From: Reichenbachiella ulvae
Lineage (GTDB): Bacteria; Bacteroidota; Bacteroidia; Cytophagales; Cyclobacteriaceae
Length of the DNA stretch: 64,000 nucleotides
Reading direction: 5' to 3'
Assembly (NCBI RefSeq): GCF_025833875.1
Contig: NZ_JAOYOD010000001.1
Location: forward strand, 3,720,001 to 3,784,000
The notes beneath the pieces were generated by a model, which saw only the letters and a program-made list of their open reading frames with translations, did not search any database and was not told the DNA's origin. The first letter of the stretch is position 1. Every line of letters begins with the position of its first letter. Shown in pieces: positions 1 through 64,000 of this stretch. Made by a program: the position numbers and the translations under genes.

Positions 1-73
1 CGCTTAGTAATCATGTTGTTAAAAATTCCATCAATGGGCCCTGTTGAGGACCTATGGCAGGTTGATAAGCTCG

Positions 74-1150
74 CTACAGCTTCGTTGTTTTATTCAAAAG
101 ATAGAAGTCCAAAATCGTCAGGGCTGCCATGGCTTCTACAATTGGCACTGCTCTAGGAACAACACATGGGTCATGTCGACCTTTGCCTGAGACCGTCACG
201 GTGTTGCCATCTTTATCCACAGAATCCTGATCTCTCATGATGGTAGCCACTGGCTTGAAGGCCACATTGAAATAGATGTCTTCACCATTAGATATACCCC
301 CTTGAATTCCTCCAGAAAGATTGGTCAGGGTTTTGATCTTACCATCCTTGTTTTCAAACTTATCATTGTGCTCCGAACCTTTCATTTTGGCTCCTTCGAA
401 ACCACTGCCGTACTCAAATCCCTTAACAGCATTGATCCCTAACATAGCCGCACCTAATCGGGCATGCAACTTGTCAAACACAGGCTCGCCCAATCCTACT
501 GGCGTACCCTTGATCACACAACTAACTACTCCGCCGATGGTATCCCCTTGCTTTCTGATGTTGTTGATCAATTCGATCATTTGATTCGCCACTTCGGTAT
601 CAGGGCATCTTACGATATTGCTTTCCGTCAGGCTAAAATCTAGCTCAGTGTGAGATTTCTCAGTTTTAATATCACCAGCCTGACTTACATAGCCAAATAT
701 CTCTATGTCCAGCTGCTTCAATGCCAGTTTGGCAATCGCTCCTGCAGCCACTCGGGCAGCTGTCTCGCGAGCAGAGCTACGCCCTCCGCCTCTATAGTCA
801 CGAATACCGTATTTTTCCTGATAGGTATAGTCTGCATGAGAAGGACGAAAAGAATCGGCGATATGCGAATAATCTTTACTTTTCTGATCAGTATTAAAGA
901 TCACCATCGACAAGGGGGTACCAGTCGTCTTACCTTCGAAAATACCACTTAGGATTTCGAATTCGTCTGGCTCCTTGCGCTGTGTAGTGATTTTAGATTG
1001 TCCCGGCTTTCTTCGGGTCAATTCAGATTGGATGAATTCCATATCGACTTCTATCCCTGCAGGACATCCATCTATAGTCACGCCTAATCCTCTTCCGTGC
1101 GATTCTCCAAATGTGGTGATCTTAAATGCAGATCCAAATGAATTGCTCAT
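74..1150 (-). CDS. aroC: Chorismate synthase
   Basis: Converts EPSP to chorismate with reduced FMN, the last common step of aromatic amino acid synthesis, in the cytoplasm. At 358 aa it is full length for the family. The N-terminal FGESHG motif with His18 and the following RGLG are present, then RRKPGQS at 46-52, the [10 protein letters not shown] block near 124-133, and the C-terminal [14 protein letters not shown] block. ATG start. It lies 76 nt downstream of batD on the same strand and may share its transcript. The shikimate kinase gene aroK is about 19 kb away in the same window, so the pathway is dispersed. Confidence 0.97.
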
Positions 1151-1226
1151 TTATTAATGTTTAGTCTATCGAGGGCTTCCGCCGCTCGTATTAGTGAAGT
1201 GGGATGTTGTTTTGGTCTTTCCGAAT

Positions 1227-2675
1227 CTATTTTTTGAACATGATAGCAACGGTGAGTCCAATGAGCGCAAAAATAATAACATTGATGACAGTACGCAGGT
1301 TTTTGCGACTATCTAACGACACTAGTGAATTATTCTCCATAATCATGGTGTCATAAAAGCTCCCCATGTCATTGGACATGATCGATTCGTTCTTTTTACT
1401 CTCCCCAGTTACATTCAGTTTCACCTCAGATTTTAGCGTATCATATTTTTCGGTTCGAGTATTGAAGTAAATCCAATTGAAATACTCGCCCATGTCAAAA
1501 GTGCCCGGCTCATTAGGGATTCCATAAAAACTAAAAGACTTTCTACCTCTGACTTTCCCGTTGCTGCGACTGATATCCTGCTTTACATTGGGAGGAAAGA
1601 GGTCAAAATTTTCGTCGCTGTTCAACTCTATGTCATTGATTCCAGAAATATTCCCCTCACCTACTATGCTAAATTCATAGTTAAAACTATTGCCAGTCTG
1701 TAGTTGATCAGAGCTGATGCGCTCCTCCAGGCGATAGTCCCCGACAGCCACTCTTTCTTTCAGCGGGTGGTCAGGCATTTCTTTGATTGTGACTTTTTTA
1801 GGTTTGGAATTAAAAGTCACCAATTCCTCTTTCTTATTTCTCCCGAAAAATGTCCGCTGCTTGGCCACCTGATACTTAATGATCTCCAAACCTACTTTAG
1901 GGATTTCAATGGTCTCATTGTTGAGTGGATAGAAAGTTGCCTGATAAATTTTGAACTGGTTGTACTTCTCCCCATTGATGGTGACAGGCTCTCCTGTGAT
2001 ACTCTCTATGTTAAAATTCTCCTCCCAGCAATTTTCTGGTTTGATCTTCTTGATGATATCCTCTAACTGCTCCCCCAGATTGTGAAAACGCATCTCTGCA
2101 CGGTTGTCATGAGATACATAAAAGGCTAAAGTCATGGTAAATCCCTCTCCTGGATAGACAGAAGATTTGTCAGTAGTAAGGGCAAGGAAAGCGTCCGCCT
2201 CCACATCTACAAATTCCTGAGGCTGGTTATTATTTCTTCTACCAAAGAAGTCTTCAAAAGGATCATAACCATACTGGCCATTGTTGCGAGACTGCTGCTG
2301 AGCAGCTGGGCCCACTTTTATTCTTTTGCCTGGAGAGGAATACGTCTTGCCATTCACTGTAATCTCAAATGGAGGCAAAGTAAATGTACCCTCTTGTGTC
2401 GGCAGATAGTTTTGAATGATGCTCTGCGTGGAGCTCCTCACACCATTGATAAAATTGGTAGAGGAAGAGGAAGAGGTCCCTCTTTTTTGAAAGCCCTCAA
2501 TTTCCGGAAAACCACTGTAACTCTGTAATCTGGCATTTTCAACTCTAATGCTTACAGTAAAGAGCTGATTGAGCGCAATCTCGTCCGGTCCCAGCTCTAT
2601 TGTCACCTGCTGGGCCCAACTTTGAGTGACGCTCAGTGCACATAGATATATGACAGCAAATATGATTTTTCTCAT
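1227..2675 (-). CDS. batD: BatD family protein
   Basis: A 482-aa exported protein resembling BatD of the Bacteroidota Bat (aerotolerance) cluster. Visible features are an N-terminal signal peptide ending near residue 21 (SWAQ), beta-rich repeats with the typical opening 'ELGPDEIALNQLFTVSI', a Gln/Asn/Gly-rich linker around 135-160, and one C-terminal membrane helix near 461-479. The bulk would be periplasmic and anchored by that helix. The other bat genes (VWA and TPR members) are not adjacent here. The gene has its own upstream TAGATTTG element and precedes aroC. The molecular function of BatD is not established; the family call rests on overall architecture. Confidence 0.82.
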   Translation of the reverse strand: MRKIIFAVIYLCALSVTQSWAQQVTIELGPDEIALNQLFTVSIRVENARLQSYSGFPEIEGFQKRGTSSSSSTNFINGVRSSTQSIIQNYLPTQEGTFTLPPFEITVNGKTYSSPGKRIKVGPAAQQQSRNNGQYGYDPFEDFFGRRNNNQPQEFVDVEADAFLALTTDKSSVYPGEGFTMTLAFYVSHDNRAEMRFHNLGEQLEDIIKKIKPENCWEENFNIESITGEPVTINGEKYNQFKIYQATFYPLNNETIEIPKVGLEIIKYQVAKQRTFFGRNKKEELVTFNSKPKKVTIKEMPDHPLKERVAVGDYRLEERISSDQLQTGNSFNYEFSIVGEGNISGINDIELNSDENFDLFPPNVKQDISRSNGKVRGRKSFSFYGIPNEPGTFDMGEYFNWIYFNTRTEKYDTLKSEVKLNVTGESKKNESIMSNDMGSFYDTMIMENNSLVSLDSRKNLRTVINVIIFALIGLTVAIMFKK

Positions 2676-2698
2676 GGCCTAAATCAATTGACAAATTG

Positions 2699-2706
2699 CA
2701 AATCTA
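2699..2706 (-). promoter_or_regulatory. Bacteroidota-type -7 element for batD
   Basis: TAGATTTG on the minus strand fits TAnnTTTG and lies about 25 nt upstream of the batD ATG. I do not see a clear TTTG at -33, so this is a partial match. Confidence 0.4.
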
Positions 2707-2789
2707 ATTATATCTCATTATATTCATTCCCCGATAAAAACAAACAGTAAACGTACTGTCTATTTTGATCAGCACTAAACCAAAATTAC

Positions 2790-2975
2790 ATGTTAGAGTA
2801 CTCTAAAACGATTCTGTCTAAAGTAAGTTTTGACAGATTATTGTTCGAAAAGGAACTAGCCAAGGCCATTCGGCTCGTTGGCGAACATTTAGAAGCGTTG
2901 AAAGCATGGTGCTATGAAACATTCAGCCAGCTTTATCCAAAGATTCTTGACAGACAATTTAAATTTTCTCACTAA
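2790..2975 (+). CDS. Small protein of unknown function (61 aa)
   Basis: A 61-aa basic, amphipathic, probably helical protein with no signal peptide or membrane segment. It is Leu/Lys/Glu-rich with aromatic residues near the C-terminus (CYETFSQLYP). I do not recognise a domain. Support for it being real comes from its ATG start, its position alone between the divergent batD promoter and a well-formed terminator that begins two bases after its stop codon, and ordinary codon use. A DNA/RNA-binding or regulatory role would be a guess. It is separated from the following mechanosensitive channel gene by the terminator and a new promoter. Confidence 0.65.
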   Translation: MLEYSKTILSKVSFDRLLFEKELAKAIRLVGEHLEALKAWCYETFSQLYPKILDRQFKFSH

Positions 2976-2977
2976 TC

Positions 2978-3003
2978 AAAAGCCACTTAGTTGTGGCTTT
3001 TTT
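2978..3003 (+). terminator. Intrinsic terminator
   Basis: AAAGCCAC / GTGGCTTT stem with a 6-nt loop followed by a T-run, two bases after the stop of the 61-aa ORF. Confidence 0.85.
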
Positions 3004-3027
3004 AATGGGTGGAGCGAGGATTATTTT

Positions 3028-3035
3028 TAGTTTTG
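3028..3035 (+). promoter_or_regulatory. -7 element for the MscS gene
   Basis: TAGTTTTG fits TAnnTTTG and lies 24 nt before the ATG at 3060, downstream of the preceding terminator. No clear -33 TTTG is seen. Confidence 0.45.
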
Positions 3036-3059
3036 CATCAGCAAAAAAACTGATCCAAA

Positions 3060-4676
3060 ATGCGAAAGATACTTTTCTTAGTCCTTCTATTTTCTCCTTT
3101 TTTCTCTAATGCGCTAGAGGTAGAAAAAGACACCATCACCTCAAGGCTAGAATCCCCCTATGAGGCACTACAAACTTTCGTAAGCAACACCAAGGCCAAT
3201 GAACCCAATCTAGCAGCAGCCTCTATTATCTTCAATGATCCCCAACTCAGCACAGATGAAAAAATAGAGTACGTCAAAAAATTTGAGCAAATCATGGAAG
3301 GGGCCGGAATCTTCATCTTCTTTGATGATGTACCGAAAACCAAAGACTACTTTGATTCTCTCTCCAACGAGCACAGATATGTAATCAATAGTCGATACCC
3401 TGAGATCTACCTTCAAAGAAAAAGAGGAAGATGGCAGTTTCAACCAGAGGTAATCTCTGAAATGGATACCATTCACAAAGAAATTTTTCGTTTCGGAACC
3501 GATTTTCTTTTGAGCCCAGAGAAAAAAGAAAGTTGGTTTGGAGCCAAAATATTTGGGATGGAATTATGGCAAATCATTGGAATCGTGATCATCATTCTCA
3601 TCAGTCTTCTGATTCGATACATATTTTCCATTGTATTTGAAAAGATTTTCATCCGCCTTCTTGACCGATTCAAACAAAAACAAATTGGAAGTAAATACCT
3701 CCTCCCTATTACCAAACCTATAGGAATGATATGTGTTTTCATATTCATCAGTTTGGTATACCCAGTGTTGCAAATGCATGAAATGGTAGGGTATTACGTA
3801 ACCATGGCACTCAAGGCGCTGATTCCCTTGTATGCTATGATCTCGGTTTACCGATTGGTCAATATCCTGGAGATGTATCTCACCCGCCTGGTCAATAAGA
3901 CAGAAAGCAAGCTGGACGATCAGTTGGTACCTCTGTTGAAAAAGGTCCTTCGCCTGATCGTGGTGATCATTGGCGTATTGGTGATCCTGGACAATATGAA
4001 TGTGCCAATACTACCGCTGTTGACTGGTCTATCCATTGGTGGTTTGGCTTTTGCTTTGGCCGCTCAGGACACCATCAAAAATTTCTTTGGGTCCATGATG
4101 ATCTTCATTGACAAGCCATTTCAGATAGGTGATTGGATCGTATCGGATGGTATCGATGGTATGGTAGAAGAGGTCGGGTTCAGATCTACTCGCATCCGAA
4201 CCTTTCGAAATTCATTGATATCTGTTCCCAATGGACAGCTGGCAGATCAAACCATTGACAATAATGGTTTGCGCCAATTCCGAAGATTCAAGAGTACCCT
4301 TTCCATTAAATATGATACCCCTCCAGAAAGGATCGAAGTATTTGTAGAAGGTTTGAGAGAAATATTGATGAGACATCCCAATACAAACAAGGAGAATTAT
4401 GAGATCCACTTAAATGAAATGGGAGCTTCGTCTTTAGATGTTTTATTTTATATCTTTTTTCATGCGCCTACCTGGTCTGCCGAATTGAAATTCCGTCAGG
4501 AGATAATACTAGAGATTCTGAAATTAGCGAGAGAATTAGGTGTACATTTTGCCTTCCCTACTCAGACTCTACATATCGAAGACCTGCCTGGGCAGCAGAG
4601 TTTATCTCCCAACTATACATGGACCAAAGAGGAGCTAAGAGCCAAAAAAGACAAGTATTTCAACCCCGAGGCTTGA
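3060..4676 (+). CDS. Mechanosensitive ion channel, MscS family
   Basis: A 538-aa inner-membrane channel predicted to open under membrane tension and release solutes on osmotic downshock. An N-terminal signal peptide (to the SNA region near residue 18) and a periplasmic domain of about 130 residues precede four or more membrane helices from about 170. The pore-helix and beta-domain signature of MscS is clear: GLAFALAAQDTIKNFFGS, then 'FIDKPFQIGDWI' near 350-365, and the later 'SVPNGQLADQTIDN'. A C-terminal alpha/beta domain follows. It is longer than E. coli MscS (about 286 aa) and fits the medium-sized group with an extra periplasmic domain. Its 3' end overlaps the convergent VTT gene by 17 nt. 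Confidence 0.9.
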   Translation: MRKILFLVLLFSPFFSNALEVEKDTITSRLESPYEALQTFVSNTKANEPNLAAASIIFNDPQLSTDEKIEYVKKFEQIMEGAGIFIFFDDVPKTKDYFDSLSNEHRYVINSRYPEIYLQRKRGRWQFQPEVISEMDTIHKEIFRFGTDFLLSPEKKESWFGAKIFGMELWQIIGIVIIILISLLIRYIFSIVFEKIFIRLLDRFKQKQIGSKYLLPITKPIGMICVFIFISLVYPVLQMHEMVGYYVTMALKALIPLYAMISVYRLVNILEMYLTRLVNKTESKLDDQLVPLLKKVLRLIVVIIGVLVILDNMNVPILPLLTGLSIGGLAFALAAQDTIKNFFGSMMIFIDKPFQIGDWIVSDGIDGMVEEVGFRSTRIRTFRNSLISVPNGQLADQTIDNNGLRQFRRFKSTLSIKYDTPPERIEVFVEGLREILMRHPNTNKENYEIHLNEMGASSLDVLFYIFFHAPTWSAELKFRQEIILEILKLARELGVHFAFPTQTLHIEDLPGQQSLSPNYTWTKEELRAKKDKYFNPEA

Positions 4677-5328
4677 TCAATCTATAGAGCAAATAAATTC
4701 CTAACACAGAGAGGGCAATCATCCAAAATTGCCCTTCTTTGTTTTGAATCGCCTCAGAAAAATACTGGGCCTGACTTCCCACCCAAATAAAGAAAACAGT
4801 TCTTGGCAGCATGCCAATCAAACCAGCCCAAAAGAAAGGTGCCAGACGGATTCTGGATACTGATAAAACCACATTCATTAAGGCAAATGGCAGAGCTGGA
4901 GAGATTCTAGACAAAAAAGTAGTGCTCCATTGCTTTCGTTCCACGTTGTAAAAATATCTACGCGATTTTGGATAGTAGTTTTCAATCCCAGAGATAAATC
5001 CTTCACTTAACCTACCTGCAAAAAAATACCCCAACAGGGAAGCCAGTTGGTAGGAAACGACCACCATCGGCAGACTCTCCCATCCCAGAAAATAACCACT
5101 CACTATAGCCACATAGGTAGTAGGGGTCACAGCAAAGGTCATGGTAAGCATGGACAGCACATAAAACAGGCCCCACTGCCACCCATTGAAAGCTAAAATC
5201 TCCTCTTCGAGTGATATAAAAATATAAGTAGCCGTAAGTGAACTGGCGATGGGTATTATTGCCATCCAGAGCATGAGCAAGCCCATGTTCTTTTGTTCAT
5301 TGATTAAGGATAAAAACTTCGATTGCAT
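4660..5328 (-). CDS. TVP38/TMEM64 (VTT/DedA-like) membrane protein
   Basis: About 222 aa with five to six hydrophobic helices and the VTT-domain pattern: 'TPTTYVAIVSGYFLGW' followed by the conserved 'SRISPALPFALMNVVLSVSRI' stretch near 140-160 and a 'GMLPRTVFFIWVGS' segment. Members of this superfamily are lipid scramblase or transporter-like inner-membrane proteins, but the substrate here is not known. I take ATG at 5328; the longer reading starts with TTG one codon upstream. The gene is convergent with, and overlaps, the MscS gene. Confidence 0.82.
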   Translation of the reverse strand: MQSKFLSLINEQKNMGLLMLWMAIIPIASSLTATYIFISLEEEILAFNGWQWGLFYVLSMLTMTFAVTPTTYVAIVSGYFLGWESLPMVVVSYQLASLLGYFFAGRLSEGFISGIENYYPKSRRYFYNVERKQWSTTFLSRISPALPFALMNVVLSVSRIRLAPFFWAGLIGMLPRTVFFIWVGSQAQYFSEAIQNKEGQFWMIALSVLGIYLLYRLIKPRG

Positions 5329-5377
5329 CAAGTCATAATTGAAATGCTGAAAAGTATCGCGAATATCCTATATTGAT

Positions 5378-5385
5378 TACTTTTG
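5378..5385 (+). promoter_or_regulatory. -7 element for the cystathionine gamma-synthase-type gene
   Basis: TACTTTTG fits TAnnTTTG. A start site just downstream would lie inside the TTG-extended reading, which supports translation from the ATG at 5454. Confidence 0.45.
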
Positions 5386-5453
5386 TTCGACAATGTTCCC
5401 AAAAACATTATTATTTTCAATCAGCATTTATCGAAAGCCAAAACCCAACTCAC

Positions 5454-6593
5454 ATGAAATTTGGTACCAAAGCTATTCATAAGGGTGTAGAACCTGACCC
5501 AACTACTGGAGCCATTATGACTCCTATATACCAAACCTCGACCTATGCCCAACCATCCCCAGGCAAGCACAAAGGGTATGAATACTCCAGAACACAAAAC
5601 CCAACTCGCGATGCATTGCAAACCAACCTTGCTTCGTTAGAAAACGCAGCCCATGGTTTGGTTTTCAGCAGCGGAATGGGAGCTATAGATGCAGTCCTAA
5701 AACTACTAAAACCTGGAGACGAAGTATTAAGCTCCAACGACTTGTATGGAGGTACCTATCGGATATTTACAGAAATCTATCAGGACTTTGGTATTAAGTT
5801 CAAGTTCGTGGATATGCATGAATTGAATCGGATCTCCGAGCATTTCAACGACAACACCAAAATGGTCTGGATCGAAACTCCATCTAACCCAATGATGAAC
5901 ATCATTGACATCAGGGGACTGGCTGGAGTTTGCAAAAAGTTCGGAGCATTGTTTTGTGTGGACAATACCTTCGCCACTCCTTTTCTCCAGACCCCTCTAG
6001 ATCTGGGAGCGGATATCGTGATGCACTCTGTGACCAAATATATCTCGGGTCACTCGGATGTGGTGATGGGTGCTTTGATGATGAACAAAGACGACCTGAA
6101 AGATAAATTGGCTTTTATTCAAAATGCCAGCGGAGCTGTGGCTGGTCCTCAAGATTGTTTTCTGGTTTTACGTGGAGTTAAAACGCTACATGTCCGAATG
6201 CAGCGACACTGCGAAAACGGTAGACGTATAGCGCATTTTTTAAAGTCCCACCCGAAGGTGGACAAGGTCTATTGGCCGGGGTTTGATCACCACCCTAATC
6301 ACAACATCGCAAAAAAGCAGATGAGTGATTTTGGAGGTATGATATCTTTTGTCTTAAAGGATGACAAACTAGAAAGCGCCATTCAGATGATGGAGCGACT
6401 TGAGTTATTTACATTGGCCGAATCGCTCGGCGGTATAGAATCATTGGTTGGACACCCAGCCAGTATGACGCACGCCAGCATCCCCAGAGAAGAAAGATTA
6501 AAATCTGGGTTAAAAGATTCATTGATTCGCCTGAGCGTTGGAATCGAAGATGCCGAAGACCTGGTCTCGGATCTCGAAAAAGCACTCGGCTAG
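5454..6593 (+). CDS. Cystathionine gamma-synthase / Cys-Met metabolism PLP enzyme
   Basis: A 379-aa PLP-dependent enzyme of the Cys/Met metabolism family. It starts MKFGTKAIHKG, has the Tyr/Arg phosphate-binding segment YEYSRTQNPTRDALQ, the SSGMGAIDAVL cofactor loop, DNTFATPFLQTP, and the Schiff-base lysine in HSVTKYISGHSDVVMGA. The C-terminal 'LAESLGGIESLVGHPASMTHASIP' fits gamma-synthases and gamma-lyases alike, so cystathionine gamma-lyase or O-acylhomoserine sulfhydrylase remain possible. The ATG at 5454 begins exactly where family homology begins. Next, 9 nt downstream, is an MTHFR-like gene, which points to methionine or homocysteine metabolism. Confidence 0.9.
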   Translation: MKFGTKAIHKGVEPDPTTGAIMTPIYQTSTYAQPSPGKHKGYEYSRTQNPTRDALQTNLASLENAAHGLVFSSGMGAIDAVLKLLKPGDEVLSSNDLYGGTYRIFTEIYQDFGIKFKFVDMHELNRISEHFNDNTKMVWIETPSNPMMNIIDIRGLAGVCKKFGALFCVDNTFATPFLQTPLDLGADIVMHSVTKYISGHSDVVMGALMMNKDDLKDKLAFIQNASGAVAGPQDCFLVLRGVKTLHVRMQRHCENGRRIAHFLKSHPKVDKVYWPGFDHHPNHNIAKKQMSDFGGMISFVLKDDKLESAIQMMERLELFTLAESLGGIESLVGHPASMTHASIPREERLKSGLKDSLIRLSVGIEDAEDLVSDLEKALG

Positions 6594-6602
6594 TACTATT
6601 AT

Positions 6603-7553
6603 ATGCTTAAAGAAAGAATTCTTAACAGGGAAGGTCACTACCTCTTTTATGGACTGACGCCTCCTAAATACACTGAAGATACTGACAAAATCAGAACCAT
6701 TGCCGAAAAGCAAATGGATCGCCTGAAAGATGTGGCCCTGGATGCTTTAGTGCTTTATGACATCCAGGACGAATCCTCTCGTACGGATATGCCCAGGCCT
6801 TTTCCTTTTATGCAGACTATGGATCCGGGAATCTACAGCTCTCAATACCTGAATAAGCTAGAAATACCAAAGATCGTTTATAAGAGTGTGGGCAAATTCA
6901 GTGAAAGCACATTCAAGGAATGGCTTGCCAACAACCCAAATGACCTCAAGTATTCGGTGTTTGTTGGATCTCCATCCTCCCGAGAAAAGGGACTTACTCT
7001 GGGAGAAGCCTACAAGACCAAAAAAAGCACAGAAGTAGACCTATTAATTGGTGGAGTCACTATACCTGAGCGCCACTTCAAAAAACAAGACGAACACATC
7101 CGTGTATCCAGAAAAATAAGAAACGGCTGTAGTTTCTTCATCTCGCAGTGTGTGTACAGTACGGACAACGCTAAAGATTTTTTGTCTGACTATTATTATT
7201 ACTTCAAAGAGAAGAAGAAGCCTATGGCTCCTATCATCTTCACGTTGACTCCTTGTGGATCGCTGAAGACCCTTCAGTTTATGGAATGGCTAGGCATACA
7301 CATCCCTCGTTGGCTTAAGAATGACCTGAAGCATTCTGAAAACATCCTGGGTCGATCCATGGATATTTGTAAATCTGTTGCCAAGGAACTTTTGGAGTTT
7401 AGCAGAGTAAAAGGGATACCTATTGGATTCAATATCGAAAGTGTGGCTATCAGAAAGGCAGAGATAGATGCTTCTATAGAGCTACTGAGGGAAGTGCAGT
7501 TGATGCAACGTGCCTCTGCCCTGAAAAATCAACTTTTGAAAGAAGTAGAATAA
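6603..7553 (+). CDS. Methylenetetrahydrofolate reductase-like protein
   Basis: A 316-aa TIM-barrel protein resembling a divergent group of the MTHFR/FAD-oxidoreductase superfamily. The visible hallmarks are 'LLIGGVTIPERH' near residues 149-160, the 'NGCSFFISQCVYS' strand near 175-187, and 'PIIFTLTPCGS' near 211-221. Canonical MTHFR reduces methylene-THF to methyl-THF for methionine synthesis. This sequence is diverged and the substrate is uncertain. It is 9 nt behind a cystathionine gamma-synthase-type gene and probably co-transcribed, which supports a role in one-carbon or methionine metabolism. ATG start. Confidence 0.72.
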   Translation: MLKERILNREGHYLFYGLTPPKYTEDTDKIRTIAEKQMDRLKDVALDALVLYDIQDESSRTDMPRPFPFMQTMDPGIYSSQYLNKLEIPKIVYKSVGKFSESTFKEWLANNPNDLKYSVFVGSPSSREKGLTLGEAYKTKKSTEVDLLIGGVTIPERHFKKQDEHIRVSRKIRNGCSFFISQCVYSTDNAKDFLSDYYYYFKEKKKPMAPIIFTLTPCGSLKTLQFMEWLGIHIPRWLKNDLKHSENILGRSMDICKSVAKELLEFSRVKGIPIGFNIESVAIRKAEIDASIELLREVQLMQRASALKNQLLKEVE

Positions 7554-7625
7554 TCTTACAGATTCTCCCCATTTAGAATAGGTTAATTCTTAACACGTCG
7601 TTTATTAGGGTGACATTTGCTTTTT

Positions 7626-7641
7626 ATTGGAAGATTCCAAT
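7626..7641. promoter_or_regulatory. Palindromic operator candidate upstream of phhA
   Basis: ATTGGAA-GA-TTCCAAT is a perfect 7-bp inverted repeat, followed directly by TAAATTTC (one mismatch to TAnnTTTG at 7642-7649). It lies about 95 nt before the chosen phhA start. Repressor or activator binding is inferred. Confidence 0.35.
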
Positions 7642-7736
7642 TAAATTTCACAAGCAACATCGGCAGTAAATCAATCTCCAGCTTATTGAAGCTTAGATTG
7701 GCTCATCTGCAAGATTTAACCCAAAATGAAAGATTA

Positions 7737-8498
7737 ATGTTGGAGAATAGAACCCCATATGAGTTCCCGACCGAAGCGATGCGTCAGGAATATGACAGCT
7801 ATACTGAAGAGCACTTTGAGGTATGGCGACTGCTATACGAAAAGCAAATGGATGTGCTCAAAAACAGAGCTTCAGAAGCCTATTTTGAAGGATTGAAGGT
7901 ATGTGGATTTACGGCCAACAAAATCCCAGTTTTGGATCATGTCAACGAAAATTTGATGGCAGCCACGGGTTGGCAATTATATGTAGTGCCGGGACTGATT
8001 GCAGACAAGCCATTCTTCGAATTTCTCCACAACAAACATTTTCCCGTGACTACCTGGCTCAGAAAATTGGAGCAATTGGAATACCTGGAAGAACCCGATA
8101 TGTTTCATGATGTATTTGGCCATGTACCACTGCTAAGCAACCCTCATTTTAGTGAATTCATGAAAGGCCTGGCTGCCATTTCGCTCAAGCACATCAATAA
8201 TCCTGATGCCATTGAACTCATGAGTCGACTCTATTGGTTTACGGTCGAATTTGGTTTGATCAAAGAAAACAACCAAATCAAAATCTACGGTGCTGGTATC
8301 GCCTCTTCCCCCGGAGAATCGGTTTATTCCATCGAAGACCCCAATGTGCCAAGGATACCCTATGACGTGAAAACCATATTACAAACTCCTTTTTACAAGC
8401 ACGATTTTCAAAAACAGTATTTTGTGATAGATAGCTACGAGCAGCTATTCGACAGTCTCGACGAACTGGATCGATGCATTGAAGAAATGGCCAATTAG
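7737..8498 (+). CDS. phhA: Phenylalanine 4-monooxygenase
   Basis: Tetrahydrobiopterin- and iron-dependent hydroxylase that turns phenylalanine into tyrosine. The 253-aa catalytic domain carries the diagnostic iron-ligand block 'EPDMFHDVFGHVPLL' (two His) and the third ligand Glu in 'YWFTVEFGL', plus the C-terminal 'SYEQLFDSLDEL' element. There is no N-terminal ACT domain, as is usual in bacteria. I choose the ATG at 7737, where homology begins; a reading from TTG at 7617 would add 40 residues unlike the family and runs through a palindrome and promoter-like sequence. No pterin carbinolamine dehydratase gene is adjacent. It is apparently monocistronic. Confidence 0.92.
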   Translation: MLENRTPYEFPTEAMRQEYDSYTEEHFEVWRLLYEKQMDVLKNRASEAYFEGLKVCGFTANKIPVLDHVNENLMAATGWQLYVVPGLIADKPFFEFLHNKHFPVTTWLRKLEQLEYLEEPDMFHDVFGHVPLLSNPHFSEFMKGLAAISLKHINNPDAIELMSRLYWFTVEFGLIKENNQIKIYGAGIASSPGESVYSIEDPNVPRIPYDVKTILQTPFYKHDFQKQYFVIDSYEQLFDSLDELDRCIEEMAN

Positions 8499-8600
8499 AT
8501 AATCTGGCACAATACAATTCAAAAATCGTGGCAGGGGTTGGCAAAGTCGGTATACTATTCGTATCTATGACAGTTCAAACTTGATAGATTTGCCGCGATT

Positions 8601-11066
8601 TTGAAGAAATCTTACTACCCATATTTCCTTAGTGCATCTCTGCTGCTGGTGATTGTAGGTGCATCTGTGATTGGATATTTTGCCTATCGCAACCTGAATC
8701 ATATTGTCAGTACGCTCGAAGAGGAAGTGAAACCCAACATGGATTTGATCCTTTTGGGAGAGCTATCTATCTCATTAGAAGAGATGGAAAACGCTATCGA
8801 AGGATTTGTTTTCGATCATGACTCCACATACATGGATGTCTTTGGCCAAAGCATGCGTCAAAGTATCAAAGGAGTAGATCAACTCAAAAAAAGAAGTTCA
8901 GACCCCCATCTGCTTAATCAACTAGATGAGCTTCAAAACTTGATCCTGGATAAAGCAACCTTACTGAAACAAGCGTCAGAGCTTAACCCTATTTCAATGA
9001 GTGAAGCGATGGAGGGGATCAAAAAAATCAGCAAAGAGCAGAAACCCAAGAGCACAGCAGAGAAAGCAAACATAAAACCATCAATATCTCAAGATACCTC
9101 AAATGAGAAAGCTGACGAAAACGAAAAAAAAGAAAGCTTTTGGTCCAGACTTTTGGGTAAAAAGAAGGAAGAAGAAAATGAAGAAATAACAGAAGCAACA
9201 ACAACTAATACTACCGAGGAAGCCAATTCTGATGAGGATGCTAGATTCTGGGAGGATATAAATAACCAGTTGGATTCCATAGCCAGAAACGCCGAAAAAG
9301 AGGCCTACAATCAGAAAATGAAAGAGTACACGCTCTATCAAGATCATCTGGAAGTCGACAAACAAATCACCGCTGCTATTAACGAAATTGAAAATTATCA
9401 AGTAGATCGTATCAAGCAAATGGCTAAATATGCGGAAGACAGAGCTCGATTTACCAATCGCTATATTTCGATCTTTAGCGTCATGGCGAGCATCATTCTT
9501 TTGATGTCACTAGTCGTCTTGTTCATCTATATGGTACGATCCAGAAAGTATCAGGAGGTATTGTCTCAAGCCAGGCAAAGCGCATTAAACACGGCCAAAG
9601 AAAAAGAACAATTTCTGGCGAATATGAGCCACGAAATCCGTACACCCATGAACGCTATAGCAGGCTTCTCTCAGGTTCTTTTGCAGGGTCAACTAACAGA
9701 CCAACAGCAAAACCAGGTGGGAATAATTAAAAAATCCTCTGACCACCTTCTTTACATTCTCAATGATATCTTAGACTTCACTAAAATCCAATCAGGAAAT
9801 TTCAAACTAGAAACTGAAGCCTTTGTCCCAGAAACAGTAATTCAGGAAACCTTAGACCTGCTACTACCCAAGGCCCACGAGAAAGGTCTATACCTGAAAG
9901 CCAATAATACAGACACCTCTAGCCCTGTGTCCGGCGACCCCTATCGATTGAAACAAATTTTACTCAATCTGGTATTCAACGCCATCAAATTCACAGAAAA
10001 AGGCGGAATCACAATTGACGCAAAGTGGATTCAAGAAAATAAGGTCTTGCAGTTTTCTGTGACTGACACAGGTATTGGTATCCCAAAAGAAAAACAAGCC
10101 AGCATTTTCAGTGAATTTGAGCAGGTAAGTGCCAGCGACCGAATGACTGGTACGGGTTTAGGCCTGGCCATTTCCAAAAAATTAATTGACCTTCAGAAAG
10201 GTCAAATTTCACTTACAAGTCGACCCGGGCATGGGACTTCCTTTTCTATCGCAATACCTTACCAAGAAGCTGAAACAGAAGGTTTACAGAAAAAAAATGA
10301 TACCCGGCAGCAATTCAACTTAGCAGGCCTTCACATTCTAATCGCCGATGACGAGTTGTTCAATAGAAAACTCTTGCAAACGATCCTTGATGGGCAAAAC
10401 ATCACATTTGAAGAGACCGTGGACGGCCAAACGACCTACGACTTACTCAATCAAAAACCTTTTGACCTAATCCTACTAGACTTTAGGATGCCAAAATTAA
10501 GCGGGCCCCAAATCTCCAAAAAAATCAAAAGTGAAGAGGGCTTAAATCAATCTACCCCTATCATCGGTTTGACCGCCACAGTATCAGATGAAGATATATT
10601 GGAAGCAAAGAATAGTGGAATTGATCACATATTAAGAAAACCATTTGATACACAAGACCTGATCCAACTGATCGCCAAGTGCACAAACAGAAAGGTTAAT
10701 ACAGATAAAAGCCCAGCTGATTCCATTCAGGACTTTTCCCTGGAAAATCTCAAAAAAATGGGAGATGACGATTTTGTTTTTGACATGGTCGAAACGTTTG
10801 TAGACAGCTCCAGGGACAACCTGGCAGCATGGAAAATAGCCGTAGAGGAGGAGAACTGGGAAAAAGCTGCGGATATTCTGCATAAAATTATTGCGCCCGC
10901 CAGACATTTCGGCGTACCTGAATTAGTCAAAAAACTAAAGAACTCCGAGATAGCTGCAAGAAAAGGGGAGGCCATACCAATCATGTTACAAGAAGACATC
11001 GAGAATCAGATTCGATCCCTAATTGATTCGCTTCAACTATATTTACGCGATTGCAAAACCATATGA
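8601..11066 (+). CDS. Hybrid sensor histidine kinase with receiver and Hpt domains
   Basis: An 821-aa membrane sensor. TM1 is at about 7-28, followed by a long periplasmic helical sensor with a very charged Lys/Glu-rich insert (about 145-200), and TM2 at about 289-313. The HisKA domain has 'FLANMSHEIRTPMNAI' (His near 343), the HATPase has 'NLVFNAIKF', 'DTGIGIP' and 'GTGLGLAISKKL', and a receiver follows with 'LILLDFRMP' (Asp near 627). A C-terminal Hpt domain has 'ILHKIIAPARHFG' (His near 759). The chain allows a His-Asp-His phosphorelay. Translation probably begins at TTG, since no ATG lies near. It overlaps the next gene by ATGA, so it likely feeds phosphate to that sigma-54 activator. Confidence 0.92.
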   Translation: MKKSYYPYFLSASLLLVIVGASVIGYFAYRNLNHIVSTLEEEVKPNMDLILLGELSISLEEMENAIEGFVFDHDSTYMDVFGQSMRQSIKGVDQLKKRSSDPHLLNQLDELQNLILDKATLLKQASELNPISMSEAMEGIKKISKEQKPKSTAEKANIKPSISQDTSNEKADENEKKESFWSRLLGKKKEEENEEITEATTTNTTEEANSDEDARFWEDINNQLDSIARNAEKEAYNQKMKEYTLYQDHLEVDKQITAAINEIENYQVDRIKQMAKYAEDRARFTNRYISIFSVMASIILLMSLVVLFIYMVRSRKYQEVLSQARQSALNTAKEKEQFLANMSHEIRTPMNAIAGFSQVLLQGQLTDQQQNQVGIIKKSSDHLLYILNDILDFTKIQSGNFKLETEAFVPETVIQETLDLLLPKAHEKGLYLKANNTDTSSPVSGDPYRLKQILLNLVFNAIKFTEKGGITIDAKWIQENKVLQFSVTDTGIGIPKEKQASIFSEFEQVSASDRMTGTGLGLAISKKLIDLQKGQISLTSRPGHGTSFSIAIPYQEAETEGLQKKNDTRQQFNLAGLHILIADDELFNRKLLQTILDGQNITFEETVDGQTTYDLLNQKPFDLILLDFRMPKLSGPQISKKIKSEEGLNQSTPIIGLTATVSDEDILEAKNSGIDHILRKPFDTQDLIQLIAKCTNRKVNTDKSPADSIQDFSLENLKKMGDDDFVFDMVETFVDSSRDNLAAWKIAVEEENWEKAADILHKIIAPARHFGVPELVKKLKNSEIAARKGEAIPIMLQEDIENQIRSLIDSLQLYLRDCKTI

Positions 11067-12415
11067 CAGATCGGGAAATGAAGGTATTCGTAGTAGAGGA
11101 TGACCCCTGGTACAGTAAGTTATTGACGCACACGCTACAACTGAATCAAAATTTTGAAGTGACAACCTTTGGAGACGGAAAATCTCTATTGGAACACTTG
11201 AAAGAAGGTCCTGATTTAGTCACACTAGATTTTCGCCTTCCGGACTATACAGGTGCCGAAATCTTTGAAAAAATTAAATCTTTCAATTCCAATATTGAAG
11301 TTGTCATAATATCCGAGCAACAGGATATCGACACAGCCATCAACTTCCTGAAGAAGGGAGCCTTTGACTATTTGACCAAAAGTGAGGACATCCGAGATCG
11401 ATTGATTCATGTGATCAACCAGTTGCAAAAAAATAAAGATCTGGTTCAAAAGGTAGAAACCCTGCAACAAGAGGTGGCGACCAAATACGATTTTCAATCC
11501 AGCATCATCGGCCATAGCCCCGAAATGAAAAAGGTGTTTCGATTGATTGAAAAAGCTCTCCCTACTAATCTGACAGTTACCATCTCTGGTGAAACCGGAA
11601 CAGGAAAGGAAGTAGTGGCTAAAACCATCCACTATAGTAGTGCTCGAGCCAAAGAACCTTTCGTCCCTGTCAACATGGGTGCCATCCCAAAGGATCTTGC
11701 TGAAAGTGAATTGTTCGGGCATGAAAAAGGAGCCTTTACGGGCGCAGCAGAACGGCGCATTGGCAAATTTGAACAAGCCAAAAATGGAACCCTGTTTCTA
11801 GACGAGATTGGCGAAATGGATATTTCGCTACAAGCCAAATTGCTAAGAGCCCTGCAGGAAAAAGAAATCACAAGACTAGGAGGTAACGAAACGATCAAGG
11901 TAAATAGCAGAGTAATAGTCGCCACCCACAGAAACCTTCAGGAAGAAATTAAAAAAGGGAATTTCAGAGAAGATCTCTACTACCGTTTATTTGGATTGCC
12001 TATATCTCTGCCTCCACTAAGAGAACGAGATAAAGATGTCATCATTTTAGCTAAGCACTTTGCCTCTAGTTTTGCCAAAGAGAACCAACAACCAGAAAAG
12101 TCACTAAGCAAAGCAGCCCAACAAAAATTACTCAGCTATAGTTATCCAGGTAATATTCGCGAATTAAAATCAGTGATAGAGCTCGCCATGGTGCTATCCG
12201 ATCAGGACGAAATATTACCTGAGGATATCACATTTGCGCAGAAAGATGTACTCCCAGATGTACTGTCCGAAGAAATGACCATGAAAGAGTACCAGCTAAA
12301 AATCATCAAGCTATACCTCAAAAGACACGACGACAATATCAAAGTAGTTGCAGATAAGCTAGACATTGGTCAATCTACGATATATCGCCTCCTGAAAGAA
12401 AATCCCGTCTTATAA
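11063..12415 (+). CDS. Sigma-54-dependent response regulator (NtrC family)
   Basis: A 450-aa NtrC-type activator. The receiver domain (about 1-118) has 'VVEDDPW' and phospho-acceptor Asp in 'LVTLDFRLPDY'. The AAA+ domain has Walker A GETGTGKE, the sigma-54 contact loop GAFTGA and Walker B LFLDEIGEM. The C-terminal Fis-type helix-turn-helix reads 'VVADKLDIGQSTIYRLLKE'. The ATG at 11063 overlaps the kinase stop as ATGA, which fixes the start and indicates translational coupling; a TTG 12 nt upstream is the longer alternative. The likely cognate kinase is the gene before it. A perfect palindrome and a sigma-54-like promoter directly downstream suggest that it controls the next two genes. Confidence 0.95.
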   Translation: MTDREMKVFVVEDDPWYSKLLTHTLQLNQNFEVTTFGDGKSLLEHLKEGPDLVTLDFRLPDYTGAEIFEKIKSFNSNIEVVIISEQQDIDTAINFLKKGAFDYLTKSEDIRDRLIHVINQLQKNKDLVQKVETLQQEVATKYDFQSSIIGHSPEMKKVFRLIEKALPTNLTVTISGETGTGKEVVAKTIHYSSARAKEPFVPVNMGAIPKDLAESELFGHEKGAFTGAAERRIGKFEQAKNGTLFLDEIGEMDISLQAKLLRALQEKEITRLGGNETIKVNSRVIVATHRNLQEEIKKGNFREDLYYRLFGLPISLPPLRERDKDVIILAKHFASSFAKENQQPEKSLSKAAQQKLLSYSYPGNIRELKSVIELAMVLSDQDEILPEDITFAQKDVLPDVLSEEMTMKEYQLKIIKLYLKRHDDNIKVVADKLDIGQSTIYRLLKENPVL

Positions 12416-12423
12416 AGAGAGTC

Positions 12424-12444
12424 GTTTTCTCATTTTGAGAAAAC
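12424..12444. promoter_or_regulatory. 21-bp palindrome, candidate enhancer site for the adjacent sigma-54 activator
   Basis: GTTTTCTCA-TTT-TGAGAAAAC is a perfect 9-bp inverted repeat 8 nt after the regulator stop and about 50 nt upstream of a sigma-54-like promoter. No T-run follows it, so it is not a good intrinsic terminator. Spacing and symmetry fit an upstream activator site; this is inference. Confidence 0.5.
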
Positions 12445-12495
12445 ACTCCACTCCCTATACATACTTAACTATCTGTATAAGTGCTATTTACATTT

Positions 12496-12511
12496 TTGGC
12501 ACAGTAGTAGT
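12496..12511 (+). promoter_or_regulatory. Sigma-54-like promoter
   Basis: TTGGCAC is a perfect -24 box. Ten bases after its GG the -12 position reads GT instead of the invariant GC, so this is a near match. A start near 12523 would give a leader of about 20 nt for the 47-aa ORF at 12544. Confidence 0.4.
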
Positions 12512-12543
12512 CTTATGTCCATCGAACAATAACACCAGTCAAC

Positions 12544-12687
12544 ATGGAAAATACTTTTATTGAAATGATGGGGATATTCTACATATGGATGGGAGCTTTT
12601 GTTGTCTTACGTGCCTACGTAAAAATCAAAAAATCTCAAGATGAGAATCCCTTTATGATTTTTAATCAGGGACACAAAAACAAATAA
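12544..12687 (+). CDS. Small single-span membrane protein (47 aa)
   Basis: ATG ORF of 47 codons beginning MENTFIEMMGIFYIWMG. The first half is a hydrophobic helix (about residues 5-25), followed by a basic stretch (RAYVKIKKS) and a polar tail, which predicts one membrane span with the charged tail in the cytoplasm. It ends 12 nt before the next ATG and would be co-transcribed with it. I recognise no family. Its placement behind a candidate sigma-54 promoter and directly after the activator gene supports it being real, and it may be a target or modulator of that system. Confidence 0.6.
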   Translation: MENTFIEMMGIFYIWMGAFVVLRAYVKIKKSQDENPFMIFNQGHKNK

Positions 12688-12699
12688 GAAAGGTATATC

Positions 12700-13602
12700 A
12701 TGAATGATAAATCATTAAAAATAACATTAATCGTAGCAGCCTTGGTAGTGACTGGCGGACTTTGCGCTCTTTTCTATACCATGGAGGAAGAAAAGACCCA
12801 ATTGTCTGAGCAATCTTTTCAATTGGAAAAAGAATTAGCTGCACGTGATTCGGCCTACAATCAAATCATCTCTATCATGTATTCTGTTGAATCTAAAATA
12901 GAGCAGATCAAAGATAGAGAGCACCTGATATCTGACCTATCGGTAGGTGAAGTGAATCAGATGGATAAAATGCAACTATCAAAAGATCTTAACATGATCG
13001 ATAGTTTGATCCTGGAAACTAATGACAAAGTAGCCAATCTGTCGAGCAGATTAGATCAAGCCTCTTTCAATCTCAAATCTTTCAAGAACAAGGTGAAAGA
13101 CTTAACAAAAGAGCTTGAAGAAAGAAAATTATCGATGATCGCACTTAAGGAGGATCTCAATGCTAAAGATGTTCAAATCGTTGAATTGACTACAAATGTG
13201 AATTCTTTGAACGAAAAGGTAGAATCTCAAAATTCAACCATAGACATTCAAAGAAAGAAAATAGATCTGCAGGAGGAGCAGATGCACAAGGCTTACATGG
13301 CCATTGGCACTGAAAAAATCCTCCAGGAAGAAGGACTGGTAGTAAGAGAAGGTGGATTTCTGGGAATCGGGAAGATCACGGATATCAACAACCAGATGCC
13401 ACAGGAAAAATTCGATGAAATTGACATTAGGACTACAACCAGTCTAGAGGTTGATTCCAAAAAAGTCAGTCTAATTACAGAGCACCCTCCTCACTCATAT
13501 GAACTAGTGAAGGACGGGGACAAAATCAAATCAATTAAAATCACCAATCCAGAAGAGTTCTGGAAGATTTCAAAATATCTCGTAGTAGCTGTCAATAGCT
13601 AA
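12700..13602 (+). CDS. Membrane-anchored coiled-coil protein
   Basis: A 300-aa protein with an N-terminal hydrophobic helix (about 8-27) that is either an uncleaved anchor or a signal, then a long coiled coil (about 30-205) rich in Glu, Lys, Leu and Asn, and a C-terminal globular part of about 90 residues containing 'REGGFLGIGKITDINNQ' and several beta-strands. I do not know a function. It ends at a strong terminator. With the 47-aa peptide it forms a short operon behind the sigma-54 activator, so an envelope-stress or surface-structure role is possible but only inferred. Similar coiled-coil proteins in Bacteroidota are sometimes labelled as adhesins, which I cannot confirm. Confidence 0.75.
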   Translation: MNDKSLKITLIVAALVVTGGLCALFYTMEEEKTQLSEQSFQLEKELAARDSAYNQIISIMYSVESKIEQIKDREHLISDLSVGEVNQMDKMQLSKDLNMIDSLILETNDKVANLSSRLDQASFNLKSFKNKVKDLTKELEERKLSMIALKEDLNAKDVQIVELTTNVNSLNEKVESQNSTIDIQRKKIDLQEEQMHKAYMAIGTEKILQEEGLVVREGGFLGIGKITDINNQMPQEKFDEIDIRTTTSLEVDSKKVSLITEHPPHSYELVKDGDKIKSIKITNPEEFWKISKYLVVAVNS

Positions 13603-13612
13603 ACCTGCTGAA

Positions 13613-13656
13613 TGGAACCTTTCCGGGCCTTGCCTCCCGGAGGGTTCCAATTTTTT
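13613..13656 (+). terminator. Intrinsic terminator
   Basis: Long GC-rich stem: TGGAACC with CCGGG pairs CCCGG and GGTTCCA, followed by a T6 run. It lies 10 nt after the coiled-coil gene. Confidence 0.92.
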
Positions 13657-13840
13657 CCATCCTGACCTACTTCCTCCCCTAAACAAAGAAACCGATTCGC
13701 TAGAGAATCGGAGTTTTAGGTCAGATACAAGATCTCAAAATCAGCTATGGGATTTGTCTGCACCAGTGACCTTTTGGTCCAACCTGTGCAGCGGGGTGTA
13801 TGAAACCTCCAAAAAAAGGTCAGCGATCGCTGACCTTTTT
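13657..13840 (+). ncRNA. Candidate structured RNA with its own terminator
   Basis: A gene-free stretch between two terminators. It contains CTGACCTA (13662) pairing TAGGTCAG (13717) around an inner 7-bp hairpin CCGATTC/GAATCGG (13692-13711), then CTGCAC/GTGCAG (13758-13791) around GACC-TTTT-GGTC. It ends in a palindromic terminator whose arm again carries AGGTCAGC, offering an alternative pairing partner for CTGACCTA. No ORF and no clear promoter are seen. It may be a small RNA or simply trailing structure. Confidence 0.35.
13813..13840. terminator. Perfect 28-bp palindromic bidirectional terminator
   Basis: AAAAAGGTCAGCGA mirrored exactly to its complement, with A-run and T-run ends, between the plus-strand coiled-coil locus and the 3' end of the minus-strand floA gene. 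Confidence 0.9.
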
Positions 13841-13868
13841 GTATTTCTATCGATATTAAAAAGGGAGA

Positions 13869-14864
13869 TTATTTATCCCCGCTCTTCTTTTTTCCGCCAG
13901 AAGATTTAGGCTTGGAAATGGACTCTCTCATCTCAGTATCCGCCTTGATGTTATCCATTTTATAATAATCCATGATTCCTAAATTACCCTGTCTGAAGGC
14001 TTCTGCCATTGCTTTTGGTATTTCTGCTTCTGCTTCGATTACTTTAGCTCTGGCTTCTTGTGCTTTTGCTTTCATTTCTTGCTCTACAGCTACCGCCATA
14101 GCTCTTCTTTCCTCCGCTTTAGCTTCAGCCACCTTCAAGTCAGCTGCTGCCTGATCAGTTTGAAGATCTGCTCCGATGTTTTTCCCAACATCCACATCTG
14201 CAATGTCAATGGAAAGGATCTCGAAAGCAGTACCTGCGTCCAAACCTCTTGAAAGCACCAGTTTTGAAATCTTATCCGGATTCTCCAGTACTTCCTTGTG
14301 GGTCTTGGCAGAACCAATTGAAGTTACGATGCCTTCACCTACTCTAGCCAGGATCGTGTCTTCACCAGCACCCCCTACCAATTGTTGGATGTTAGCTCTA
14401 ACGGTAACTCTCGCCACCGCGATCAACTGAATCCCATCGGCAGCCACTGCGGCTACTCTAGGAGTGGTAATCACTTTAGGGTTTACTGAAATCTGTACCG
14501 CCTCGAATACATCTCTACCTGCCAAATCAATGGCAGTTGCCTGCTGAAAGCCAAGCAAAATATTTGCTTTATCGGCAGAGATCAAAGCCTTGATCACTGA
14601 TGGAACATGGCCCCCAGCCAAATAATGTGTTTCTAATTCCGAAGTGGTCAATTTCAAGCCAGCTTTAGTCGCTGTGATCAATGAGTTCACGATCAAACTA
14701 GGAGGAACTTTTCGAATTCTCATCCCAATCAACTCTCCAATGGTCACGCGAACCTTATTGAAAAGCGCATTGATCCATAGACCGACTGGCACAAAATAAA
14801 AGAAAAGGAAAAAACCAACGATGCAAGCAATTGCGATGGCTATTGTCATAATATTCGTAGACAT
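13869..14864 (-). CDS. floA: Flotillin-like protein FloA
   Basis: A 331-aa SPFH-type membrane scaffold protein of functional membrane microdomains. It has an N-terminal hydrophobic hairpin (about 5-30, [21 protein letters not shown]), the flotillin/FloA core with '[21 protein letters not shown]', repeated Ala-rich segments in '[21 protein letters not shown]', and a coiled Ala/Glu-rich tail ('[20 protein letters not shown]') ending in a Lys/Ser-rich terminus. It is full length for FloA (about 330 aa). It sits 2 nt behind an nfeD gene, the standard operon for this pair. ATG start. Confidence 0.95.
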
Positions 14865-14866
14865 GA

Positions 14867-15340
14867 TTAGTTTATTATGGGTTTCACATAGACTCTGGTT
14901 GAGTCCACTTTTATAATTTCTACTTGTGTGGAGGCATCTACATAGTCGCCTAGTGTAGTTACTTCATATTCTTTGTTATCAAATTCTGCTTTGCCGACAG
15001 GTCTCAGGGTTGATTTGGCCACTCCAGTCATCCCCACAGTCAATTGACTGGTCAAACCTTCATTGACTTTTCCTTCCATGGTTTGCTTCAGAGCAAAACG
15101 CTCCCAGTGACCTGCTTTGAAACTGTACACGACCAACCCTACTCCCGTGATGAGCGACACAGCCAATACGGTATGCCCAGTCCCACTTCCATACAGCTCA
15201 TAGCTATGATAGATCCCATAGCCACTCAACAGAAAGCCACCAATTCCTACAATAGTAGTACCCGGAACAAAAATAATTTCGATGATGATGAGGCCGATAC
15301 CTCCGAGGATAAGGGATATGATTATAATCCAGTCAGTCAA
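14867..15340 (-). CDS. NfeD family protein
   Basis: A 157-aa membrane partner of flotillin-like proteins. Three to four membrane helices span about 3-75, followed by the NfeD OB-fold domain at about 95-155 ('[23 protein letters not shown]' region with the conserved LRP-G-A motif and '[24 protein letters not shown]'). It lacks the N-terminal ClpP-like protease domain of long NfeD proteins. The start appears to be TTG, because no in-frame ATG precedes the first helix. floA follows by 2 nt. An 11-bp inverted repeat lies just upstream. Confidence 0.88.
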
Positions 15341-15354
15341 TGTGGTGGTTTTAG

Positions 15355-15403
15355 TTGTGAGCCTAAGATACAGCCAATTAAGGTTGATTACCTAGGCTCA
15401 CAA
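15355..15403. repeat. 11-bp inverted repeat between proS and nfeD
   Basis: TTGTGAGCCTA (15355-15365) and TAGGCTCACAA (15393-15403) are exact complements 27 nt apart. They lie between the proS stop and the nfeD start (both minus strand). It has no T-run on the minus strand, so it may be a weak terminator, an mRNA-stabilising hairpin or an operator for nfeD-floA. Confidence 0.5.
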
Positions 15404-15415
15404 AGGAATTTTATA

Positions 15416-16900
15416 TCAATAGGCCTTCGCAAATACTACGCGACCCTTAGAAGGCTTTCCAGAATAAATACATTTTCCTTCTTCGGCTTGCTGATCCAAA
15501 GGAATGCAACGAATGGTTGCCTTGGTTTCTCCTTTGATCTTTTCTTCAGTTTCAGTAGTGCCATCCCAGTGGGCATAGACAAAACCGCCTTCTTCGCTCT
15601 CGATAATCTTCTTAAACTCTTCGTAAGTATCGACTTGGAACGAACGCTCTTCTCTGAACTTGTGAGCCTTTTGATAGATGGTTTCTTGTATGTTGTCCAA
15701 TAGATCTAAAATATGAGAAGCCAAACTATCGTCCAGATTCATCACCATTTTCTCAAGCAAGTCTCTCCTAGCAACTTCTACCGTACCATTTTCAAGATCT
15801 TTAGGCCCAATGGCAATTCTAACCGGTGTGCCTTTCAATTCATATTCGGCAAATTTCCAACCTGGCTTGTGAGTATCTCTATCATCATACTTGGAGCTAA
15901 TGCCAAGCTTTTTCAAATCCTTTCTGATTTTCTCCGCCACTTCACTGATCTGCGCCAACTGCTCTTCATTTCTGAAGATTGGAACGATCACTACCTGGAA
16001 AGGAGCCAGTTTAGGAGGCAAAACCAAACCATTGTCATCAGAGTGCGCCATGATCAATGCCCCCATCAATCGGGTACTTACGCCCCAGGAGGTTCCCCAA
16101 ACGTATTCCATCGCACCGCCTTCTTTATTGGCAAACTTCACATCAAAAGCCTTGGCAAAATTCTGCCCAAGGAAGTGAGAAGTTCCTGCCTGAAGTGCTT
16201 TCCCATCTTGCATCAAAGCTTCGATACAATAAGTATCCTCTGCGCCTGCGAATCGCTCGCTTTCCGTCTTTACTCCTTTCAATACAGGCACAGCCATGTA
16301 TGTCTCCGCAAATTCGGCATAAACGTTCATCATCTGAACGGTCTCATCTATCGCTTCCTGCTTGGTTGCATGTGCAGTATGTCCTTCTTGCCATAGAAAC
16401 TCAGCCGTTCTCAAAAACAGTCGAGTTCTCATCTCCCAGCGAACCACGTTGGCCCATTGGTTCACGAGTATTGGAAGATCTCTATAAGATTGAATCCAGT
16501 TTTTATAGGAGTTCCAGATCACGGTTTCTGAAGTAGGACGAACAATAAGTTCTTCTTCCAACTTAGCATCAGGATCTACCACTACTCCATTTCCATTCTC
16601 ATCATTTTTCAACCTGTAGTGTGTCACCACTGCACACTCTTTTGCAAATCCCTCTACGTGATCGGCTTCTTTACTCAAGTATGATTTGGGGATGAAAAGT
16701 GGAAAATAAGCATTGCTATGGCCCGTCTCCTTGAACATCTCGTCTAGAGTTGCCTGCATTTTTTCCCAGATGGCATAGCCATAGGGCTTGATCACCATAC
16801 AGCCCCTCACAGCTGAGTTTTCAGCTAAATCTGCTCTTTTCACTAATTCATTGTACCATAGCGAATAGTCTTCGCTTCTCTTTGGTAATCCTTTACTCAT
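15416..16900 (-). CDS. proS: Prolyl-tRNA synthetase, eukaryotic/archaeal type
   Basis: Charges tRNA-Pro with proline. At 494 aa without the large editing insertion it is the ProS type 3 form. Class II motifs are visible: '[17 protein letters not shown]' early, motif 2 '[22 protein letters not shown]' region with its conserved Arg residues, and '[18 protein letters not shown]' for motif 3. The anticodon-binding domain follows ('[12 protein letters not shown]') and a C-terminal zinc-like domain ends the protein. I choose the ATG at 16900 ([18 protein letters not shown]) over a TTG 13 codons upstream. The minus-strand TATATTTG about 54-61 nt upstream supports this. Confidence 0.96.
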
Positions 16901-16953
16901 CTTGATTATTTCTTTGGTATGAAAATTGCTAAATTCCAAGTAGAATTATGCGG

Positions 16954-16961
16954 CAAATATA
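16954..16961 (-). promoter_or_regulatory. -7 element for proS
   Basis: TATATTTG on the minus strand fits TAnnTTTG, about 55 nt before the proS ATG, in the divergent gap shared with the Ser/Arg-rich gene. Confidence 0.45.
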
Positions 16962-17003
16962 ATTTCTTTGACGTATAATGTAATGAGAAGTCTCACATTT
17001 AGC

Positions 17004-17010
17004 AGGAGGT
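17004..17010 (+). promoter_or_regulatory. Strong Shine-Dalgarno sequence
   Basis: AGGAGGT ends 4 nt before the ATG at 17015. Such a near-perfect anti-SD match is unusual here; most genes in the window show none, as expected for Bacteroidota. Confidence 0.7.
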
Positions 17011-17014
17011 CACT

Positions 17015-18433
17015 ATGAAACGAAACATTATCAAAATCACCATTTTCTCGCTCATCTTTATGATGGCAGGTAGCGTACTGGCACAGGAGTACGACGACAT
17101 GTATTATACATCTAAGGATAGAAAAAAAGAGGAAAAGCGAGAAGAAACCATTGCGGAAGACTCGGAGGAGACTCTAACAGCCTTCAACAATGACGCGTAC
17201 AACAATACCTATGCCGACAAGCAGGTGAATCCAGATTACCTCCAGCGCTATCAGGACCAAAGTCAAGCCAGCTCCCAAGCCGGCAATGCACCTATCTACA
17301 ACAATGATGACTACTATGTGGAAGAGTACGATCAGGTAGACGATCGCAACTATGGCACAGACCAGCAACCTGTGGTAGTCAATAATTATTATGGATATAA
17401 TAACAACAACCCTTACTACGGAAATTTCAATAACCCGTATTATGCTAATCCATACTATGGACCTTCCTGGGGCTTGAGTTATGGATCAGGCTGGGGATGG
17501 TCTATGAGTTTTGGTTATAGCTGGGGCAATTCGTGGGGATACTACGATCCTTTCTTTTATGACCCATTCTATTCTCCTGCTTACTGCTACAATAGATACA
17601 GATGGTATAGCCCATATTATGGATATGGTGGTGGCTATTGGGCTTACAACAACGGCTACTATAGAGGGTTCTATGATGGATACTATGCAAGCAATGGGTA
17701 CTATGACCGATACAGGTATGTAAACAGAGGCGCTAGATACAGTAGAGGTTCTAACATATCTTCCAACAACGGCAGATTGTCGAGAATGTCTTCTGTAGAA
17801 CCTACTAGAAGTTCTTCTGCAAGAAGTAGCTCTAATACCTACGCAAGAACCGCCTCTTCTTCTCGCGCCACAGGTGACATGAGCAGAAGAACCAGAACTG
17901 TAGGAACATCTAACTCTAGTGTAGCCAGAACCCGTTCGACTCAAAACGAATATGCGACTGCTAGAACAAGTACGAGTAGAAGCTCAACCAGCAGAAGCAG
18001 AGCAGCTTCGTCAAGACCAGCTCCTACTACCAGCAGTAGAAGCTACGACAGAGCAAGTAGCTCTACATCAAGCAGAAACAACTCGTATAACAACACGAGC
18101 AGCTCAAGAACGAGAAGTCAGGCTACTAGAAATAGCAGTACCAGCTCTAGTCCACAAAGAAGCTCGACGTACAACAGAAGCTCTAGTTCGAGTTATAGCA
18201 ACTCTTCTAATAGCAGAAGGTATTCGGGAGGTAGTTCGTCTTCTTCATATAGCCCTAGTCGCAGCAGCAGCTCATCGAACAGTAGAAGCAGCTATTCTGC
18301 ACCAAGTCGATCTTCTTCTAGCAGCAGCTACTCTAGAGGCTCGTCTTCAGGGAGCAGCAGATCATCAGGAAGCTCAAGAAGCAGCTCGTCTGGAAGTAGA
18401 TCTAGCTCTTCTTCCAGTAGTAGAAGAAGGTAA
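17015..18433 (+). CDS. Secreted low-complexity protein with Tyr/Gly/Asn-rich and Ser/Arg-rich regions
   Basis: A 472-aa exported protein. The signal peptide runs to about residue 23 (SVLAQ). An acidic segment (about 25-115) is followed by a Tyr/Asn/Gly/Trp/Pro-rich region (about 115-240, repeated YY, NNNPYYG and WGYSWG-type units) and then about 230 residues made almost only of Ser, Arg, Thr, Tyr and Asn. The composition recalls RS domains and prion-like or phase-separating sequences, but no catalytic domain is seen. It is very basic at the C-terminus. The first frame is chosen because of the ATG, the strong Shine-Dalgarno site and the signal peptide; the repeats also leave another frame open. 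Function unknown; a surface or matrix role is plausible. Confidence 0.8.
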   Translation: MKRNIIKITIFSLIFMMAGSVLAQEYDDMYYTSKDRKKEEKREETIAEDSEETLTAFNNDAYNNTYADKQVNPDYLQRYQDQSQASSQAGNAPIYNNDDYYVEEYDQVDDRNYGTDQQPVVVNNYYGYNNNNPYYGNFNNPYYANPYYGPSWGLSYGSGWGWSMSFGYSWGNSWGYYDPFFYDPFYSPAYCYNRYRWYSPYYGYGGGYWAYNNGYYRGFYDGYYASNGYYDRYRYVNRGARYSRGSNISSNNGRLSRMSSVEPTRSSSARSSSNTYARTASSSRATGDMSRRTRTVGTSNSSVARTRSTQNEYATARTSTSRSSTSRSRAASSRPAPTTSSRSYDRASSSTSSRNNSYNNTSSSRTRSQATRNSSTSSSPQRSSTYNRSSSSSYSNSSNSRRYSGGSSSSSYSPSRSSSSSNSRSSYSAPSRSSSSSSYSRGSSSGSSRSSGSSRSSSSGSRSSSSSSSRRR

Positions 18434-18468
18434 TAATTAATCAGTCCAAACTTACAATTCATTTAGTG

Positions 18469-20040
18469 ATGAACAAGAATACTATGTCCAGACAGATAAG
18501 CATACTGCTTCTGAGCATGATCATCGGGACTCCGCTATGGGCTCAAAACTCTGTTGATAATGCCTTCGGGTATTACAACGATGCACTATTATTTAGCCGA
18601 ACTTATACAGGGGGTAGCGCTCGGATGCAAGGAATTGGAGGGGCTCAAGTTTCTCTTGGGTCGGACATCAATGCTGCCTATGTCAATCCTGCTGGTCTGG
18701 GTTCTTTACTTAGCAGTGGGATTACCTTTACTCCTTCCTTAGATTTCAGTAACACCGAGTCTAAATTTATGGGTAACTACTCTGGTGATTTTAAAGGCAA
18801 TTTCAATTTTGCCAATTTAGGAATGGCTTTACACTTCCCAAATGAGGACAATGAAAGTGGCTTCAAAGGATTAACCTTTGCCATCACACTTACCCGCGAA
18901 AACAACTTCCATCAGAATTATTTCTACGATGGATTTAATGATGAGGAAGCAGGAAAATCTTCAATAGTAGACTCCTATTTAGACAGAGCCTGGGGATTGG
19001 ATCCTGATGATCTCGGCGGAGACCTGTTGGATGCTTATGACCAATACCTTATCAACCCTGAAATTTTAACAGATGCCGGAACTGGACAGGACTTTACTGG
19101 ATATTATAAAGTAATTGGGGACTTCCCTAGACAAATCGAAAAAGTCAGATCTCGAGGCGCTCAATACGAATGGGATTTTGCTCTGGGAGCCAATTTCATG
19201 GATAAAATTTACTTTGGTGGAGCATTAGGCATCAACACCATCAGATATTACACCGAGCAAACATATTCTGAGTCAGAATACGTTTTCGAAGGATCCATTG
19301 ATGAGGGAATCGACCTTCATAGCCGCAGAAACACTTTGAAGGTAGACGGCACAGGGGTAAGCGGGACTTTTGGGATGATTGTAAGACCCATACCGATTCT
19401 TAGGTTAGGCGCAACTATCAAAACTCCTACATTGTATGGAATGAGAGAGGAAACCTCAGATGATTTCCTTACCCTCTACAATAACCTGACTTTCAATGAT
19501 GGAACTGAAGACATCACTCTCGACGGAGAATATTATTCGGAATACCTATCAGAATCAAGATATAGCTTAACTACACCCTGGAAACTCACTACTGGTGGGT
19601 CGCTTTTTCTCGGTAAAATAGGATTTTTATCTGCTGATATCGAATTCATGGACTACTCTCAGGCCAGTGTTAGCTCTAATGATTTTATCGAGACAGATGA
19701 CAACAATGCCATCAAAGATTTGTATCAGAATACAATCAATTTGCGCTTTGGCGGGGAGTTCAGAATCAACCAATTCATGATTAGAGGTGGATACAATCTG
19801 GATGGTGATCCTTATAAAAACAGCGCTATAGACAATAGTATTCAAAGAATCACAGGAGGCATAGGCTACAGAAACAAAGATTACTTCGTGGATCTCGCTG
19901 TGGTTCACACTTCATGGCAATCTCGAAGAAGCCCATACACCATTTATAGCTTTGACGACCCTAACCTAGACATCAGTCCAACGGCATCCATCGATCATAG
20001 TAATGTAAACGTTTCTGTAACTTTTGGTGTGAATTTTTAA
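18469..20040 (+). CDS. OmpP1/FadL-like outer-membrane protein
   Basis: About 523 aa. The signal peptide ends near 'TPLWAQ' and is followed by 'SARMQGIGGAQVSLGSDINA' and the 'AYVNPAGLG' motif, the hallmark of the FadL/OmpP1/TodX group in Bacteroidota. The rest alternates in beta-barrel fashion and ends with aromatic-terminated strands ('VNVSVTFGVNF', C-terminal Phe). It is probably a 14-stranded channel for hydrophobic compounds; the substrate is unknown. I take ATG at 18469 (GTG lies just before it). It starts 35 nt after the Ser/Arg-rich gene and may share its transcript. It overlaps the convergent aroK by 4 nt. Confidence 0.85.
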   Translation: MNKNTMSRQISILLLSMIIGTPLWAQNSVDNAFGYYNDALLFSRTYTGGSARMQGIGGAQVSLGSDINAAYVNPAGLGSLLSSGITFTPSLDFSNTESKFMGNYSGDFKGNFNFANLGMALHFPNEDNESGFKGLTFAITLTRENNFHQNYFYDGFNDEEAGKSSIVDSYLDRAWGLDPDDLGGDLLDAYDQYLINPEILTDAGTGQDFTGYYKVIGDFPRQIEKVRSRGAQYEWDFALGANFMDKIYFGGALGINTIRYYTEQTYSESEYVFEGSIDEGIDLHSRRNTLKVDGTGVSGTFGMIVRPIPILRLGATIKTPTLYGMREETSDDFLTLYNNLTFNDGTEDITLDGEYYSEYLSESRYSLTTPWKLTTGGSLFLGKIGFLSADIEFMDYSQASVSSNDFIETDDNNAIKDLYQNTINLRFGGEFRINQFMIRGGYNLDGDPYKNSAIDNSIQRITGGIGYRNKDYFVDLAVVHTSWQSRRSPYTIYSFDDPNLDISPTASIDHSNVNVSVTFGVNF

Positions 20041-20540
20041 AGAGCATCAAGATAAGACATGATCTCTTCGATATCGGAATCTGAAGTGAATTTAGCCTGC
20101 TGATAGAAAGTGAGTCTTTCATTGTACAATGCAGTCATTTCTGCCTTTACATCTCCCATATCATTAACTAGTGGGCGAGTAGCTCTGTCGTTAGAGACCC
20201 TATTGATGATTTCATCTAAGGGCGTATCTAAAAAAATCGTACAACCAGCCTCATTCATCAAGTCCATGTTGCCATTGAAGCATGGGGCACCTCCGCCAGT
20301 GGCGATCAAAGAAGGTTCGTTTAATTGGGTGATCATACCCAAAGCGTAAGTTTCGAACATGCGAAACTGGTCCTCGCCAGCATCGGCAAAAATTTCTGGG
20401 ATGGTCATACCAGACATCTTTTCAATCTGTTCGTCCAGATCAAAAAACTGTCTCCCGAGCCTTTCAGCTAATTTCTTCCCAAAAGTACTCTTGCCCGAAC
20501 CGGGCATGCCGACCAAGTATATTTTTTTAGGGTATGCCAA
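20037..20540 (-). CDS. aroK: Shikimate kinase
   Basis: Phosphorylates shikimate at the 3-hydroxyl using ATP. The 167-aa chain has the Walker A motif GMPGSGKSTFG at about 11-21, the shikimate-binding 'FFDLDEQIE' near 36-44, 'ATGGGAPC' near 79-86, and the LID Arg in 'NDRATRPLV' near 114-122. Length is typical. The start seems to be TTG (next Met is inside the P-loop). It is the last gene of a minus-strand run, 4 nt after the ABC exporter. Its 3' end overlaps the convergent OMP gene by 4 nt. Confidence 0.95.
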   Translation of the reverse strand: MAYPKKIYLVGMPGSGKSTFGKKLAERLGRQFFDLDEQIEKMSGMTIPEIFADAGEDQFRMFETYALGMITQLNEPSLIATGGGAPCFNGNMDLMNEAGCTIFLDTPLDEIINRVSNDRATRPLVNDMGDVKAEMTALYNERLTFYQQAKFTSDSDIEEIMSYLDAL

Positions 20541-20544
20541 TTAC

Positions 20545-22314
20545 TTATTCACTAATTACTACTTCCTTGTACTGCATTTTGTGAAGCTGCGAATAATAAC
20601 TGTCTTTCGCAAGTAATTCTTCATGAGTTCCGCTTTCTTTTATCTCCCCATTGTCCAAAACGATGATTTTATCAGCATGCTGAATCGTAGACAATCGGTG
20701 CGCAATCACAATCGATGTTCGGCCTTTCATCATCTTATCTATGGCATTTTGAATCAACTCCTCCGTCTCGGTATCTACGCTAGAAGTTGCCTCATCTAGC
20801 ACGATGATTTTAGGATCATAGACCATAGCCCTTACAAAAGAGATCAGCTGCCTCTGCCCCACTGATAGTGTGGCACCTCTTTCCATCACATTGTACTCTA
20901 AACCACCCGGCAACCTGTCTATAAATTCTCTCGCTCCAACCAAATCAGCCGCATCAACGATTTTTTGTTCAGGAATATCCTCATTGCCCAAAGAAATATT
21001 CGCTTTGATCGTATCAGAAAACAGAAAAACATCCTGAAGTACCACTCCTATATTCCTCCTTAAGGATTGCAACTCATAGTCTTGGACATCCCTACCATCT
21101 ATGGAGATACTACCTTTATTAATATCATAAAAGCGGCTCAGCAAATTGATAATTGAAGATTTCCCCGCTCCAGTAGCTCCTACCAGCGCGATGGTTTGAC
21201 CTGGCTCTACATCGAAACTAATGTCTTTCAACACGTAGTTTTCATCGTTGTAAGCGAACCACACATGCTTGAATGAAACCGCCCCTTCAAATTTCTCTGG
21301 AACGAAAGTCCCCTCATTAGGAATGTGCTCCTCACTATCCAAAAGCTTCATGATACGATTGGAGCTTACGATCCCCATCTGAAGGGTATTGAACTTATCG
21401 GCAATCATGCGTATCGGACGGAAAAACATCATGATGTACATGATAAATGCAATCAACTCGCCAGGCTCAAATACTGTATCAATCATTCGTATTGCCCCAT
21501 ACCAAACCACCAATCCGATACCTATTGCCTGAATGACTTCCGCTACTGGAAAATAAATAGAATAGTACAACACAGAGCGAATGTTAGCCCTTCGGTGCTC
21601 TTTGTTAATGTCTTTGAATTTCCTGAGTTCCTCATCCTCACTATTAAAAATCTGAACGATATTCATTCCAGTAATGTGTTCCTGAACAAAGGAATTGAGA
21701 TTGGCTACAGCTGATCTAACGTTGTTGAAAGAGACTTTAATTTTTTCCTTGAATATATAAGTGGCAAAAATCAAAATCGGCAAAGTCGATAAACTCACCA
21801 GTGTCAATTGCCAATTGGTATAAAACATAAAGATCAGTATGAATACCAGTTGCAGCAAATCACCAATCATCATGGCAATCCCCTGACTGAAAACATCTGC
21901 CAGTGTTTCTATATCTGAAACGTTTCTGGTAACAAGCCTACCAATTGGGGTGTTATCAAAAAACTTAAGCTTCAGTCGCTGAACATGTGCATAGAGTGTA
22001 GTTCGTATGTCTCGGATGATATGCTGCCCCAGCCAACTAGACAAATAAGTGTGAAAATATTGCACAATGGCCTGAGCGACCAACAAGGCGACCAATAACC
22101 ATACCATCTGAACCAATCCCTGATAGTCTCCATTGGCCACATCTGAGTCAATGGTATACTGAATCAAATAAGGACGGATTGGGACTAAGACGGCAAGTGC
22201 TACCGTAAGAAATATCAGCAAATTGAACTGAAGCATATAGGGCTTTGCGAAGGTAAAAAGCCTCTTGAGCACCTTAAAATCTACAATGTTTCCACTTGCC
22301 TGTTCCTTCTTCAA
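20545..22314 (-). CDS. ABC exporter, fused permease and ATPase (MsbA/MdlB-like)
   Basis: A 589-aa half-transporter. The six-helix exporter domain spans about 25-320. The nucleotide-binding domain spans about 345-580 with Walker A GATGAGKSS, Q-loop 'VLQDVFLFSDTI', signature 'LSVGQRQ', Walker B 'IIVLDEATSSVD' and H-loop 'VIAHRLSTI'. It would act as a homodimer or with a partner to export lipids, drugs or peptides; the substrate cannot be read from sequence. The start is TTG (MKKEQASG). It sits 15 nt behind truA and 4 nt ahead of aroK. Confidence 0.93.
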   Translation of the reverse strand: MKKEQASGNIVDFKVLKRLFTFAKPYMLQFNLLIFLTVALAVLVPIRPYLIQYTIDSDVANGDYQGLVQMVWLLVALLVAQAIVQYFHTYLSSWLGQHIIRDIRTTLYAHVQRLKLKFFDNTPIGRLVTRNVSDIETLADVFSQGIAMMIGDLLQLVFILIFMFYTNWQLTLVSLSTLPILIFATYIFKEKIKVSFNNVRSAVANLNSFVQEHITGMNIVQIFNSEDEELRKFKDINKEHRRANIRSVLYYSIYFPVAEVIQAIGIGLVVWYGAIRMIDTVFEPGELIAFIMYIMMFFRPIRMIADKFNTLQMGIVSSNRIMKLLDSEEHIPNEGTFVPEKFEGAVSFKHVWFAYNDENYVLKDISFDVEPGQTIALVGATGAGKSSIINLLSRFYDINKGSISIDGRDVQDYELQSLRRNIGVVLQDVFLFSDTIKANISLGNEDIPEQKIVDAADLVGAREFIDRLPGGLEYNVMERGATLSVGQRQLISFVRAMVYDPKIIVLDEATSSVDTETEELIQNAIDKMMKGRTSIVIAHRLSTIQHADKIIVLDNGEIKESGTHEELLAKDSYYSQLHKMQYKEVVISE

Positions 22315-22329
22315 AATCCTATGTTATGA

Positions 22330-23073
22330 TTATAGATATACGTCTTTTGGATAAATGATGTCCTTGAGGTAAAGCCCGTGAGCCGGCACACTTCGCCCAG
22401 CTTTGGTTCGATCCCTGCCTTCCAATATTGCCTCAAAATTATCTAAATTAATCTTGCCTTCACCTAGCAACAGCATGGTTCCTACCATGGCTCGGATCAT
22501 CCCTCTCAAAAATCTATTGGCACTAACGTGAAAATGCAATTCACCGTTGTACTCCTGCCACCTTGCGTCGAAAATTTCGCAATTAAAATGATTCACATCG
22601 GTATGCACCTTGCTCAAACTTTCAAAGTCCATCCATCTTTTGATGATCTCACAGCTCTCATTCATCATTTCCACATTTAATGGACGATGAAACAAATAGG
22701 ATCGATTGACCAAAAAAGGATTTTTCTTTTGATGTATACGGTAGAGGTAAGAGCGCGATACCGCCGCAAAACGTGCATTGGCCTCCTCCTGTACTCTTGC
22801 TAATTCATTGGCCGAAATATCACTAGGAAGGATGCTATTTAATTTGTGACATAGGTCTCCTATTTTGGTTTCAGCCGACACATCAAAGTGAACTACCTGA
22901 TTCAGTGCGTGTACACCTTTGTCTGTTCGACCACTACCGATCGTACTTACTTCCTGACGGAGAATAGTTGACAATGCCTCGTTCAGTACTTCTTGTACTG
23001 TCAAGGCATTGTTCTGAATTTGCCAACCATGATAGGCCGTGCCATCATAAGATATCTCCAGGAAGTAGCGCAT
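22330..23073 (-). CDS. truA: tRNA pseudouridine(38-40) synthase
   Basis: Makes pseudouridine at positions 38-40 in the tRNA anticodon stem-loop. The 247-aa protein has the TruA N-terminus 'RYFLEISYDGTAYHGWQ', the catalytic Asp in 'GSGRTDKGVHALNQVVHFD' near residue 51, and the C-terminal 'FLRGMIRAMVGTMLLLGEG' motif. Length and ATG start are typical. It abuts kbl with no gap, which indicates co-transcription. Confidence 0.97.
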   Translation of the reverse strand: MRYFLEISYDGTAYHGWQIQNNALTVQEVLNEALSTILRQEVSTIGSGRTDKGVHALNQVVHFDVSAETKIGDLCHKLNSILPSDISANELARVQEEANARFAAVSRSYLYRIHQKKNPFLVNRSYLFHRPLNVEMMNESCEIIKRWMDFESLSKVHTDVNHFNCEIFDARWQEYNGELHFHVSANRFLRGMIRAMVGTMLLLGEGKINLDNFEAILEGRDRTKAGRSVPAHGLYLKDIIYPKDVYL

Positions 23074-24261
23074 TTAGATGACTCCCAACTCCTTTCCAAT
23101 TTTAGTAAATGCAGCAATCGCTTTATCCAGATGTTCCTTTTCGTGAACCACAGAGAGTTGCACTCTGATTCTTGCCTGTCCTTTTGGCACTACCGGGAAG
23201 TAAAACCCAATGACATAGATCCCCTCTTCTAGCAGCTTAGCAGCAAAATTCTGCGCCAATACAGCATCATAGAGCATAATAGGCACTATCGCATGGTCTC
23301 CTGGCTTGATGTCAAATCCCGCCTCGGTCATCCCTTTGCGGAAATACTGTGTATTGAACTCTAACTTATCCCTTAGCTCAGTGGTTTCGCTCAACATATC
23401 GATGACTGCAATCGACGCACCCACTATGGATGGAGCCACCGTGTTCGAAAACAAATAAGGTCTGGATTTTTGTCTAAGAATCTCGATGATCTCTTTTGGT
23501 CCGGAAGTAAAACCTCCAGATGCCCCACCCAGGGCCTTACCCAAAGTTCCGGTTATGATATCGACTCGGCCCATCACATCTCGGTATTCATGAACACCGC
23601 GCCCGGTTTTTCCCATAAAACCCGTCGAATGACATTCATCCGTCATCACCACTGCATCGTACTTGTCAGCCAGATCACAAATCTTGTCTAATTGCGCGAT
23701 GGTACCATCCATAGAAAACACACCATCCGTTACGATGATCTTACATTTGGCATCCTTAGCCTCGATCAGTTTGGCCTCCAAATCAGCCATATCATTGTGG
23801 GCATATCGGTATCGTTGAGCTTTACACAACCGTACACCATCGATGATCGATGCATGGTTAAGCGCATCCGAAATGATGGCATCCTCTGGCCCAAAAAGCG
23901 GCTCAAATACTCCACCATTCGCGTCGAAAGCAGCAGCATATAGAATGGTATCTTCTGTTCCTAAAAACTCCGAAATCTTACGCTCTAGTTCCTTGTGAAT
24001 ATCCTGAGTACCACAGATGAAACGTACCGAAGACATACCATAACCATGGGAATCAATGGCAGCTTTGGCGGCCTCTATTACTTTGGGATGAGAAGACAGC
24101 CCCAAATAATTATTGGCACAGAAGTTAATTACTTCCCCACTCTCATCGGTTTTAATATCCGCTCCTTGTGGAGTGGTGATAATTCTTTCTTTTTTAAAGA
24201 GACCCGCCTCTTCTATTTCAGCCAAATTGGCTTTCAGCTTTTTCTGAAGGCTATCGTACAT
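23074..24261 (-). CDS. kbl: Glycine C-acetyltransferase (2-amino-3-ketobutyrate CoA ligase)
   Basis: PLP enzyme that splits 2-amino-3-ketobutyrate with CoA to glycine and acetyl-CoA, the second step of threonine breakdown. The 395-aa protein shows 'NFCANNYLGLSSHP', 'GYGMSSVRFICGTQDIHKELE', 'VMTDECHSTGFMGKTGRG' and the Schiff-base Lys in 'TGTLGKALGGASGG' near residue 244. Kbl is the best fit in the alpha-oxoamine synthase family because the SDR-type threonine dehydrogenase that makes its substrate lies just upstream on the opposite strand. ATG start. Confidence 0.94.
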   Translation of the reverse strand: MYDSLQKKLKANLAEIEEAGLFKKERIITTPQGADIKTDESGEVINFCANNYLGLSSHPKVIEAAKAAIDSHGYGMSSVRFICGTQDIHKELERKISEFLGTEDTILYAAAFDANGGVFEPLFGPEDAIISDALNHASIIDGVRLCKAQRYRYAHNDMADLEAKLIEAKDAKCKIIVTDGVFSMDGTIAQLDKICDLADKYDAVVMTDECHSTGFMGKTGRGVHEYRDVMGRVDIITGTLGKALGGASGGFTSGPKEIIEILRQKSRPYLFSNTVAPSIVGASIAVIDMLSETTELRDKLEFNTQYFRKGMTEAGFDIKPGDHAIVPIMLYDAVLAQNFAAKLLEEGIYVIGFYFPVVPKGQARIRVQLSVVHEKEHLDKAIAAFTKIGKELGVI

Positions 24262-24262
24262 A

Positions 24263-24511
24263 TCATTTTTGGATTTTGGGTTTAAACATTTTTTTGGGTT
24301 TGGCCTTTACAGCCTGATCTGACTCTGTCAACTGATATTTCCTCCTTAGAGGATTGATGATGAAAAGCTTCTGTTGAGTGAAGCTATTGGGGTTCATCTG
24401 CTCAAACTCAGCTTTCAATTCCGAATATTGCTGCGCATCACCCAATTTAAATTTCGAAGAATCGATTTTCTTCGAAATTAAATACTCTTCAAAGCTCATT
24501 TCATTTTCCAT
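24263..24511 (-). CDS. Small protein of unknown function (82 aa) ahead of kbl
   Basis: An 82-aa hydrophilic protein with an acidic N-terminal half (MENEMSFEEYLISKKID) and a very basic tail (KAKPKKMFKPKIQK). No signal peptide or membrane segment is seen. It ends 1 nt before the kbl start, so the two are probably translated from one mRNA. I do not recognise a domain. The charge split and size would fit a regulator or nucleic-acid-binding protein, but nothing proves it. Confidence 0.65.
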   Translation of the reverse strand: MENEMSFEEYLISKKIDSSKFKLGDAQQYSELKAEFEQMNPNSFTQQKLFIINPLRRKYQLTESDQAVKAKPKKMFKPKIQK

Positions 24512-24795
24512 ATCTCAATTGGCTAGAGTTCAGATTTTGGGCAATTTATGGCTTTTATGGAGCATTTTCGAACTTTTCACAGCGGAATCTTCCTAACTTT
24601 AACCCCACATGTGCGGTGGATAATAGAAAATAAGTTAATTGGTTAATAGGTGATACCAAGCGACTGAATTTCTATCCCCATATCAGGTTAAAGTTTCGAA
24701 AAAAATAACTCAAAAATGACGAGCCTTTATCCTAATAACTTTTTATCAATAACTATTTACTCCTGAGAATTCAGGCACAAACAACATTTACCCTT

Positions 24796-25725
24796 ATGAA
24801 TAATATATTAGTCATAGGTGCCTGCGGACAGCTGGGCACCGAACTCACCACGAGGTTGAGAGAAATCTATGGCGAGGAGCATGTAGTCGCTGCAGACAAA
24901 AAAGAGCCTGTTTCTGATCTGAAAGAGGGTCTTTTCGAAGTGCTCGACATCATGGATATCAACCGTGTCAAAGAGGTTCTAAAAAAATATCAAATTACAG
25001 AAGTCTATCATTTGGTAGCCCTACTATCTGCAACCGCTGAAGCCAGTCCACGCTTTGCCTGGGAACTTAACATGAATAGCCTGGTCAACCTCCTGGATTT
25101 GGCAAATGAAGGACATTTCAAAAGATTGTATTGGCCTAGCTCCATTGCTGTTTTTGGTCCCAACACGCCAAAGGTCAATACGCCTCAACAGACTTTCATG
25201 GATCCAAGTTCAATCTATGGAATCAGCAAATTGGCTGGTGAAAGATGGTGCGACTATTATTTTGACAAGCACAATATGGATGTGAGAAGCATCCGCTATC
25301 CTGGTCTGATTGGGTATAAATCTCTACCTGGAGGTGGGACTACGGACTATGCAGTAGACATCTATCACAAGGCCAAAGCGGGTGAAGATTTCAGCTGTTT
25401 CCTAAGAGCGGACACCAAACTGCCTATGATGTATATGGAAGATGCGGTAAGAGCCACTGTCGAACTCATGCAGGCACCTGCAGACCAGATCACGATACGA
25501 TCAAGTTACAATGTAGCTGCCATGAGTTTCACTCCAGAAGATGTCTATGAGGAGATCAAAAAACACTGTCCAGACTTCAAAATCAGCTATGAGCCTGATT
25601 TTAGACAGGAAATAGCAGATTCATGGAATCAAAGCATAGACGATTCTGTAGCTCAAAGGGACTGGGGATGGAAACCTGAATATGACCTGAAAAGAATGAC
25701 AGAAGTAATGTTAGAAAACCTATAG
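24796..25725 (+). CDS. tdh: L-threonine 3-dehydrogenase, SDR/epimerase type
   Basis: A 309-aa NAD-dependent short-chain dehydrogenase. The Rossmann motif GACGQLGTEL is at 8-17, and the catalytic Tyr/Lys pair is in 'SIYGISKLAGE' near 136-146. The sequence matches the short-chain threonine dehydrogenases known from Flavobacterium and Cytophaga rather than zinc-type Tdh. It oxidises threonine to 2-amino-3-ketobutyrate, which Kbl then cleaves. It is divergent from the small-ORF-kbl operon with a gap of 284 nt. An NDP-sugar epimerase is the alternative, but context favours Tdh. Confidence 0.9.
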   Translation: MNNILVIGACGQLGTELTTRLREIYGEEHVVAADKKEPVSDLKEGLFEVLDIMDINRVKEVLKKYQITEVYHLVALLSATAEASPRFAWELNMNSLVNLLDLANEGHFKRLYWPSSIAVFGPNTPKVNTPQQTFMDPSSIYGISKLAGERWCDYYFDKHNMDVRSIRYPGLIGYKSLPGGGTTDYAVDIYHKAKAGEDFSCFLRADTKLPMMYMEDAVRATVELMQAPADQITIRSSYNVAAMSFTPEDVYEEIKKHCPDFKISYEPDFRQEIADSWNQSIDDSVAQRDWGWKPEYDLKRMTEVMLENL

Positions 25726-25726
25726 G

Positions 25727-26857
25727 CTATCGAACCAATAATTTTTGTTTCAATTGATGTCCATCGACTTCTAGATTAACGAAATAAATTCCTGGTTGGA
25801 GATTTAGATTCTGAATCTCCAATCTCGTTTCATTTGAATGACTTGTGTAAATCTGATTTCCTTGCAGATCAAAAATTGATACTTGCTTTTCTGAAATACT
25901 TTCAGGCAAACTCAAAGTCAATTTTTGTCCCACTAAAGGATTCGGATAAATATTTAGTTCCTCGGATTGGAGCCCCGTAACATTGATACTTTTTGTTTCA
26001 AAAATCTCGTTGCTACCATCATAATCAATGGCATTGAGCCTGAAGTAGACCAATTGGCTTTTCACTTGCTCATCCAAATAAGAATATGAGGCGCCATCCA
26101 CCTCACTGCCACTGCTACCTATCTCCGCAATCGATTCAAAAAACCGCCCGTCATTAGATCTCTGCACCTCAAAATGGCTGAAGTTTACCTCGCTTAGAGT
26201 TTCCCATGTAATTTTCACTCCACTATCAGTGGCTTCCAAATCAAATGAAGCCAACTTAATAGGAAGAGGAGTTGTGCCACCTCCATCAATAAAATTATAT
26301 AATGCCTTTTGTTCAGAAGTCCCACTGTTAAGATCACTGATAGGAGCATCCACAGATCCTGCCCCATCTGTATCTCCGTTTCCGTTGATACCACCATCTA
26401 CATAAAGACCTCCTCCATTATCCACATAATCTTGCTGCCCTCCGCTCAAGGTCATACCTTCGGTAACAACCATAGTACCACCATTGTCTAGCACCACCTT
26501 GTTTTCAGCTGTGAAATGTCCAAATACCACCAAAACACCGCCAGTGACTACCTCCAAATTGATAGAATTGTTAGCAAAACTCAAATCACCAATCACAATT
26601 AAAGTATCTCTGACCAAAAGCTTGTAACTATTGGCTCCAATATTCGCAAAACTCAAACCTCCATTCCGGGTGATATACCCATTAATGGTAATATTCTGTT
26701 GTTCATCAATATTGGTGGTCAAAGGGTTCGGTTGAACCCCATCGGTCCAGGAATTACTATTGGACCATGTGCCAGTATAAAAATCTAAAGTGGACAATTG
26801 TGCATTCGCATTGATACCCAACCCCACTATCATTGTCAAAACTATAAGTTTTCTCAT
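25727..26857 (-). CDS. Secreted protein with type IX secretion C-terminal sorting domain
   Basis: A 376-aa exported protein. Signal peptide to about residue 20 (GINANAQ). Residues about 25-170 form Asn/Gly-rich short repeats like a right-handed beta-helix ('GGVLVVFGHFTAEN', 'GGTMVVTEGMTLSGG'). A fibronectin-like domain follows, beginning 'LPIKLASFDLEA' and 'VNFSHFEVQRSNDG', a phrase common in Bacteroidota T9SS cargo. The last 75 residues are a type A sorting domain: 'NIYPNPLVGQKLTLSL', 'DLQGNQIY', 'LQPGIYFVNLEVDG', 'QKLLVR'. It is predicted to be displayed on or released from the cell surface. No enzyme motif is seen. Confidence 0.88.
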   Translation of the reverse strand: MRKLIVLTMIVGLGINANAQLSTLDFYTGTWSNSNSWTDGVQPNPLTTNIDEQQNITINGYITRNGGLSFANIGANSYKLLVRDTLIVIGDLSFANNSINLEVVTGGVLVVFGHFTAENKVVLDNGGTMVVTEGMTLSGGQQDYVDNGGGLYVDGGINGNGDTDGAGSVDAPISDLNSGTSEQKALYNFIDGGGTTPLPIKLASFDLEATDSGVKITWETLSEVNFSHFEVQRSNDGRFFESIAEIGSSGSEVDGASYSYLDEQVKSQLVYFRLNAIDYDGSNEIFETKSINVTGLQSEELNIYPNPLVGQKLTLSLPESISEKQVSIFDLQGNQIYTSHSNETRLEIQNLNLQPGIYFVNLEVDGHQLKQKLLVR

Positions 26858-27030
26858 TTAGAAAAATGCTGCTAGAAAGAATCAACGCAAAAAAACGAAT
26901 ATCTCAAGACGACATTTTATCATTTCGACGAATGGCGGTAAATTCCCGATCAATGAACCAGGAGTATAGATTAGAATTTTTTAGTCCACTATATTTCCTA
27001 TTAGGACTAGCAATTATACCTTGCATTAAA

Positions 27031-27038
27031 TACATTTG
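27031..27038 (+). promoter_or_regulatory. -7 element for the enoyl-CoA hydratase gene
   Basis: TACATTTG fits TAnnTTTG and lies 21 nt before the ATG at 27060. It overlaps the TTG that a longer reading would use, which favours the ATG start. Confidence 0.5.
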
Positions 27039-27059
27039 ACAAGGCCAGAAGCAATTTTT

Positions 27060-27845
27060 ATGGAGCAGCTGAAAAACCTGATAGTTGAAAAAAAGGATGA
27101 AATATGTATTGTCACCATTAATAGAGAGTCTGCTCTCAATGCACTTAATGATGCCACATTAAACGAATTAAGCGAGGTTTTTGAGCAGATAGATGATGAC
27201 AAAACGATAAAAGGAGTCGTCATAACTGGAGCTGGAGACAAGGCTTTTGTAGCGGGTGCAGACATCAAAGAACTCGCGCAAGTCACTGAAGTCAATGGCA
27301 GAAGTATGGCCGAAAAAGGCCAGGAACTCTTTGAAAGAATCGAAAGGTTGTCCAAACCTGTTATCGCGGCAATCAACGGATTCGCATTAGGAGGCGGGTG
27401 TGAATTGGCAATGGCATGCCATATACGAATCGCTTCTAAATCTGCTCAGTTCGGACAACCAGAAATCAATCTGGGAATACTACCCGGATATGGTGGCACA
27501 CAGAGACTCACTCGATTGGTCGGCAAAGGAAAGGCCTTAGAACTATTATTGACGGGCGACATGGTCGGGGCTGAAGATGCCAAGAAGCTTCGCCTGGTCA
27601 ACTATGTTTTGGAAGACAGAGCTGCCATGATGGATAAGGCCTTGGAAATTCTAGGCAAAGTCAGGCAGAAAGCTCCAATTGCTGTTGGTCTCATCATAGA
27701 CAGTGTCAATGCAGTTCATACCAGTGGAGAAAACGGCTTTCAAACAGAGGCCAATTCTTTTGGAAGATGCTGTGGCACTCAGGATTTTATTGAAGGGACT
27801 CAAGCCTTCATCGAAAAGAGAAAACCCAATTTCAAAGGGGAATAA
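27060..27845 (+). CDS. Enoyl-CoA hydratase/isomerase family protein
   Basis: A 261-aa crotonase that hydrates enoyl-CoA in fatty-acid or related CoA-thioester degradation. The family blocks are clear: 'AFVAGADIKELAQ' for the oxyanion and CoA site, 'NGFALGGGCELAMACHIRIAS' with the first catalytic Glu, and 'GQPEINLGILPGYGGTQRL' with the second Glu. Both Glu residues of the hydratase are therefore present. Start at ATG 27060. The flippase gene begins 15 nt downstream but is functionally unrelated. Confidence 0.93.
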   Translation: MEQLKNLIVEKKDEICIVTINRESALNALNDATLNELSEVFEQIDDDKTIKGVVITGAGDKAFVAGADIKELAQVTEVNGRSMAEKGQELFERIERLSKPVIAAINGFALGGGCELAMACHIRIASKSAQFGQPEINLGILPGYGGTQRLTRLVGKGKALELLLTGDMVGAEDAKKLRLVNYVLEDRAAMMDKALEILGKVRQKAPIAVGLIIDSVNAVHTSGENGFQTEANSFGRCCGTQDFIEGTQAFIEKRKPNFKGE

Positions 27846-27860
27846 TCAATTAGACCAAAT

Positions 27861-29378
27861 ATGGCAGGACTGAGGGGACTGGCTGGTGATACAGTCTGGT
27901 ATGGGCTAAGTAGTATCATCGGTCGAATGATCACGTACTTTCTTACTCCACTCTATACAGGTGTTTTAGCCAAAGACATGTTTGGGGTTTATACAGAATT
28001 CTATGCTTATGTAGGCTTCTTATATGCGATTTATACTTTTGGTATGGAGACCTCCTATTTTAGGTACGCCTCCAAAACAGATGATCCCCAGTCCACTTTC
28101 AATGTTTCCCTTAGCTCCATATTGGTCGTCAGTATTTCTATTTCAGGAGCTTTGTGCTTGTTGGCTACTCCCATCACTGAACTACTGGAATACCAGGGGC
28201 AGGAACAAGTAATATATTGGCTTTCAAGCATCATCGCCATAGATGCCATCGTAGCGATTCCTTATGCCAAACTGCGAAGGGAGAAAAAACCCAGAAAGTT
28301 TGCATTCATTCGATTGTTCAATGTCAGTTTTACGGTCTTGCTCAACTTGTTTTTCTATGCATTCTGTCTTCAAATTATAGAGGGAAAATTTTTAGTCAGT
28401 CTAGCATCTTACATCTCCCCCTGGTATGACCTGGATTTTCAGGTCAAATACATTTTTCTATCCAACCTAATCGCTAATGCCTCTGTAGTTTTCTTGCTCT
28501 ATCAAGAGTTCAAAGGTTTTCGCTTCTCACTCAATCGTGAAAAACTCCAACCCATGATCAAATACGCCATGCCCCTTTTGATCATGAGTTTAGCTGTGGT
28601 GACTAACGAAATGCTATCTCGCACAATACTTAAATATTGGCTACCAGAAGGGTACTATCCAGGATTGAGCAATCAAGAAGTACTTGGTATTTTTGGAGCC
28701 TGCTACAAACTTTCTGTTTTCATGTTGTTGGGTATCCAGGCCTTTAGATATGCTGCAGAACCTTTTTTCTTTTCTCATTCTGAAAACAAAAACTCTCCTC
28801 AGCTTTTCACCAAAGTTATGACTGGGTTCATCATTTTCAACTGTCTGGTTTTCTATGCTGTCTCTGTCAACTTGAAACCGATAGGTGTAGTTTTCCTTAC
28901 CAATCCAGAATATCGTGAGGCCATTTTTATTGTCCCGATTCTTCTGATGGGCTACCTTTTTAGTGGCATCAATTACAACTTATCTGTTTGGTACAAACTG
29001 ACAGATCAAACCAAATATGGCGCGATTATAACCAGTATAGGTGCTATCATAACTATAGCACTCAACTACTATTTGATTCCTGTCTGGGGCTATCTGGGAA
29101 GTGCCATTGCGACCTTTGCGACCTTCTTCACAATGGCCACAATCAGCTATATTTTAGGAAGAAAGTACTACCCAATCCCCTATGATCTACCTAAAGCACT
29201 AGAATATCTTGTACTATCCTCCATAGGAGTAGCCATTATATATCCACTCGAACTAGGTCACTGGTTTCTCGATTTTGTAATCAAAAACCTGACTGTCATT
29301 CTATTTATTGCGTACATCTACTTTAGGGAGAGAAAACAACTTTCGGGCATCAAAGTTTTCGGTTTCAAAATCCCATGA
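27861..29378 (+). CDS. Polysaccharide flippase (Wzx/MVF-type, MOP superfamily)
   Basis: A 505-aa integral membrane protein with about 14 helices. The N-terminus 'GLAGDTVWYGLSSIIGRMITYFLTPLYT' is typical of oligosaccharide flippases, and 'GIQAFRYAAEPFFFSHSEN' is a segment common in the Bacteroidota group. It would move lipid-linked sugars or peptidoglycan precursors across the inner membrane. The substrate is not evident. It lies 15 nt downstream of the enoyl-CoA hydratase gene; a new promoter element precedes the next gene. Confidence 0.88.
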   Translation: MAGLRGLAGDTVWYGLSSIIGRMITYFLTPLYTGVLAKDMFGVYTEFYAYVGFLYAIYTFGMETSYFRYASKTDDPQSTFNVSLSSILVVSISISGALCLLATPITELLEYQGQEQVIYWLSSIIAIDAIVAIPYAKLRREKKPRKFAFIRLFNVSFTVLLNLFFYAFCLQIIEGKFLVSLASYISPWYDLDFQVKYIFLSNLIANASVVFLLYQEFKGFRFSLNREKLQPMIKYAMPLLIMSLAVVTNEMLSRTILKYWLPEGYYPGLSNQEVLGIFGACYKLSVFMLLGIQAFRYAAEPFFFSHSENKNSPQLFTKVMTGFIIFNCLVFYAVSVNLKPIGVVFLTNPEYREAIFIVPILLMGYLFSGINYNLSVWYKLTDQTKYGAIITSIGAIITIALNYYLIPVWGYLGSAIATFATFFTMATISYILGRKYYPIPYDLPKALEYLVLSSIGVAIIYPLELGHWFLDFVIKNLTVILFIAYIYFRERKQLSGIKVFGFKIP

Positions 29379-29442
29379 GTATAAAACACGTCATTAAAGC
29401 CCATTAAGGCTGCAAATATGATAGCGAAGTGCTCTTTTTCAT

Positions 29443-29450
29443 TAGTTTTG
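29443..29450 (+). promoter_or_regulatory. -7 element for the TPR-DUF4292-EnvC cluster
   Basis: TAGTTTTG fits TAnnTTTG and lies 22 nt before the ATG at 29472, in the 93-nt gap behind the flippase gene. Confidence 0.45.
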
Positions 29451-29471
29451 TTTTTTGATCAATAGTTTCGA

Positions 29472-31220
29472 ATGACTTTTTCTTTCCATAGCAAATCTTT
29501 TATTTATCTGACTCTTGTGCTGATGGTCCTGATGGCTTCAGTTAATCCTGGTCAAGCCCAGCGAAAAAACCGCAAGAAAGAAAAGTCTGTTGATCAAATC
29601 AGCGAGGAAAAAAGGACTGAGTTGGACCACTATTTTCTGGAAGGGGAGAAATACTACATTCTAAAGGACTATGGAAAAGCAATAACCTATTTTGAAAGGG
29701 TTATTGAAATCGATGAGAGCCATGCCACTGCCAACTTCAAAATCGCTCAAATCTATAGCGAAAACAATGAGATGATGGATGCACTGCCTTTTGCCCAAAA
29801 AGCAAAAGAGTTAGCACCAGAAAACAAGTATTACTATCTACTACTGGCCAATATCCAAACGAGCACAGGAGAACTCGCTAATGCAGAAGAAACGTATAGT
29901 GAAATGATCAACCGTGTGCCGGGTACAGAAAGACATCTCTTTGATTTGGCTGCCCTACAGATCTATCAACAAAAACTGGATGAGGCTATCGAAACCTACA
30001 ACCTGGCAGAAGAGAAACTCGGGCCGATGGAGGAAATTGCCCTTCAAAAACAGCAAGTTTATCTCAAGCAAAATAAGTTAGACGAGGCGATTGAAGAAGG
30101 TCACAAACTAATCAAAATCAACCCTGAGGACGAATCCTATGTCATGACTCAGGCCCGAGTTTTGATTTCGAACGAAAGACTGGAGGAGGCAGAAACTTTC
30201 CTAAAAACTCAGACGAAAGAGAATCCTCAGAATGAAACGCTTTTTGTGATGCTGTCCGAAGTATATCGCAAACAAGGAAAAACCAGTGAAGCACTAGAGA
30301 CTCTCAAGGTACCTTTTGAAAGCACCAGTGTCGACCTCAATGCCAAAATACGAACCTTGGCTGGCTATTTGGGCATGCTACCAGACGACAACCTCAATCA
30401 GCCACTGATTGATCTTGCTCTTACTTTGGTTGAAACTCATCCTGATTCTTATCAGGCATTGGCCATGACTGGTGATTTATACTACAATTTGGGTCAACTC
30501 TCCAATGCCAGAAAATTTTATCTCCAGACCATCACTATTGATAGATCCAATTTCAACGTTTGGCAAAACATCCTAAACCTTGACATGGAACTTCAAGACT
30601 ACAATAGTGTAATCGAACACACTAACACAGCCCTTGAAGTTTTCCCCAACCAAGCCTCTTTGTACTACTACAACGGCACGGCTCACCTCATCAATAAGGA
30701 ATACGAAGAAGCCATTAAAACCTTTAACGCCGGAAAAATATATGCCGCCAGAGACGCCAATCTAAACAGTCTGTTTTATGGTCAGCTCGGAGATGCCTAC
30801 AACAGTATCGGCGAACACAACAAGTCTGATGAGGCCTATGAAAAAGCCCTTGAATCCAAGCCGGACAATGATCATGTGCTGAACAACTATTCCTATTTTC
30901 TTTCGCTCAGAAAAAAAGATTTGGAAAAAGCTAAGTCAATGTCTTCCAAATTAGTCGAAGACTACCCCACTAACCCAACCTACCTGGATACTCATGCCTG
31001 GGTGCTGTATATGATGGAAGACTATGAAGGTGCTGCACACTACCTAAAAGAAGCTGTAAAATATGATGCCAGCGCTGTGATCATCGAACACTACGGAGAT
31101 GCCCTTTTCCAATTAGGCAAAACAGAAGAAGCAGTGGCACAATGGAAAAAGGCACGGGATTTGGTAGAAGACACCAGTACATTAGATAAGAAAATTGCGG
31201 ACAGACAGCTTTATGAATAA
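29472..31220 (+). CDS. Exported tetratricopeptide-repeat protein
   Basis: A 582-aa protein with a signal peptide (cleavage near NPGQAQ, about residue 29) followed by about 14 TPR-like helical pairs to the end. Typical TPR phrases are 'GKAITYFERVIEIDESHATANFKIAQIY', quoted here only by its first part 'GKAITYFERVIEID', and 'DEAYEKALESKPDNDHVLNNY'. It is likely periplasmic and acts as a scaffold. It overlaps the DUF4292 lipoprotein gene by 8 nt, which overlaps the EnvC-like gene in turn. The trio looks like an envelope-assembly cluster. Confidence 0.88.
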   Translation: MTFSFHSKSFIYLTLVLMVLMASVNPGQAQRKNRKKEKSVDQISEEKRTELDHYFLEGEKYYILKDYGKAITYFERVIEIDESHATANFKIAQIYSENNEMMDALPFAQKAKELAPENKYYYLLLANIQTSTGELANAEETYSEMINRVPGTERHLFDLAALQIYQQKLDEAIETYNLAEEKLGPMEEIALQKQQVYLKQNKLDEAIEEGHKLIKINPEDESYVMTQARVLISNERLEEAETFLKTQTKENPQNETLFVMLSEVYRKQGKTSEALETLKVPFESTSVDLNAKIRTLAGYLGMLPDDNLNQPLIDLALTLVETHPDSYQALAMTGDLYYNLGQLSNARKFYLQTITIDRSNFNVWQNILNLDMELQDYNSVIEHTNTALEVFPNQASLYYYNGTAHLINKEYEEAIKTFNAGKIYAARDANLNSLFYGQLGDAYNSIGEHNKSDEAYEKALESKPDNDHVLNNYSYFLSLRKKDLEKAKSMSSKLVEDYPTNPTYLDTHAWVLYMMEDYEGAAHYLKEAVKYDASAVIIEHYGDALFQLGKTEEAVAQWKKARDLVEDTSTLDKKIADRQLYE

Positions 31221-31962
31221 GACACTCCTGGCATGCCTTCTGGTATCCATACTGGTTTTGCCTTCATGTAACAAGAAACTTTTCACATCAAGCAATGAAA
31301 AGTTTCACCTCAACGACCTCAAATACGAGACGCTTTCCATTAAATCACGAATGCGATACAAAGGCGATGAAAACCTCAGGTTTACCGCCAACATCCGCAT
31401 GAAAAAAGACAGTGCGGTATGGTTCTCCTTATCCCCTGGTTTCGGCATAGAAGCAGCCAGAGGATTGGTTGACACTGATTCTATCGTCGTGATCGACAAG
31501 ATTCACAAGGAATACTCGGTCCGTAATCTGGAACAACTTTTCAAAGGATTTAATTTCCATTTCGAAATCGGGATGATCGAATCGATCATTATCGGAAATC
31601 TGCTATGGCATGTAGAAAGCCGAGACAATGTGGTCAGACAAAACAACAACTATGTGATCACTCAGGAAAAAGGTGATCTGCGACTGATTAGCTATGTCAA
31701 TAGCAATTCGATGAAAATGGAAAAACTAGAGGCTCAAAGCATCAGTACTCCCAATCGAATGACCATTAAGTTTTCCAATTTCGAAAAACAGGAAAATATG
31801 GTCTACCCAAAAAACATAGATATTTCTGCAGACTACTACGATACAAGGTACAGAAAGGAAAAAAATGCTAATATTACAATGAATCATAGTAAAGTAGAAA
31901 TTGACCAGAGAGAATACGATTTTTCTATCAGCATTCCGTCCAAGTATGCGCTTAAAAATTAG
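31213..31962 (+). CDS. DUF4292 lipoprotein
   Basis: A 249-aa lipoprotein with lipobox LPSC near residue 18. The rest resembles DUF4292, which is related in shape to LolA/LolB-like beta sheets: 'SIKSRMRYKGDENLRFTANI', 'VWFSLSPGFGIEAARGLV', and 'IDKIHKEYSVRNLEQLF'. The ATG at 31213 lies inside the last codons of the TPR gene (8-nt overlap), and the 3' end overlaps the EnvC-like gene by 17 nt, so the three are translationally coupled. A role in lipoprotein or outer-membrane handling is inferred from fold class and context. Confidence 0.85.
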   Translation: MNKTLLACLLVSILVLPSCNKKLFTSSNEKFHLNDLKYETLSIKSRMRYKGDENLRFTANIRMKKDSAVWFSLSPGFGIEAARGLVDTDSIVVIDKIHKEYSVRNLEQLFKGFNFHFEIGMIESIIIGNLLWHVESRDNVVRQNNNYVITQEKGDLRLISYVNSNSMKMEKLEAQSISTPNRMTIKFSNFEKQENMVYPKNIDISADYYDTRYRKEKNANITMNHSKVEIDQREYDFSISIPSKYALKN

Positions 31963-33148
31963 CCTGCTACTATTCGCATTCGTAGCACTCTGTGCCTTTA
32001 CTACCCATGCCCAAAAGAGTAAAGCACAACTAGAAAAAGAAAGGAAGGAAAACCTCAAAAGGATATCTGAAACACAAAAAATCCTGGAGCAAACCGCTAC
32101 TGAGAAAAAATCAACGCTAGGCCAGCTCAAAGCCATCAATCACCAAATCACCATTCGTCAGGATCTGATTAAGTCAATCAACCAGGAAATCTCGATGATC
32201 AATGGGGAAATCAACGATCTAACCATCGTGACAGTAGCCCTGGAATCGGATCTGGACCAGCTCAAAAAAGAGTATGCCGAGATGATCTATAGTGCCTACA
32301 AAACTAACCATGGATATAGCCAGCTGACTTTTATTTTCTCGGCCAGCACCTTCAACCAACTCTTCTTAAGACTGAAATATCTGGAACAGTACGCCAATGC
32401 ACGAGAAAGACAGGTTCAGCAAATCGAAAAAGTAAAAGATGCACTCAACAGTCAAAAATCCTCACTGGTAAGTAAGAAAGAAGAACAAAGTAAACTCCTG
32501 GAATCAAAAATCGAGGAAAACAAAAACCTGATTGGCCTGCAGAGCAAACAAAGCAAAATCATACAGGATCTGAGCAAACGCGAAAAAGAACTAAAACGTG
32601 AGTTAGCCAACAGAAAAAGATCGATCGAACAATTGGATCAACTGCTTGCAGAAATCATTAAAAAAGAGATTCGTGATTCAAACAAGGGTAAAGAGGCCAA
32701 TACCATTGCACTGTCTGCAGAGGGCGCTGTGCTATCCGCCTCGTTCGAAGACAACAAAAACAAACTTCCTTGGCCAGTGGCCTCAGGTTTCGTGTCCGAA
32801 AAATTCGGAAAGCACCCCCACCCCGTTTTGAAAAACATCACTGTCGAAAACCAGGGTGTTGATATTCAAACCCAAAAAGACGCCAGTGTCAAACCTGTTT
32901 TTGCAGGAAAAGTAGCTACTACTGCCTTCGTGCCAGGTATGAACAGCGTAGTAATCGTCCAGCACGGCGACTACTATACGCTCTATGCCAAACTAAAAAC
33001 GGTGAATGTAAAGAAGGGTCAAACCATCAGCCCCAACCAAAGTTTGGGCACCGTTTACACCAACAAAGACGGCATTTCTGAGCTCCAATTTCAAGTCTGG
33101 AAAAACAATGTAAAGCTGGATCCGGAAAAATGGTTGTCTAGTAAATAA
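31946..33148 (+). CDS. EnvC-like murein hydrolase activator (degenerate M23/LytM domain)
   Basis: A 400-aa periplasmic protein: signal peptide to about residue 24 (FTTHAQ), a long coiled coil (about 25-270) and a C-terminal LytM domain. The zinc-binding positions are not canonical: the first motif reads 'ENQGVDI' where active enzymes have His, the 'YTLYAKL' segment has Lys for His, and the last motif is 'ELQFQVW' instead of HFE. It therefore probably activates amidases, as E. coli EnvC does, instead of cutting peptidoglycan. ATG at 31946 inside the DUF4292 gene. Confidence 0.88.
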   Translation: MRLKISLLLFAFVALCAFTTHAQKSKAQLEKERKENLKRISETQKILEQTATEKKSTLGQLKAINHQITIRQDLIKSINQEISMINGEINDLTIVTVALESDLDQLKKEYAEMIYSAYKTNHGYSQLTFIFSASTFNQLFLRLKYLEQYANARERQVQQIEKVKDALNSQKSSLVSKKEEQSKLLESKIEENKNLIGLQSKQSKIIQDLSKREKELKRELANRKRSIEQLDQLLAEIIKKEIRDSNKGKEANTIALSAEGAVLSASFEDNKNKLPWPVASGFVSEKFGKHPHPVLKNITVENQGVDIQTQKDASVKPVFAGKVATTAFVPGMNSVVIVQHGDYYTLYAKLKTVNVKKGQTISPNQSLGTVYTNKDGISELQFQVWKNNVKLDPEKWLSSK

Positions 33149-33243
33149 TTGGCAAAAGCACCCATGACCCAAATTATCTCCTAAACTGCTTCAAATCATC
33201 TACTCTTTTGGTGTGAACGCTTCACATCCATGGTAGCAAATTC

Positions 33244-33251
33244 TATATTTG
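33244..33251 (+). promoter_or_regulatory. -7 element directly before gpmI
   Basis: TATATTTG fits TAnnTTTG and ends 4 nt before the gpmI ATG. If used, transcription would begin at or next to the start codon, giving a leaderless or nearly leaderless mRNA. Confidence 0.4.
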
Positions 33252-33255
33252 CGCC

Positions 33256-34776
33256 ATGAACAAGAAGGTAATACTAATGATACTAGACGGCTGGGGAATC
33301 GGTACTAATCCCGAGGTGTCTGCGATAAACAGTGCAAAAACTCCATTCATAGATTCTATGTATGAGAAATTTGCCCATAGCAAACTGGAAGCATCTGGAT
33401 TGGCAGTAGGCCTGCCAGAAGGTCAGATGGGAAACTCCGAAGTAGGACATATGAACATCGGCGCTGGTCGAGTAGTATACCAGGATCTGGTAAGACTCAA
33501 TAAAGCTGCAGAAGAAGGTTCATTAGCAAAAAACGAGACTTTGTTGGAGGCATTTGAATATGCCAAAAGCAATGGTAAAAAAGTTCACTTTATCGGACTG
33601 GTATCTGACGGGGGTATTCATGCTCACATCAATCACCTGAAGGCACTTTGTGATGGAGCTGCAGCTCAGGGATTAGACAATGTTTTTGTTCATGCTTTCA
33701 CTGATGGTCGTGACACAGACCCGAAGAGTGGAAAAAAATATTTGACCGATCTACAGAATCATCTGGATAAAACAACTGGCGAAATTGCCTCTATTACAGG
33801 TAGGTATTATGCCATGGACCGAGACAAAAGATGGGAAAGAGTAAAACTCGCCTATGATGCCATGGTCAACGGAATCGGAAAAGAAAGCAGTGATGTACTA
33901 GCTGCCATTGATGAATCATATACCGCTGACGTAACGGACGAGTTCATCAAACCAATCGTAAAGGTAGACGCATCTGGCAATCCGGTTGGAAAAATTGAGG
34001 AAGGTGATGCAGTGATTTGCTTTAACTTCCGTACAGATAGAGGCCGTCAGATTACTGAAGCCTTGACTCAGAAGGATTTTCCAGAAGCTGGAATGAAAAA
34101 ACTAGCCCTTAAATACTACACCATGACCAACTACGACGACACTTTCGAAGGAGTAACGGTGATGTACGATAAGGACAATCTGAAAAACACGCTTGGCGAA
34201 GTATTGGCCAATGCTGGAAAGAAACAAATCCGAATCGCAGAGACAGAAAAGTACCCTCACGTGACTTTCTTCTTCTCTGGTGGACAAGAAGAACAGTTCG
34301 AAGGCGAAACCAGATTGCTATGTCCTTCTCCTAAAGTAGCTACCTACGATCTACAACCAGAAATGAGCGCTGCAGATATCAGAGACAAAATCAATCCTGA
34401 ACTGGAAAAAGGTGAAGTAGACTTCGTTTGTCTGAACTTTGCCAACCCGGACATGGTAGGACACACAGGTGTATTCGAGGCTGCAGTTAAAGCATGTGAA
34501 ACCGTAGATGCATGTGCACAGTCAGTGGTAGAAACAGCACAAGCCAATGGATACTCTGCGATTATCATCGCGGACCACGGCAACTCAGACATCATGGTCA
34601 ATGCGGACGGTAGCCCTAATACTGCTCACACGACCAATTTGGTTCCTTGTATCTTCGTTGACAATGACATCAAAGATCCAGTTAAGGATGGTAAATTGGG
34701 TGACTTGGCACCAACGATTCTCAAAATGATCGGTGTGGATATACCAGCGGATATGACTGGAGACATCTTGATCTAA
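33256..34776 (+). CDS. gpmI: 2,3-bisphosphoglycerate-independent phosphoglycerate mutase
   Basis: Interconverts 3- and 2-phosphoglycerate in glycolysis, using two metal ions and a phosphoserine intermediate. The 506-aa protein has the N-terminal metal motif 'MILDGWG', the catalytic Ser in 'GNSEVGHMNIGAGRVVYQD' near residue 61, 'HAFTDGRDTDPKS', 'NFRTDRGRQI', and the C-terminal metal sites 'NFANPDMVGHTG' and 'IADHGNSD'. Length is typical. A bidirectional terminator follows. Confidence 0.98.
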   Translation: MNKKVILMILDGWGIGTNPEVSAINSAKTPFIDSMYEKFAHSKLEASGLAVGLPEGQMGNSEVGHMNIGAGRVVYQDLVRLNKAAEEGSLAKNETLLEAFEYAKSNGKKVHFIGLVSDGGIHAHINHLKALCDGAAAQGLDNVFVHAFTDGRDTDPKSGKKYLTDLQNHLDKTTGEIASITGRYYAMDRDKRWERVKLAYDAMVNGIGKESSDVLAAIDESYTADVTDEFIKPIVKVDASGNPVGKIEEGDAVICFNFRTDRGRQITEALTQKDFPEAGMKKLALKYYTMTNYDDTFEGVTVMYDKDNLKNTLGEVLANAGKKQIRIAETEKYPHVTFFFSGGQEEQFEGETRLLCPSPKVATYDLQPEMSAADIRDKINPELEKGEVDFVCLNFANPDMVGHTGVFEAAVKACETVDACAQSVVETAQANGYSAIIIADHGNSDIMVNADGSPNTAHTTNLVPCIFVDNDIKDPVKDGKLGDLAPTILKMIGVDIPADMTGDILI

Positions 34777-34794
34777 AGAATAATTAAGGTTAAT

Positions 34795-34827
34795 AAAAAG
34801 CCGAGGCAATTTGCTTCGGCTTTTTTA
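34795..34827. terminator. Bidirectional terminator
   Basis: AAAAAGCCGA...TCGGCTTTTTT stem between the convergent gpmI and TPR histidine kinase genes, with A- and T-runs on both sides. Confidence 0.9.
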
Positions 34828-36786
34828 TTGCTCTTTTGAAATAGAAAGTTTCTTCTTAAGCCTTATATGAAACGAGGCTCCACGTCCCAATCTGGATTCG
34901 ATACTGATTTTTCCTTGTATCTTTTCAACCAATGTTTTAACTATTGATAACCCTAGTCCAGTTGAATTCTCTCCTCCCGTCGGCTGAGCAGACAATTTCT
35001 TAAACCTCTTAAAAGCATTAGCAATATCGTCTTCTGACAAACCTGGACCTTGATCAATCACGCTAATGGTGACCTCATCTGTGGCTTCAAAAAGGACGAC
35101 TTTAATTTTACTGTTGTAAGGTGAAAATTTGATGGCATTGGAAATCAAATTGTCCATAATACGAGAAAGATTCACCTGATCTGATTCAAGGTAAATTTCA
35201 TTGTCGTTGGCATGCATCTCAAACGAAATACTTTTTCGCTCTGCATATGAGGTGTGTATTTCTAAAATTTCAGCAATCAGGCTATTCAAATGAATATCTT
35301 CCAAATTGATATTGGTGCCACTTTCAAATCGTGATAGGTTCACCATATCGCTGATCAATGAATCCCCTCCCTCCAGAACCTGAAAAGCCTTGCTCAAGAG
35401 CATATCTTGCTCCTCGTTCAAAGGCCCCGAATCCTTCATTAAAACCATCAGTGCCTTGACGTTATTTAAAGGAGAACGCAGATCATGAGCCACTATAGCC
35501 ATTAAATTCTTTTGCTCATTATAAGACTCTGTTATCTCTGCGTTTTTCTGAGCGATCAGATCATGACTTTTTCTGAGCTGTGCCGACTGCTTGGATAATT
35601 GCAGATTGAAACGCTTTTTTGACAAATTCTTTCTCCAAAAAATAAAGGTCGAAATCATCATAAGTATGACCAATATCGCGGCTAAAAAAATGATGTAGCG
35701 CTGATTCTTATTTTCAACTTCCCGAAAAGCAATCTCATCAAGTTGTTTTCTGGATTGAAACTGCATTTCTAATTTTTCAATCGTTTCCTGTTTCCCTTCC
35801 GAAAATATCTCATCATTCAACAAATCATATTCTCTATGGTACTTCAGCGCCATTTCATAATGCGCCATCGCTTCATACAACTGGCTCAATTGGCCATATG
35901 CATTCCTCAGATCTACTTTACTCTCAATTTCCTTCGATAGTTCTAAGCTCAAATTGACATAGTACAAGGCCGAATCATAGTCTTGCTGGCCCTGCATTAC
36001 CTTATTGAGATGGTTATAGGCACTCACCATATACACTTTGTAGTTCATCTCCTCAAAGTATTGAAGGGCGGCCTTCATACTATGTATCGAAGCATCAGGT
36101 TCGTTAAGTTCATCTTGGAGTAGAGCCAGATTGGCATAAGCCAGGGCGACCCCTTTGTCATAGCCCGCTTTTCTAAATTCATCGATGGCTCTATAGATAA
36201 GCGGTATGGCCTCCTCAAAATATTGCTGATAAATGGAACTATCACTTCTTTCTATCGCATGCCATCCTTGCTCTATTAACAGGGCAGCTCGATCGTTGTA
36301 GGCATTGCCCAGCATAATGGTATCTCCCAAAGACCGGGCGATCTGCATTTCTCGCTCATAATAATCTCCAGCCAGCTGAAAACTATTTCGTGAAGACTGA
36401 ACCTGACCCAATTTTTGATAAATTTTAAAGAGCTCCGCTTTATCCTGAGTTTTTTCAAAATAGCCAAGTGCCTTATGAAAATAAATCTCTGCCGAATCAA
36501 GCTCCCCCTTATCCAAATAAATTATTCCGAGTATTTGATAGGCTCGATTCAAGCCTTTTTGATAATCTAGTTCTTGAGATAAGCGAATAGACTCCCGCAA
36601 TTTTTCCAACGCCTCGTGTTTGTCCCCATAACTCAACTCAAAGACCAGGTGATTGAGGGCATCTACTTTTTCTGAGGAATTGGGAAGAGAATTTGATGCA
36701 TTGCGAAGACTATCAATCCATGTTGATTGAGAAAAAGCAGTTGAAAAACTCGACAAGAAGAATAAAAGCAATATGCATCTCTTCAT
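34825..36786 (-). CDS. TPR-containing sensor histidine kinase
   Basis: A 653-aa sensor. Signal peptide (to about 19), a periplasmic TPR array of about seven repeats (about 35-330), one membrane helix near 365-388, then a cytoplasmic kinase. The H-box is 'IVAHDLRSPLNNVKAL', N-box 'LMDNLISNAIKFSP'-like (reads IMDNLISNAIKFSP), G1 'VIDQGPGL', G2 'STGLGLSIVKTLVE'. There is no receiver domain and no response regulator gene beside it, so it is an orphan kinase here. Downstream (3') lies the shared terminator with gpmI. ATG start. Confidence 0.92.
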   Translation of the reverse strand: MKRCILLLFFLSSFSTAFSQSTWIDSLRNASNSLPNSSEKVDALNHLVFELSYGDKHEALEKLRESIRLSQELDYQKGLNRAYQILGIIYLDKGELDSAEIYFHKALGYFEKTQDKAELFKIYQKLGQVQSSRNSFQLAGDYYEREMQIARSLGDTIMLGNAYNDRAALLIEQGWHAIERSDSSIYQQYFEEAIPLIYRAIDEFRKAGYDKGVALAYANLALLQDELNEPDASIHSMKAALQYFEEMNYKVYMVSAYNHLNKVMQGQQDYDSALYYVNLSLELSKEIESKVDLRNAYGQLSQLYEAMAHYEMALKYHREYDLLNDEIFSEGKQETIEKLEMQFQSRKQLDEIAFREVENKNQRYIIFLAAILVILMMISTFIFWRKNLSKKRFNLQLSKQSAQLRKSHDLIAQKNAEITESYNEQKNLMAIVAHDLRSPLNNVKALMVLMKDSGPLNEEQDMLLSKAFQVLEGGDSLISDMVNLSRFESGTNINLEDIHLNSLIAEILEIHTSYAERKSISFEMHANDNEIYLESDQVNLSRIMDNLISNAIKFSPYNSKIKVVLFEATDEVTISVIDQGPGLSEDDIANAFKRFKKLSAQPTGGENSTGLGLSIVKTLVEKIQGKISIESRLGRGASFHIRLKKKLSISKEQ

Positions 36787-36834
36787 AATTGAAAAGATAC
36801 ATATTTTTCTAATTGAACAAAGCCTAAAATTTAA

Positions 36835-38241
36835 TCAGACCTCAATCAATTTCCACTTTCCTTTTCTAAACCAATAGATGCAGGCCATGGCATGTAATCC
36901 AAAAGCAACCGAAACAGAGACTATCGCGCCTGGAAACCCAAAATCCATATAAATAGCTAAAAAATAAGCCAATGGAATTTGAATCAACCAGAAAAAGAGC
37001 ACATTCATGATCGTTGGTGTCTTGGTATCACCTGCGCCATTGAATCCCTGACTGATCACCATACCATATGCAAAAGTAATGTAGCCTACACAGATGATTC
37101 GAAGTGCAAGGGAACCATGCTCCACAGCAACAGCATCTGTGGTAAATATGGCTACAAACTCAGGCGCCATGATGAAAAACAAAACTGACACACAAAACAA
37201 AAACCCCGTATTGAGGTGTGCTGTGATCCATACAGAACGTTCCGCACGATCAGGCTTTTTAGCTCCCAAATTTTGCCCAACCAGGGTAGCTGCCGCATTG
37301 GCCATTCCCCATGAAGGTAGAATGGTGAATATGATGATCCTGAAGGCAATCGTATAACCCGCCAGGGCAGCAGAGCCAAATTCGCTAATAATACGCACGA
37401 GGAATAACCAGCTGGCAGACTCTATCAAGAACTGCCCCATACCTCCCATGGCGATACCAAAGATATTTTTTACAGTACTCCATCTGAGTCTGATATTATC
37501 TACTCCTAGTTGAATGATTCTTTCACCTCCTAGCAATCCGAATAGCTGGTAGAACACACCCAAAGAGCGACCAATGGTGGTAGCAATGGCAGCACCCTCT
37601 ACTCCAAATGCCGGAACAGGACCCAAACCAAATATGAAAATCGGATCAAGGATAATATTGAATCCATTGGCAATCCAGAGCGAGCGCATCGCCATAGATG
37701 CATCTCCTGCTCCCCGATAGATGGCATTGATCAGGAACAAAAGCATGATACATAGATTACCTCCCAGCATCACCCTGGTGTATCCAAAACCATTGGCGAT
37801 CAGTTTTTCAGATCCTCCCATCAATCGGAGAATATCCTCTGCATAAACGATCCCAACTATGGAAATGACTATTGATAGCACAGCAGCTATCGCTATGGCC
37901 TGAAAAGCCGCATCACCCGCGCGCTTATATTCCTTCTCGCCTACTCGACGAGAAACAACCGCAGTAGCTGCCATGCTCAAACCGATGGCAATAGAGTAAA
38001 CGATCATCATCACAGACTCAGTAAGACCAACGGTCGCTACAGCGTCCACGCTGACTTTGCCTACAAAGTAGACGTCCACTACTGCAAACAATGCCTCCAT
38101 GATCATCTCCAGCACCATAGGTACCGAAAGCAAGAAGATGGCTTTGTTGATGCTACCAGTAGTAAATTCGGTTTCTTCCCCCTTCAAGGCGAGAAAAAAG
38201 TAATGATAGGCTTTTCTTATAGATTGAATGAAATGTGTCAA
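36835..38241 (-). CDS. MATE family efflux transporter
   Basis: A 468-aa integral membrane protein with 12 predicted helices in two homologous halves. 'SINKAIFLLSVPMVLEMIMEALFAVVD' opens the transport domain (quoted phrase 'LLSVPMVLEMIMEALF'), and 'GRSLGVFYQLFGLLGG' and 'FNGAGDTKTPTIMNV' are MATE hallmarks. It exports cationic drugs or metabolites with Na+ or H+. The start looks like TTG at 38241, since no ATG precedes the amphipathic lead-in. A 67-nt structured element lies just upstream in its probable leader. Confidence 0.92.
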   Translation of the reverse strand: MTHFIQSIRKAYHYFFLALKGEETEFTTGSINKAIFLLSVPMVLEMIMEALFAVVDVYFVGKVSVDAVATVGLTESVMMIVYSIAIGLSMAATAVVSRRVGEKEYKRAGDAAFQAIAIAAVLSIVISIVGIVYAEDILRLMGGSEKLIANGFGYTRVMLGGNLCIMLLFLINAIYRGAGDASMAMRSLWIANGFNIILDPIFIFGLGPVPAFGVEGAAIATTIGRSLGVFYQLFGLLGGERIIQLGVDNIRLRWSTVKNIFGIAMGGMGQFLIESASWLFLVRIISEFGSAALAGYTIAFRIIIFTILPSWGMANAAATLVGQNLGAKKPDRAERSVWITAHLNTGFLFCVSVLFFIMAPEFVAIFTTDAVAVEHGSLALRIICVGYITFAYGMVISQGFNGAGDTKTPTIMNVLFFWLIQIPLAYFLAIYMDFGFPGAIVSVSVAFGLHAMACIYWFRKGKWKLIEV

Positions 38242-38258
38242 GGTTGTAAATGTTAAAT

Positions 38259-38325
38259 GTAAAAAAAGAAACTATTGCAGCGTCTGGGATTAGACGCAGG
38301 TGCAGTTGACGGACTTCTTTTTTAC
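38259..38325. repeat. Imperfect 67-bp inverted repeat in the MATE gene leader
   Basis: GTAAAAAAAGAA (38259-38270) pairs with TTCTTTTTTAC (38315-38325), enclosing TGCA...TGCA and a GCGTCT/AGACGC hairpin. Both strands show A- and T-runs. It could act as a bidirectional terminator or a regulatory leader for the MATE gene. Confidence 0.45.
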
Positions 38326-38341
38326 AATTAACATGACACTA

Positions 38342-38401
38342 TTATTTTAATAAGTGCCGCAAGGTAAGCAGTTTTTCAATAATAACTACACACGTACTCA
38401 T
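38342..38401 (-). CDS. Possible 19-codon leader peptide upstream of the MATE gene
   Basis: ATG ORF of 19 codons (MSTCVVIIEKLLTLRHLLK), rich in Val, Ile and Leu, ending 16 nt before the 67-bp inverted repeat and on the strand of the MATE gene. The layout recalls a leader peptide followed by a hairpin, but the downstream gene is not an amino-acid biosynthesis gene. It may be chance. Confidence 0.2.
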   Translation of the reverse strand: MSTCVVIIEKLLTLRHLLK

Positions 38402-38450
38402 AATATATTTTCTTTCCAACCATTCAATCTCATGTGGTGTCTTTAACAAT

Positions 38451-38876
38451 ATGAAACGAAAACTCATCCTATATCTGGGCACCATAGTGGCTGCTATCAT
38501 AGTCTCGCTATGGATCACGTCGTGCGAAGAAGAGGGCGAAAACACCATTGAACTTGGGGTGCCCTTCGAAATAACAGAAGGTCAAAGCAAACACCTTTTG
38601 GATTCTTCCGGTTTTTCTATCGTTTTTCAAGAAGTGAAAGAAAACTCACTATGTCCTCAGGATCTGGTGTGCATACGACAAGGTAATTTCACCATGAGCC
38701 TTCAATTCGCTAGTAGCTCTTCTGAATTATCAATTGGAGATTTAGGCCTTCCCAGCACGGATACTGTCCATGGATATAAAATACAATTGGAAGCAATTAT
38801 TTACCCTGTCAATTCTGATGACAAAGTAGATGCTACACACCCAAATACCGTGACTTTATTAATTGAGAAAATATAG
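38451..38876 (+). CDS. Small lipoprotein of unknown function
   Basis: A 141-aa protein with an N-terminal hydrophobic helix and lipobox ITSC at about residue 25, followed by an acidic stretch (EEEGENT). The mature part of about 115 residues is beta-rich and has two Cys residues in 'ENSLCPQDLVCIRQGN', which could form a disulfide. I do not recognise a defined function. ATG start. Its stop codon lies in a hairpin shared with the convergent M3 peptidase gene. Confidence 0.75.
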   Translation: MKRKLILYLGTIVAAIIVSLWITSCEEEGENTIELGVPFEITEGQSKHLLDSSGFSIVFQEVKENSLCPQDLVCIRQGNFTMSLQFASSSSELSIGDLGLPSTDTVHGYKIQLEAIIYPVNSDDKVDATHPNTVTLLIEKI

Positions 38877-38900
38877 AAGTGGCTATTTCAAGCCACTTCT
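38875..38900. terminator. Hairpin overlapping two convergent stop codons
   Basis: AGAAGTGGCT-ATTTCA-AGCCACTTCT, a perfect 10-bp stem that includes the stop codons of the small lipoprotein gene and the M3 peptidase gene. T-runs are weak on both sides, so termination strength is uncertain. Confidence 0.6.
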
Positions 38901-40922
38901 TTCTAACAATGCTTCTACAGTAGGCTCCTGTCCTCTGAATCTTTTGTAAAGCTCCATTGGGTGCTCACTTCCACCTCTGGACAATATATTTTCCTTAAAG
39001 GAGCGTGCCACCTCTGGATTGAAAATTCCTTTTTCCTTAAATACGGAAAAAGCATCTGCATCCAGGACCTCAGCCCATTTGTAACTATAATACCCTGCAG
39101 CATATCCTCCCTGGAAAATGTGGCTAAACTGGGTACTCATACAGGTGCCCGGTATTTTTTTGAAAAGCTCCGTTTTAGCCATGGCATTTTGCTCAAATGC
39201 TGCAACATCTTCCACATCGATTTCTTCTTGCTGTAGCGAGTGCCAGGCCATGTCCATCAAACCAAAGCTTAGCTGTCTCATAGTTTGATAACCTTCATTG
39301 AAGTTGGAAGAGTCCTTGATTTTTTGGATGTACTCTTCTGGGATGGCTTCTCCTGTTTCGTAGTGTTTGGCAAATAGATCCAGACAATCCTTTTCCTGCA
39401 ACCAATTCTCCAGAATCTGCGATGGCAGCTCTACAAAGTCCCAGTACACACTCGTGCCACTCAGTGAACCATATTTGCTATCTGCCAACATCCCGTGCAG
39501 GGCATGACCAAACTCATGAAAGAGCGTTTCCACTTCATTGTAGGTCAAAAGGGAAGGCTTACTGGCCGATGCAGGTGTAAAATTACAAACGATAGAAACG
39601 ATCGGTCTGTGATCTCCATTTTCGTCCTTGTATTGGCTCTTGTAGGAAGTCATCCAGGCACCGCCTCTTTTGCCTTCTCTTGGGAAATAATCTTCAAAGA
39701 ATACCGAAACATGTTTACCTTCATCGTCCAAAACCTCATAGGCCTTAACGTCTGGGTGATAAACCGGAATGGACTCGTTTCTTTTGAAAGTCAGTCCATA
39801 GAGTCTTTTGGCTACTTCGAAAATGCCTTCTACCGCCGATTCCAATTTGAAATAAGGGCGGAGCATCTCATCGTTGATTTGGAACTTTTCGTTCTTGAGC
39901 TTTTGAGAATAATAGGCCCAATCCCATCTTTCTAAATCTCCTTCGAGTCCATTGGCCTTAGCAAAGGCCTGAACTTCCTTCACTTCTTCTTTGGCCTTAG
40001 GTAGTGCCTTTTCTAGCAGATCATTCAAGAAGCCATTCACCTTCTCAGCAGATTCTGCCATTCTTTCTTCCAGCACATAGTCCGCATATGTCGCATAGCC
40101 CAATAGGCCTACTTTTTCGTTTCTCAGCTTGACTATAGCCTTGACATTTTCCTGATTGTCTCGCTCGTCTCCTTTAAAGGCCTTGGACATGTAAGCCTTA
40201 TAGAGCTTTTCTCTTAATTCGCGATTGTCTGCGTACTCCATGAAAGGTACGAAACTAGGCGCCTGTAGGGTGAACAACCATTTGCCCTCATGCCCTTTAG
40301 ATTTGGCAGTCATAGCGGCTGCTTCTTTGATTCCGTCAGGTAATCCCGATAAATCCGCCTCGTCTTCGATGATCAGTTCATAGGAATTGGTTTCGGCCAA
40401 AACGTTCTCCCCAAACTTCAGCTGCAGTTTGGACAACTCCTTAGATATCTCGCCATATTTGGTTTTTTCTTCTTTGCTTAGGTTAGCACCACTTCTGATG
40501 AATCCCTTGTAGGATTTCTCCAATAGCATCAAATCCTCTTTGTCAAGATTGGATCGGTCGGCATTTTCATAGACTTCCTTTACCCTGGCAAATAGGGCCT
40601 CATTTTGCATGATCTGATTCCCAAAATCTGTGAGCATGGGCGATAGTTCCGCCGCTAAGGCCTGCATCTCATCTGAAGTCTCCGCTGAGTTCAGATTAAA
40701 AAACACTTCTGCAACACTATCCAATTGCTTGCCGCTGCGATCCAATGCTACGATGGTATTTTCAAAAGTTGCAGTCTGCTCATTATTCGCAATCTGATCG
40801 ATCTCCTCGAGTGATTCCTTAATCAATTGCTCAATGGCTGGTTTGTAATGTTGAAGCTCTATGGTAGAAAAGGGAGCCACTCCGAATGGCCCGTCAAAGG
40901 GCTTTAATAAAGGATTGTTCAT
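38883..40922 (-). CDS. M3 family metallopeptidase (oligopeptidase A / Dcp type)
   Basis: A 679-aa zinc peptidase that degrades short peptides. The catalytic 'TLFHEFGHALHGML' (HEXXH, near residues 461-474) is intact, with the third ligand Glu expected in 'GTSVYWDFVELPSQ'. The N-terminus 'NNPLLKPFDGPFGVAPFSTIE' (first part quoted: NNPLLKPFDGPFGVAPF) and the long helical region are typical. No signal peptide is seen, which suggests a cytoplasmic enzyme like oligopeptidase A instead of a periplasmic dipeptidyl carboxypeptidase. ATG start. Confidence 0.94.
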   Translation of the reverse strand: MNNPLLKPFDGPFGVAPFSTIELQHYKPAIEQLIKESLEEIDQIANNEQTATFENTIVALDRSGKQLDSVAEVFFNLNSAETSDEMQALAAELSPMLTDFGNQIMQNEALFARVKEVYENADRSNLDKEDLMLLEKSYKGFIRSGANLSKEEKTKYGEISKELSKLQLKFGENVLAETNSYELIIEDEADLSGLPDGIKEAAAMTAKSKGHEGKWLFTLQAPSFVPFMEYADNRELREKLYKAYMSKAFKGDERDNQENVKAIVKLRNEKVGLLGYATYADYVLEERMAESAEKVNGFLNDLLEKALPKAKEEVKEVQAFAKANGLEGDLERWDWAYYSQKLKNEKFQINDEMLRPYFKLESAVEGIFEVAKRLYGLTFKRNESIPVYHPDVKAYEVLDDEGKHVSVFFEDYFPREGKRGGAWMTSYKSQYKDENGDHRPIVSIVCNFTPASASKPSLLTYNEVETLFHEFGHALHGMLADSKYGSLSGTSVYWDFVELPSQILENWLQEKDCLDLFAKHYETGEAIPEEYIQKIKDSSNFNEGYQTMRQLSFGLMDMAWHSLQQEEIDVEDVAAFEQNAMAKTELFKKIPGTCMSTQFSHIFQGGYAAGYYSYKWAEVLDADAFSVFKEKGIFNPEVARSFKENILSRGGSEHPMELYKRFRGQEPTVEALLERSGLK

Positions 40923-41074
40923 ACTGATTCAATACAATTTTGAGAATGCTAAATTATAGCATACGAAAGTATTTCACCTGAGATCGAAATCTTTTACACG
41001 ACATTTTATGTGCTACTATTTGTCAAGAATTCTTTTATAACAATTTTTGTAAAAAATATAATTATTTAAACATC

Positions 41075-41587
41075 ATGAAAAGAATGCTAACACTAGTGGT
41101 ACTACTATGTGCCACTTCCGCATTGTATGCACAAGAAGGAAATATCTACGGAGGTGGAGCCCTCAGTTTTCAGGAGAATTATTGGAAGTTAGCTCCTGAA
41201 GGTGGCTATTGGATTACCGATCAAATCCAATTAGGTGCGTCCTTTACCATAGAAAATGACAAAAGAGTTGCGGGACTAGATGAATCAACCGTAGCACCTC
41301 ATGTATATGGTCGCTACTGGTTTCCTATTACTGAAAAATTTGGCCTTTATGTAGGCGCAAACCTCAAGGTAAATTATATCACCCAAGACCCGGGCAATAC
41401 CAATTCGGTTACGGATTTTTATGCCGATGCAGGGATTGGATATCAAATCGCCCCTAAGTGGCAGATCATTGGTCGACTGGCTCGCTTCGGTGCAATCAAC
41501 AACAGCTTCATCCTGGACGTGAACATGACCGAGCAACCCCTTTTCAACGTGGGGATTCTCTATACAATCAAAGGAGGCAATGGTTAA
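41075..41587 (+). CDS. Small outer-membrane beta-barrel protein
   Basis: A 170-aa protein with a signal peptide ending near residue 19 (SALYAQ) and about eight alternating beta-strands (for example 'YGGGALSFQENYWKLAPE', 'GLYVGANLKVNYIT', 'DAGIGYQIAPKWQIIGRL'), ending 'LFNVGILYTIKGGNG'. It resembles the OmpX/OmpA-barrel-like porin family common in Bacteroidota. No ligand can be assigned. Apparently monocistronic with a hairpin after it. Confidence 0.8.
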   Translation: MKRMLTLVVLLCATSALYAQEGNIYGGGALSFQENYWKLAPEGGYWITDQIQLGASFTIENDKRVAGLDESTVAPHVYGRYWFPITEKFGLYVGANLKVNYITQDPGNTNSVTDFYADAGIGYQIAPKWQIIGRLARFGAINNSFILDVNMTEQPLFNVGILYTIKGGNG

Positions 41588-41613
41588 ACCCAAAATTGTC
41601 ATTAGAACTTCTG

Positions 41614-41645
41614 GCCTGATAGCTCCCGACGACTAGTTATCAGGC
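41614..41645 (+). terminator. Probable terminator after the OMP gene
   Basis: GCCTGATAGCT / AGTTATCAGGC stem with one G-U pair, followed by a weak T-rich stretch, 26 nt after the OMP stop. Confidence 0.55.
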
Positions 41646-41692
41646 TTGACTTTTATTAAAGCTCATTGAAGCGAAAGGGCAAAAAACAACTC

Positions 41693-41713
41693 TGAGCCCT
41701 TTAAAAGGGCTCA
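41693..41713 (-). terminator. Terminator of the ruvB-queG operon
   Basis: Perfect 21-bp palindrome (TGAGCCCTTT-A-AAAGGGCTCA) just after the queG stop. On the minus strand a T6 run follows after 5-6 nt. Confidence 0.8.
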
Positions 41714-41714
41714 A

Positions 41715-42644
41715 TCACTTCTTCTTAGCGAAGTTTATATTTCTCTGTAGACCTGAAAGCTTTGTTCTTTTGACCGCCGAACCTTTGAAAAGCTCTCGGA
41801 AAAGTTCTTCGCTAATTTCTTCCCAATCAGATTTTTTCATATCGGGCAATTGCTCATGAGGATCAAACGCGGGCTCTTGATGCGATTTGGAAAAACGATT
41901 CCAAGGACAAACGTCCTGGCAAATGTCACATCCAAAAACCCAATCCGCCATCTTGCCTTCAAACTCAGCAGGGATTTCGTTTCTTAATTCTATGGTAAGG
42001 TAAGAAATGCAACGGCTGCCATCCACCACATAGGGCTCTGGAATCGCATCAGTAGGACAGGCATCCATGCATCTGCGACAGGTGCCACAGTGATCCGTCA
42101 CAGGCCCATCATAGTCCAACTCTACGTCCAGAATAATCTCTGCCAAGAAGAAAAATGAACCCATCTGCTTGTTAAGCAAGAGGGAGTTCTTCCCTACCCA
42201 GCCCAAACCGGATTTGGCAGCCCAGGCCCTTTCATGCACGGGAGCAGAATCCACAAATACTCGGGCATTGACCTCACCGACTTGATCGATGATTTCATTT
42301 AGGATGGTCTTCAGCTTTGGTTTGATGATGTAGTGATAATCCTTGCCATAAGCATATTTGGCAATCTTATAATTGCCCTCTTCAGCCAGATCCTTTTCTG
42401 GGAAATAATTATAGACCAGAGAAATGACAGATTTGGCGCCATCCACCAACTTACGAGGATCGAGTCGTTTGTCGAAGTGATTGGCCATATAGGCCATCTC
42501 ACCATGCATGCCCTGATTCAACCACTTTTCGAGTTTTGGCGCTTCCTCTTCGAGAAATTCAGCCCGAGCAATACCGCAAGCCTGAAAGCCCTCTTCTGAT
42601 GCTTTGTTTTTAATGAATTGTGTAAGCTTGCTTTGATTCGACAT
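41715..42644 (-). CDS. queG: Epoxyqueuosine reductase
   Basis: Last step of queuosine synthesis in tRNA: reduces epoxyqueuosine using cobalamin and two [4Fe-4S] clusters. The 309-aa protein has '[11 protein letters not shown]', '[19 protein letters not shown]' with 'GKNSLLL', and two cluster-binding motifs '[16 protein letters not shown]' and '[11 protein letters not shown]'. Length is typical. The start overlaps the ruvB stop by one base (TGATG), so the genes are coupled. Confidence 0.96.
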
Positions 42645-43672
42645 CAGTCAAACAAGGTCCCGGTTCTCGAAGGCGGCACAATCTTCAGGTGCTTGTATGC
42701 CAATTCGGTGCATTCTCTACCCCTGCTGGTTCTTTTGATATAGCCCTCTTTGATCAGGAAGGGTTCATAGACCTCCTCTATCGTGTCAGCCTCTTCGCTA
42801 CATGCAGTGGCAATCGTGGTGAGGCCAACCGGCCCCCCTTTGAATTTTTCGATGATCGTAGAAAGGATGCGGTTATCCATTTCGTCCAACCCATTGGCAT
42901 CTACATCTAGAGCTTCTAATGCCATATCCGCGATGGGTTTGGTTATGGTACCATTGCCTTTGATCTGTGCAAAATCCCTCGTTCTGCGTAGGAGGTTGTT
43001 CGCGATACGAGGCGTCCCTCTACTCCTTCTTGCCAATTCCAAAGCAGCGTTTTCTTCTATTGGAGTATCCAAAATAGCTGAGGACCTTTTAACAATGCCG
43101 GATAACAATTCCGCATCGTAATACTCCAATCGCGCATTGATCCCGAAGCGGGCACGAAGGGGTGAGGTCAACAATCCAGATCGTGTCGTCGCACCTATCA
43201 GTGTAAAGGGGTTCAAACCAATCTGTACCGATCGCGCATTGGGCCCTGTATCCAGCATGATGTCAATTTTGAAATCCTCCATCGCCGAATAAAGATACTC
43301 TTCCACGACAGCATTCAGCCTGTGTATTTCATCTATAAACAGTACATCGTTTGGCTCTAGATTAGTCAACAAACCAGCCAGATCTCCCGGTTTGTCCAAC
43401 ACTGGTCCTGAAGTAATCTTGATGCTGGACTCAAGTTCATTGGAGATGATATGAGAAAGCGTAGTTTTTCCTAAGCCAGGAGGTCCATGCAGAAGCACAT
43501 GATCCAGTGGTTCTGCCCGTTGCTTGGCAGCTTGCACAAACACCTTGATGTTGTCTACCACCTTTTGCTGGCCGGCAAAGTCGTCAAAAGAGAGCGGTCT
43601 CAGCGCTTTCTCAAACTCTACTTCTTCGGGCATCATGTCCTCCCCATCCGGGTCTAAATAATCTTCTCTCAT
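42644..43672 (-). CDS. ruvB: Holliday junction branch-migration ATPase RuvB
   Basis: Motor of the RuvABC complex in recombination repair. The 342-aa protein begins with '[22 protein letters not shown]', has Walker A '[11 protein letters not shown]', Walker B '[10 protein letters not shown]', sensor 1 '[12 protein letters not shown]', the arginine finger in 'SPLRARFGI', and a C-terminal winged helix ending '[14 protein letters not shown]'. ruvA and ruvC are not adjacent. Coupled to queG by overlapping stop and start codons. Confidence 0.98.
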
Positions 43673-43816
43673 TTAATCCAATTAATATCAGCTAAAATAG
43701 CCATTTGCCTGCAAAAGTAGTGAGAATGAAAGACAAAGGAGGGCATAAGTCTGCAGGTCAATTTCTTATTTCTATTAAACTTAAGTTTCTTTGCGCACCG
43801 GTAGTAAAAGAAGAAA

Positions 43817-44836
43817 ATGCAGAAGAGAAGAATTTTATTGGTAGTGCTCGCACTGGGCATACTGATTGTGTGGAGACAGTTGCACAAGGAGGAAGAGGCA
43901 AAGTTGATTCATTTGACAGGAGAAACTATGGGCGTGGTTCCCTATTCTGTTAAGTACCTTGACATGGCAGAGAGAGATTATAAAGAGGAGATTGATTCCT
44001 TACTCGTTGATTTTAACCAATCGTTATCTACCTACATTCATGACTCAGAGGTTTCCGAATTTAACCGCACAGATTCGATTTACTATCGTACGCCATACTT
44101 CTATCCTATGCTCAATATCAGCAAGGATATCTTTGAGAAAAGCGAAGGAGCTTTTGATCCCACCATCGGGCCATTGGTAAATGCCTGGGGATTTGGGCCA
44201 GAGAAAAAATCTACCCTGGACAGTGCTTTGGTTGATTCCCTATTGATGACAGTTGGATTTGACAATGTACTATTTGACAATAAGAAAGCGGCCAAACTAC
44301 CGGGCGTATATTTAGACTTCAGTGCGACTGCCAAGGGTTATGCAGTGGATGTAGTAGCCAGTTTTCTAGAAGAGATGGGCATCCACAACTTTATGGTTGA
44401 GATTGGTGGAGAAGTGGTTTGCAATGGTAAAAATGACAAAAACACCTACTGGAAAATAGGTATTGAAAAACCAGACATGTCACCCGAAATGAGTGACCTA
44501 TATGCTACTACATTTGTGAAAAACACGGCATTGGCCACCTCTGGAAACTACCGCAATTACTACAAAGAAGAGGGTAGAATTATTTCTCACACCATCAGCC
44601 CATATACCGGTTACTCTATTAGACACAATCTCCTGAGCGCCTCTATTTATGCTCCGAGCTGTGCACTGGCAGATGGTTTTGCGACTGCTTGCATGGTGCT
44701 GGGTGTAGACAAATCTATTGCTATGATTGAATCCAATAACGAACTGGAAGGACTATTGATATTTTCTGACGAGAAGGGCAACCTCAACTATTATGCATCC
44801 GAAGGGATCACATCAATAATTGAGATTGTAGAATAA
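43817..44836 (+). CDS. apbE: FAD:protein FMN transferase (ApbE)
   Basis: A 339-aa membrane-anchored or exported enzyme that attaches FMN to proteins such as Na+-NQR or Rnf subunits. An N-terminal hydrophobic helix (about 5-19) is followed by 'HLTGETMGVVPYSVKY', 'FDPTIGPLVNAWGFG', 'YLDFSATAKGYAVDVV', 'FMVEIGGEVVCNGKN' and 'TSGNYRNYYKEEGRIISHTI', all ApbE hallmarks. A lipobox is not evident. No Nqr genes are adjacent in the window. ATG start. Confidence 0.94.
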   Translation: MQKRRILLVVLALGILIVWRQLHKEEEAKLIHLTGETMGVVPYSVKYLDMAERDYKEEIDSLLVDFNQSLSTYIHDSEVSEFNRTDSIYYRTPYFYPMLNISKDIFEKSEGAFDPTIGPLVNAWGFGPEKKSTLDSALVDSLLMTVGFDNVLFDNKKAAKLPGVYLDFSATAKGYAVDVVASFLEEMGIHNFMVEIGGEVVCNGKNDKNTYWKIGIEKPDMSPEMSDLYATTFVKNTALATSGNYRNYYKEEGRIISHTISPYTGYSIRHNLLSASIYAPSCALADGFATACMVLGVDKSIAMIESNNELEGLLIFSDEKGNLNYYASEGITSIIEIVE

Positions 44837-44861
44837 GGGTTTATTGACTCTATTGGATGGA

Positions 44862-45275
44862 TTACTTTGTTCTACTATGAGCAGCGATCATTTTATCAAT
44901 ACCCAATTGAAGAACGGACTTCCATTGAGCGTCTAGTTCCTGTGTCATTTTTTTATCGTGAAGTTTGACCGTACGAAGCAGAGCGTCTAACCAATTTCGG
45001 TACATCCATCCGGGTATATTCATATGGTCTTTGTCATGAGAAGTCGAAAGTTGTTCCACCTTCATTTCAGCAGATTTACTACCACCGGCAAACATGATCA
45101 AGTGCGACAGCCCATGCCTCAAAAGATCCTTTTGCTTGACCATGTCTGTATTTTTGAACCTGTCCTTGACAGCTGGTGATGAAGATTGAAAGAATTGATA
45201 AAAATCGTCGAAAAATGTGGGCGAAGCTACGCATCGGCCATAGCTGAGCCTTACCTGGTTAATGTCTTGATCCAT
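44862..45275 (-). CDS. Globin family protein
   Basis: A 137-aa single-domain globin. The proximal heme His is probably His80 in 'LSTSHDKDHMNIP', with the E-helix around 'LLRHGLSHLIMFAGG' and a G/H-helix segment 'WLDALLRTVKLHDKKM'. Length fits a bacterial single-domain globin close to the truncated or sensor-globin group. It may bind O2 or NO. It is convergent with apbE, 25 nt apart. Heme ligands are inferred by pattern. Confidence 0.8.
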   Translation of the reverse strand: MDQDINQVRLSYGRCVASPTFFDDFYQFFQSSSPAVKDRFKNTDMVKQKDLLRHGLSHLIMFAGGSKSAEMKVEQLSTSHDKDHMNIPGWMYRNWLDALLRTVKLHDKKMTQELDAQWKSVLQLGIDKMIAAHSRTK

Positions 45276-45429
45276 CGTTTTATTTGTTTGCGTTTAAATG
45301 AGGCGTAAAAGTAGGAGAGCCAATAAATCTGGACAATGACCAAAATCATTATGGATATTGATTTATTTCACTCCCGTCAACCGAGCGACTAGGTCTTGAA
45401 AGCAATGCATGTTAATATTGCAGCGCACT

Positions 45430-46185
45430 ATGATGGAGGAGCAAACACAAAAGAAAGAATGGTTCGATGAATGGTTCAATACCATTTACTACCATATTTT
45501 ATACAAAAACCGGAGTTACGAAGAAGCTGGCAAGTTCTTGGACAAGCTCATCCATTATTTTGAAATGCCTAAGGATGCCAAAATTTTGGATCTTGCTTGT
45601 GGTAAAGGGCGCCATTCGATCTATTTAAACAATAGGGGTTTTGATGTAACTGGTGTAGACCTATCGGAGCAAAACATCGCCTTTGCCCGACAAAAAGCAA
45701 ATGACTCGCTGCACTTCCACATTCATGATATGAGGGAGGTTTTTCAGCCTGCTACTTTCGATTATGTTTTCAACCTATTTACCTCCTTTGGTTATTTTGA
45801 TTCTAAAGAAGAAAACCTGGATGTAATTCGAGCCACCTGCGAATCTTTGAAACCTGGCGGGAAATTGCTTATCGATTTCCTCAATCCCTATGTAGTAATC
45901 AATCAACTGGTGAGCGAGGAAGACAAAACCATTGACAACATTCATTTCAAAATCACAAGGGAGCATACCAAAGACGACTATATCGTCAAAAACATCGAAG
46001 TGGATGATCATGGCCAGCATTTTGAATACATGGAAAAAGTAAAGGCGATCCGAAGAACAGATTTTTTGAACTATTTTGATCAAATTGGACTTAAGCTTTT
46101 GGACATATTCGGAGACTATCAACTCAATCCTTATATCAATGACCAATCTGAACGTTTAATCTTCGTCATTCAAAAACCCGCATGA
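45430..46185 (+). CDS. Class I SAM-dependent methyltransferase
   Basis: About 251 aa. The SAM-binding motif is 'AKILDLACGKGRHSIYLNNRG' (LDLACGKGRHS), followed by acidic 'VTGVDLSEQNI', motif II 'FDYVFNLFTSFGYF' and 'LKPGGKLLIDFLNPY'. Starts at one of two adjacent ATG codons (45430 or 45433); an ATG at 45409 would add seven residues. The substrate is unknown. It overlaps the ZIP transporter gene as ATGA, which indicates coupling. Confidence 0.88.
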   Translation: MMEEQTQKKEWFDEWFNTIYYHILYKNRSYEEAGKFLDKLIHYFEMPKDAKILDLACGKGRHSIYLNNRGFDVTGVDLSEQNIAFARQKANDSLHFHIHDMREVFQPATFDYVFNLFTSFGYFDSKEENLDVIRATCESLKPGGKLLIDFLNPYVVINQLVSEEDKTIDNIHFKITREHTKDDYIVKNIEVDDHGQHFEYMEKVKAIRRTDFLNYFDQIGLKLLDIFGDYQLNPYINDQSERLIFVIQKPA

Positions 46186-46925
46186 TCAAATCTGCTATCA
46201 TATTATTCCTTTCGGCCATGCTAGGTGGCCTACTAGCAATCAACTCTGTAGATGCTGTCAAAAGAAACATCAAGATATTGCTGGTTTTTGCGGGATCCTT
46301 TTTGTTCTCCATTACAGTCATTCATATTCTACCCGAAATCTTTGAAGCAGGAGACAACCATCTTCATATCGGACTCTTTATTCTGTTGGGTTTCTTTTTC
46401 CAACAGGTGCTGGAGTATTTTACCGACGGTGTAGAGCATGGACATATGCACCATCATCATCATGGAGAAAAGCACTCCAGCCTGAAAAGTCTATCCTTAA
46501 TCGTAGCGCTTAGTATTCATGGTTTGTTAGAAGGAACACTCCTGGCCCACCCAGAAAGTGTGCATGGCAATCATACCGAAGGAACTTTACTGGCAGGCAT
46601 CATCTTTCACAAGGTGCCGGCTGCTCTGGCTTTGATTTCGGTGCTTTCCTGTCAGTACCAGTCTCGAAAAACGCAACTGTTTCTGCTCACTATATTTGCG
46701 ATGGCTTCTCCTCTTGGATTATTTGCAGGGCATTTCATGGAGGATATTGGATGGATGGATCACGCCTCGATGACCTTTCTTTTTGCTTTTGTGTCAGGTA
46801 ACTTCCTACACATATCGACCACCATATTTATCGAATCTAGTCCTGAACACAGCTGGAGCACGAAAAAGCTTTTAATCAGCCTGCTGGGAGCGGGGTTGGC
46901 CGTACTGTCCGAGTTTTTGTTTTAG
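46182..46925 (+). CDS. ZIP family metal transporter
   Basis: A 247-aa inner-membrane transporter with eight helices. The metal-site motifs of ZIP proteins are present in helices 4 and 5: 'LSIHGLLEGTLLAHPE' and 'GIIFHKVPAALALIS'. The loop between helices 3 and 4 is His-rich (EHGHMHHHHHGEKH), as in zinc or iron transporters. It would move divalent metal ions, with zinc most likely. Coupled to the methyltransferase by an ATGA overlap. Confidence 0.92.
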   Translation: MIKSAIILFLSAMLGGLLAINSVDAVKRNIKILLVFAGSFLFSITVIHILPEIFEAGDNHLHIGLFILLGFFFQQVLEYFTDGVEHGHMHHHHHGEKHSSLKSLSLIVALSIHGLLEGTLLAHPESVHGNHTEGTLLAGIIFHKVPAALALISVLSCQYQSRKTQLFLLTIFAMASPLGLFAGHFMEDIGWMDHASMTFLFAFVSGNFLHISTTIFIESSPEHSWSTKKLLISLLGAGLAVLSEFLF

Positions 46926-46937
46926 CAATAACAAATG

Positions 46938-46951
46938 TGTCAATTGTGACA
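46938..46951. promoter_or_regulatory. Palindrome upstream of the his promoter
   Basis: TGTCA-ATTG-TGACA is a perfect 5-bp inverted repeat about 70 nt before the his -7 element and just after the ZIP gene. It may be a binding site for a dimeric regulator; this is weak evidence. Confidence 0.25.
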
Positions 46952-47018
46952 GTCAAAACAAATGACAGAAATCATTGAATATTTCTACAGCAAAAAGACA
47001 ATATTCCAACAACTTTTA

Positions 47019-47026
47019 TAAATTTG
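47019..47026 (+). promoter_or_regulatory. -7 element of the his operon
   Basis: TAAATTTG fits TAnnTTTG. A start near 47031-47033 would place the leader-peptide ATG (47045) 12-14 nt into the transcript. Confidence 0.5.
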
Positions 47027-47044
47027 CCTCGCAAGAAAATAATT

Positions 47045-47101
47045 ATGATTACTAACAGACAACATCATCACCATACAATGATCGCACAGGCGAGGTGGTA
47101 G
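47045..47101 (+). CDS. hisL: His operon leader peptide (18 aa, four consecutive His)
   Basis: ATG ORF of 18 codons, MITNRQHHHHTMIAQARW, with four successive His codons at 47063-47074 and a TAG stop at 47099. It lies between a promoter-like element and a terminator that precedes hisG, so it is a classic attenuation leader peptide: a ribosome stalls on the His codons when charged tRNA-His is scarce. It is too short for ordinary gene finders. Four adjacent His codons ahead of the his genes are very unlikely by chance. Confidence 0.88.
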   Translation: MITNRQHHHHTMIAQARW

Positions 47102-47161
47102 AGGTATGTCTATAAAAATATTTCACTAATCCCGTCTGATTAATTTTGGACGGGATTTTTT
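47087..47161 (+). promoter_or_regulatory. Transcription attenuator of the his operon
   Basis: The terminator stem AATCCCGTC (47128-47136) / GACGGGATT (47149-47157) runs into T6. An alternative antiterminator pairs CAGGCG plus GG (47087-47095, one bulged A) with CC-CGTCTG (47131-47138), which removes the terminator's 5' arm. The upstream antiterminator strand lies inside the leader ORF, 12 nt after the His codons. A ribosome stalled at His leaves it free, and one at the stop codon covers it. Confidence 0.85.
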
Positions 47162-47206
47162 GTTTATAGTCCCTCCAAACACTGAGAAGACATTAAATCA
47201 AAAACC

Positions 47207-48064
47207 ATGAGCAAGCTTAAAATCGCAGTACAAAAATCCGGAAGACTCAACGATGAATCAATCGACCTTCTAAAGAGCTGTGGTATCCACATCGACAATG
47301 GCAAAGACCAATTGAAAGCCAGTGCTTCCAACTTTCCTCTGGACGTACTTTACCTCCGCAATGGAGACATTCCACAGTATGTAGAAGATGGTGTGGCGGA
47401 TATAGCCATAGTCGGCGAAAATCTACTCGAGGAAACAGAAAATGATATTGAAACGGTTAGACAGCTGGGCTTTTCTAAATGCAAGTTGTCTCTGGCTGTG
47501 CCAAAGGAGGTTGACTATCCTGGCGTAGAATTTTTTGAGGGAAAGAAAATTGCAACTTCCTACCCTAATACACTGAAAAAATTTCTTGCTAAAAACAAGG
47601 TAAATGCAGACATCCACGTGATCAAGGGCTCTGTGGAAATCGCGCCAAACATTGGTCTGGCTGAAGGGATTTGTGACCTGGTTAGCTCAGGTAGCACCTT
47701 GTTCAAAAACGGGCTAAAAGAAACAGACCTGATCCTCAAATCTCAGGCAGTATTGGTTAAAAATAAAAACCTGACTGTAGAACAAGAGGAGCTATTGGAC
47801 ACGCTTTTGTTTCGTCTAGATGCAGTGCAGAAAGGGAAAAAATCCAAATATGCACTGATGAATGTACCGAATGACAAAATCGAGCAGGTCATTCAACTAT
47901 TGCCGGGGATGCGCAGCCCAACGGTACTGCCATTGGCAGAGGAAGGCTGGAGTTCGGTGCACACGGTGATCGGCGAAGGAGAATTTTGGGAAATCATTGA
48001 CCAGCTAAAAGCAGCTGGAGCAGAAGGTATTTTGATCGTTCCAATCGAAAAAATGGTACTATGA
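47207..48064 (+). CDS. hisG: ATP phosphoribosyltransferase
   Basis: First step of histidine synthesis: ATP plus PRPP to phosphoribosyl-ATP. At 285 aa it is the long form with a C-terminal regulatory domain, so it needs no HisZ and is probably feedback-inhibited by histidine. Motifs: 'LKIAVQKSGRLNDESIDLL', 'DIAIVGENLL', and the PRPP loop 'GICDLVSSGSTLFKNGLKE'. First structural gene behind the attenuator; overlaps hisD by 4 nt (ATGA). Confidence 0.97.
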   Translation: MSKLKIAVQKSGRLNDESIDLLKSCGIHIDNGKDQLKASASNFPLDVLYLRNGDIPQYVEDGVADIAIVGENLLEETENDIETVRQLGFSKCKLSLAVPKEVDYPGVEFFEGKKIATSYPNTLKKFLAKNKVNADIHVIKGSVEIAPNIGLAEGICDLVSSGSTLFKNGLKETDLILKSQAVLVKNKNLTVEQEELLDTLLFRLDAVQKGKKSKYALMNVPNDKIEQVIQLLPGMRSPTVLPLAEEGWSSVHTVIGEGEFWEIIDQLKAAGAEGILIVPIEKMVL

Positions 48065-49362
48065 TAGTTGCTATTAATCCAAAAAGAGAAGAGTGGGAGC
48101 AACTGGCTGAGCGCCCTGCCCTGGAGCAGCAAAATCTGCAATCCACAGTCGATGAGGTATTCAAGTCAATCCAATCCGATGGGGATAAGGCTGTACTCGA
48201 ATTCACTAAGAGATTCGACAATGCTACCCTGATCAACACCGTAGCTGGTGAAGAAGAACTACAGTATGCCGATCAATTGGTCGGTGGTGAATTAAAGGAA
48301 GCGATCGAGCTGGCTGCAAAAAATATTGAGGCCTTTCACACGGCCCAAAAACCACAAAGAGTGGAAGTAGAAACGGCTCCTGGGGTTACTTGCTGGCAAG
48401 AAGCCAAAGCCATCCAAAAAGTGGGCATTTATATCCCTGGAGGCACAGCTCCCCTATTTTCTACTGTGCTCATGCTAGCACTTCCAGCGAAAATTGCTGG
48501 ATGCAAAGAAATCGTGCTATGTACGCCTCCCGGCCCAGACGGCTCAATCAATCCTGCCATTTTGTTTGCAGCGAAGTATGCAGGCGTCAAACAGATTTTT
48601 AAAGTAGGTGGCATTCAGGCCATCGGGGCGATGACATTTGGAACAGAGTCGATTCCGAAAGTGGATAAGATCTTTGGTCCGGGCAACCAATATGTGACTG
48701 CCGCCAAGCAGCGTGCTGCACAATTGGGCGTGGCGATCGATATGCCTGCGGGTCCTTCAGAGCTGTTGGTGATGGCTGACGAAACGGCTGTGCCTGAATT
48801 CGTGGTATCGGATCTACTTTCTCAAGCCGAACACGGTGTTGACAGTCAGGTGATCTGTGTTGTCAAAAGCGAGGAACAAGTCGAACCCATACAAAAGGAA
48901 CTAGAGATACAATTGGCTTTACTCCCAAGGAAAGAAATAGCTGAAAAGGCGATAGAAAACTCCAAAATCATCTGTTTACCAGAGGATCAGGACTGTGTCG
49001 ATTTCATCAACGAATACGCACCAGAGCACTACATCCTTTGTGTGCAGAATGAAGATTTCTATCTGGACCAAGTGATTAATGCGGGTTCTGTTTTCATCGG
49101 TAATTATACGCCGGAGAGTGCAGGTGATTACGCATCTGGTACCAATCACACCCTACCAACCAATGGTTACGCTAAATCATACAGCGGTGTGAATCTGGAT
49201 GCATTCATGAAGAAGATCACTTTCCAAAAAATCACTGAAAAGGGGATATTAGGAATCGGTCCAGCCATCGAGCAAATGGCCACAGCAGAGCAACTGGATG
49301 CACACAAAAATGCGGTGACCAAAAGACTGGCATACCTCAACTCGAAAAATCTAAAATCATGA
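48061..49362 (+). CDS. hisD: Histidinol dehydrogenase
   Basis: Zinc- and NAD-dependent enzyme for the last two steps, L-histidinol to L-histidine. 433 aa, with 'GIYIPGGTAPLFSTVLMLALP', 'VDKIFGPGNQYVTAAKQ', 'DMPAGPSELLVMAD', 'DLLSQAEHGVDSQ' with zinc and catalytic residues, and 'YASGTNHTLPT' near the end. Overlaps hisG and hisC by 4 nt each, so the three are translationally coupled. Confidence 0.98.
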   Translation: MIVAINPKREEWEQLAERPALEQQNLQSTVDEVFKSIQSDGDKAVLEFTKRFDNATLINTVAGEEELQYADQLVGGELKEAIELAAKNIEAFHTAQKPQRVEVETAPGVTCWQEAKAIQKVGIYIPGGTAPLFSTVLMLALPAKIAGCKEIVLCTPPGPDGSINPAILFAAKYAGVKQIFKVGGIQAIGAMTFGTESIPKVDKIFGPGNQYVTAAKQRAAQLGVAIDMPAGPSELLVMADETAVPEFVVSDLLSQAEHGVDSQVICVVKSEEQVEPIQKELEIQLALLPRKEIAEKAIENSKIICLPEDQDCVDFINEYAPEHYILCVQNEDFYLDQVINAGSVFIGNYTPESAGDYASGTNHTLPTNGYAKSYSGVNLDAFMKKITFQKITEKGILGIGPAIEQMATAEQLDAHKNAVTKRLAYLNSKNLKS

Positions 49363-50405
49363 ATGTGAGAGATCTTTTGAGAGCCAATATCAAGGCAATG
49401 ACTCCCTACAGTTCAGCACGTGATGAGTTCGACAATGTAGCGGATGTTTATCTGGATGCTAATGAAAATCCATTTGAGAATGGCATGAACCGCTATCCAG
49501 ATCCTTATCAAAAAGAGGTCAAAAAACGTCTGAGCGAGATCAAAGGGATTGCTCCAGAGAAAATCCTGCTAGGCAATGGTAGTGACGAAGTACTGGACAT
49601 CATCTTTCGTGCCTTTTGCGAACCTAGATTGGACAATATCATCTCTCACAACCCGAGCTATGGTATGTATCCGGTTTTGTCTGAGATCAATGATATCGAA
49701 CTGCGCAAGGTCAATCTGGAAGAAGGCTTTCAGCTAAATTCCCAGGCGATGATTGATGCTTCCGACGAATATACGAAGCTATTTTTCATCTGCTCTCCTA
49801 ACAATCCATCGGGCAACTTGCTACAAAAGGATGAGATCAAAAAAATCCTGGATTTGAAGAGAGGAATCGTAGTGATCGATGAGGCATATATCGACTTTGC
49901 TGAGGAAAAATCATGGATACACGAGCTAGACCATTACCCAAATCTCGTCGTTTGTCAGACACTATCTAAGGCCTGGGGATTGGCTGGATTGAGAATGGGT
50001 ATGTGTTTCGCATCGGAGGAAATCATAGCTGTATTCAATGCCATCAAGCCGCCGTACAACGTGAATGTGCTTTCACAAAAGGCAGCATTAGAAGTATTGA
50101 ATAATGAGCCGGCATTTAAGGAACAAGTAGCTATCATTCTAAGCGAAAGAATAAAGGTAATTGCTGCATTGGAAGCCGCCAGTTGTGTTTCGAAGGTTTT
50201 TCCTACCGTTTCCAATTTTGTACTGGCTAGAGTAGACAATGCCAAGGCTTTGTATAATTTTCTATTGGAACGAAAAGTGATTGTAAGGAATCGCTCGACC
50301 CAGTATCTATGCGAAGAAAGTCTGCGTTTCACGATTGGTACGCCAAAGGAAAATGATCGATTGATAGACGGAATTAAAGAATATGAAAGTGCTCAAGGCG
50401 AATAG
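49359..50405 (+). CDS. hisC: Histidinol-phosphate aminotransferase
   Basis: PLP enzyme of fold type I that converts imidazole acetol phosphate to histidinol phosphate. 348 aa, with 'YLDANENPFENG', 'LLGNGSDEVLDI', 'SPNNPSGNLL', 'VIDEAYIDFA' and the Schiff-base Lys in 'TLSKAWGLAGLRMG'. Overlaps hisD by 4 nt; 24 nt before hisB. Confidence 0.97.
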   Translation: MNVRDLLRANIKAMTPYSSARDEFDNVADVYLDANENPFENGMNRYPDPYQKEVKKRLSEIKGIAPEKILLGNGSDEVLDIIFRAFCEPRLDNIISHNPSYGMYPVLSEINDIELRKVNLEEGFQLNSQAMIDASDEYTKLFFICSPNNPSGNLLQKDEIKKILDLKRGIVVIDEAYIDFAEEKSWIHELDHYPNLVVCQTLSKAWGLAGLRMGMCFASEEIIAVFNAIKPPYNVNVLSQKAALEVLNNEPAFKEQVAIILSERIKVIAALEAASCVSKVFPTVSNFVLARVDNAKALYNFLLERKVIVRNRSTQYLCEESLRFTIGTPKENDRLIDGIKEYESAQGE

Positions 50406-50429
50406 CCCAAGGCTGCAAGCAACAGAAAA

Positions 50430-51563
50430 ATGAAAAAAGTATTATTCATAGATAGAGACGGCACCCTGGTATTGGAACCACCAGTTGATTACCAACTGGA
50501 CTCTTTGGAGAAGCTGGAATTTTATCCAGGCGTATTCCAGTGGATGTCTAAAATCGCCAAGTTAGGATACGAATTGGTCATGGTGACCAATCAGGATGGT
50601 TTGGGTACAGACTCCTTTCCAGAGGACACCTTCTGGCCAGCACACAACAAGTGCATGAAGGCCTTTGAAAACGAAGGGGTGATCTTCGATGATGTAAAGA
50701 TCGATCGCAGTTTTCCTGCTGATAATGCACCTACTCGCAAGCCTAGAACAGGCATGCTAACCGAATACATGGATGGCAGTTATGATTTGGAAAACTCTTT
50801 CGTCATTGGCGATCGAATCACCGATGTGGAGCTTGCGAAGAATCTGGGCTGCAAAGCTATTTTTATCCAAAACCAAGAAGGTTTAGGTGCTGAAGAAATT
50901 TCTTCTAAGGTGGAAGAGTTGCAGAGCTGCATCGCCCTCACCACTACGGATTGGGAAGATATATACAATCTGGTAAGTCGAGGATCCAGAAAAGGTAGCG
51001 TAAAACGCACCACCAAAGAAACGGATATCGACATAGAAGTAGAACTAGACGGTACAGGTCAGGCTGATATCGATACGGGAATCAAATTCTTTGATCACAT
51101 GCTGGACCAGATTGCCAAGCATGGCCTTCTCGACTTGAAAATAAAAGTGAAAGGTGACCTGGAGGTAGACGAGCACCACACCATCGAGGATACTGGAATA
51201 GCGCTGGGCGAAGCTGTTTTGGAAGCCCTCGGCAACAAGAAAGGAATCGAACGCTATGGTTTCTGCCTTCCGATGGACGATAGCCTGTGTCAGGTAGCAC
51301 TGGATTTTGGTGGTCGTAACTGGATTGTCTGGGATGCCGAATTCAAAAGAGAAATGGTAGGCAAGATGCCAACAGAGATGTTCTTTCACTTCTTCAAATC
51401 TTTTTCGGATGCGTCAAAATGCAACCTGAATATCAAAGCGGAAGGAGACAATGAACACCACAAGATCGAAGGCATTTTTAAAGCCTTTGCTAAGGCTATC
51501 AAAATGTCAGTGAAACAAGACAAAGACAAAATGATTTTACCTTCTACGAAAGGAATGCTATGA
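50430..51563 (+). CDS. hisB: Bifunctional histidinol-phosphatase / imidazoleglycerol-phosphate dehydratase
   Basis: A 377-aa fusion. The N-terminal HAD phosphatase (about 1-165) has the DxD motif '[10 protein letters not shown]' and '[10 protein letters not shown]'. The C-terminal dehydratase (about 180-377) has '[18 protein letters not shown]', '[16 protein letters not shown]' and '[18 protein letters not shown]', the manganese-binding His motifs. The fusion is the enterobacterial and Bacteroidota-type arrangement. Overlaps hisH by 4 nt. Confidence 0.97.
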
Positions 51564-52147
51564 GCAAAATAGTAATTATAGATTACGGTGCAGGCAATGT
51601 CAAATCTGTGAAATTCGCCCTGGATCGATTAGGTATCGGGTATGAGCTATCGCGCTCTGCGGAGACCATTCAGTCTGCAGACAAACTGCTTTTCCCTGGT
51701 GTGGGTGAAGCCAGCTCGTCGATGAAGGCACTGGAAGAATATGGGCTTACCGAAGTAATCAAAGATGCCAAGCAGCCGTTTTTAGGCATTTGTTTGGGCA
51801 TGCAGATGATGTGTGAGTCTTCAGAAGAAAACGACACCAAGGGGTTGGGAATTTTTCCTCTTCCGGTGAAATTATTTGACAGCACAGATGTCAAAGTACC
51901 TCACATGGGCTGGAATCAGGTAGAAGATTTACAGACACCCATTTTCGATGGTCTAGAGGAAAAGGAGTACATGTATTTCGTGCACTCTTACTATGTGCCA
52001 GATTCGGAATGGACCATTGCCAAAGCGAACTATCCGGCCCCTTTCAGTGCCGCACTTCACAAGGATAACTTCTATGGCTGCCAGTTCCACCCTGAAAAGA
52101 GCGGGTCTTTTGGTCAGAAGATTTTAGAGAATTTTGTTAGAATGTAA
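51560..52147 (+). CDS. hisH: Imidazole glycerol phosphate synthase, glutaminase subunit
   Basis: Glutamine amidotransferase that supplies ammonia to HisF. 195 aa with the nucleophile Cys in '[13 protein letters not shown]' near residue 78 and His/Glu in '[15 protein letters not shown]' near the C-terminus. ATG inside the end of hisB. In this operon it is separated from hisA by a two-gene toxin/antitoxin-like insert. Confidence 0.97.
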
Positions 52148-52148
52148 T

Positions 52149-52158
52149 CGGTCGACCG
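52149..52158. promoter_or_regulatory. Palindrome upstream of the antitoxin-like gene
   Basis: CGGTCGACCG, a perfect 10-bp palindrome directly after the hisH stop and 43 nt before the antitoxin ATG. It could be an autoregulatory operator of the pair. Confidence 0.3.
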
Positions 52159-52200
52159 TCTAATAGAATGATTGATCAAAGAAATTAGTATTTTTATGTT

Positions 52201-52440
52201 ATGAGCACAAAGGATTTAATAAAGGAAAAACTAGACCAAATTCATGAAGAAGAGGTTCTCTCCAATATTCTTGAAATGCTCCAGTTGGAAATTGAGCTAA
52301 ATAATGAGGAAATACCTCTAAAATTGACCCAATCCCAAAAAGCAGCGATAGAAGAAGGATTGGACGATGTTGCCAACGGCCGTGTTTTAACACATGAAGA
52401 AGCCAAACAAAAAATCGATAAGTGGTTCGAAGGAAAATAG
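52201..52440 (+). CDS. Antitoxin-like small protein
   Basis: A 79-aa acidic helical protein (KDLIKEKLDQIHEEEVLSN...). The C-terminal 'RVLTHEEAKQKIDKWF' is the phrase typical of small antitoxins of the 'addiction module' group paired with ParE/RelE toxins. The N-terminal half is probably the dimerisation or DNA-binding part. Its stop overlaps the toxin-like gene by 19 nt. It would neutralise the toxin. The pair sits between hisH and hisA. Confidence 0.78.
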   Translation: MSTKDLIKEKLDQIHEEEVLSNILEMLQLEIELNNEEIPLKLTQSQKAAIEEGLDDVANGRVLTHEEAKQKIDKWFEGK

Positions 52441-52718
52441 TTTGGTCTCAGATTGCATTAGAGGATAAAATCCAAATTTATAGTTATTGGTTTAATGAAT
52501 TGAACAATCACAGCTATGGTAAAAAACTAGAGAAGCTGTTCAATAAATCAATCGAAACTCTAGCTATTTACCCTCGATCCGGTCGTCTAACAGAACATAA
52601 ATACACTAGGGCAAGAGTAGTCAAACATTACATTCTGTATTATCAATTTTCAGAAAACACCATTACAATATTAAGAGTTTGGGATGCTCGACAAGATCCC
52701 AATAAACTAAAGTTATAA
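52422..52718 (+). CDS. RelE/ParE-like toxin
   Basis: A 98-aa basic protein with the RelE/ParE fold pattern: 'VWSQIALEDKIQIYSYWF', 'IETLAIYPRSGRLTEHKYTRARVVKHYILYYQ' (key phrase YPRSGRLTEH), and the C-terminal 'ILRVWDARQDPNKL'. Starts at GTG within the antitoxin gene (an inferred start). The mRNA-cleavage or gyrase-poisoning role cannot be told from sequence. The stop overlaps the hisA ATG by one base (TAATG), so hisA translation may depend on toxin translation. Confidence 0.82.
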   Translation: MVRRKIVWSQIALEDKIQIYSYWFNELNNHSYGKKLEKLFNKSIETLAIYPRSGRLTEHKYTRARVVKHYILYYQFSENTITILRVWDARQDPNKLKL

Positions 52719-53440
52719 TGATTCGTATTATTCCCGCAATAGATTTAATAGATGGCAAATGTGTCCGATTGACGAAGGGCGACTATGACCAAAAGAAAGT
52801 ATACAATGAGAATCCTCTGGAAGTAGCCAAGGAATTCGAAGATGCTGGTATCAAGTATCTTCATTTGGTGGATCTGGACGGGTCGAAAGCCAGAGAGATC
52901 AAAAACGCCGCTGTGCTGGAAAACATCGCTGCGAATACTGGACTAACTATCGATTTTGGTGGAGGCATTCGATCTGACAAGGACATAGACATTGCTTTCA
53001 ATGCTGGAGCTACTCAGGTCAATTTGGGTAGTGTCGCTCTGGAGAACAAAACGCTCTATGGCGAATGGCTGAAAAAGTTTGGAGCTGAAAAGATCATCCT
53101 CAGTGCAGATTCTACTAACAGAAAAATAGCCATCAACGGCTGGCAGGAAGAATCTCAAGTCGATCTTTTCGATCTGATCAAAGAATATGAAGCAATGGGT
53201 AACCAATACATGGTTTGCACCGATATCAGCAAAGATGGAATGTTGCAAGGCATAGCCGTAGACTTATACAAAGACTTAATGGCTACTTTCCCTTCCCAAA
53301 AAATAGTCGCGAGCGGCGGAGTTAAGGACATCAAAGATGTAGAAGCTGCCGCTGCTCTGAACATGGATGGCATCATCATCGGTAAAGCCATCTACGAAAA
53401 CAAAATTTCACTGAAACAACTGGAAGCCTATGCTGACTAA
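52718..53440 (+). CDS. hisA: Phosphoribosyl-formimino-AICAR phosphate isomerase
   Basis: A 240-aa TIM barrel that isomerises ProFAR to PRFAR. N-terminal '[24 protein letters not shown]' with catalytic Asp, central '[14 protein letters not shown]', C-terminal '[13 protein letters not shown]' and '[13 protein letters not shown]'. ATG overlaps the upstream toxin-like gene stop. It overlaps hisF by 11 nt. Confidence 0.97.
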
Positions 53441-54185
53441 GAGAATCGTACCCTGCCTGGACATCAAAGATGGACGTACCGTGAAAGGCGTCAACTTTGT
53501 AAATCTAAGAGATGCAGGTGACCCGGTAGAACTGGCTGCCATCTACTCTGAGCAAGGGGCGGATGAGCTCGTGTTTTTGGACATCACAGCAACAGGTGAC
53601 GGCAGAAAAACGACAGCTGAGCTGGTAGAAAAGGTTGCCGAGAAAGTCAATATTCCATTCACCGTAGGAGGAGGAATCAAATCTGTGCAGGATGTCTATG
53701 AACTACTGCACAGGGGAGCAGACAAGATTTCTATCAACTCTTGGGCGGTAAAAGAACCAAAAGTACTCGACGAATTGGCCTTGCAGTTTGGGAGTCAGTG
53801 CGTGGTACTGGCTGTAGATGCCAAACAAATCGATGGACAATGGAAGGTTCACCTGGTAGGCGGCAAAGTGCCAACTGAAATTGATCTGTTCGATTGGGTA
53901 AAAGAAGCCGAAAGCCGTGGTGCTGGCGAAGTGCTATTTACCTCTATGGATCATGATGGATCGAAAAATGGCTTTGCCAATGAAGCCTTGGCAAAACTAT
54001 CGGACATGGTGAGTATTCCGATCATTGCGTCTGGGGGAGCAGGAAGCATTCAGGATTTTGCAGATACCTTTGTTGAAGGAAAAGCAGACGCGGCATTAGC
54101 GGCTAGTGTTTTTCACTTCAAAGAAATCGAAATACCAACCTTGAAAAACGAATTGAAAAAGCAGGGAATACCTGTAAGAATATAA
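53430..54185 (+). CDS. hisF: Imidazole glycerol phosphate synthase, cyclase subunit
   Basis: A 251-aa TIM barrel that uses ammonia from HisH to make IGP and AICAR. '[22 protein letters not shown]' (Asp catalytic), '[13 protein letters not shown]', '[14 protein letters not shown]' (second catalytic Asp) and '[15 protein letters not shown]'. Overlaps hisA by 11 nt; 76 nt before the chosen hisIE ATG. Confidence 0.98.
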
Positions 54186-54205
54186 CAGACGAGAGTCCAG
54201 AGTCG

Positions 54206-54263
54206 ATAGTCAATAGATTGACAAAACTCGACTGCTGACTATGGTCTACAGACTATTGACTAT
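54206..54263. repeat. Inverted repeat that covers the hisIE start codon
   Basis: ATAGTCAATAG (54206-54216) and CTATTGACTAT (54253-54263) are exact complements. The second arm includes the first two bases of the hisIE ATG (54262). The spacer contains further AGTC/GACT units. Confidence 0.6.
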
Positions 54264-54855
54264 GAATATCGATTGGAATAAAACTGAAGGCCTAGTGCCA
54301 GCCATCATTCAAGATGCGAAAACGAAAAACGTTTTGATGCTAGGCTATATGAATGAAGAAGCTTTGACTCAAACTCAGGAGAGTGGCAAAGTGACTTTCT
54401 ACAGCCGCACCAAAGAAAGGCTCTGGACCAAAGGCGAAGAGAGTGGTAATTTTCTAGAACTGGTAGATATAAAACTGGACTGTGACAATGACACGCTCCT
54501 AGTTCAAGCCAATCCAATCGGACCTACTTGTCACAAGGGTACAGATACTTGCTGGGCAGAAGAAAACAAATCGAATTTCAGCTTTCTTTCCAAACTGGAG
54601 GCAGTAATCAAAGACCGCCATGATAACCCAGACGAGAAGTCTTACACCTCTTCCCTATTCAAAAAAGGAATCAACAAGGTCGCCCAAAAAGTAGGAGAAG
54701 AAGCCGTAGAAGTGGTGATAGAAGCCAAGGACAACAGCGAAGAATTATTCCTAAACGAATCTGCGGATCTTCTTTATCACTATATGATTTTGCTACGTGC
54801 CAAAGGTTATGATCTGGAGGATGTGGTAAAAGTTCTCGAAGAAAGACACAAGTAA
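54262..54855 (+). CDS. hisIE: Bifunctional phosphoribosyl-AMP cyclohydrolase / phosphoribosyl-ATP pyrophosphohydrolase
   Basis: A 197-aa fusion of HisI (about 1-105; 'VLMLGYMNEEALTQT', 'FYSRTKERLWTKGEESGN', 'CDNDTLLVQANPIGPTCHKG', zinc Cys) and HisE (about 107-197; 'KKGINKVAQKVGEEAVEVVIE', 'ESADLLYHYMILL'). It performs steps two and three. I choose ATG 54262 (MNIDWNKTEG); the longer ATG at 54241 adds seven residues made by repeat sequence. A strong terminator follows and closes the operon. Confidence 0.96.
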   Translation: MNIDWNKTEGLVPAIIQDAKTKNVLMLGYMNEEALTQTQESGKVTFYSRTKERLWTKGEESGNFLELVDIKLDCDNDTLLVQANPIGPTCHKGTDTCWAEENKSNFSFLSKLEAVIKDRHDNPDEKSYTSSLFKKGINKVAQKVGEEAVEVVIEAKDNSEELFLNESADLLYHYMILLRAKGYDLEDVVKVLEERHK

Positions 54856-54858
54856 AGA

Positions 54859-54888
54859 AAAAGGTCCCGAATAGTTCCGGGACCTTTT
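54859..54888 (+). terminator. Terminator of the his operon
   Basis: AAAAGGTCCCG / CGGGACCTTTT stem, 8-nt loop, T-rich tail, three bases after the hisIE stop. Confidence 0.93.
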
Positions 54889-54913
54889 CTATTTGTTTCG
54901 TGTTATGATCTTT

Positions 54914-55645
54914 TTAGGCATCAATTTTTTCTATGGTAGCACCGGTAGAAAGATCTATTGCCTTGATGACGGCATCACCTGCATATCGTAGTACACTAGA
55001 CCCACTGGCAGTTAATCTGATCTCCTGATTGATCACCAATTCCGCGCTACTAGCCCCAGACAAGTCCATATTCGCAAAATTGACTACCAATCTATCATCC
55101 TGAACCATACCACCGGCTTTTACAACCATGCCGATATGATTGGAGCTACCTTGAATTTCCAAATTAGATGCATTCGAGACTTCTACATCCAGTCGTTCCA
55201 CATCCAGTTGCGTCCTCAAAAAACTCGCGCCGTTCACATGCAGCTCTACCTGATCAGAAAAAATAGCTTCTGTAGCGGTTAATCTAGAAGCGTTATTTAC
55301 AGAAATAAAATCAAGAGGATTGTTGGTATAAACCCTCGCTTTCAAAATGGTATTTCCACTAACATTGACACCATCCAAACTGATTCTCAATTTCCCATCT
55401 TCCTGAACTGCCGTGATAAAATCATGTAAATTTTCATTGGATTCGATTAAAACATACTCTTCATCAGAGTAAAAAATCTCCACATCAAAATCATTGGAAA
55501 CTTCTACAGCATGAAAATCGCCAACAGTAAACTCCTCGGTAGTTACAGTAGAGGAAGGACTAATTTCATCTTCACAGGAGGAAAAAATCAATAGTCCAAC
55601 CATTGCCATCAATCCTCCCATCAAATTTTTATAACTGGTATTCAT
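54914..55645 (-). CDS. DUF2807 (head GIN domain) lipoprotein
   Basis: A 243-aa predicted lipoprotein (lipobox FSSC at about residue 24). The mature part is a beta-helix-like domain of the DUF2807 type, with repeats such as 'FDVEIFYSDEEYVLIESNENL', 'LRISLDGVNVSG' and 'LNFANMDLSGASSAELVIN'-like segments. Proteins of this type are widespread in Bacteroidota, and none has a firm function. Monocistronic on the minus strand. An 18-bp palindrome lies about 140 nt upstream. Confidence 0.82.
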   Translation of the reverse strand: MNTSYKNLMGGLMAMVGLLIFSSCEDEISPSSTVTTEEFTVGDFHAVEVSNDFDVEIFYSDEEYVLIESNENLHDFITAVQEDGKLRISLDGVNVSGNTILKARVYTNNPLDFISVNNASRLTATEAIFSDQVELHVNGASFLRTQLDVERLDVEVSNASNLEIQGSSNHIGMVVKAGGMVQDDRLVVNFANMDLSGASSAELVINQEIRLTASGSSVLRYAGDAVIKAIDLSTGATIEKIDA

Positions 55646-55787
55646 CTTCTTCTTGTTTAGTCACAATATTTTATTCAAACATGAATTGACAAGAAGTATG
55701 CCATAATTGCACAACACTACATAACATGTTGATACGCTGATTTTTGGGATGCCATTTAATCCAACTTTTCTGCAAGTTTTATAAAAT

Positions 55788-55805
55788 ATACCCAAATTTG
55801 GGTAT
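55788..55805. promoter_or_regulatory. Perfect 18-bp palindrome
   Basis: ATACCCAAA/TTTGGGTAT with no spacer, in the 281-nt gene-free gap upstream of the DUF2807 gene. An operator for a dimeric repressor is the likely reading; no regulator gene is adjacent. Confidence 0.45.
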
Positions 55806-55929
55806 TGAATTAAGTCAGCAGATTGCCCACCTTTGAATTGTAGTCGAATAAATAAATCAAGTCTACAAGATAATTTTTCTCGAATAAATGCTGCTGACGG
55901 TACCATAATCATGGTGCCGTTTCTTTTTA
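55806..55929 (+). ncRNA. Candidate plus-strand small RNA ending at a terminator
   Basis: No protein gene is on the plus strand here, yet a strong plus-strand terminator ends the stretch. GTCAGCAG (55814-55821) pairs exactly with CTGCTGAC (55891-55898), closing a loop that also holds two CGAATAAAT direct repeats. No good promoter was identified. The same structure could serve as a minus-strand 3' element of the greA-like gene. Confidence 0.35.
55897..55920 (+). terminator. Terminator hairpin between DUF2807 gene and GreA-like gene
   Basis: ACGGTACCAT-AATC-ATGGTGCCGT, 10-bp stem with one G-U pair, followed on the plus strand by TTCTTTTT. On the minus strand it lies just after the GreA-like stop but lacks a T-run there. 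Confidence 0.7.
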
Positions 55930-56376
55930 CTGTACTTTTAGAATTTTGAAGTCCTTATTCATCCAGGAATAGCTATCTCCCTCTCCCTTTCCAAGTAACT
56001 GTTGTGCAATTGGGGATACCGGTGATATGGCCATGATCGATTGTAACTCCCATTTGACTAATCCAAGACCAATGGATATGAAAAATTCAGCACTTTCGGT
56101 AGTCACCCATGCGCCTGTTTCGATTCGATCCAACTTCTTTTTTGGATCTATTGACTTCAGCATTTTGTATTGATGCTGCAACTCGGCTAACTGTTTTGCA
56201 TACATGTCACGCTCATTTTGACTCATGGCGCGACCTGTCTCGTATTTATCTCCCGCTGATGATTTGGTTTCATTGTTAGCCGAATCCTGAGCGGCCTGCA
56301 TGCCGTCCTTAGCAATAGCGATTTTCTGCTCTAGTACATCCATACATGCACGAAAGAGCAACTCCTTCTTTTTCAA
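55927..56376 (-). CDS. GreA/GreB-family transcription elongation factor
   Basis: A 149-aa protein of the Bacteroidota Gre-like family. The N-terminal coiled coil has the phrase 'ANNETKSSAGDKYETGRAM' near 33-51, and the C-terminal FKBP-like domain has 'IMAISPVSPIAQQLLGKGEGD', which matches the 'ISP.SPIG..LLGK..GD' core of GreA. It would bind the RNA polymerase secondary channel and rescue stalled complexes. The start is TTG (MKKKELLFRACMDVLEQ fits the family N-terminus). Such genes are often mislabelled 3-oxoacyl-ACP synthase. It lies 6 nt behind the Ycf48-like gene. Confidence 0.85.
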   Translation of the reverse strand: MKKKELLFRACMDVLEQKIAIAKDGMQAAQDSANNETKSSAGDKYETGRAMSQNERDMYAKQLAELQHQYKMLKSIDPKKKLDRIETGAWVTTESAEFFISIGLGLVKWELQSIMAISPVSPIAQQLLGKGEGDSYSWMNKDFKILKVQ

Positions 56377-56382
56377 CTTTAC

Positions 56383-57378
56383 TTATAATTTGATGTTCAT
56401 GACTCGTCCACCACTGCCGGCAGCCCAAATATTGCCATCAGGCCCAACTCCCAGGGTGTGAAACCCCGGGGCATCAACCCTCTCCCAGGTGAACCCGCCA
56501 TCATTTGACAAATAAGTAGCAGATGGCCCTGTAGAAATAACCCGATCACAATTCAAGTATTTAACAGAAGATTGATAAACAGGAAAATTATCAGCCGGAA
56601 CCCATACTTCACCACCGTCAGAGGTAATCATCACGTTATCTTCACCTATGTCTGGTTGAGTATAGTCTCCTCCCACAGCTATTCCATTATTCTTATCACA
56701 AAAGTCTATAGAAAAGATTCCCTGACTGGACTCTCCTTGAATCATAGGAACGTATATGGGCTTCCAAACGCTTAAAGATCGATTTGATTTAATTATTCTA
56801 GACATTCGACCTCCTGTCCCATTGATAAAAAATTCTTCTCCCAGATACAAGTGACTGCCGCTAGCTGCAAAGCCCCCTGCCTCGTCTTGAGCCATCAGTG
56901 GCAACTTATCAGCTCTAACTCTCTTCCAGCTAGCTCCTTTATTCTTAGTTTTTAAAACGAATAGTTTTCCATCTACTGGATCTCCAGTCAGCACTCCTCT
57001 TCCGTCTTTATCAAAACTGAAGCCGTTGAAAAATCCTTTGGGTTCCGAATTAGCATACACCTTTTCCCAGGTGGTGCCCCCATCTTCTGTCTTAAAAATA
57101 TTGGATAATTCGCCCTCTCCAGCACTCATCACCAAAACTTCAGTTGCCGAAAACACCTCCACATCTCTAAAATCTAATCCATCTGTTTCTGGTATTGATA
57201 TTTTGACCCAGGTGGTGCCTCCGTCTTCCGTTTTGGCAATTGTGCTGTTGCTTCCACTGACCCAGATGACATTCTCATCCAATACAGATATCCCTCGAAG
57301 GGAGGCAGTAGAATCCACAACAGTTTGTGCCTGTAACCAAATGGGTAGGCAAAGGAGAAGGAGAAGAGGGGTTTTCAT
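56383..57378 (-). CDS. Ycf48/BNR-repeat beta-propeller protein
   Basis: A 331-aa exported protein. Signal peptide to about residue 17 (WLQAQ). Asp-box (BNR) repeats run through the sequence: 'AKTEDGGTTWVKI', 'FKTEDGGTTWEKVY', 'LKTKNKGASWKRV', 'TSDGGEVWVP' and 'LSNDGGFTWERV'. It forms a beta-propeller like Ycf48/HCF136-type or sialidase-like proteins, but no sialidase catalytic residues are apparent. A surface or periplasmic binding or assembly role is possible. ATG start; the GreA-like gene follows closely. Confidence 0.85.
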   Translation of the reverse strand: MKTPLLLLLCLPIWLQAQTVVDSTASLRGISVLDENVIWVSGSNSTIAKTEDGGTTWVKISIPETDGLDFRDVEVFSATEVLVMSAGEGELSNIFKTEDGGTTWEKVYANSEPKGFFNGFSFDKDGRGVLTGDPVDGKLFVLKTKNKGASWKRVRADKLPLMAQDEAGGFAASGSHLYLGEEFFINGTGGRMSRIIKSNRSLSVWKPIYVPMIQGESSQGIFSIDFCDKNNGIAVGGDYTQPDIGEDNVMITSDGGEVWVPADNFPVYQSSVKYLNCDRVISTGPSATYLSNDGGFTWERVDAPGFHTLGVGPDGNIWAAGSGGRVMNIKL

Positions 57379-57538
57379 CGATACAAAATAATCAAATTCT
57401 AACTGAATCGGAATATATCCTTAAAGATCAATATGGAAATGTGTTTGGATAATCAAAAACTAAAAATTCTACGACATGAAAGAAGGGCTTCTCAACACAT
57501 CTTTAGCAATAGAAGACAGGATGAATCCGATTGTAATC

Positions 57539-57592
57539 GGATATACTGGAATCGGAACGCCGAACCGCAGCAACCTCTGACCTGTCAAGGCA
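57539..57592 (-). repeat. Decayed tRNA-Val-like fragment (copy A)
   Basis: Contains GGATATACTGGA and CTGTCAAGGCA, both found in the adjacent tRNA-Val. Between them is a 21-nt segment (TCGGAACGCCGAACCGCAGC region) absent from the functional tRNA. 42 nt (57551-57592) are identical to copy B. Confidence 0.6.
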
Positions 57593-57668
57593 ATCAATTT
57601 AGTAGGGTAGATTGTGCGAAGAGCGATAAGCCAATGGCGAAAAGCGATTAGCGAAAGGCGAAATTGTG

Positions 57669-57730
57669 GGATATACTGGATTCGAATCGGAACGCCGAAC
57701 CGCAGCAACCTCTGACCTGTCAAGGCAGCA
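57669..57730 (-). repeat. Decayed tRNA-Val-like fragment (copy B)
   Basis: The first 17 nt (57669-57685) match the acceptor and T-arm side of the tRNA-Val at 57766, and the preceding TGTG is shared too. The anticodon-region CTGTCAAGGCAGC is also present, with a foreign insert between. No complete D-arm or 5' acceptor strand, so it is not functional. Confidence 0.65.
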
Positions 57731-57765
57731 GAGATGGTAGGATTGTAATAAGGAAGGGAGATATG

Positions 57766-57840
57766 TGGGATATACTGGATTCGAACCAGTGACCTCTGCC
57801 CTGTCAAGGCAGCGCTCTAAACCAGCTGAGCTAATACCCC
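57766..57840 (-). tRNA. tRNA-Val (GAC anticodon)
   Basis: On the minus strand the 75-nt cloverleaf starts GGGGTATTAGCTCAG, has anticodon loop TTGACAG (GAC, valine) on a 5-bp CTGCC/GGCAG stem, T-loop TTCGAAT, and acceptor GGGGTAT paired with ATATCCC (one G-U), discriminator A. CCA is not encoded. Confidence 0.95.
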
Positions 57841-57925
57841 ATTATTTAGGAGCGGACAAATATCACCCAAACAAACGGCATAACAAAAAAGCAACCATGA
57901 AAAATATTAGATTATCAAAACTAAT

Positions 57926-60055
57926 CTACTCCAATGTTTCTCCTTGAGAAAAACCTTCATAACGTACATTCCAACTTCCGTTATTAGGCCATCCATCTTT
58001 CGATATGCACATATCTGCAATTGCCGCTAACAATCCTCCATTACCTGGCAAGTAAAGAGTTAAACTGCTTCTCTGATAATTATGCCCATTCATCAAATAG
58101 GTGTTTTTGGGTGTGTCCATCAGTAAAAAATCTACTGCCTGTTCGGGTTGTCCCAAAGCATTAGCATTCATGGCAGCTAGTGGCATATCCCAACCCCAGG
58201 TCGTGGGCCAATCCCACTTTTCGATGATGGCTTGTTGGGTAGTTTTCATGATCGAAGTATCCACCCTATTCGTGAGGGGTACGAAACCTGCCACACCTAA
58301 TACTATAGGATGATCTGTAAGATATCGTGGGTTATCATAAGAGTCCGTACCATCTTCGGTAAACAAGTAGCGGCCATCCTGAACAGGCAGTGGAGCCAGT
58401 TGATTCAGCACTTCCTCCCATTTTGGGTTTCTTGTTTCTCCCATCCGATCCTGCCATTGGAGAGCAGTTTTCAATCCCCAGTACCAGTATGCCAGTTCAA
58501 AAGCTGGGTTCAGAGTGGTCTCTGGATGAAATCGCTCCTGCGCAGGGATCAAGGCAGGGCCTAAAACGTATGCTCCTCTTGCTGAATCCAAACGAGCGTA
58601 GGATGCCATGAAATCAGCCGTGGCATAAACCAGCTTTTTGTACTTTTTCAACAGCTCATGGCTAGGCTTCTGCTGATAAAGTGCTTCGGTAAGATAGATA
58701 ATATGGGGCTGCTGCCAGATCAAGAAAACTCCTATGCCGCTAGGGCTTTCTCTACCTGAAGGGTCGATCATCTTGGGCCAGCGTATGCCTTCATAACCTT
58801 GCATTTCCGCCGTTTTTTTTGCCTGATCATAGATATCAAAATAAAAATCTAACTGCTGAGTAATGAGTTCGGCCCGTCTCCACTTAATAAAATGGGCCGC
58901 GTGCCACCAGTGCATCTCCAGATGGAACTTGCCATGCCAGCTGTTGTAGGTTAGTCCTGTTTCTTGAGCAGGATACCGACCTGTACATTGGATTTTAGTC
59001 AAGTACTGAGATAAGACCACCCTTCTCTCCAGCTCCTCCGCTCGGGGATCACTGCACTGCGAAAAATCTACGGCAGCACCACTCTCCCAAAAGGTCTTCC
59101 ACTTTTCCCTGTTGTTAGACTCTGTCTCAGAGAAGTTCACGAGTCTTGACTTTATTGGTTTGTTTGAAAAAGAGGCTGCAAGCTCAAACTGATCGCCGGA
59201 TGAATCAGGAGTGATCAAATATTGGTGTGCTTTTTCCTCATCCAATGTGCCCGCTGACCATTCTAATTGATTGTAGTAAGTTGCATCATCCAACTTACGT
59301 TCGAAAAATACGCCAGTGTCGGTCGTTGTGACTGCCTTCGTTTGGTGATCATCCGGATGATCAAAGTCCAGTCCAGAATCAAATTTTTCGTGACTGGCAT
59401 AGGGAAAACGAATTTTCACTCGGAGTTTATTCTGCTTGATCAGATTAGACTGCACCCTAAAGGCCACTTGATCCCTATCCTGATGACAATAGGTGATAAC
59501 CTCTACCGCCTCTCCATTAACCTGAAAATTACTTTTGAGCTCACCCGTCCAGAGATTGAGGCTTTGTTTTGGGTTTTCCACTTTGCGTATTTCGTCCAAC
59601 CCTTCTATTTCCAGACCTATGAGCCCTAAGTGGAGACGGTGTGGATTTTGCCTCAGCCAGTCAGTAGCGCCTACTTTTCTTGCCGAGCCACTGCTATGCT
59701 GATCGAAGTAATAAACCGAATCTTGCCCGTTCCAGTAGTGGGTCTGCACATCCGCCAACGAGTAATCCTCTGGATTAGGAAAAGAATGCCAGCCCCACTG
59801 CGACTGGGTACCTAGAGGAATCCCATTTTCGTAAAAATCAGGAAAAGTCTGCATGCCCGTGATGTCTGCACTATAGGCAAATTCTCCGTTGCCTACCGTC
59901 AGCACCGCTAATGAATCGATCTGCTGATGGCTGATGTTATGTCTGGTCACTAAGGCCTCTCGGTCGATCGCACCTTTTTCATTTATTGCTCTAGTGCAGG
60001 AGAGACAAGCAACTGCAAGTAGATAAATACTGAATTTCTTCATACGAATGATCAT
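57926..60055 (-). CDS. Predicted lipoprotein glycoside hydrolase, six-hairpin fold
   Basis: About 709 aa. Signal peptide and lipobox LSC near residue 20 (VACLSCTRA) place it in the cell envelope. The N-terminal half is beta-rich, and from about 330 the chain turns helical with 'NSWHGKFHLEMHWWHAAHF' and 'GVFLIWQQPHIIYLTEALYQ', which resembles (alpha/alpha)6 hydrolases related to GH65/GH95-like families. The substrate is not known. It is 7-19 nt behind a GH28-type gene on the same strand, which suggests a pectin- or uronate-rich polysaccharide. Starts at ATG 60055 or 60043. Confidence 0.7.
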   Translation of the reverse strand: MIIRMKKFSIYLLAVACLSCTRAINEKGAIDREALVTRHNISHQQIDSLAVLTVGNGEFAYSADITGMQTFPDFYENGIPLGTQSQWGWHSFPNPEDYSLADVQTHYWNGQDSVYYFDQHSSGSARKVGATDWLRQNPHRLHLGLIGLEIEGLDEIRKVENPKQSLNLWTGELKSNFQVNGEAVEVITYCHQDRDQVAFRVQSNLIKQNKLRVKIRFPYASHEKFDSGLDFDHPDDHQTKAVTTTDTGVFFERKLDDATYYNQLEWSAGTLDEEKAHQYLITPDSSGDQFELAASFSNKPIKSRLVNFSETESNNREKWKTFWESGAAVDFSQCSDPRAEELERRVVLSQYLTKIQCTGRYPAQETGLTYNSWHGKFHLEMHWWHAAHFIKWRRAELITQQLDFYFDIYDQAKKTAEMQGYEGIRWPKMIDPSGRESPSGIGVFLIWQQPHIIYLTEALYQQKPSHELLKKYKKLVYATADFMASYARLDSARGAYVLGPALIPAQERFHPETTLNPAFELAYWYWGLKTALQWQDRMGETRNPKWEEVLNQLAPLPVQDGRYLFTEDGTDSYDNPRYLTDHPIVLGVAGFVPLTNRVDTSIMKTTQQAIIEKWDWPTTWGWDMPLAAMNANALGQPEQAVDFLLMDTPKNTYLMNGHNYQRSSLTLYLPGNGGLLAAIADMCISKDGWPNNGSWNVRYEGFSQGETLE

Positions 60056-60061
60056 TTTTGA

Positions 60062-61411
60062 TTACTGAATGTTCACACTTCCAACATCTTCCTGCACCAG
60101 CCATTGGCGTGCATCAGGCTGCTCACTGGTGATCTCACAATTGATGAAATTAACTTGATCCACATGCCGGGTAAAAAAAGCATAGGCACTGGTGTTGCCA
60201 AATTTGCTTCCCTCAGGGTATTTGCCATCATACTCCATCACGGTTTGCTCATTGCTTTCTACTCCGCCTTTTAGCTCTAGATTCAATTCTTCGAAAGTCA
60301 CATTCTGAATCCGGTGCCCTTCCATCCCAGTGATGATGGATGGATACTGCTGTGTAAAATCTTTACCCCTGATGTTTTTGAAATGTATATTGGAGATACT
60401 GCCGATCCGGGTCTTTCTGCCAGGGACGTTTCTTCTCCGGTTTGCCAGCAACATGAATATAGCCTGACCACAGTTGGTAATGTCGCAATCGCTGATGTTA
60501 ATATTGTTGATGTAGGCCCCATCCATAGATTCAATCACCAGTGCGGAGTTTTGATGGGCATTTTTCAGGGTCAATCCAGAGACTTCAAAATTCATGAAAC
60601 TACCCAGCCCGTCGGTACCAAACTTAAAGCAATTACCGGCATTTACATTCAGCTTATCGATGACACAATCACGCACCACCACATCCTTACAACCGTACTC
60701 ACTTCCGCTTTTGAAGCAAATGCCATCGTCCTCAGATTTGATGTCACAGCCCTCAATCAGTACATGATGACAATCCACGATATCTATACCATCGCGATTA
60801 GGTGTGAGGTTGCCTGTGTGAACTTTGATATCTCGGATGGTGATGCTGTCCGATTCGATGTAAACCTGAGTCCAACAAGCCGGATCGACCATAGTGATAC
60901 CAGACACCTCTATGTTCTGGGATCCTACGAAAGCCAGAATGGAAGGACGATCTTTTTCTGTGCCTAGCTCCTTGACATTCATCCATGACTCATAATCACC
61001 CTGGCCATCGATTTTACCTTTCCCAGTGATAGTTACATTTTGCACATGGTCACCATAGATCAAACGGCGCTGACAGTCCTCTAGCATTCGGTTGGGATAC
61101 TTAGTCTCAATCATGCCGTGTGGATAGACCTCCTCTGAATCGGACTGAACTCCGAGAATGGTGGCCGCTGAATCGATTTGTAGGGTCATATTACTACCTA
61201 GCATCAATTGGCCAGTAAGGTATGTTCCTGGAGGGAAAAGAACGGTCTTACCACTACCCTGACAGGCATCGATGGCTTTCTGAATGGCCTTTTGATCATT
61301 GGTGACACCATCTCCTATAGCTCCATATTTTTTCACATCAAAAACCTGTGGGTTAGCTGGTGAACAGCGAAGTAAGGCTGACGCCAAGAGTATTAGCAAG
61401 TATTTGCTCAT
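60062..61411 (-). CDS. Divergent GH28 / right-handed beta-helix hydrolase
   Basis: About 449 aa. The signal or lipoprotein leader (MSKYLLILLASALLRCSP) is followed by the pectate-lyase-superfamily opening 'VFDVKKYGAIGDGVTNDQKAIQ'. GH28 features: 'LTPNRDGIDIVDC' (Asp of NTD kept) and 'IKSEDDGICFKSG' (paired Asp kept). The usual GHG motif is replaced by 'GNCFKFGTDG' and the RIK motif by 'LVIES'. It is probably a polysaccharide hydrolase with altered specificity. I choose ATG 61411; a longer ATG at 61507 adds 32 residues without signal character. Confidence 0.82.
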   Translation of the reverse strand: MSKYLLILLASALLRCSPANPQVFDVKKYGAIGDGVTNDQKAIQKAIDACQGSGKTVLFPPGTYLTGQLMLGSNMTLQIDSAATILGVQSDSEEVYPHGMIETKYPNRMLEDCQRRLIYGDHVQNVTITGKGKIDGQGDYESWMNVKELGTEKDRPSILAFVGSQNIEVSGITMVDPACWTQVYIESDSITIRDIKVHTGNLTPNRDGIDIVDCHHVLIEGCDIKSEDDGICFKSGSEYGCKDVVVRDCVIDKLNVNAGNCFKFGTDGLGSFMNFEVSGLTLKNAHQNSALVIESMDGAYINNINISDCDITNCGQAIFMLLANRRRNVPGRKTRIGSISNIHFKNIRGKDFTQQYPSIITGMEGHRIQNVTFEELNLELKGGVESNEQTVMEYDGKYPEGSKFGNTSAYAFFTRHVDQVNFINCEITSEQPDARQWLVQEDVGSVNIQ

Positions 61412-61528
61412 AATTCGAATCGCAATTAGTCTATACTGAATGGCACCAAACGCATAGGCATGCACCAAACGATCTTCTAAACTACTGCATTGTCCGGGGT
61501 TGGGCAAATCGGCTTAAGTTTCTTAGAG

Positions 61529-61645
61529 TCAACCAAAAAAATAATAAATCAACCAGGGTATGCCCATGACAATAATGAACAGTATCACGCCCCAAAATTT
61601 ATTTCTTCTTTCACTTTCAGGTTCGTATTGGTCGTATTGGCTCAC
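61529..61645 (-). CDS. Small single-span membrane protein (38 aa)
   Basis: GTG ORF of 38 codons, starting MSQYDQYEPESERRNKFWG and continuing into a hydrophobic helix (VILFIIVMGIPWLIYYFF). Its GTG start overlaps the TGA of the upstream methyltransferase gene as GTGA, the standard sign of translational coupling. Predicted single membrane span with a charged N-terminal tail. Function unknown. Confidence 0.6.
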   Translation of the reverse strand: MSQYDQYEPESERRNKFWGVILFIIVMGIPWLIYYFFG

Positions 61646-62415
61646 TTAGTTAAGATACAGAATAAATCAAGATTTTCATCTGATGCATCTGCTAGATAGA
61701 AATCACTATGATGGATTTGAGAAACCAGACCTGCGTCTTGATCCTGTAATTTGTTTCGATTAAAACGGTTCAGAATTTCGTACGGAAATCTCAAAACTGG
61801 TGCTGGTAATCTGTATTGAAGATCGAAAATATCAAATCGCATAATTCGGTTTACAGATTTTCTATTTTCTTCATGGTATTCCATCACTTTCTCGTTTCCG
61901 GCTATACCTTTCATTTCGACACCACTGAAAATAGTAGCCGCTAGTTTTTTCAACTCGGCGCCTGTATATTCTCTTACATGCCATGGATTTCTAGACAAGG
62001 ACATCTTGATATTAGGCGTAGTGATGATCGCTCTGCCGCCAGGTTTCAAAACACGATGTATCTCCTTCAAAAAAAGATGATCTTCCTTAATGTGTTCGAT
62101 TACCTGAAAACTAATAACAGTATCGAAGGAATCATCCTCCAAATCACTGAATGGAGGAAAAACAGCCTGACGGAAATCAATGCCCTCATATTTCAATTTT
62201 AGCGCATCGATCACTTCTGTGATTTTATCCAATGCCACATACTCATCGGCCAAAGGAGACAAAACCTCAATCCCTCTGCCTTCTCCACAACCAGGCTCTA
62301 AAACTTTGCCTTTGACAAATGGTTTTGCCTCGATATATGCCTTGAGTAAACGCTGATGGATAGGATTGTCAGAGACAATTTTGTCCGATGCTATTTCCGT
62401 AGTAAATGTTGACAT
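61642..62415 (-). CDS. Class I SAM-dependent methyltransferase
   Basis: A 257-aa protein of the UbiE/COQ5-like group. SAM motif 'GKVLEPGCGEGRGIEVLS', acidic 'YVALDKITEVIDAL', 'FDTVISFQVIEHIKEDHLFL', 'LKPGGRAIITTPN' are present. The substrate is unknown. ATG start. Its stop overlaps a 38-aa membrane peptide gene, and it is divergent from the GWxTD gene. Confidence 0.88.
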   Translation of the reverse strand: MSTFTTEIASDKIVSDNPIHQRLLKAYIEAKPFVKGKVLEPGCGEGRGIEVLSPLADEYVALDKITEVIDALKLKYEGIDFRQAVFPPFSDLEDDSFDTVISFQVIEHIKEDHLFLKEIHRVLKPGGRAIITTPNIKMSLSRNPWHVREYTGAELKKLAATIFSGVEMKGIAGNEKVMEYHEENRKSVNRIMRFDIFDLQYRLPAPVLRFPYEILNRFNRNKLQDQDAGLVSQIHHSDFYLADASDENLDLFCILTK

Positions 62416-62460
62416 CCGGCAAAACTAATTCATTCATCAACTCAAAACATGAAAATCATT

Positions 62461-62468
62461 TATATTTA
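62461..62468 (+). promoter_or_regulatory. Near-match -7 element for the GWxTD gene
   Basis: TATATTTA (one mismatch to TAnnTTTG) ends 4 nt before the ATG at 62473. Confidence 0.3.
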
Positions 62469-62472
62469 GCTC

Positions 62473-63669
62473 ATGCCAATGATTAAAACCATTTTGATGG
62501 TCCTATTCCTTTTGGGTTGGAGTTTTAAACCTGCCCAAGCCATCGACCTTTCAAAGATCAATCACAGCAACAATTACCGTAAAAGTGGGGTTCGGTTTTC
62601 TCACAGTATAGCGAAAACTGGTCGCGAATATCATTTGATTGTTGCCCTGAGGTTTCAACGCTATTCAGGATTAGACAAGATTGAAAATTTTCAGTTACTC
62701 TCACAAGAAAAATTCAACTCTTCCAAACATACCGAAATCCCATTGGATGGAATGAAAAAACGGCGATTGGTTCCTGGTGAAGAATTCGAGATGCGATTTG
62801 AAACAGAACAAATCCACAACTATCTGGTGGTAGCATTCGAATATGCCACTCGCCAATACTACTTTGATATCCCTATCAACGAAAATCTGGCTTTTCCTCT
62901 AGCCGATTTTCTATGCGTTCAACCTGACACGAACCGCATGCACAATGATTTCTCTCCAGGCGAAAAGATATCATTGATAGACCAAGATACTAGTCAGCAA
63001 ACTGTTTTCATTTTTCAATACGATAAACATGCTTTTGATAACTCGGTCCCACCTATGGTTTTGACTCTTCCTGACAGTACGCAAGTACCTCTCGATATCA
63101 AAAAGAGAGTTTTGAAAAGCGATTCTATTATTCTGGATTCATTAGACCGATTGAGTTTCATTCAAAAAAATGAACAGAGCAGTGTGGGACAAATGTGCTT
63201 CGCTTCTTCAGGGACTTACCCAAAACTGACCTTGATAGAAGAAGTGATTGTGCCCTTGGTTTACATCAGTACTAGCGAAGAATATCAAAAAGTAATGACG
63301 GCAGAGGACAAAAAAGAAGCCTTCGAAAACTTCTGGCTGAAAATTATTCCTTCGAAAAAAACAGCTGCTAATACGATAAAAGAATACTATCAAAGAATCG
63401 AGGAGGCCAATTCCCTATTTACCTCTTATAAGGAAGGCTGGAAGACCGATCAAGGGATGATATACACTATTTATGGGCCACCTGATGTGGTAGACAAAGA
63501 GGAACAAAAAGAAATATGGAAATATTCGGTCTATCAGGGTGAGATAACCTTTACTTTTGCCAAACATAAAAATCTGTTTACCCAATATCACTATGTTTTA
63601 GAGAGAGACAAGAGCTATTCGGGTATTTGGTTTAGCGAAGTAAAAAAATGGAGAAAAGGAATTTTGTAA
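62473..63669 (+). CDS. GWxTD-domain protein
   Basis: A 398-aa exported protein. Signal peptide to about residue 24 (WSFKPAQA). A beta-rich N-terminal region of about 250 residues is followed by the GWxTD domain, with 'YYQRIEEANSLFTSYKEGWKTDQGMIYTIYG' (key motif EGWKTDQGMIYTIYGPP) and 'EIWKYSVYQGEITFTF'. Family members are common in Bacteroidota and lack a defined function; they may be surface-associated. Its stop lies 22 nt inside the next gene. Confidence 0.85.
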   Translation: MPMIKTILMVLFLLGWSFKPAQAIDLSKINHSNNYRKSGVRFSHSIAKTGREYHLIVALRFQRYSGLDKIENFQLLSQEKFNSSKHTEIPLDGMKKRRLVPGEEFEMRFETEQIHNYLVVAFEYATRQYYFDIPINENLAFPLADFLCVQPDTNRMHNDFSPGEKISLIDQDTSQQTVFIFQYDKHAFDNSVPPMVLTLPDSTQVPLDIKKRVLKSDSIILDSLDRLSFIQKNEQSSVGQMCFASSGTYPKLTLIEEVIVPLVYISTSEEYQKVMTAEDKKEAFENFWLKIIPSKKTAANTIKEYYQRIEEANSLFTSYKEGWKTDQGMIYTIYGPPDVVDKEEQKEIWKYSVYQGEITFTFAKHKNLFTQYHYVLERDKSYSGIWFSEVKKWRKGIL

Positions 63670-64000
63670 ATAAAAATCGCCCAAAGGCGATCAAATATGA
63701 CAACATGGTTTTTGGTACCAGAGCGGTAATCGAAACCATCAAGTCTGGAAAGACGATCGATAAAATTTTTCTTCAGAAAGGCATAAGTAATGAGCTAACC
63801 AATGAACTATTGGAATTGCTTCGTGGCTCTATGGGGATTGTGGCTCGTGTGCCAGTTGAAAAACTGGATCGCTTTACCAGAAAGAATCATCAGGGAGTTG
63901 TCGCCTTTGTCTCTCCGATCGACTTTGTTCCATTGCACAACATTGTTGCCACCAGCTACGAAAATGGACTTGCACCTCTGGTACTTATACTTGACAGAGT
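63648..64000 (+). CDS. rlmB: RlmB/TrmH-type rRNA 2'-O-methyltransferase (partial, runs off window)
   Basis: The window contains the first 117 codons. The sequence starts MEKRNFVNKNRPKAIKYDNM, then 'VFGTRAVIETIKSGKTIDKI', 'NHQGVVAFVSPIDFV' and 'LVLILDRV', which match the N-terminal substrate-binding domain and the start of the SPOUT domain of 23S rRNA (guanosine-2'-O-)-methyltransferase. Starts inside the GWxTD gene (22-nt overlap). The catalytic SPOUT knot lies beyond the window. Confidence 0.85.
   Translation, partial: MEKRNFVNKNRPKAIKYDNMVFGTRAVIETIKSGKTIDKIFLQKGISNELTNELLELLRGSMGIVARVPVEKLDRFTRKNHQGVVAFVSPIDFVPLHNIVATSYENGLAPLVLILDR

Follow-up and report, generated by a model that had tools for sequence, protein, structure and literature searches.

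A predicted His-codon attenuator ahead of the Reichenbachiella histidine operon and its counterparts in Bacteroidota

The histidine operon of the Reichenbachiella-like genome studied here is very probably controlled by a ribosome-mediated transcription attenuator responsive to charged tRNA-His. We analyzed a 64,000-nucleotide stretch of this genome (5.56 Mb in 12 contigs), hereafter the window, the HisG protein of which has Reichenbachiella as its closest named relatives (86%, among the 80 of 328 named GTDB matches that were kept). The case is built from sequence elements, mutually exclusive predicted pairings, conservation and covariation, all of which are documented below. An earlier note made from the letters of this DNA had read a His-codon attenuator here, and that reading is supported by the anatomy of the leader, by folding with the ribosome at successive positions, by conservation before hisG and by pairings that persist although the sequences change. 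The region contains a leader ORF with a His run, a terminator before the first gene and an antiterminator predicted, under an assumed ribosome footprint, to exclude that terminator. By all features testable in sequence, the leader would belong to the leader-peptide attenuators.

The his operon of the window is complete. The first gene of the operon under this predicted control is hisG (47207-48064, forward strand; Pfam HisG and HisG_C), which starts 105 nt past the leader stop, and hisD, hisC, the bifunctional hisB, hisH, hisA, hisF and hisIE follow on the same strand at 48061-54855, as identified by Pfam domains and gene order. A ParDE-like toxin-antitoxin pair lies between hisH and hisA (52201-52440 and 52422-52718); the toxin alone was matched (PF05016, E 4.7e-11), and the preceding 79-aa ORF is the presumed antitoxin. 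The upstream neighbor of the leader is a ZIP-family metal transporter gene at 46182-46925, whose own sequence contains HMHHHHHGEKH. The leader ORF itself, MITNRQHHHHTMIAQARW, occupies 47045-47101 of the forward strand and runs from an ATG at 47045-47047 to a TAG at 47099-47101. The sequence bears out what the earlier note had claimed of it, i.e., 18 codons with four His codons in a row (CAT CAT CAC CAT, 47063-47074), which are the candidate sensor.

Promoters of Bacteroidota share the -7 box consensus TAnnTTTG. A candidate box of this type, TAAATTTG, is located at 47019-47026 on the forward strand, 36 nt upstream of the first His codon; it fits the 47019 boundary that the earlier note had drawn for the element. 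Of the 85 leaders of the window's sequence type (class A, defined below), 74 have a TAnnTTTG-type box 10 to 80 nt upstream of the first His codon (median, 37 nt; 5 to 95% range, 32 to 42). In the controls, such a box was present in 4 of 85 windows taken far upstream and in 66 of 1,700 shuffles. From the position of the box, we infer a transcription start near 47033, about 12 nt before the leader ATG.

Four strands describe the alternative pairings in the window, all on the forward strand: strand 1 (the run of His codons), strand 2 (CAGGCGAGG, 47087-47095), strand 3 (CCCGTCTG, 47131-47138) and strand 4 (the terminator's 3' arm). Folding and covariation mark strand 2, which lies within the leader ORF, as the upstream arm of the antiterminator, and strand 3 can partner either strand 2 (antiterminator) or strand 4 (terminator), the two structures being mutually exclusive in predicted pairing. 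Both are found where the earlier note had placed them. The predicted intrinsic terminator (47128-47161; -16.4 kcal/mol) combines a 12-bp stem at 47128-47157 and a loop of 6 with a T-run reaching to about 47161, and in the antiterminator a single bulged A interrupts 8 pairs, the duplex taken by itself having -11.1 kcal/mol. The fold of 47030-47165, a check that the same note had proposed, yields -35.6 kcal/mol with a z score of -4.15, a stability equaled by none of 200 shuffles. However, its statement that no separate pause hairpin could be seen did not survive: folding and the swap test detailed below point to a 1:2 hairpin at 47057-47111 (-17.1 kcal/mol), which may act as a pause or anti-antiterminator structure. 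The His-codon side of this hairpin (47057-47072) pairs with 47094-47111 and encloses an inner hairpin at 47082-47093, and its 3' side spans the leader stop and beyond, using part of strand 2.

We then placed on the RNA a ribosome with an assumed footprint that reaches 18 nt upstream and 12 nt downstream from the first base of the codon in the A site. With the footprint on any of the four His codons and the RNA extended to just past strand 3, 8.8 pairs of 2:3 are expected (-17.1 kcal/mol), the loss of 1:2 upon stalling being partly built into the footprint constraint. A footprint on the stop codon leaves 0 pairs of 2:3, in line with the earlier proposal that strand 2 sits inside the leader ORF where a ribosome finishing it would mask it, and the complete RNA then has 11.5 pairs of 3:4. 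The ribosome-free RNA shows 14.4 pairs of 1:2 plus 11.5 pairs of 3:4 when complete, and near-equal 1:2 and 2:3 (5.5 versus 4.2 pairs) when strand 3 has just emerged. In the complete RNA, the terminator still beats the antiterminator in stability even with a stalled ribosome. Therefore, the switch must be kinetic and the order of synthesis matters, which is likewise decisive in classical attenuators. Measured from where the last His codon begins, strand 2 starts after 15 nt in the window and after a median of 9 nt in class A; with strand 2 only 9 nt off, most relatives would have it freed only by a stall on the earlier His codons.

Promoter activity, ribosome stalling, termination and the response to histidine are predictions from these features, and together they outline the following mechanism. 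Transcription would begin about 12 nt upstream of the leader ATG. With ample His-tRNA, the ribosome would reach the leader stop and mask strand 2 (47087-47095), strand 3 would pair with strand 4, and transcription would end near 47161. With scarce His-tRNA, the ribosome would stall at the four His codons with its front edge just short of strand 2; the stall would break the 1:2 hairpin, 2:3 would form before strand 4 is made, and the polymerase would enter hisG. If the leader were left untranslated, the 1:2 hairpin would compete for strand 2 and make termination likelier.

The conservation of this arrangement was assessed on 170 hisG loci from four sources, namely 50 matches in 59 relatives including the window's own genome (the 30 best, then the other 20), 80 named loci retained from the 328 matches in GTDB species genomes, and 40 loci chosen by hand from those listed as matches in a sample of the phylum. 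Once 5 duplicates and 1 short locus had been discarded, 164 remained. A leader ORF with at least four His in six codons precedes hisG in 131 of the 164 but in 0 of 520 flank windows (both strands) and 1 of 820 shuffles. The relaxed threshold of at least three His in six codons retrieves 147 of 164 loci, versus 16 of 520 flank windows and 25 of 820 shuffles. Between the leader stop and hisG, a terminator was detected in 108 of the 131 strong leaders, which occur in at least 12 family codes of the relatives and the phylum sample. The earlier note had suggested that the attenuator might be lineage-specific. This holds insofar as no Rfam family matches at its gathering score, but the leaders are spread through Bacteroidota and are not special to Cytophagales.

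The remaining 33 of the 164 loci have no strong His leader, and within the same family but outside the genus, a strong leader was found in 19 and a terminator after the leader in only 11 of 27 loci from the 59-relative set (four more such loci, from the hand-picked phylum sample, were left out of the 27). Part of the family must thus work otherwise. In the Psychroflexus/Mesohalobacter-type loci L065, L073 and L092, a short leader-like ORF persists with at most two His in six codons, and no terminator was detected.

The window's own sequence type, class A, comprises 85 loci with the terminator arm CGTYTGA or a near variant. The window has the CGTYTGA arm together with a complementary CAGRC-like strand in its leader ORF, and strand 2 begins inside the leader ORF in all 85 loci. 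Another 29 terminator-bearing loci have different sequences. Each strand was paired with the partner strand from another species in a swap test, which ignores kinship. Native pairing was equaled in 0 of 5,000 permutations for 1:1' and in 2 of 5,000 for 2:3 among 33 dereplicated class A loci, and in 0 of 5,000 for either pairing among the 29 loci with other sequences. Both the His codons and the pairings are thus conserved in relatives, as the attenuation reading of the earlier note implied.

Covariation was scored on 32 class A sequences. The 12 pairs of the terminator are paired in 96.6% of cells, with two-sided changes in 25 cells, a count reached by 0 of 500 shuffles; these changes involve 4 of the 12 pairs, which is not above shuffles (167 of 500 had as many). 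Likewise, 91.8% of antiterminator cells are paired and 9 carry two-sided changes, a number that 0 of 500 shuffles reached; 2 of the 8 pairs are involved, which is again not above shuffles (311 of 500). The covariation scores of 3:4 and 2:3, calculated without regard to kinship, exceed all 500 shuffles. RNAalifold, run on A2, recovered the terminator alone and not the 1:2 hairpin.

A covariance model built from 26 class A leaders, in which the terminator is the only structure and the remainder is sequence, was used to search for further copies. The single strong match in the own genome is the window's leader (E 1.9e-15), a copy of which is in the training set. The second match (L198; E 0.0036) was rejected as a plain terminator, located after an ORF that we take to be methionine-synthase-like. 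The third-best match is L199 (C1:5016383-5016453), preceded by a sequence presumably resembling a SAM-type riboswitch. Among 296 genomes of the class, 148 match the model at E<=0.01. Because most of the listed ones are weak and terminator-like, we relied on the strong matches only. All of the 32 best (E up to 2.8e-6; checked in two lots of 13 and 19, with training-set species possibly among them) lie directly upstream of hisG. Among the weaker matches, terminators from elsewhere in the genomes are mixed in, and the two inspected away from hisG (G464 and G137) proved to be plain terminators.

Existing Rfam models do not capture the element. At gathering score, the window contains one tRNA and no leader family, T-box (RF00230) and Bacteroid-trp (RF01692) included, and neither of these two has a match at E<=1 in 15 loci searched. 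The His_leader model (RF00514) has no match in the window and a single sub-threshold one in the 15 loci (29.7 versus the required 49 bits; E 0.17). In all, 17 sub-threshold matches were returned from the 15 loci at E<=1, some of them Thr_leader, Phe_leader and His_leader over or near the leaders; Thr_leader and Phe_leader appear in three of the 15 loci, neither near gathering. Judged by these searches, the window leader falls outside the Rfam his-leader family.

Other leader types were also observed. Several members of the window's family (L014, L018, L019, L022, L142, L143, L149 and others) and L164-L166 have a His leader (e.g., HHFHHSS and then a stop) without a terminator. In these, a short hairpin (TTCCTC/GAGGAA, TCTCTC/GAGAGA or ATCGCC/GGCGAT) lies directly past the His codons and usually covers the stop codon. 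Across 18 such terminator-less loci, the stop-codon hairpin and the pairings with the hisG start were no better than swaps (1,301, 3,415 and 2,073 of 5,000). In L139-L141, L144 and L156, strand 2 seems by eye to include the leader stop (GGTAAGC- or GGTAGGC-like), with a terminator arm of the GGCTTAC type as its apparent match.

A tree of 86 of 104 HisG proteins, from which 18 Chryseobacterium sequences were dropped and whose rows had been chosen by HisG similarity, places these types in context. Class A leaders require 5 changes on it, compared with a shuffled mean of 21.2. One starred group of 9, made up of Reichenbachiella and two near kin, is entirely class A. Another of 19 holds most other family members, whose leaders mostly have no terminator, and includes one class A leader (L016). 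In this sample, selected by similarity, leader type thus tracks hisG type to a large extent. Horizontal transfer of the operon together with its leader is possible; the 86-row tree offers no resolved join between the Reichenbachiella group and the flavobacterial rows.

Most class A relatives have a fifth strand close to the start codon of hisG, so that the strand set of the earlier note, although right in its 2:3 and 3:4 pairings, was incomplete for this leader type. Strand 5 usually reads TTTACTCAGRC or similar, and its 11 bases complement the 5' arm and loop of the terminator (GTCTGAGTAAA). The predicted 3:5 duplex reaches -10 kcal/mol or lower in 74 of 85 class A loci (class mean, -13.4 kcal/mol) and beats shuffled strand 5 by more than 2 kcal/mol in 82 of 85 (shuffled class mean, -5.8 kcal/mol). 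The window departs from its class in this respect: the corresponding position on the forward strand, CTGAGAAGACA (47182-47192), holds a degenerate copy with -6.4 kcal/mol, close to the shuffled mean. Its congeners range from weak (L003, -7.6; L005, -7.0 kcal/mol) over partial (L008, -11.3 kcal/mol) to full duplexes (L002, -15.7; L007, -14.2 kcal/mol).

The end of strand 5 lies a median of 15 nt before the hisG ATG (SD 2.0) in the 74 loci, a count that omits weaker versions such as that of L063, whose best site is 167 nt from the ATG. The SD of its distance to the terminator is 13.4 in the same loci, and the 26 dereplicated loci give SDs of 2.0 (ATG) versus 10.3 (terminator). This anchoring to the start codon suggests a link with translation. 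Over 32 sequences, 89.5% of 3:5 cells are paired, compared with at most 43.6% for slid partners, and 7 of 11 pairs show two-sided changes (as many in 6 of 500 shuffles; at most 5 with slid partners). The five loop pairs alone are paired in 85.9% of cells, against at most 52.4% for slid partners, and their covariation score is above those of shuffles and slid partners.

These features suggest that, in class A as a whole, strand 3 or the terminator loop might pair with strand 5 in read-through mRNA and lower hisG translation unless strand 2 holds strand 3, an extension that we regard as plausible but short of probable. It would have precedents, since attenuator variants that sequester the ribosome-binding site have been described (PMC9413887) and the uORF leader of vmlR is reported to use both transcription and translation attenuation (PMC9226507). 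Besides the degenerate copy in the window, several results count against it. Among the five loop pairs, 4 have two-sided changes, no better than slid partners, and the 29 loci whose terminator sequences differ have no strand 5 (993 of 5,000 permutations were as good). In 33 loci, the terminator hairpin averages -17.0 kcal/mol, versus -11.0 kcal/mol for the best fold with strand 4 blocked, which may contain pairs other than 3:5; the latter fold is at least as stable in four (L055, L057, L063 and L106). With the terminator some 6 kcal/mol more stable, 3:5 is expected to be mostly transient or a loop-tail pseudoknot. We advance only tentatively, and with slightly more reserve still, the fuller proposal that class A leaders are five-strand switches in which the antiterminator, the terminator and a start-codon-proximal strand contest the 5' arm and loop of the terminator. 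One leader ribosome would then set both termination and hisG translation, and strand 5 would be decaying in the window's species, leaving termination alone. The same complementarity of strand 5 to the terminator arm and loop could let the terminated leader RNA act in trans on mRNAs bearing strand 5, as trpL of Sinorhizobium, an attenuator RNA, is known to do on its own targets. This appears improbable, as a search of three genomes with TTTAYTCAGAC found the strand 5 of hisG in two (the pattern missed the G351 variant), the few other matches with an ATG 13 to 15 nt downstream (L173 and L184) look by eye like chance, and no convincing second strand-5 target emerged in these genomes.

Two further explanations start from the neighboring ZIP transporter gene, and we give hardly any credence to either. 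The terminator lies on the same strand downstream of that gene, which ends at 46925, and might merely end its transcription, the leader being a chance ORF. Yet the promoter box, His leader and terminator recur before hisG, where all of the 32 best model matches also lie, and the strands of leader and terminator covary. Alternatively, a His-rich leader peptide next to a ZIP gene could itself be the functional product, e.g., a metal-binding one linked to the transporter. This is just as hard to sustain, given that the His run is kept between classes while the other residues of the peptide differ, that the surrounding RNA pairings are kept as well, and that the leader accompanies hisG. Attenuation governed by charged tRNA-His remains the reading that we favor for the window.

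One near counterpart is the his leader of gamma-proteobacteria (RF00514; hisL of Salmonella and E. coli), which likewise combines a His-codon peptide, 1:2, 2:3 and 3:4 alternatives and hisG as the first gene. The E. coli leader peptide has seven His; unlike that system, the window has four His and other strand sequences, and most class A loci add the fifth strand. Bacteroid-trp, by its name presumably a leader-type attenuator, is also a cis-regulatory RNA of Bacteroidetes but, again by name, belongs to tryptophan genes and matches neither the window nor the 15 loci. It is listed as such an RNA by Weinberg et al. 2010 (PMC2864571). In Flavobacterium psychrophilum, a structured 5' element before hisG, with no Rfam match and conserved in Flavobacteriaceae, has been noted along with clues to leader-peptide attenuation before amino-acid operons (PMC9723704). 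The shared position before hisG, the lack of an Rfam match and the occurrence in other Flavobacteriaceae make it probably the same element; the relevant passages describe neither a leader peptide nor pairing strands, the fifth included, for hisG and state conservation within Flavobacteriaceae (PMC9723704). Prior art is partial and consists, in outline, of the F. psychrophilum element (PMC9723704).

Outside the phylum, His attenuators with leader peptides of 3 to 5 His codons, a terminator and an antiterminator are described in the Bacillus cereus group, Eubacteriales and Erysipelotrichales, and the B. cereus one is called independently acquired (PMC9413887). They resemble the present leader in these parts and in the mechanism inferred for them, but belong to Firmicutes (PMC9413887), and the string "Bacteroid" is absent from the main text of that paper. 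Attenuator-like leader ORFs are mentioned in general terms for Bacteroides thetaiotaomicron in a passage of PMC7366714. A survey with Rfam models suggests, in its statements on amino-acid attenuators, that these are gamma-proteobacterial in origin and seldom moved (PMC3766115). An account of the his genes of the superphylum mentions attenuation once, for enterobacteria (PMC8305728), and hisG leaders are named in gamma-proteobacteria in PMC4833913. The open-licence literature searched yielded no account of the pairing strands, the fifth included, of any his leader from Bacteroidota. What appears to be new here is the fifth strand of class A, which lies some 15 nt upstream of the hisG ATG, pairs with the 5' arm and loop of the terminator with covariation and perhaps has a translational role.

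To conclude, our analysis depicts a predicted histidine attenuator that Rfam models have missed and that occurs ahead of hisG in many families of a phylum other than that of the gamma-proteobacteria. This makes his regulation in Bacteroidota directly testable, and a covariance model is now available. Leaders with a terminator, without one and with a start-codon strand form, in bacteria that rarely use Shine-Dalgarno pairing, a natural set in which shifts between transcription and translation attenuation may be studied.
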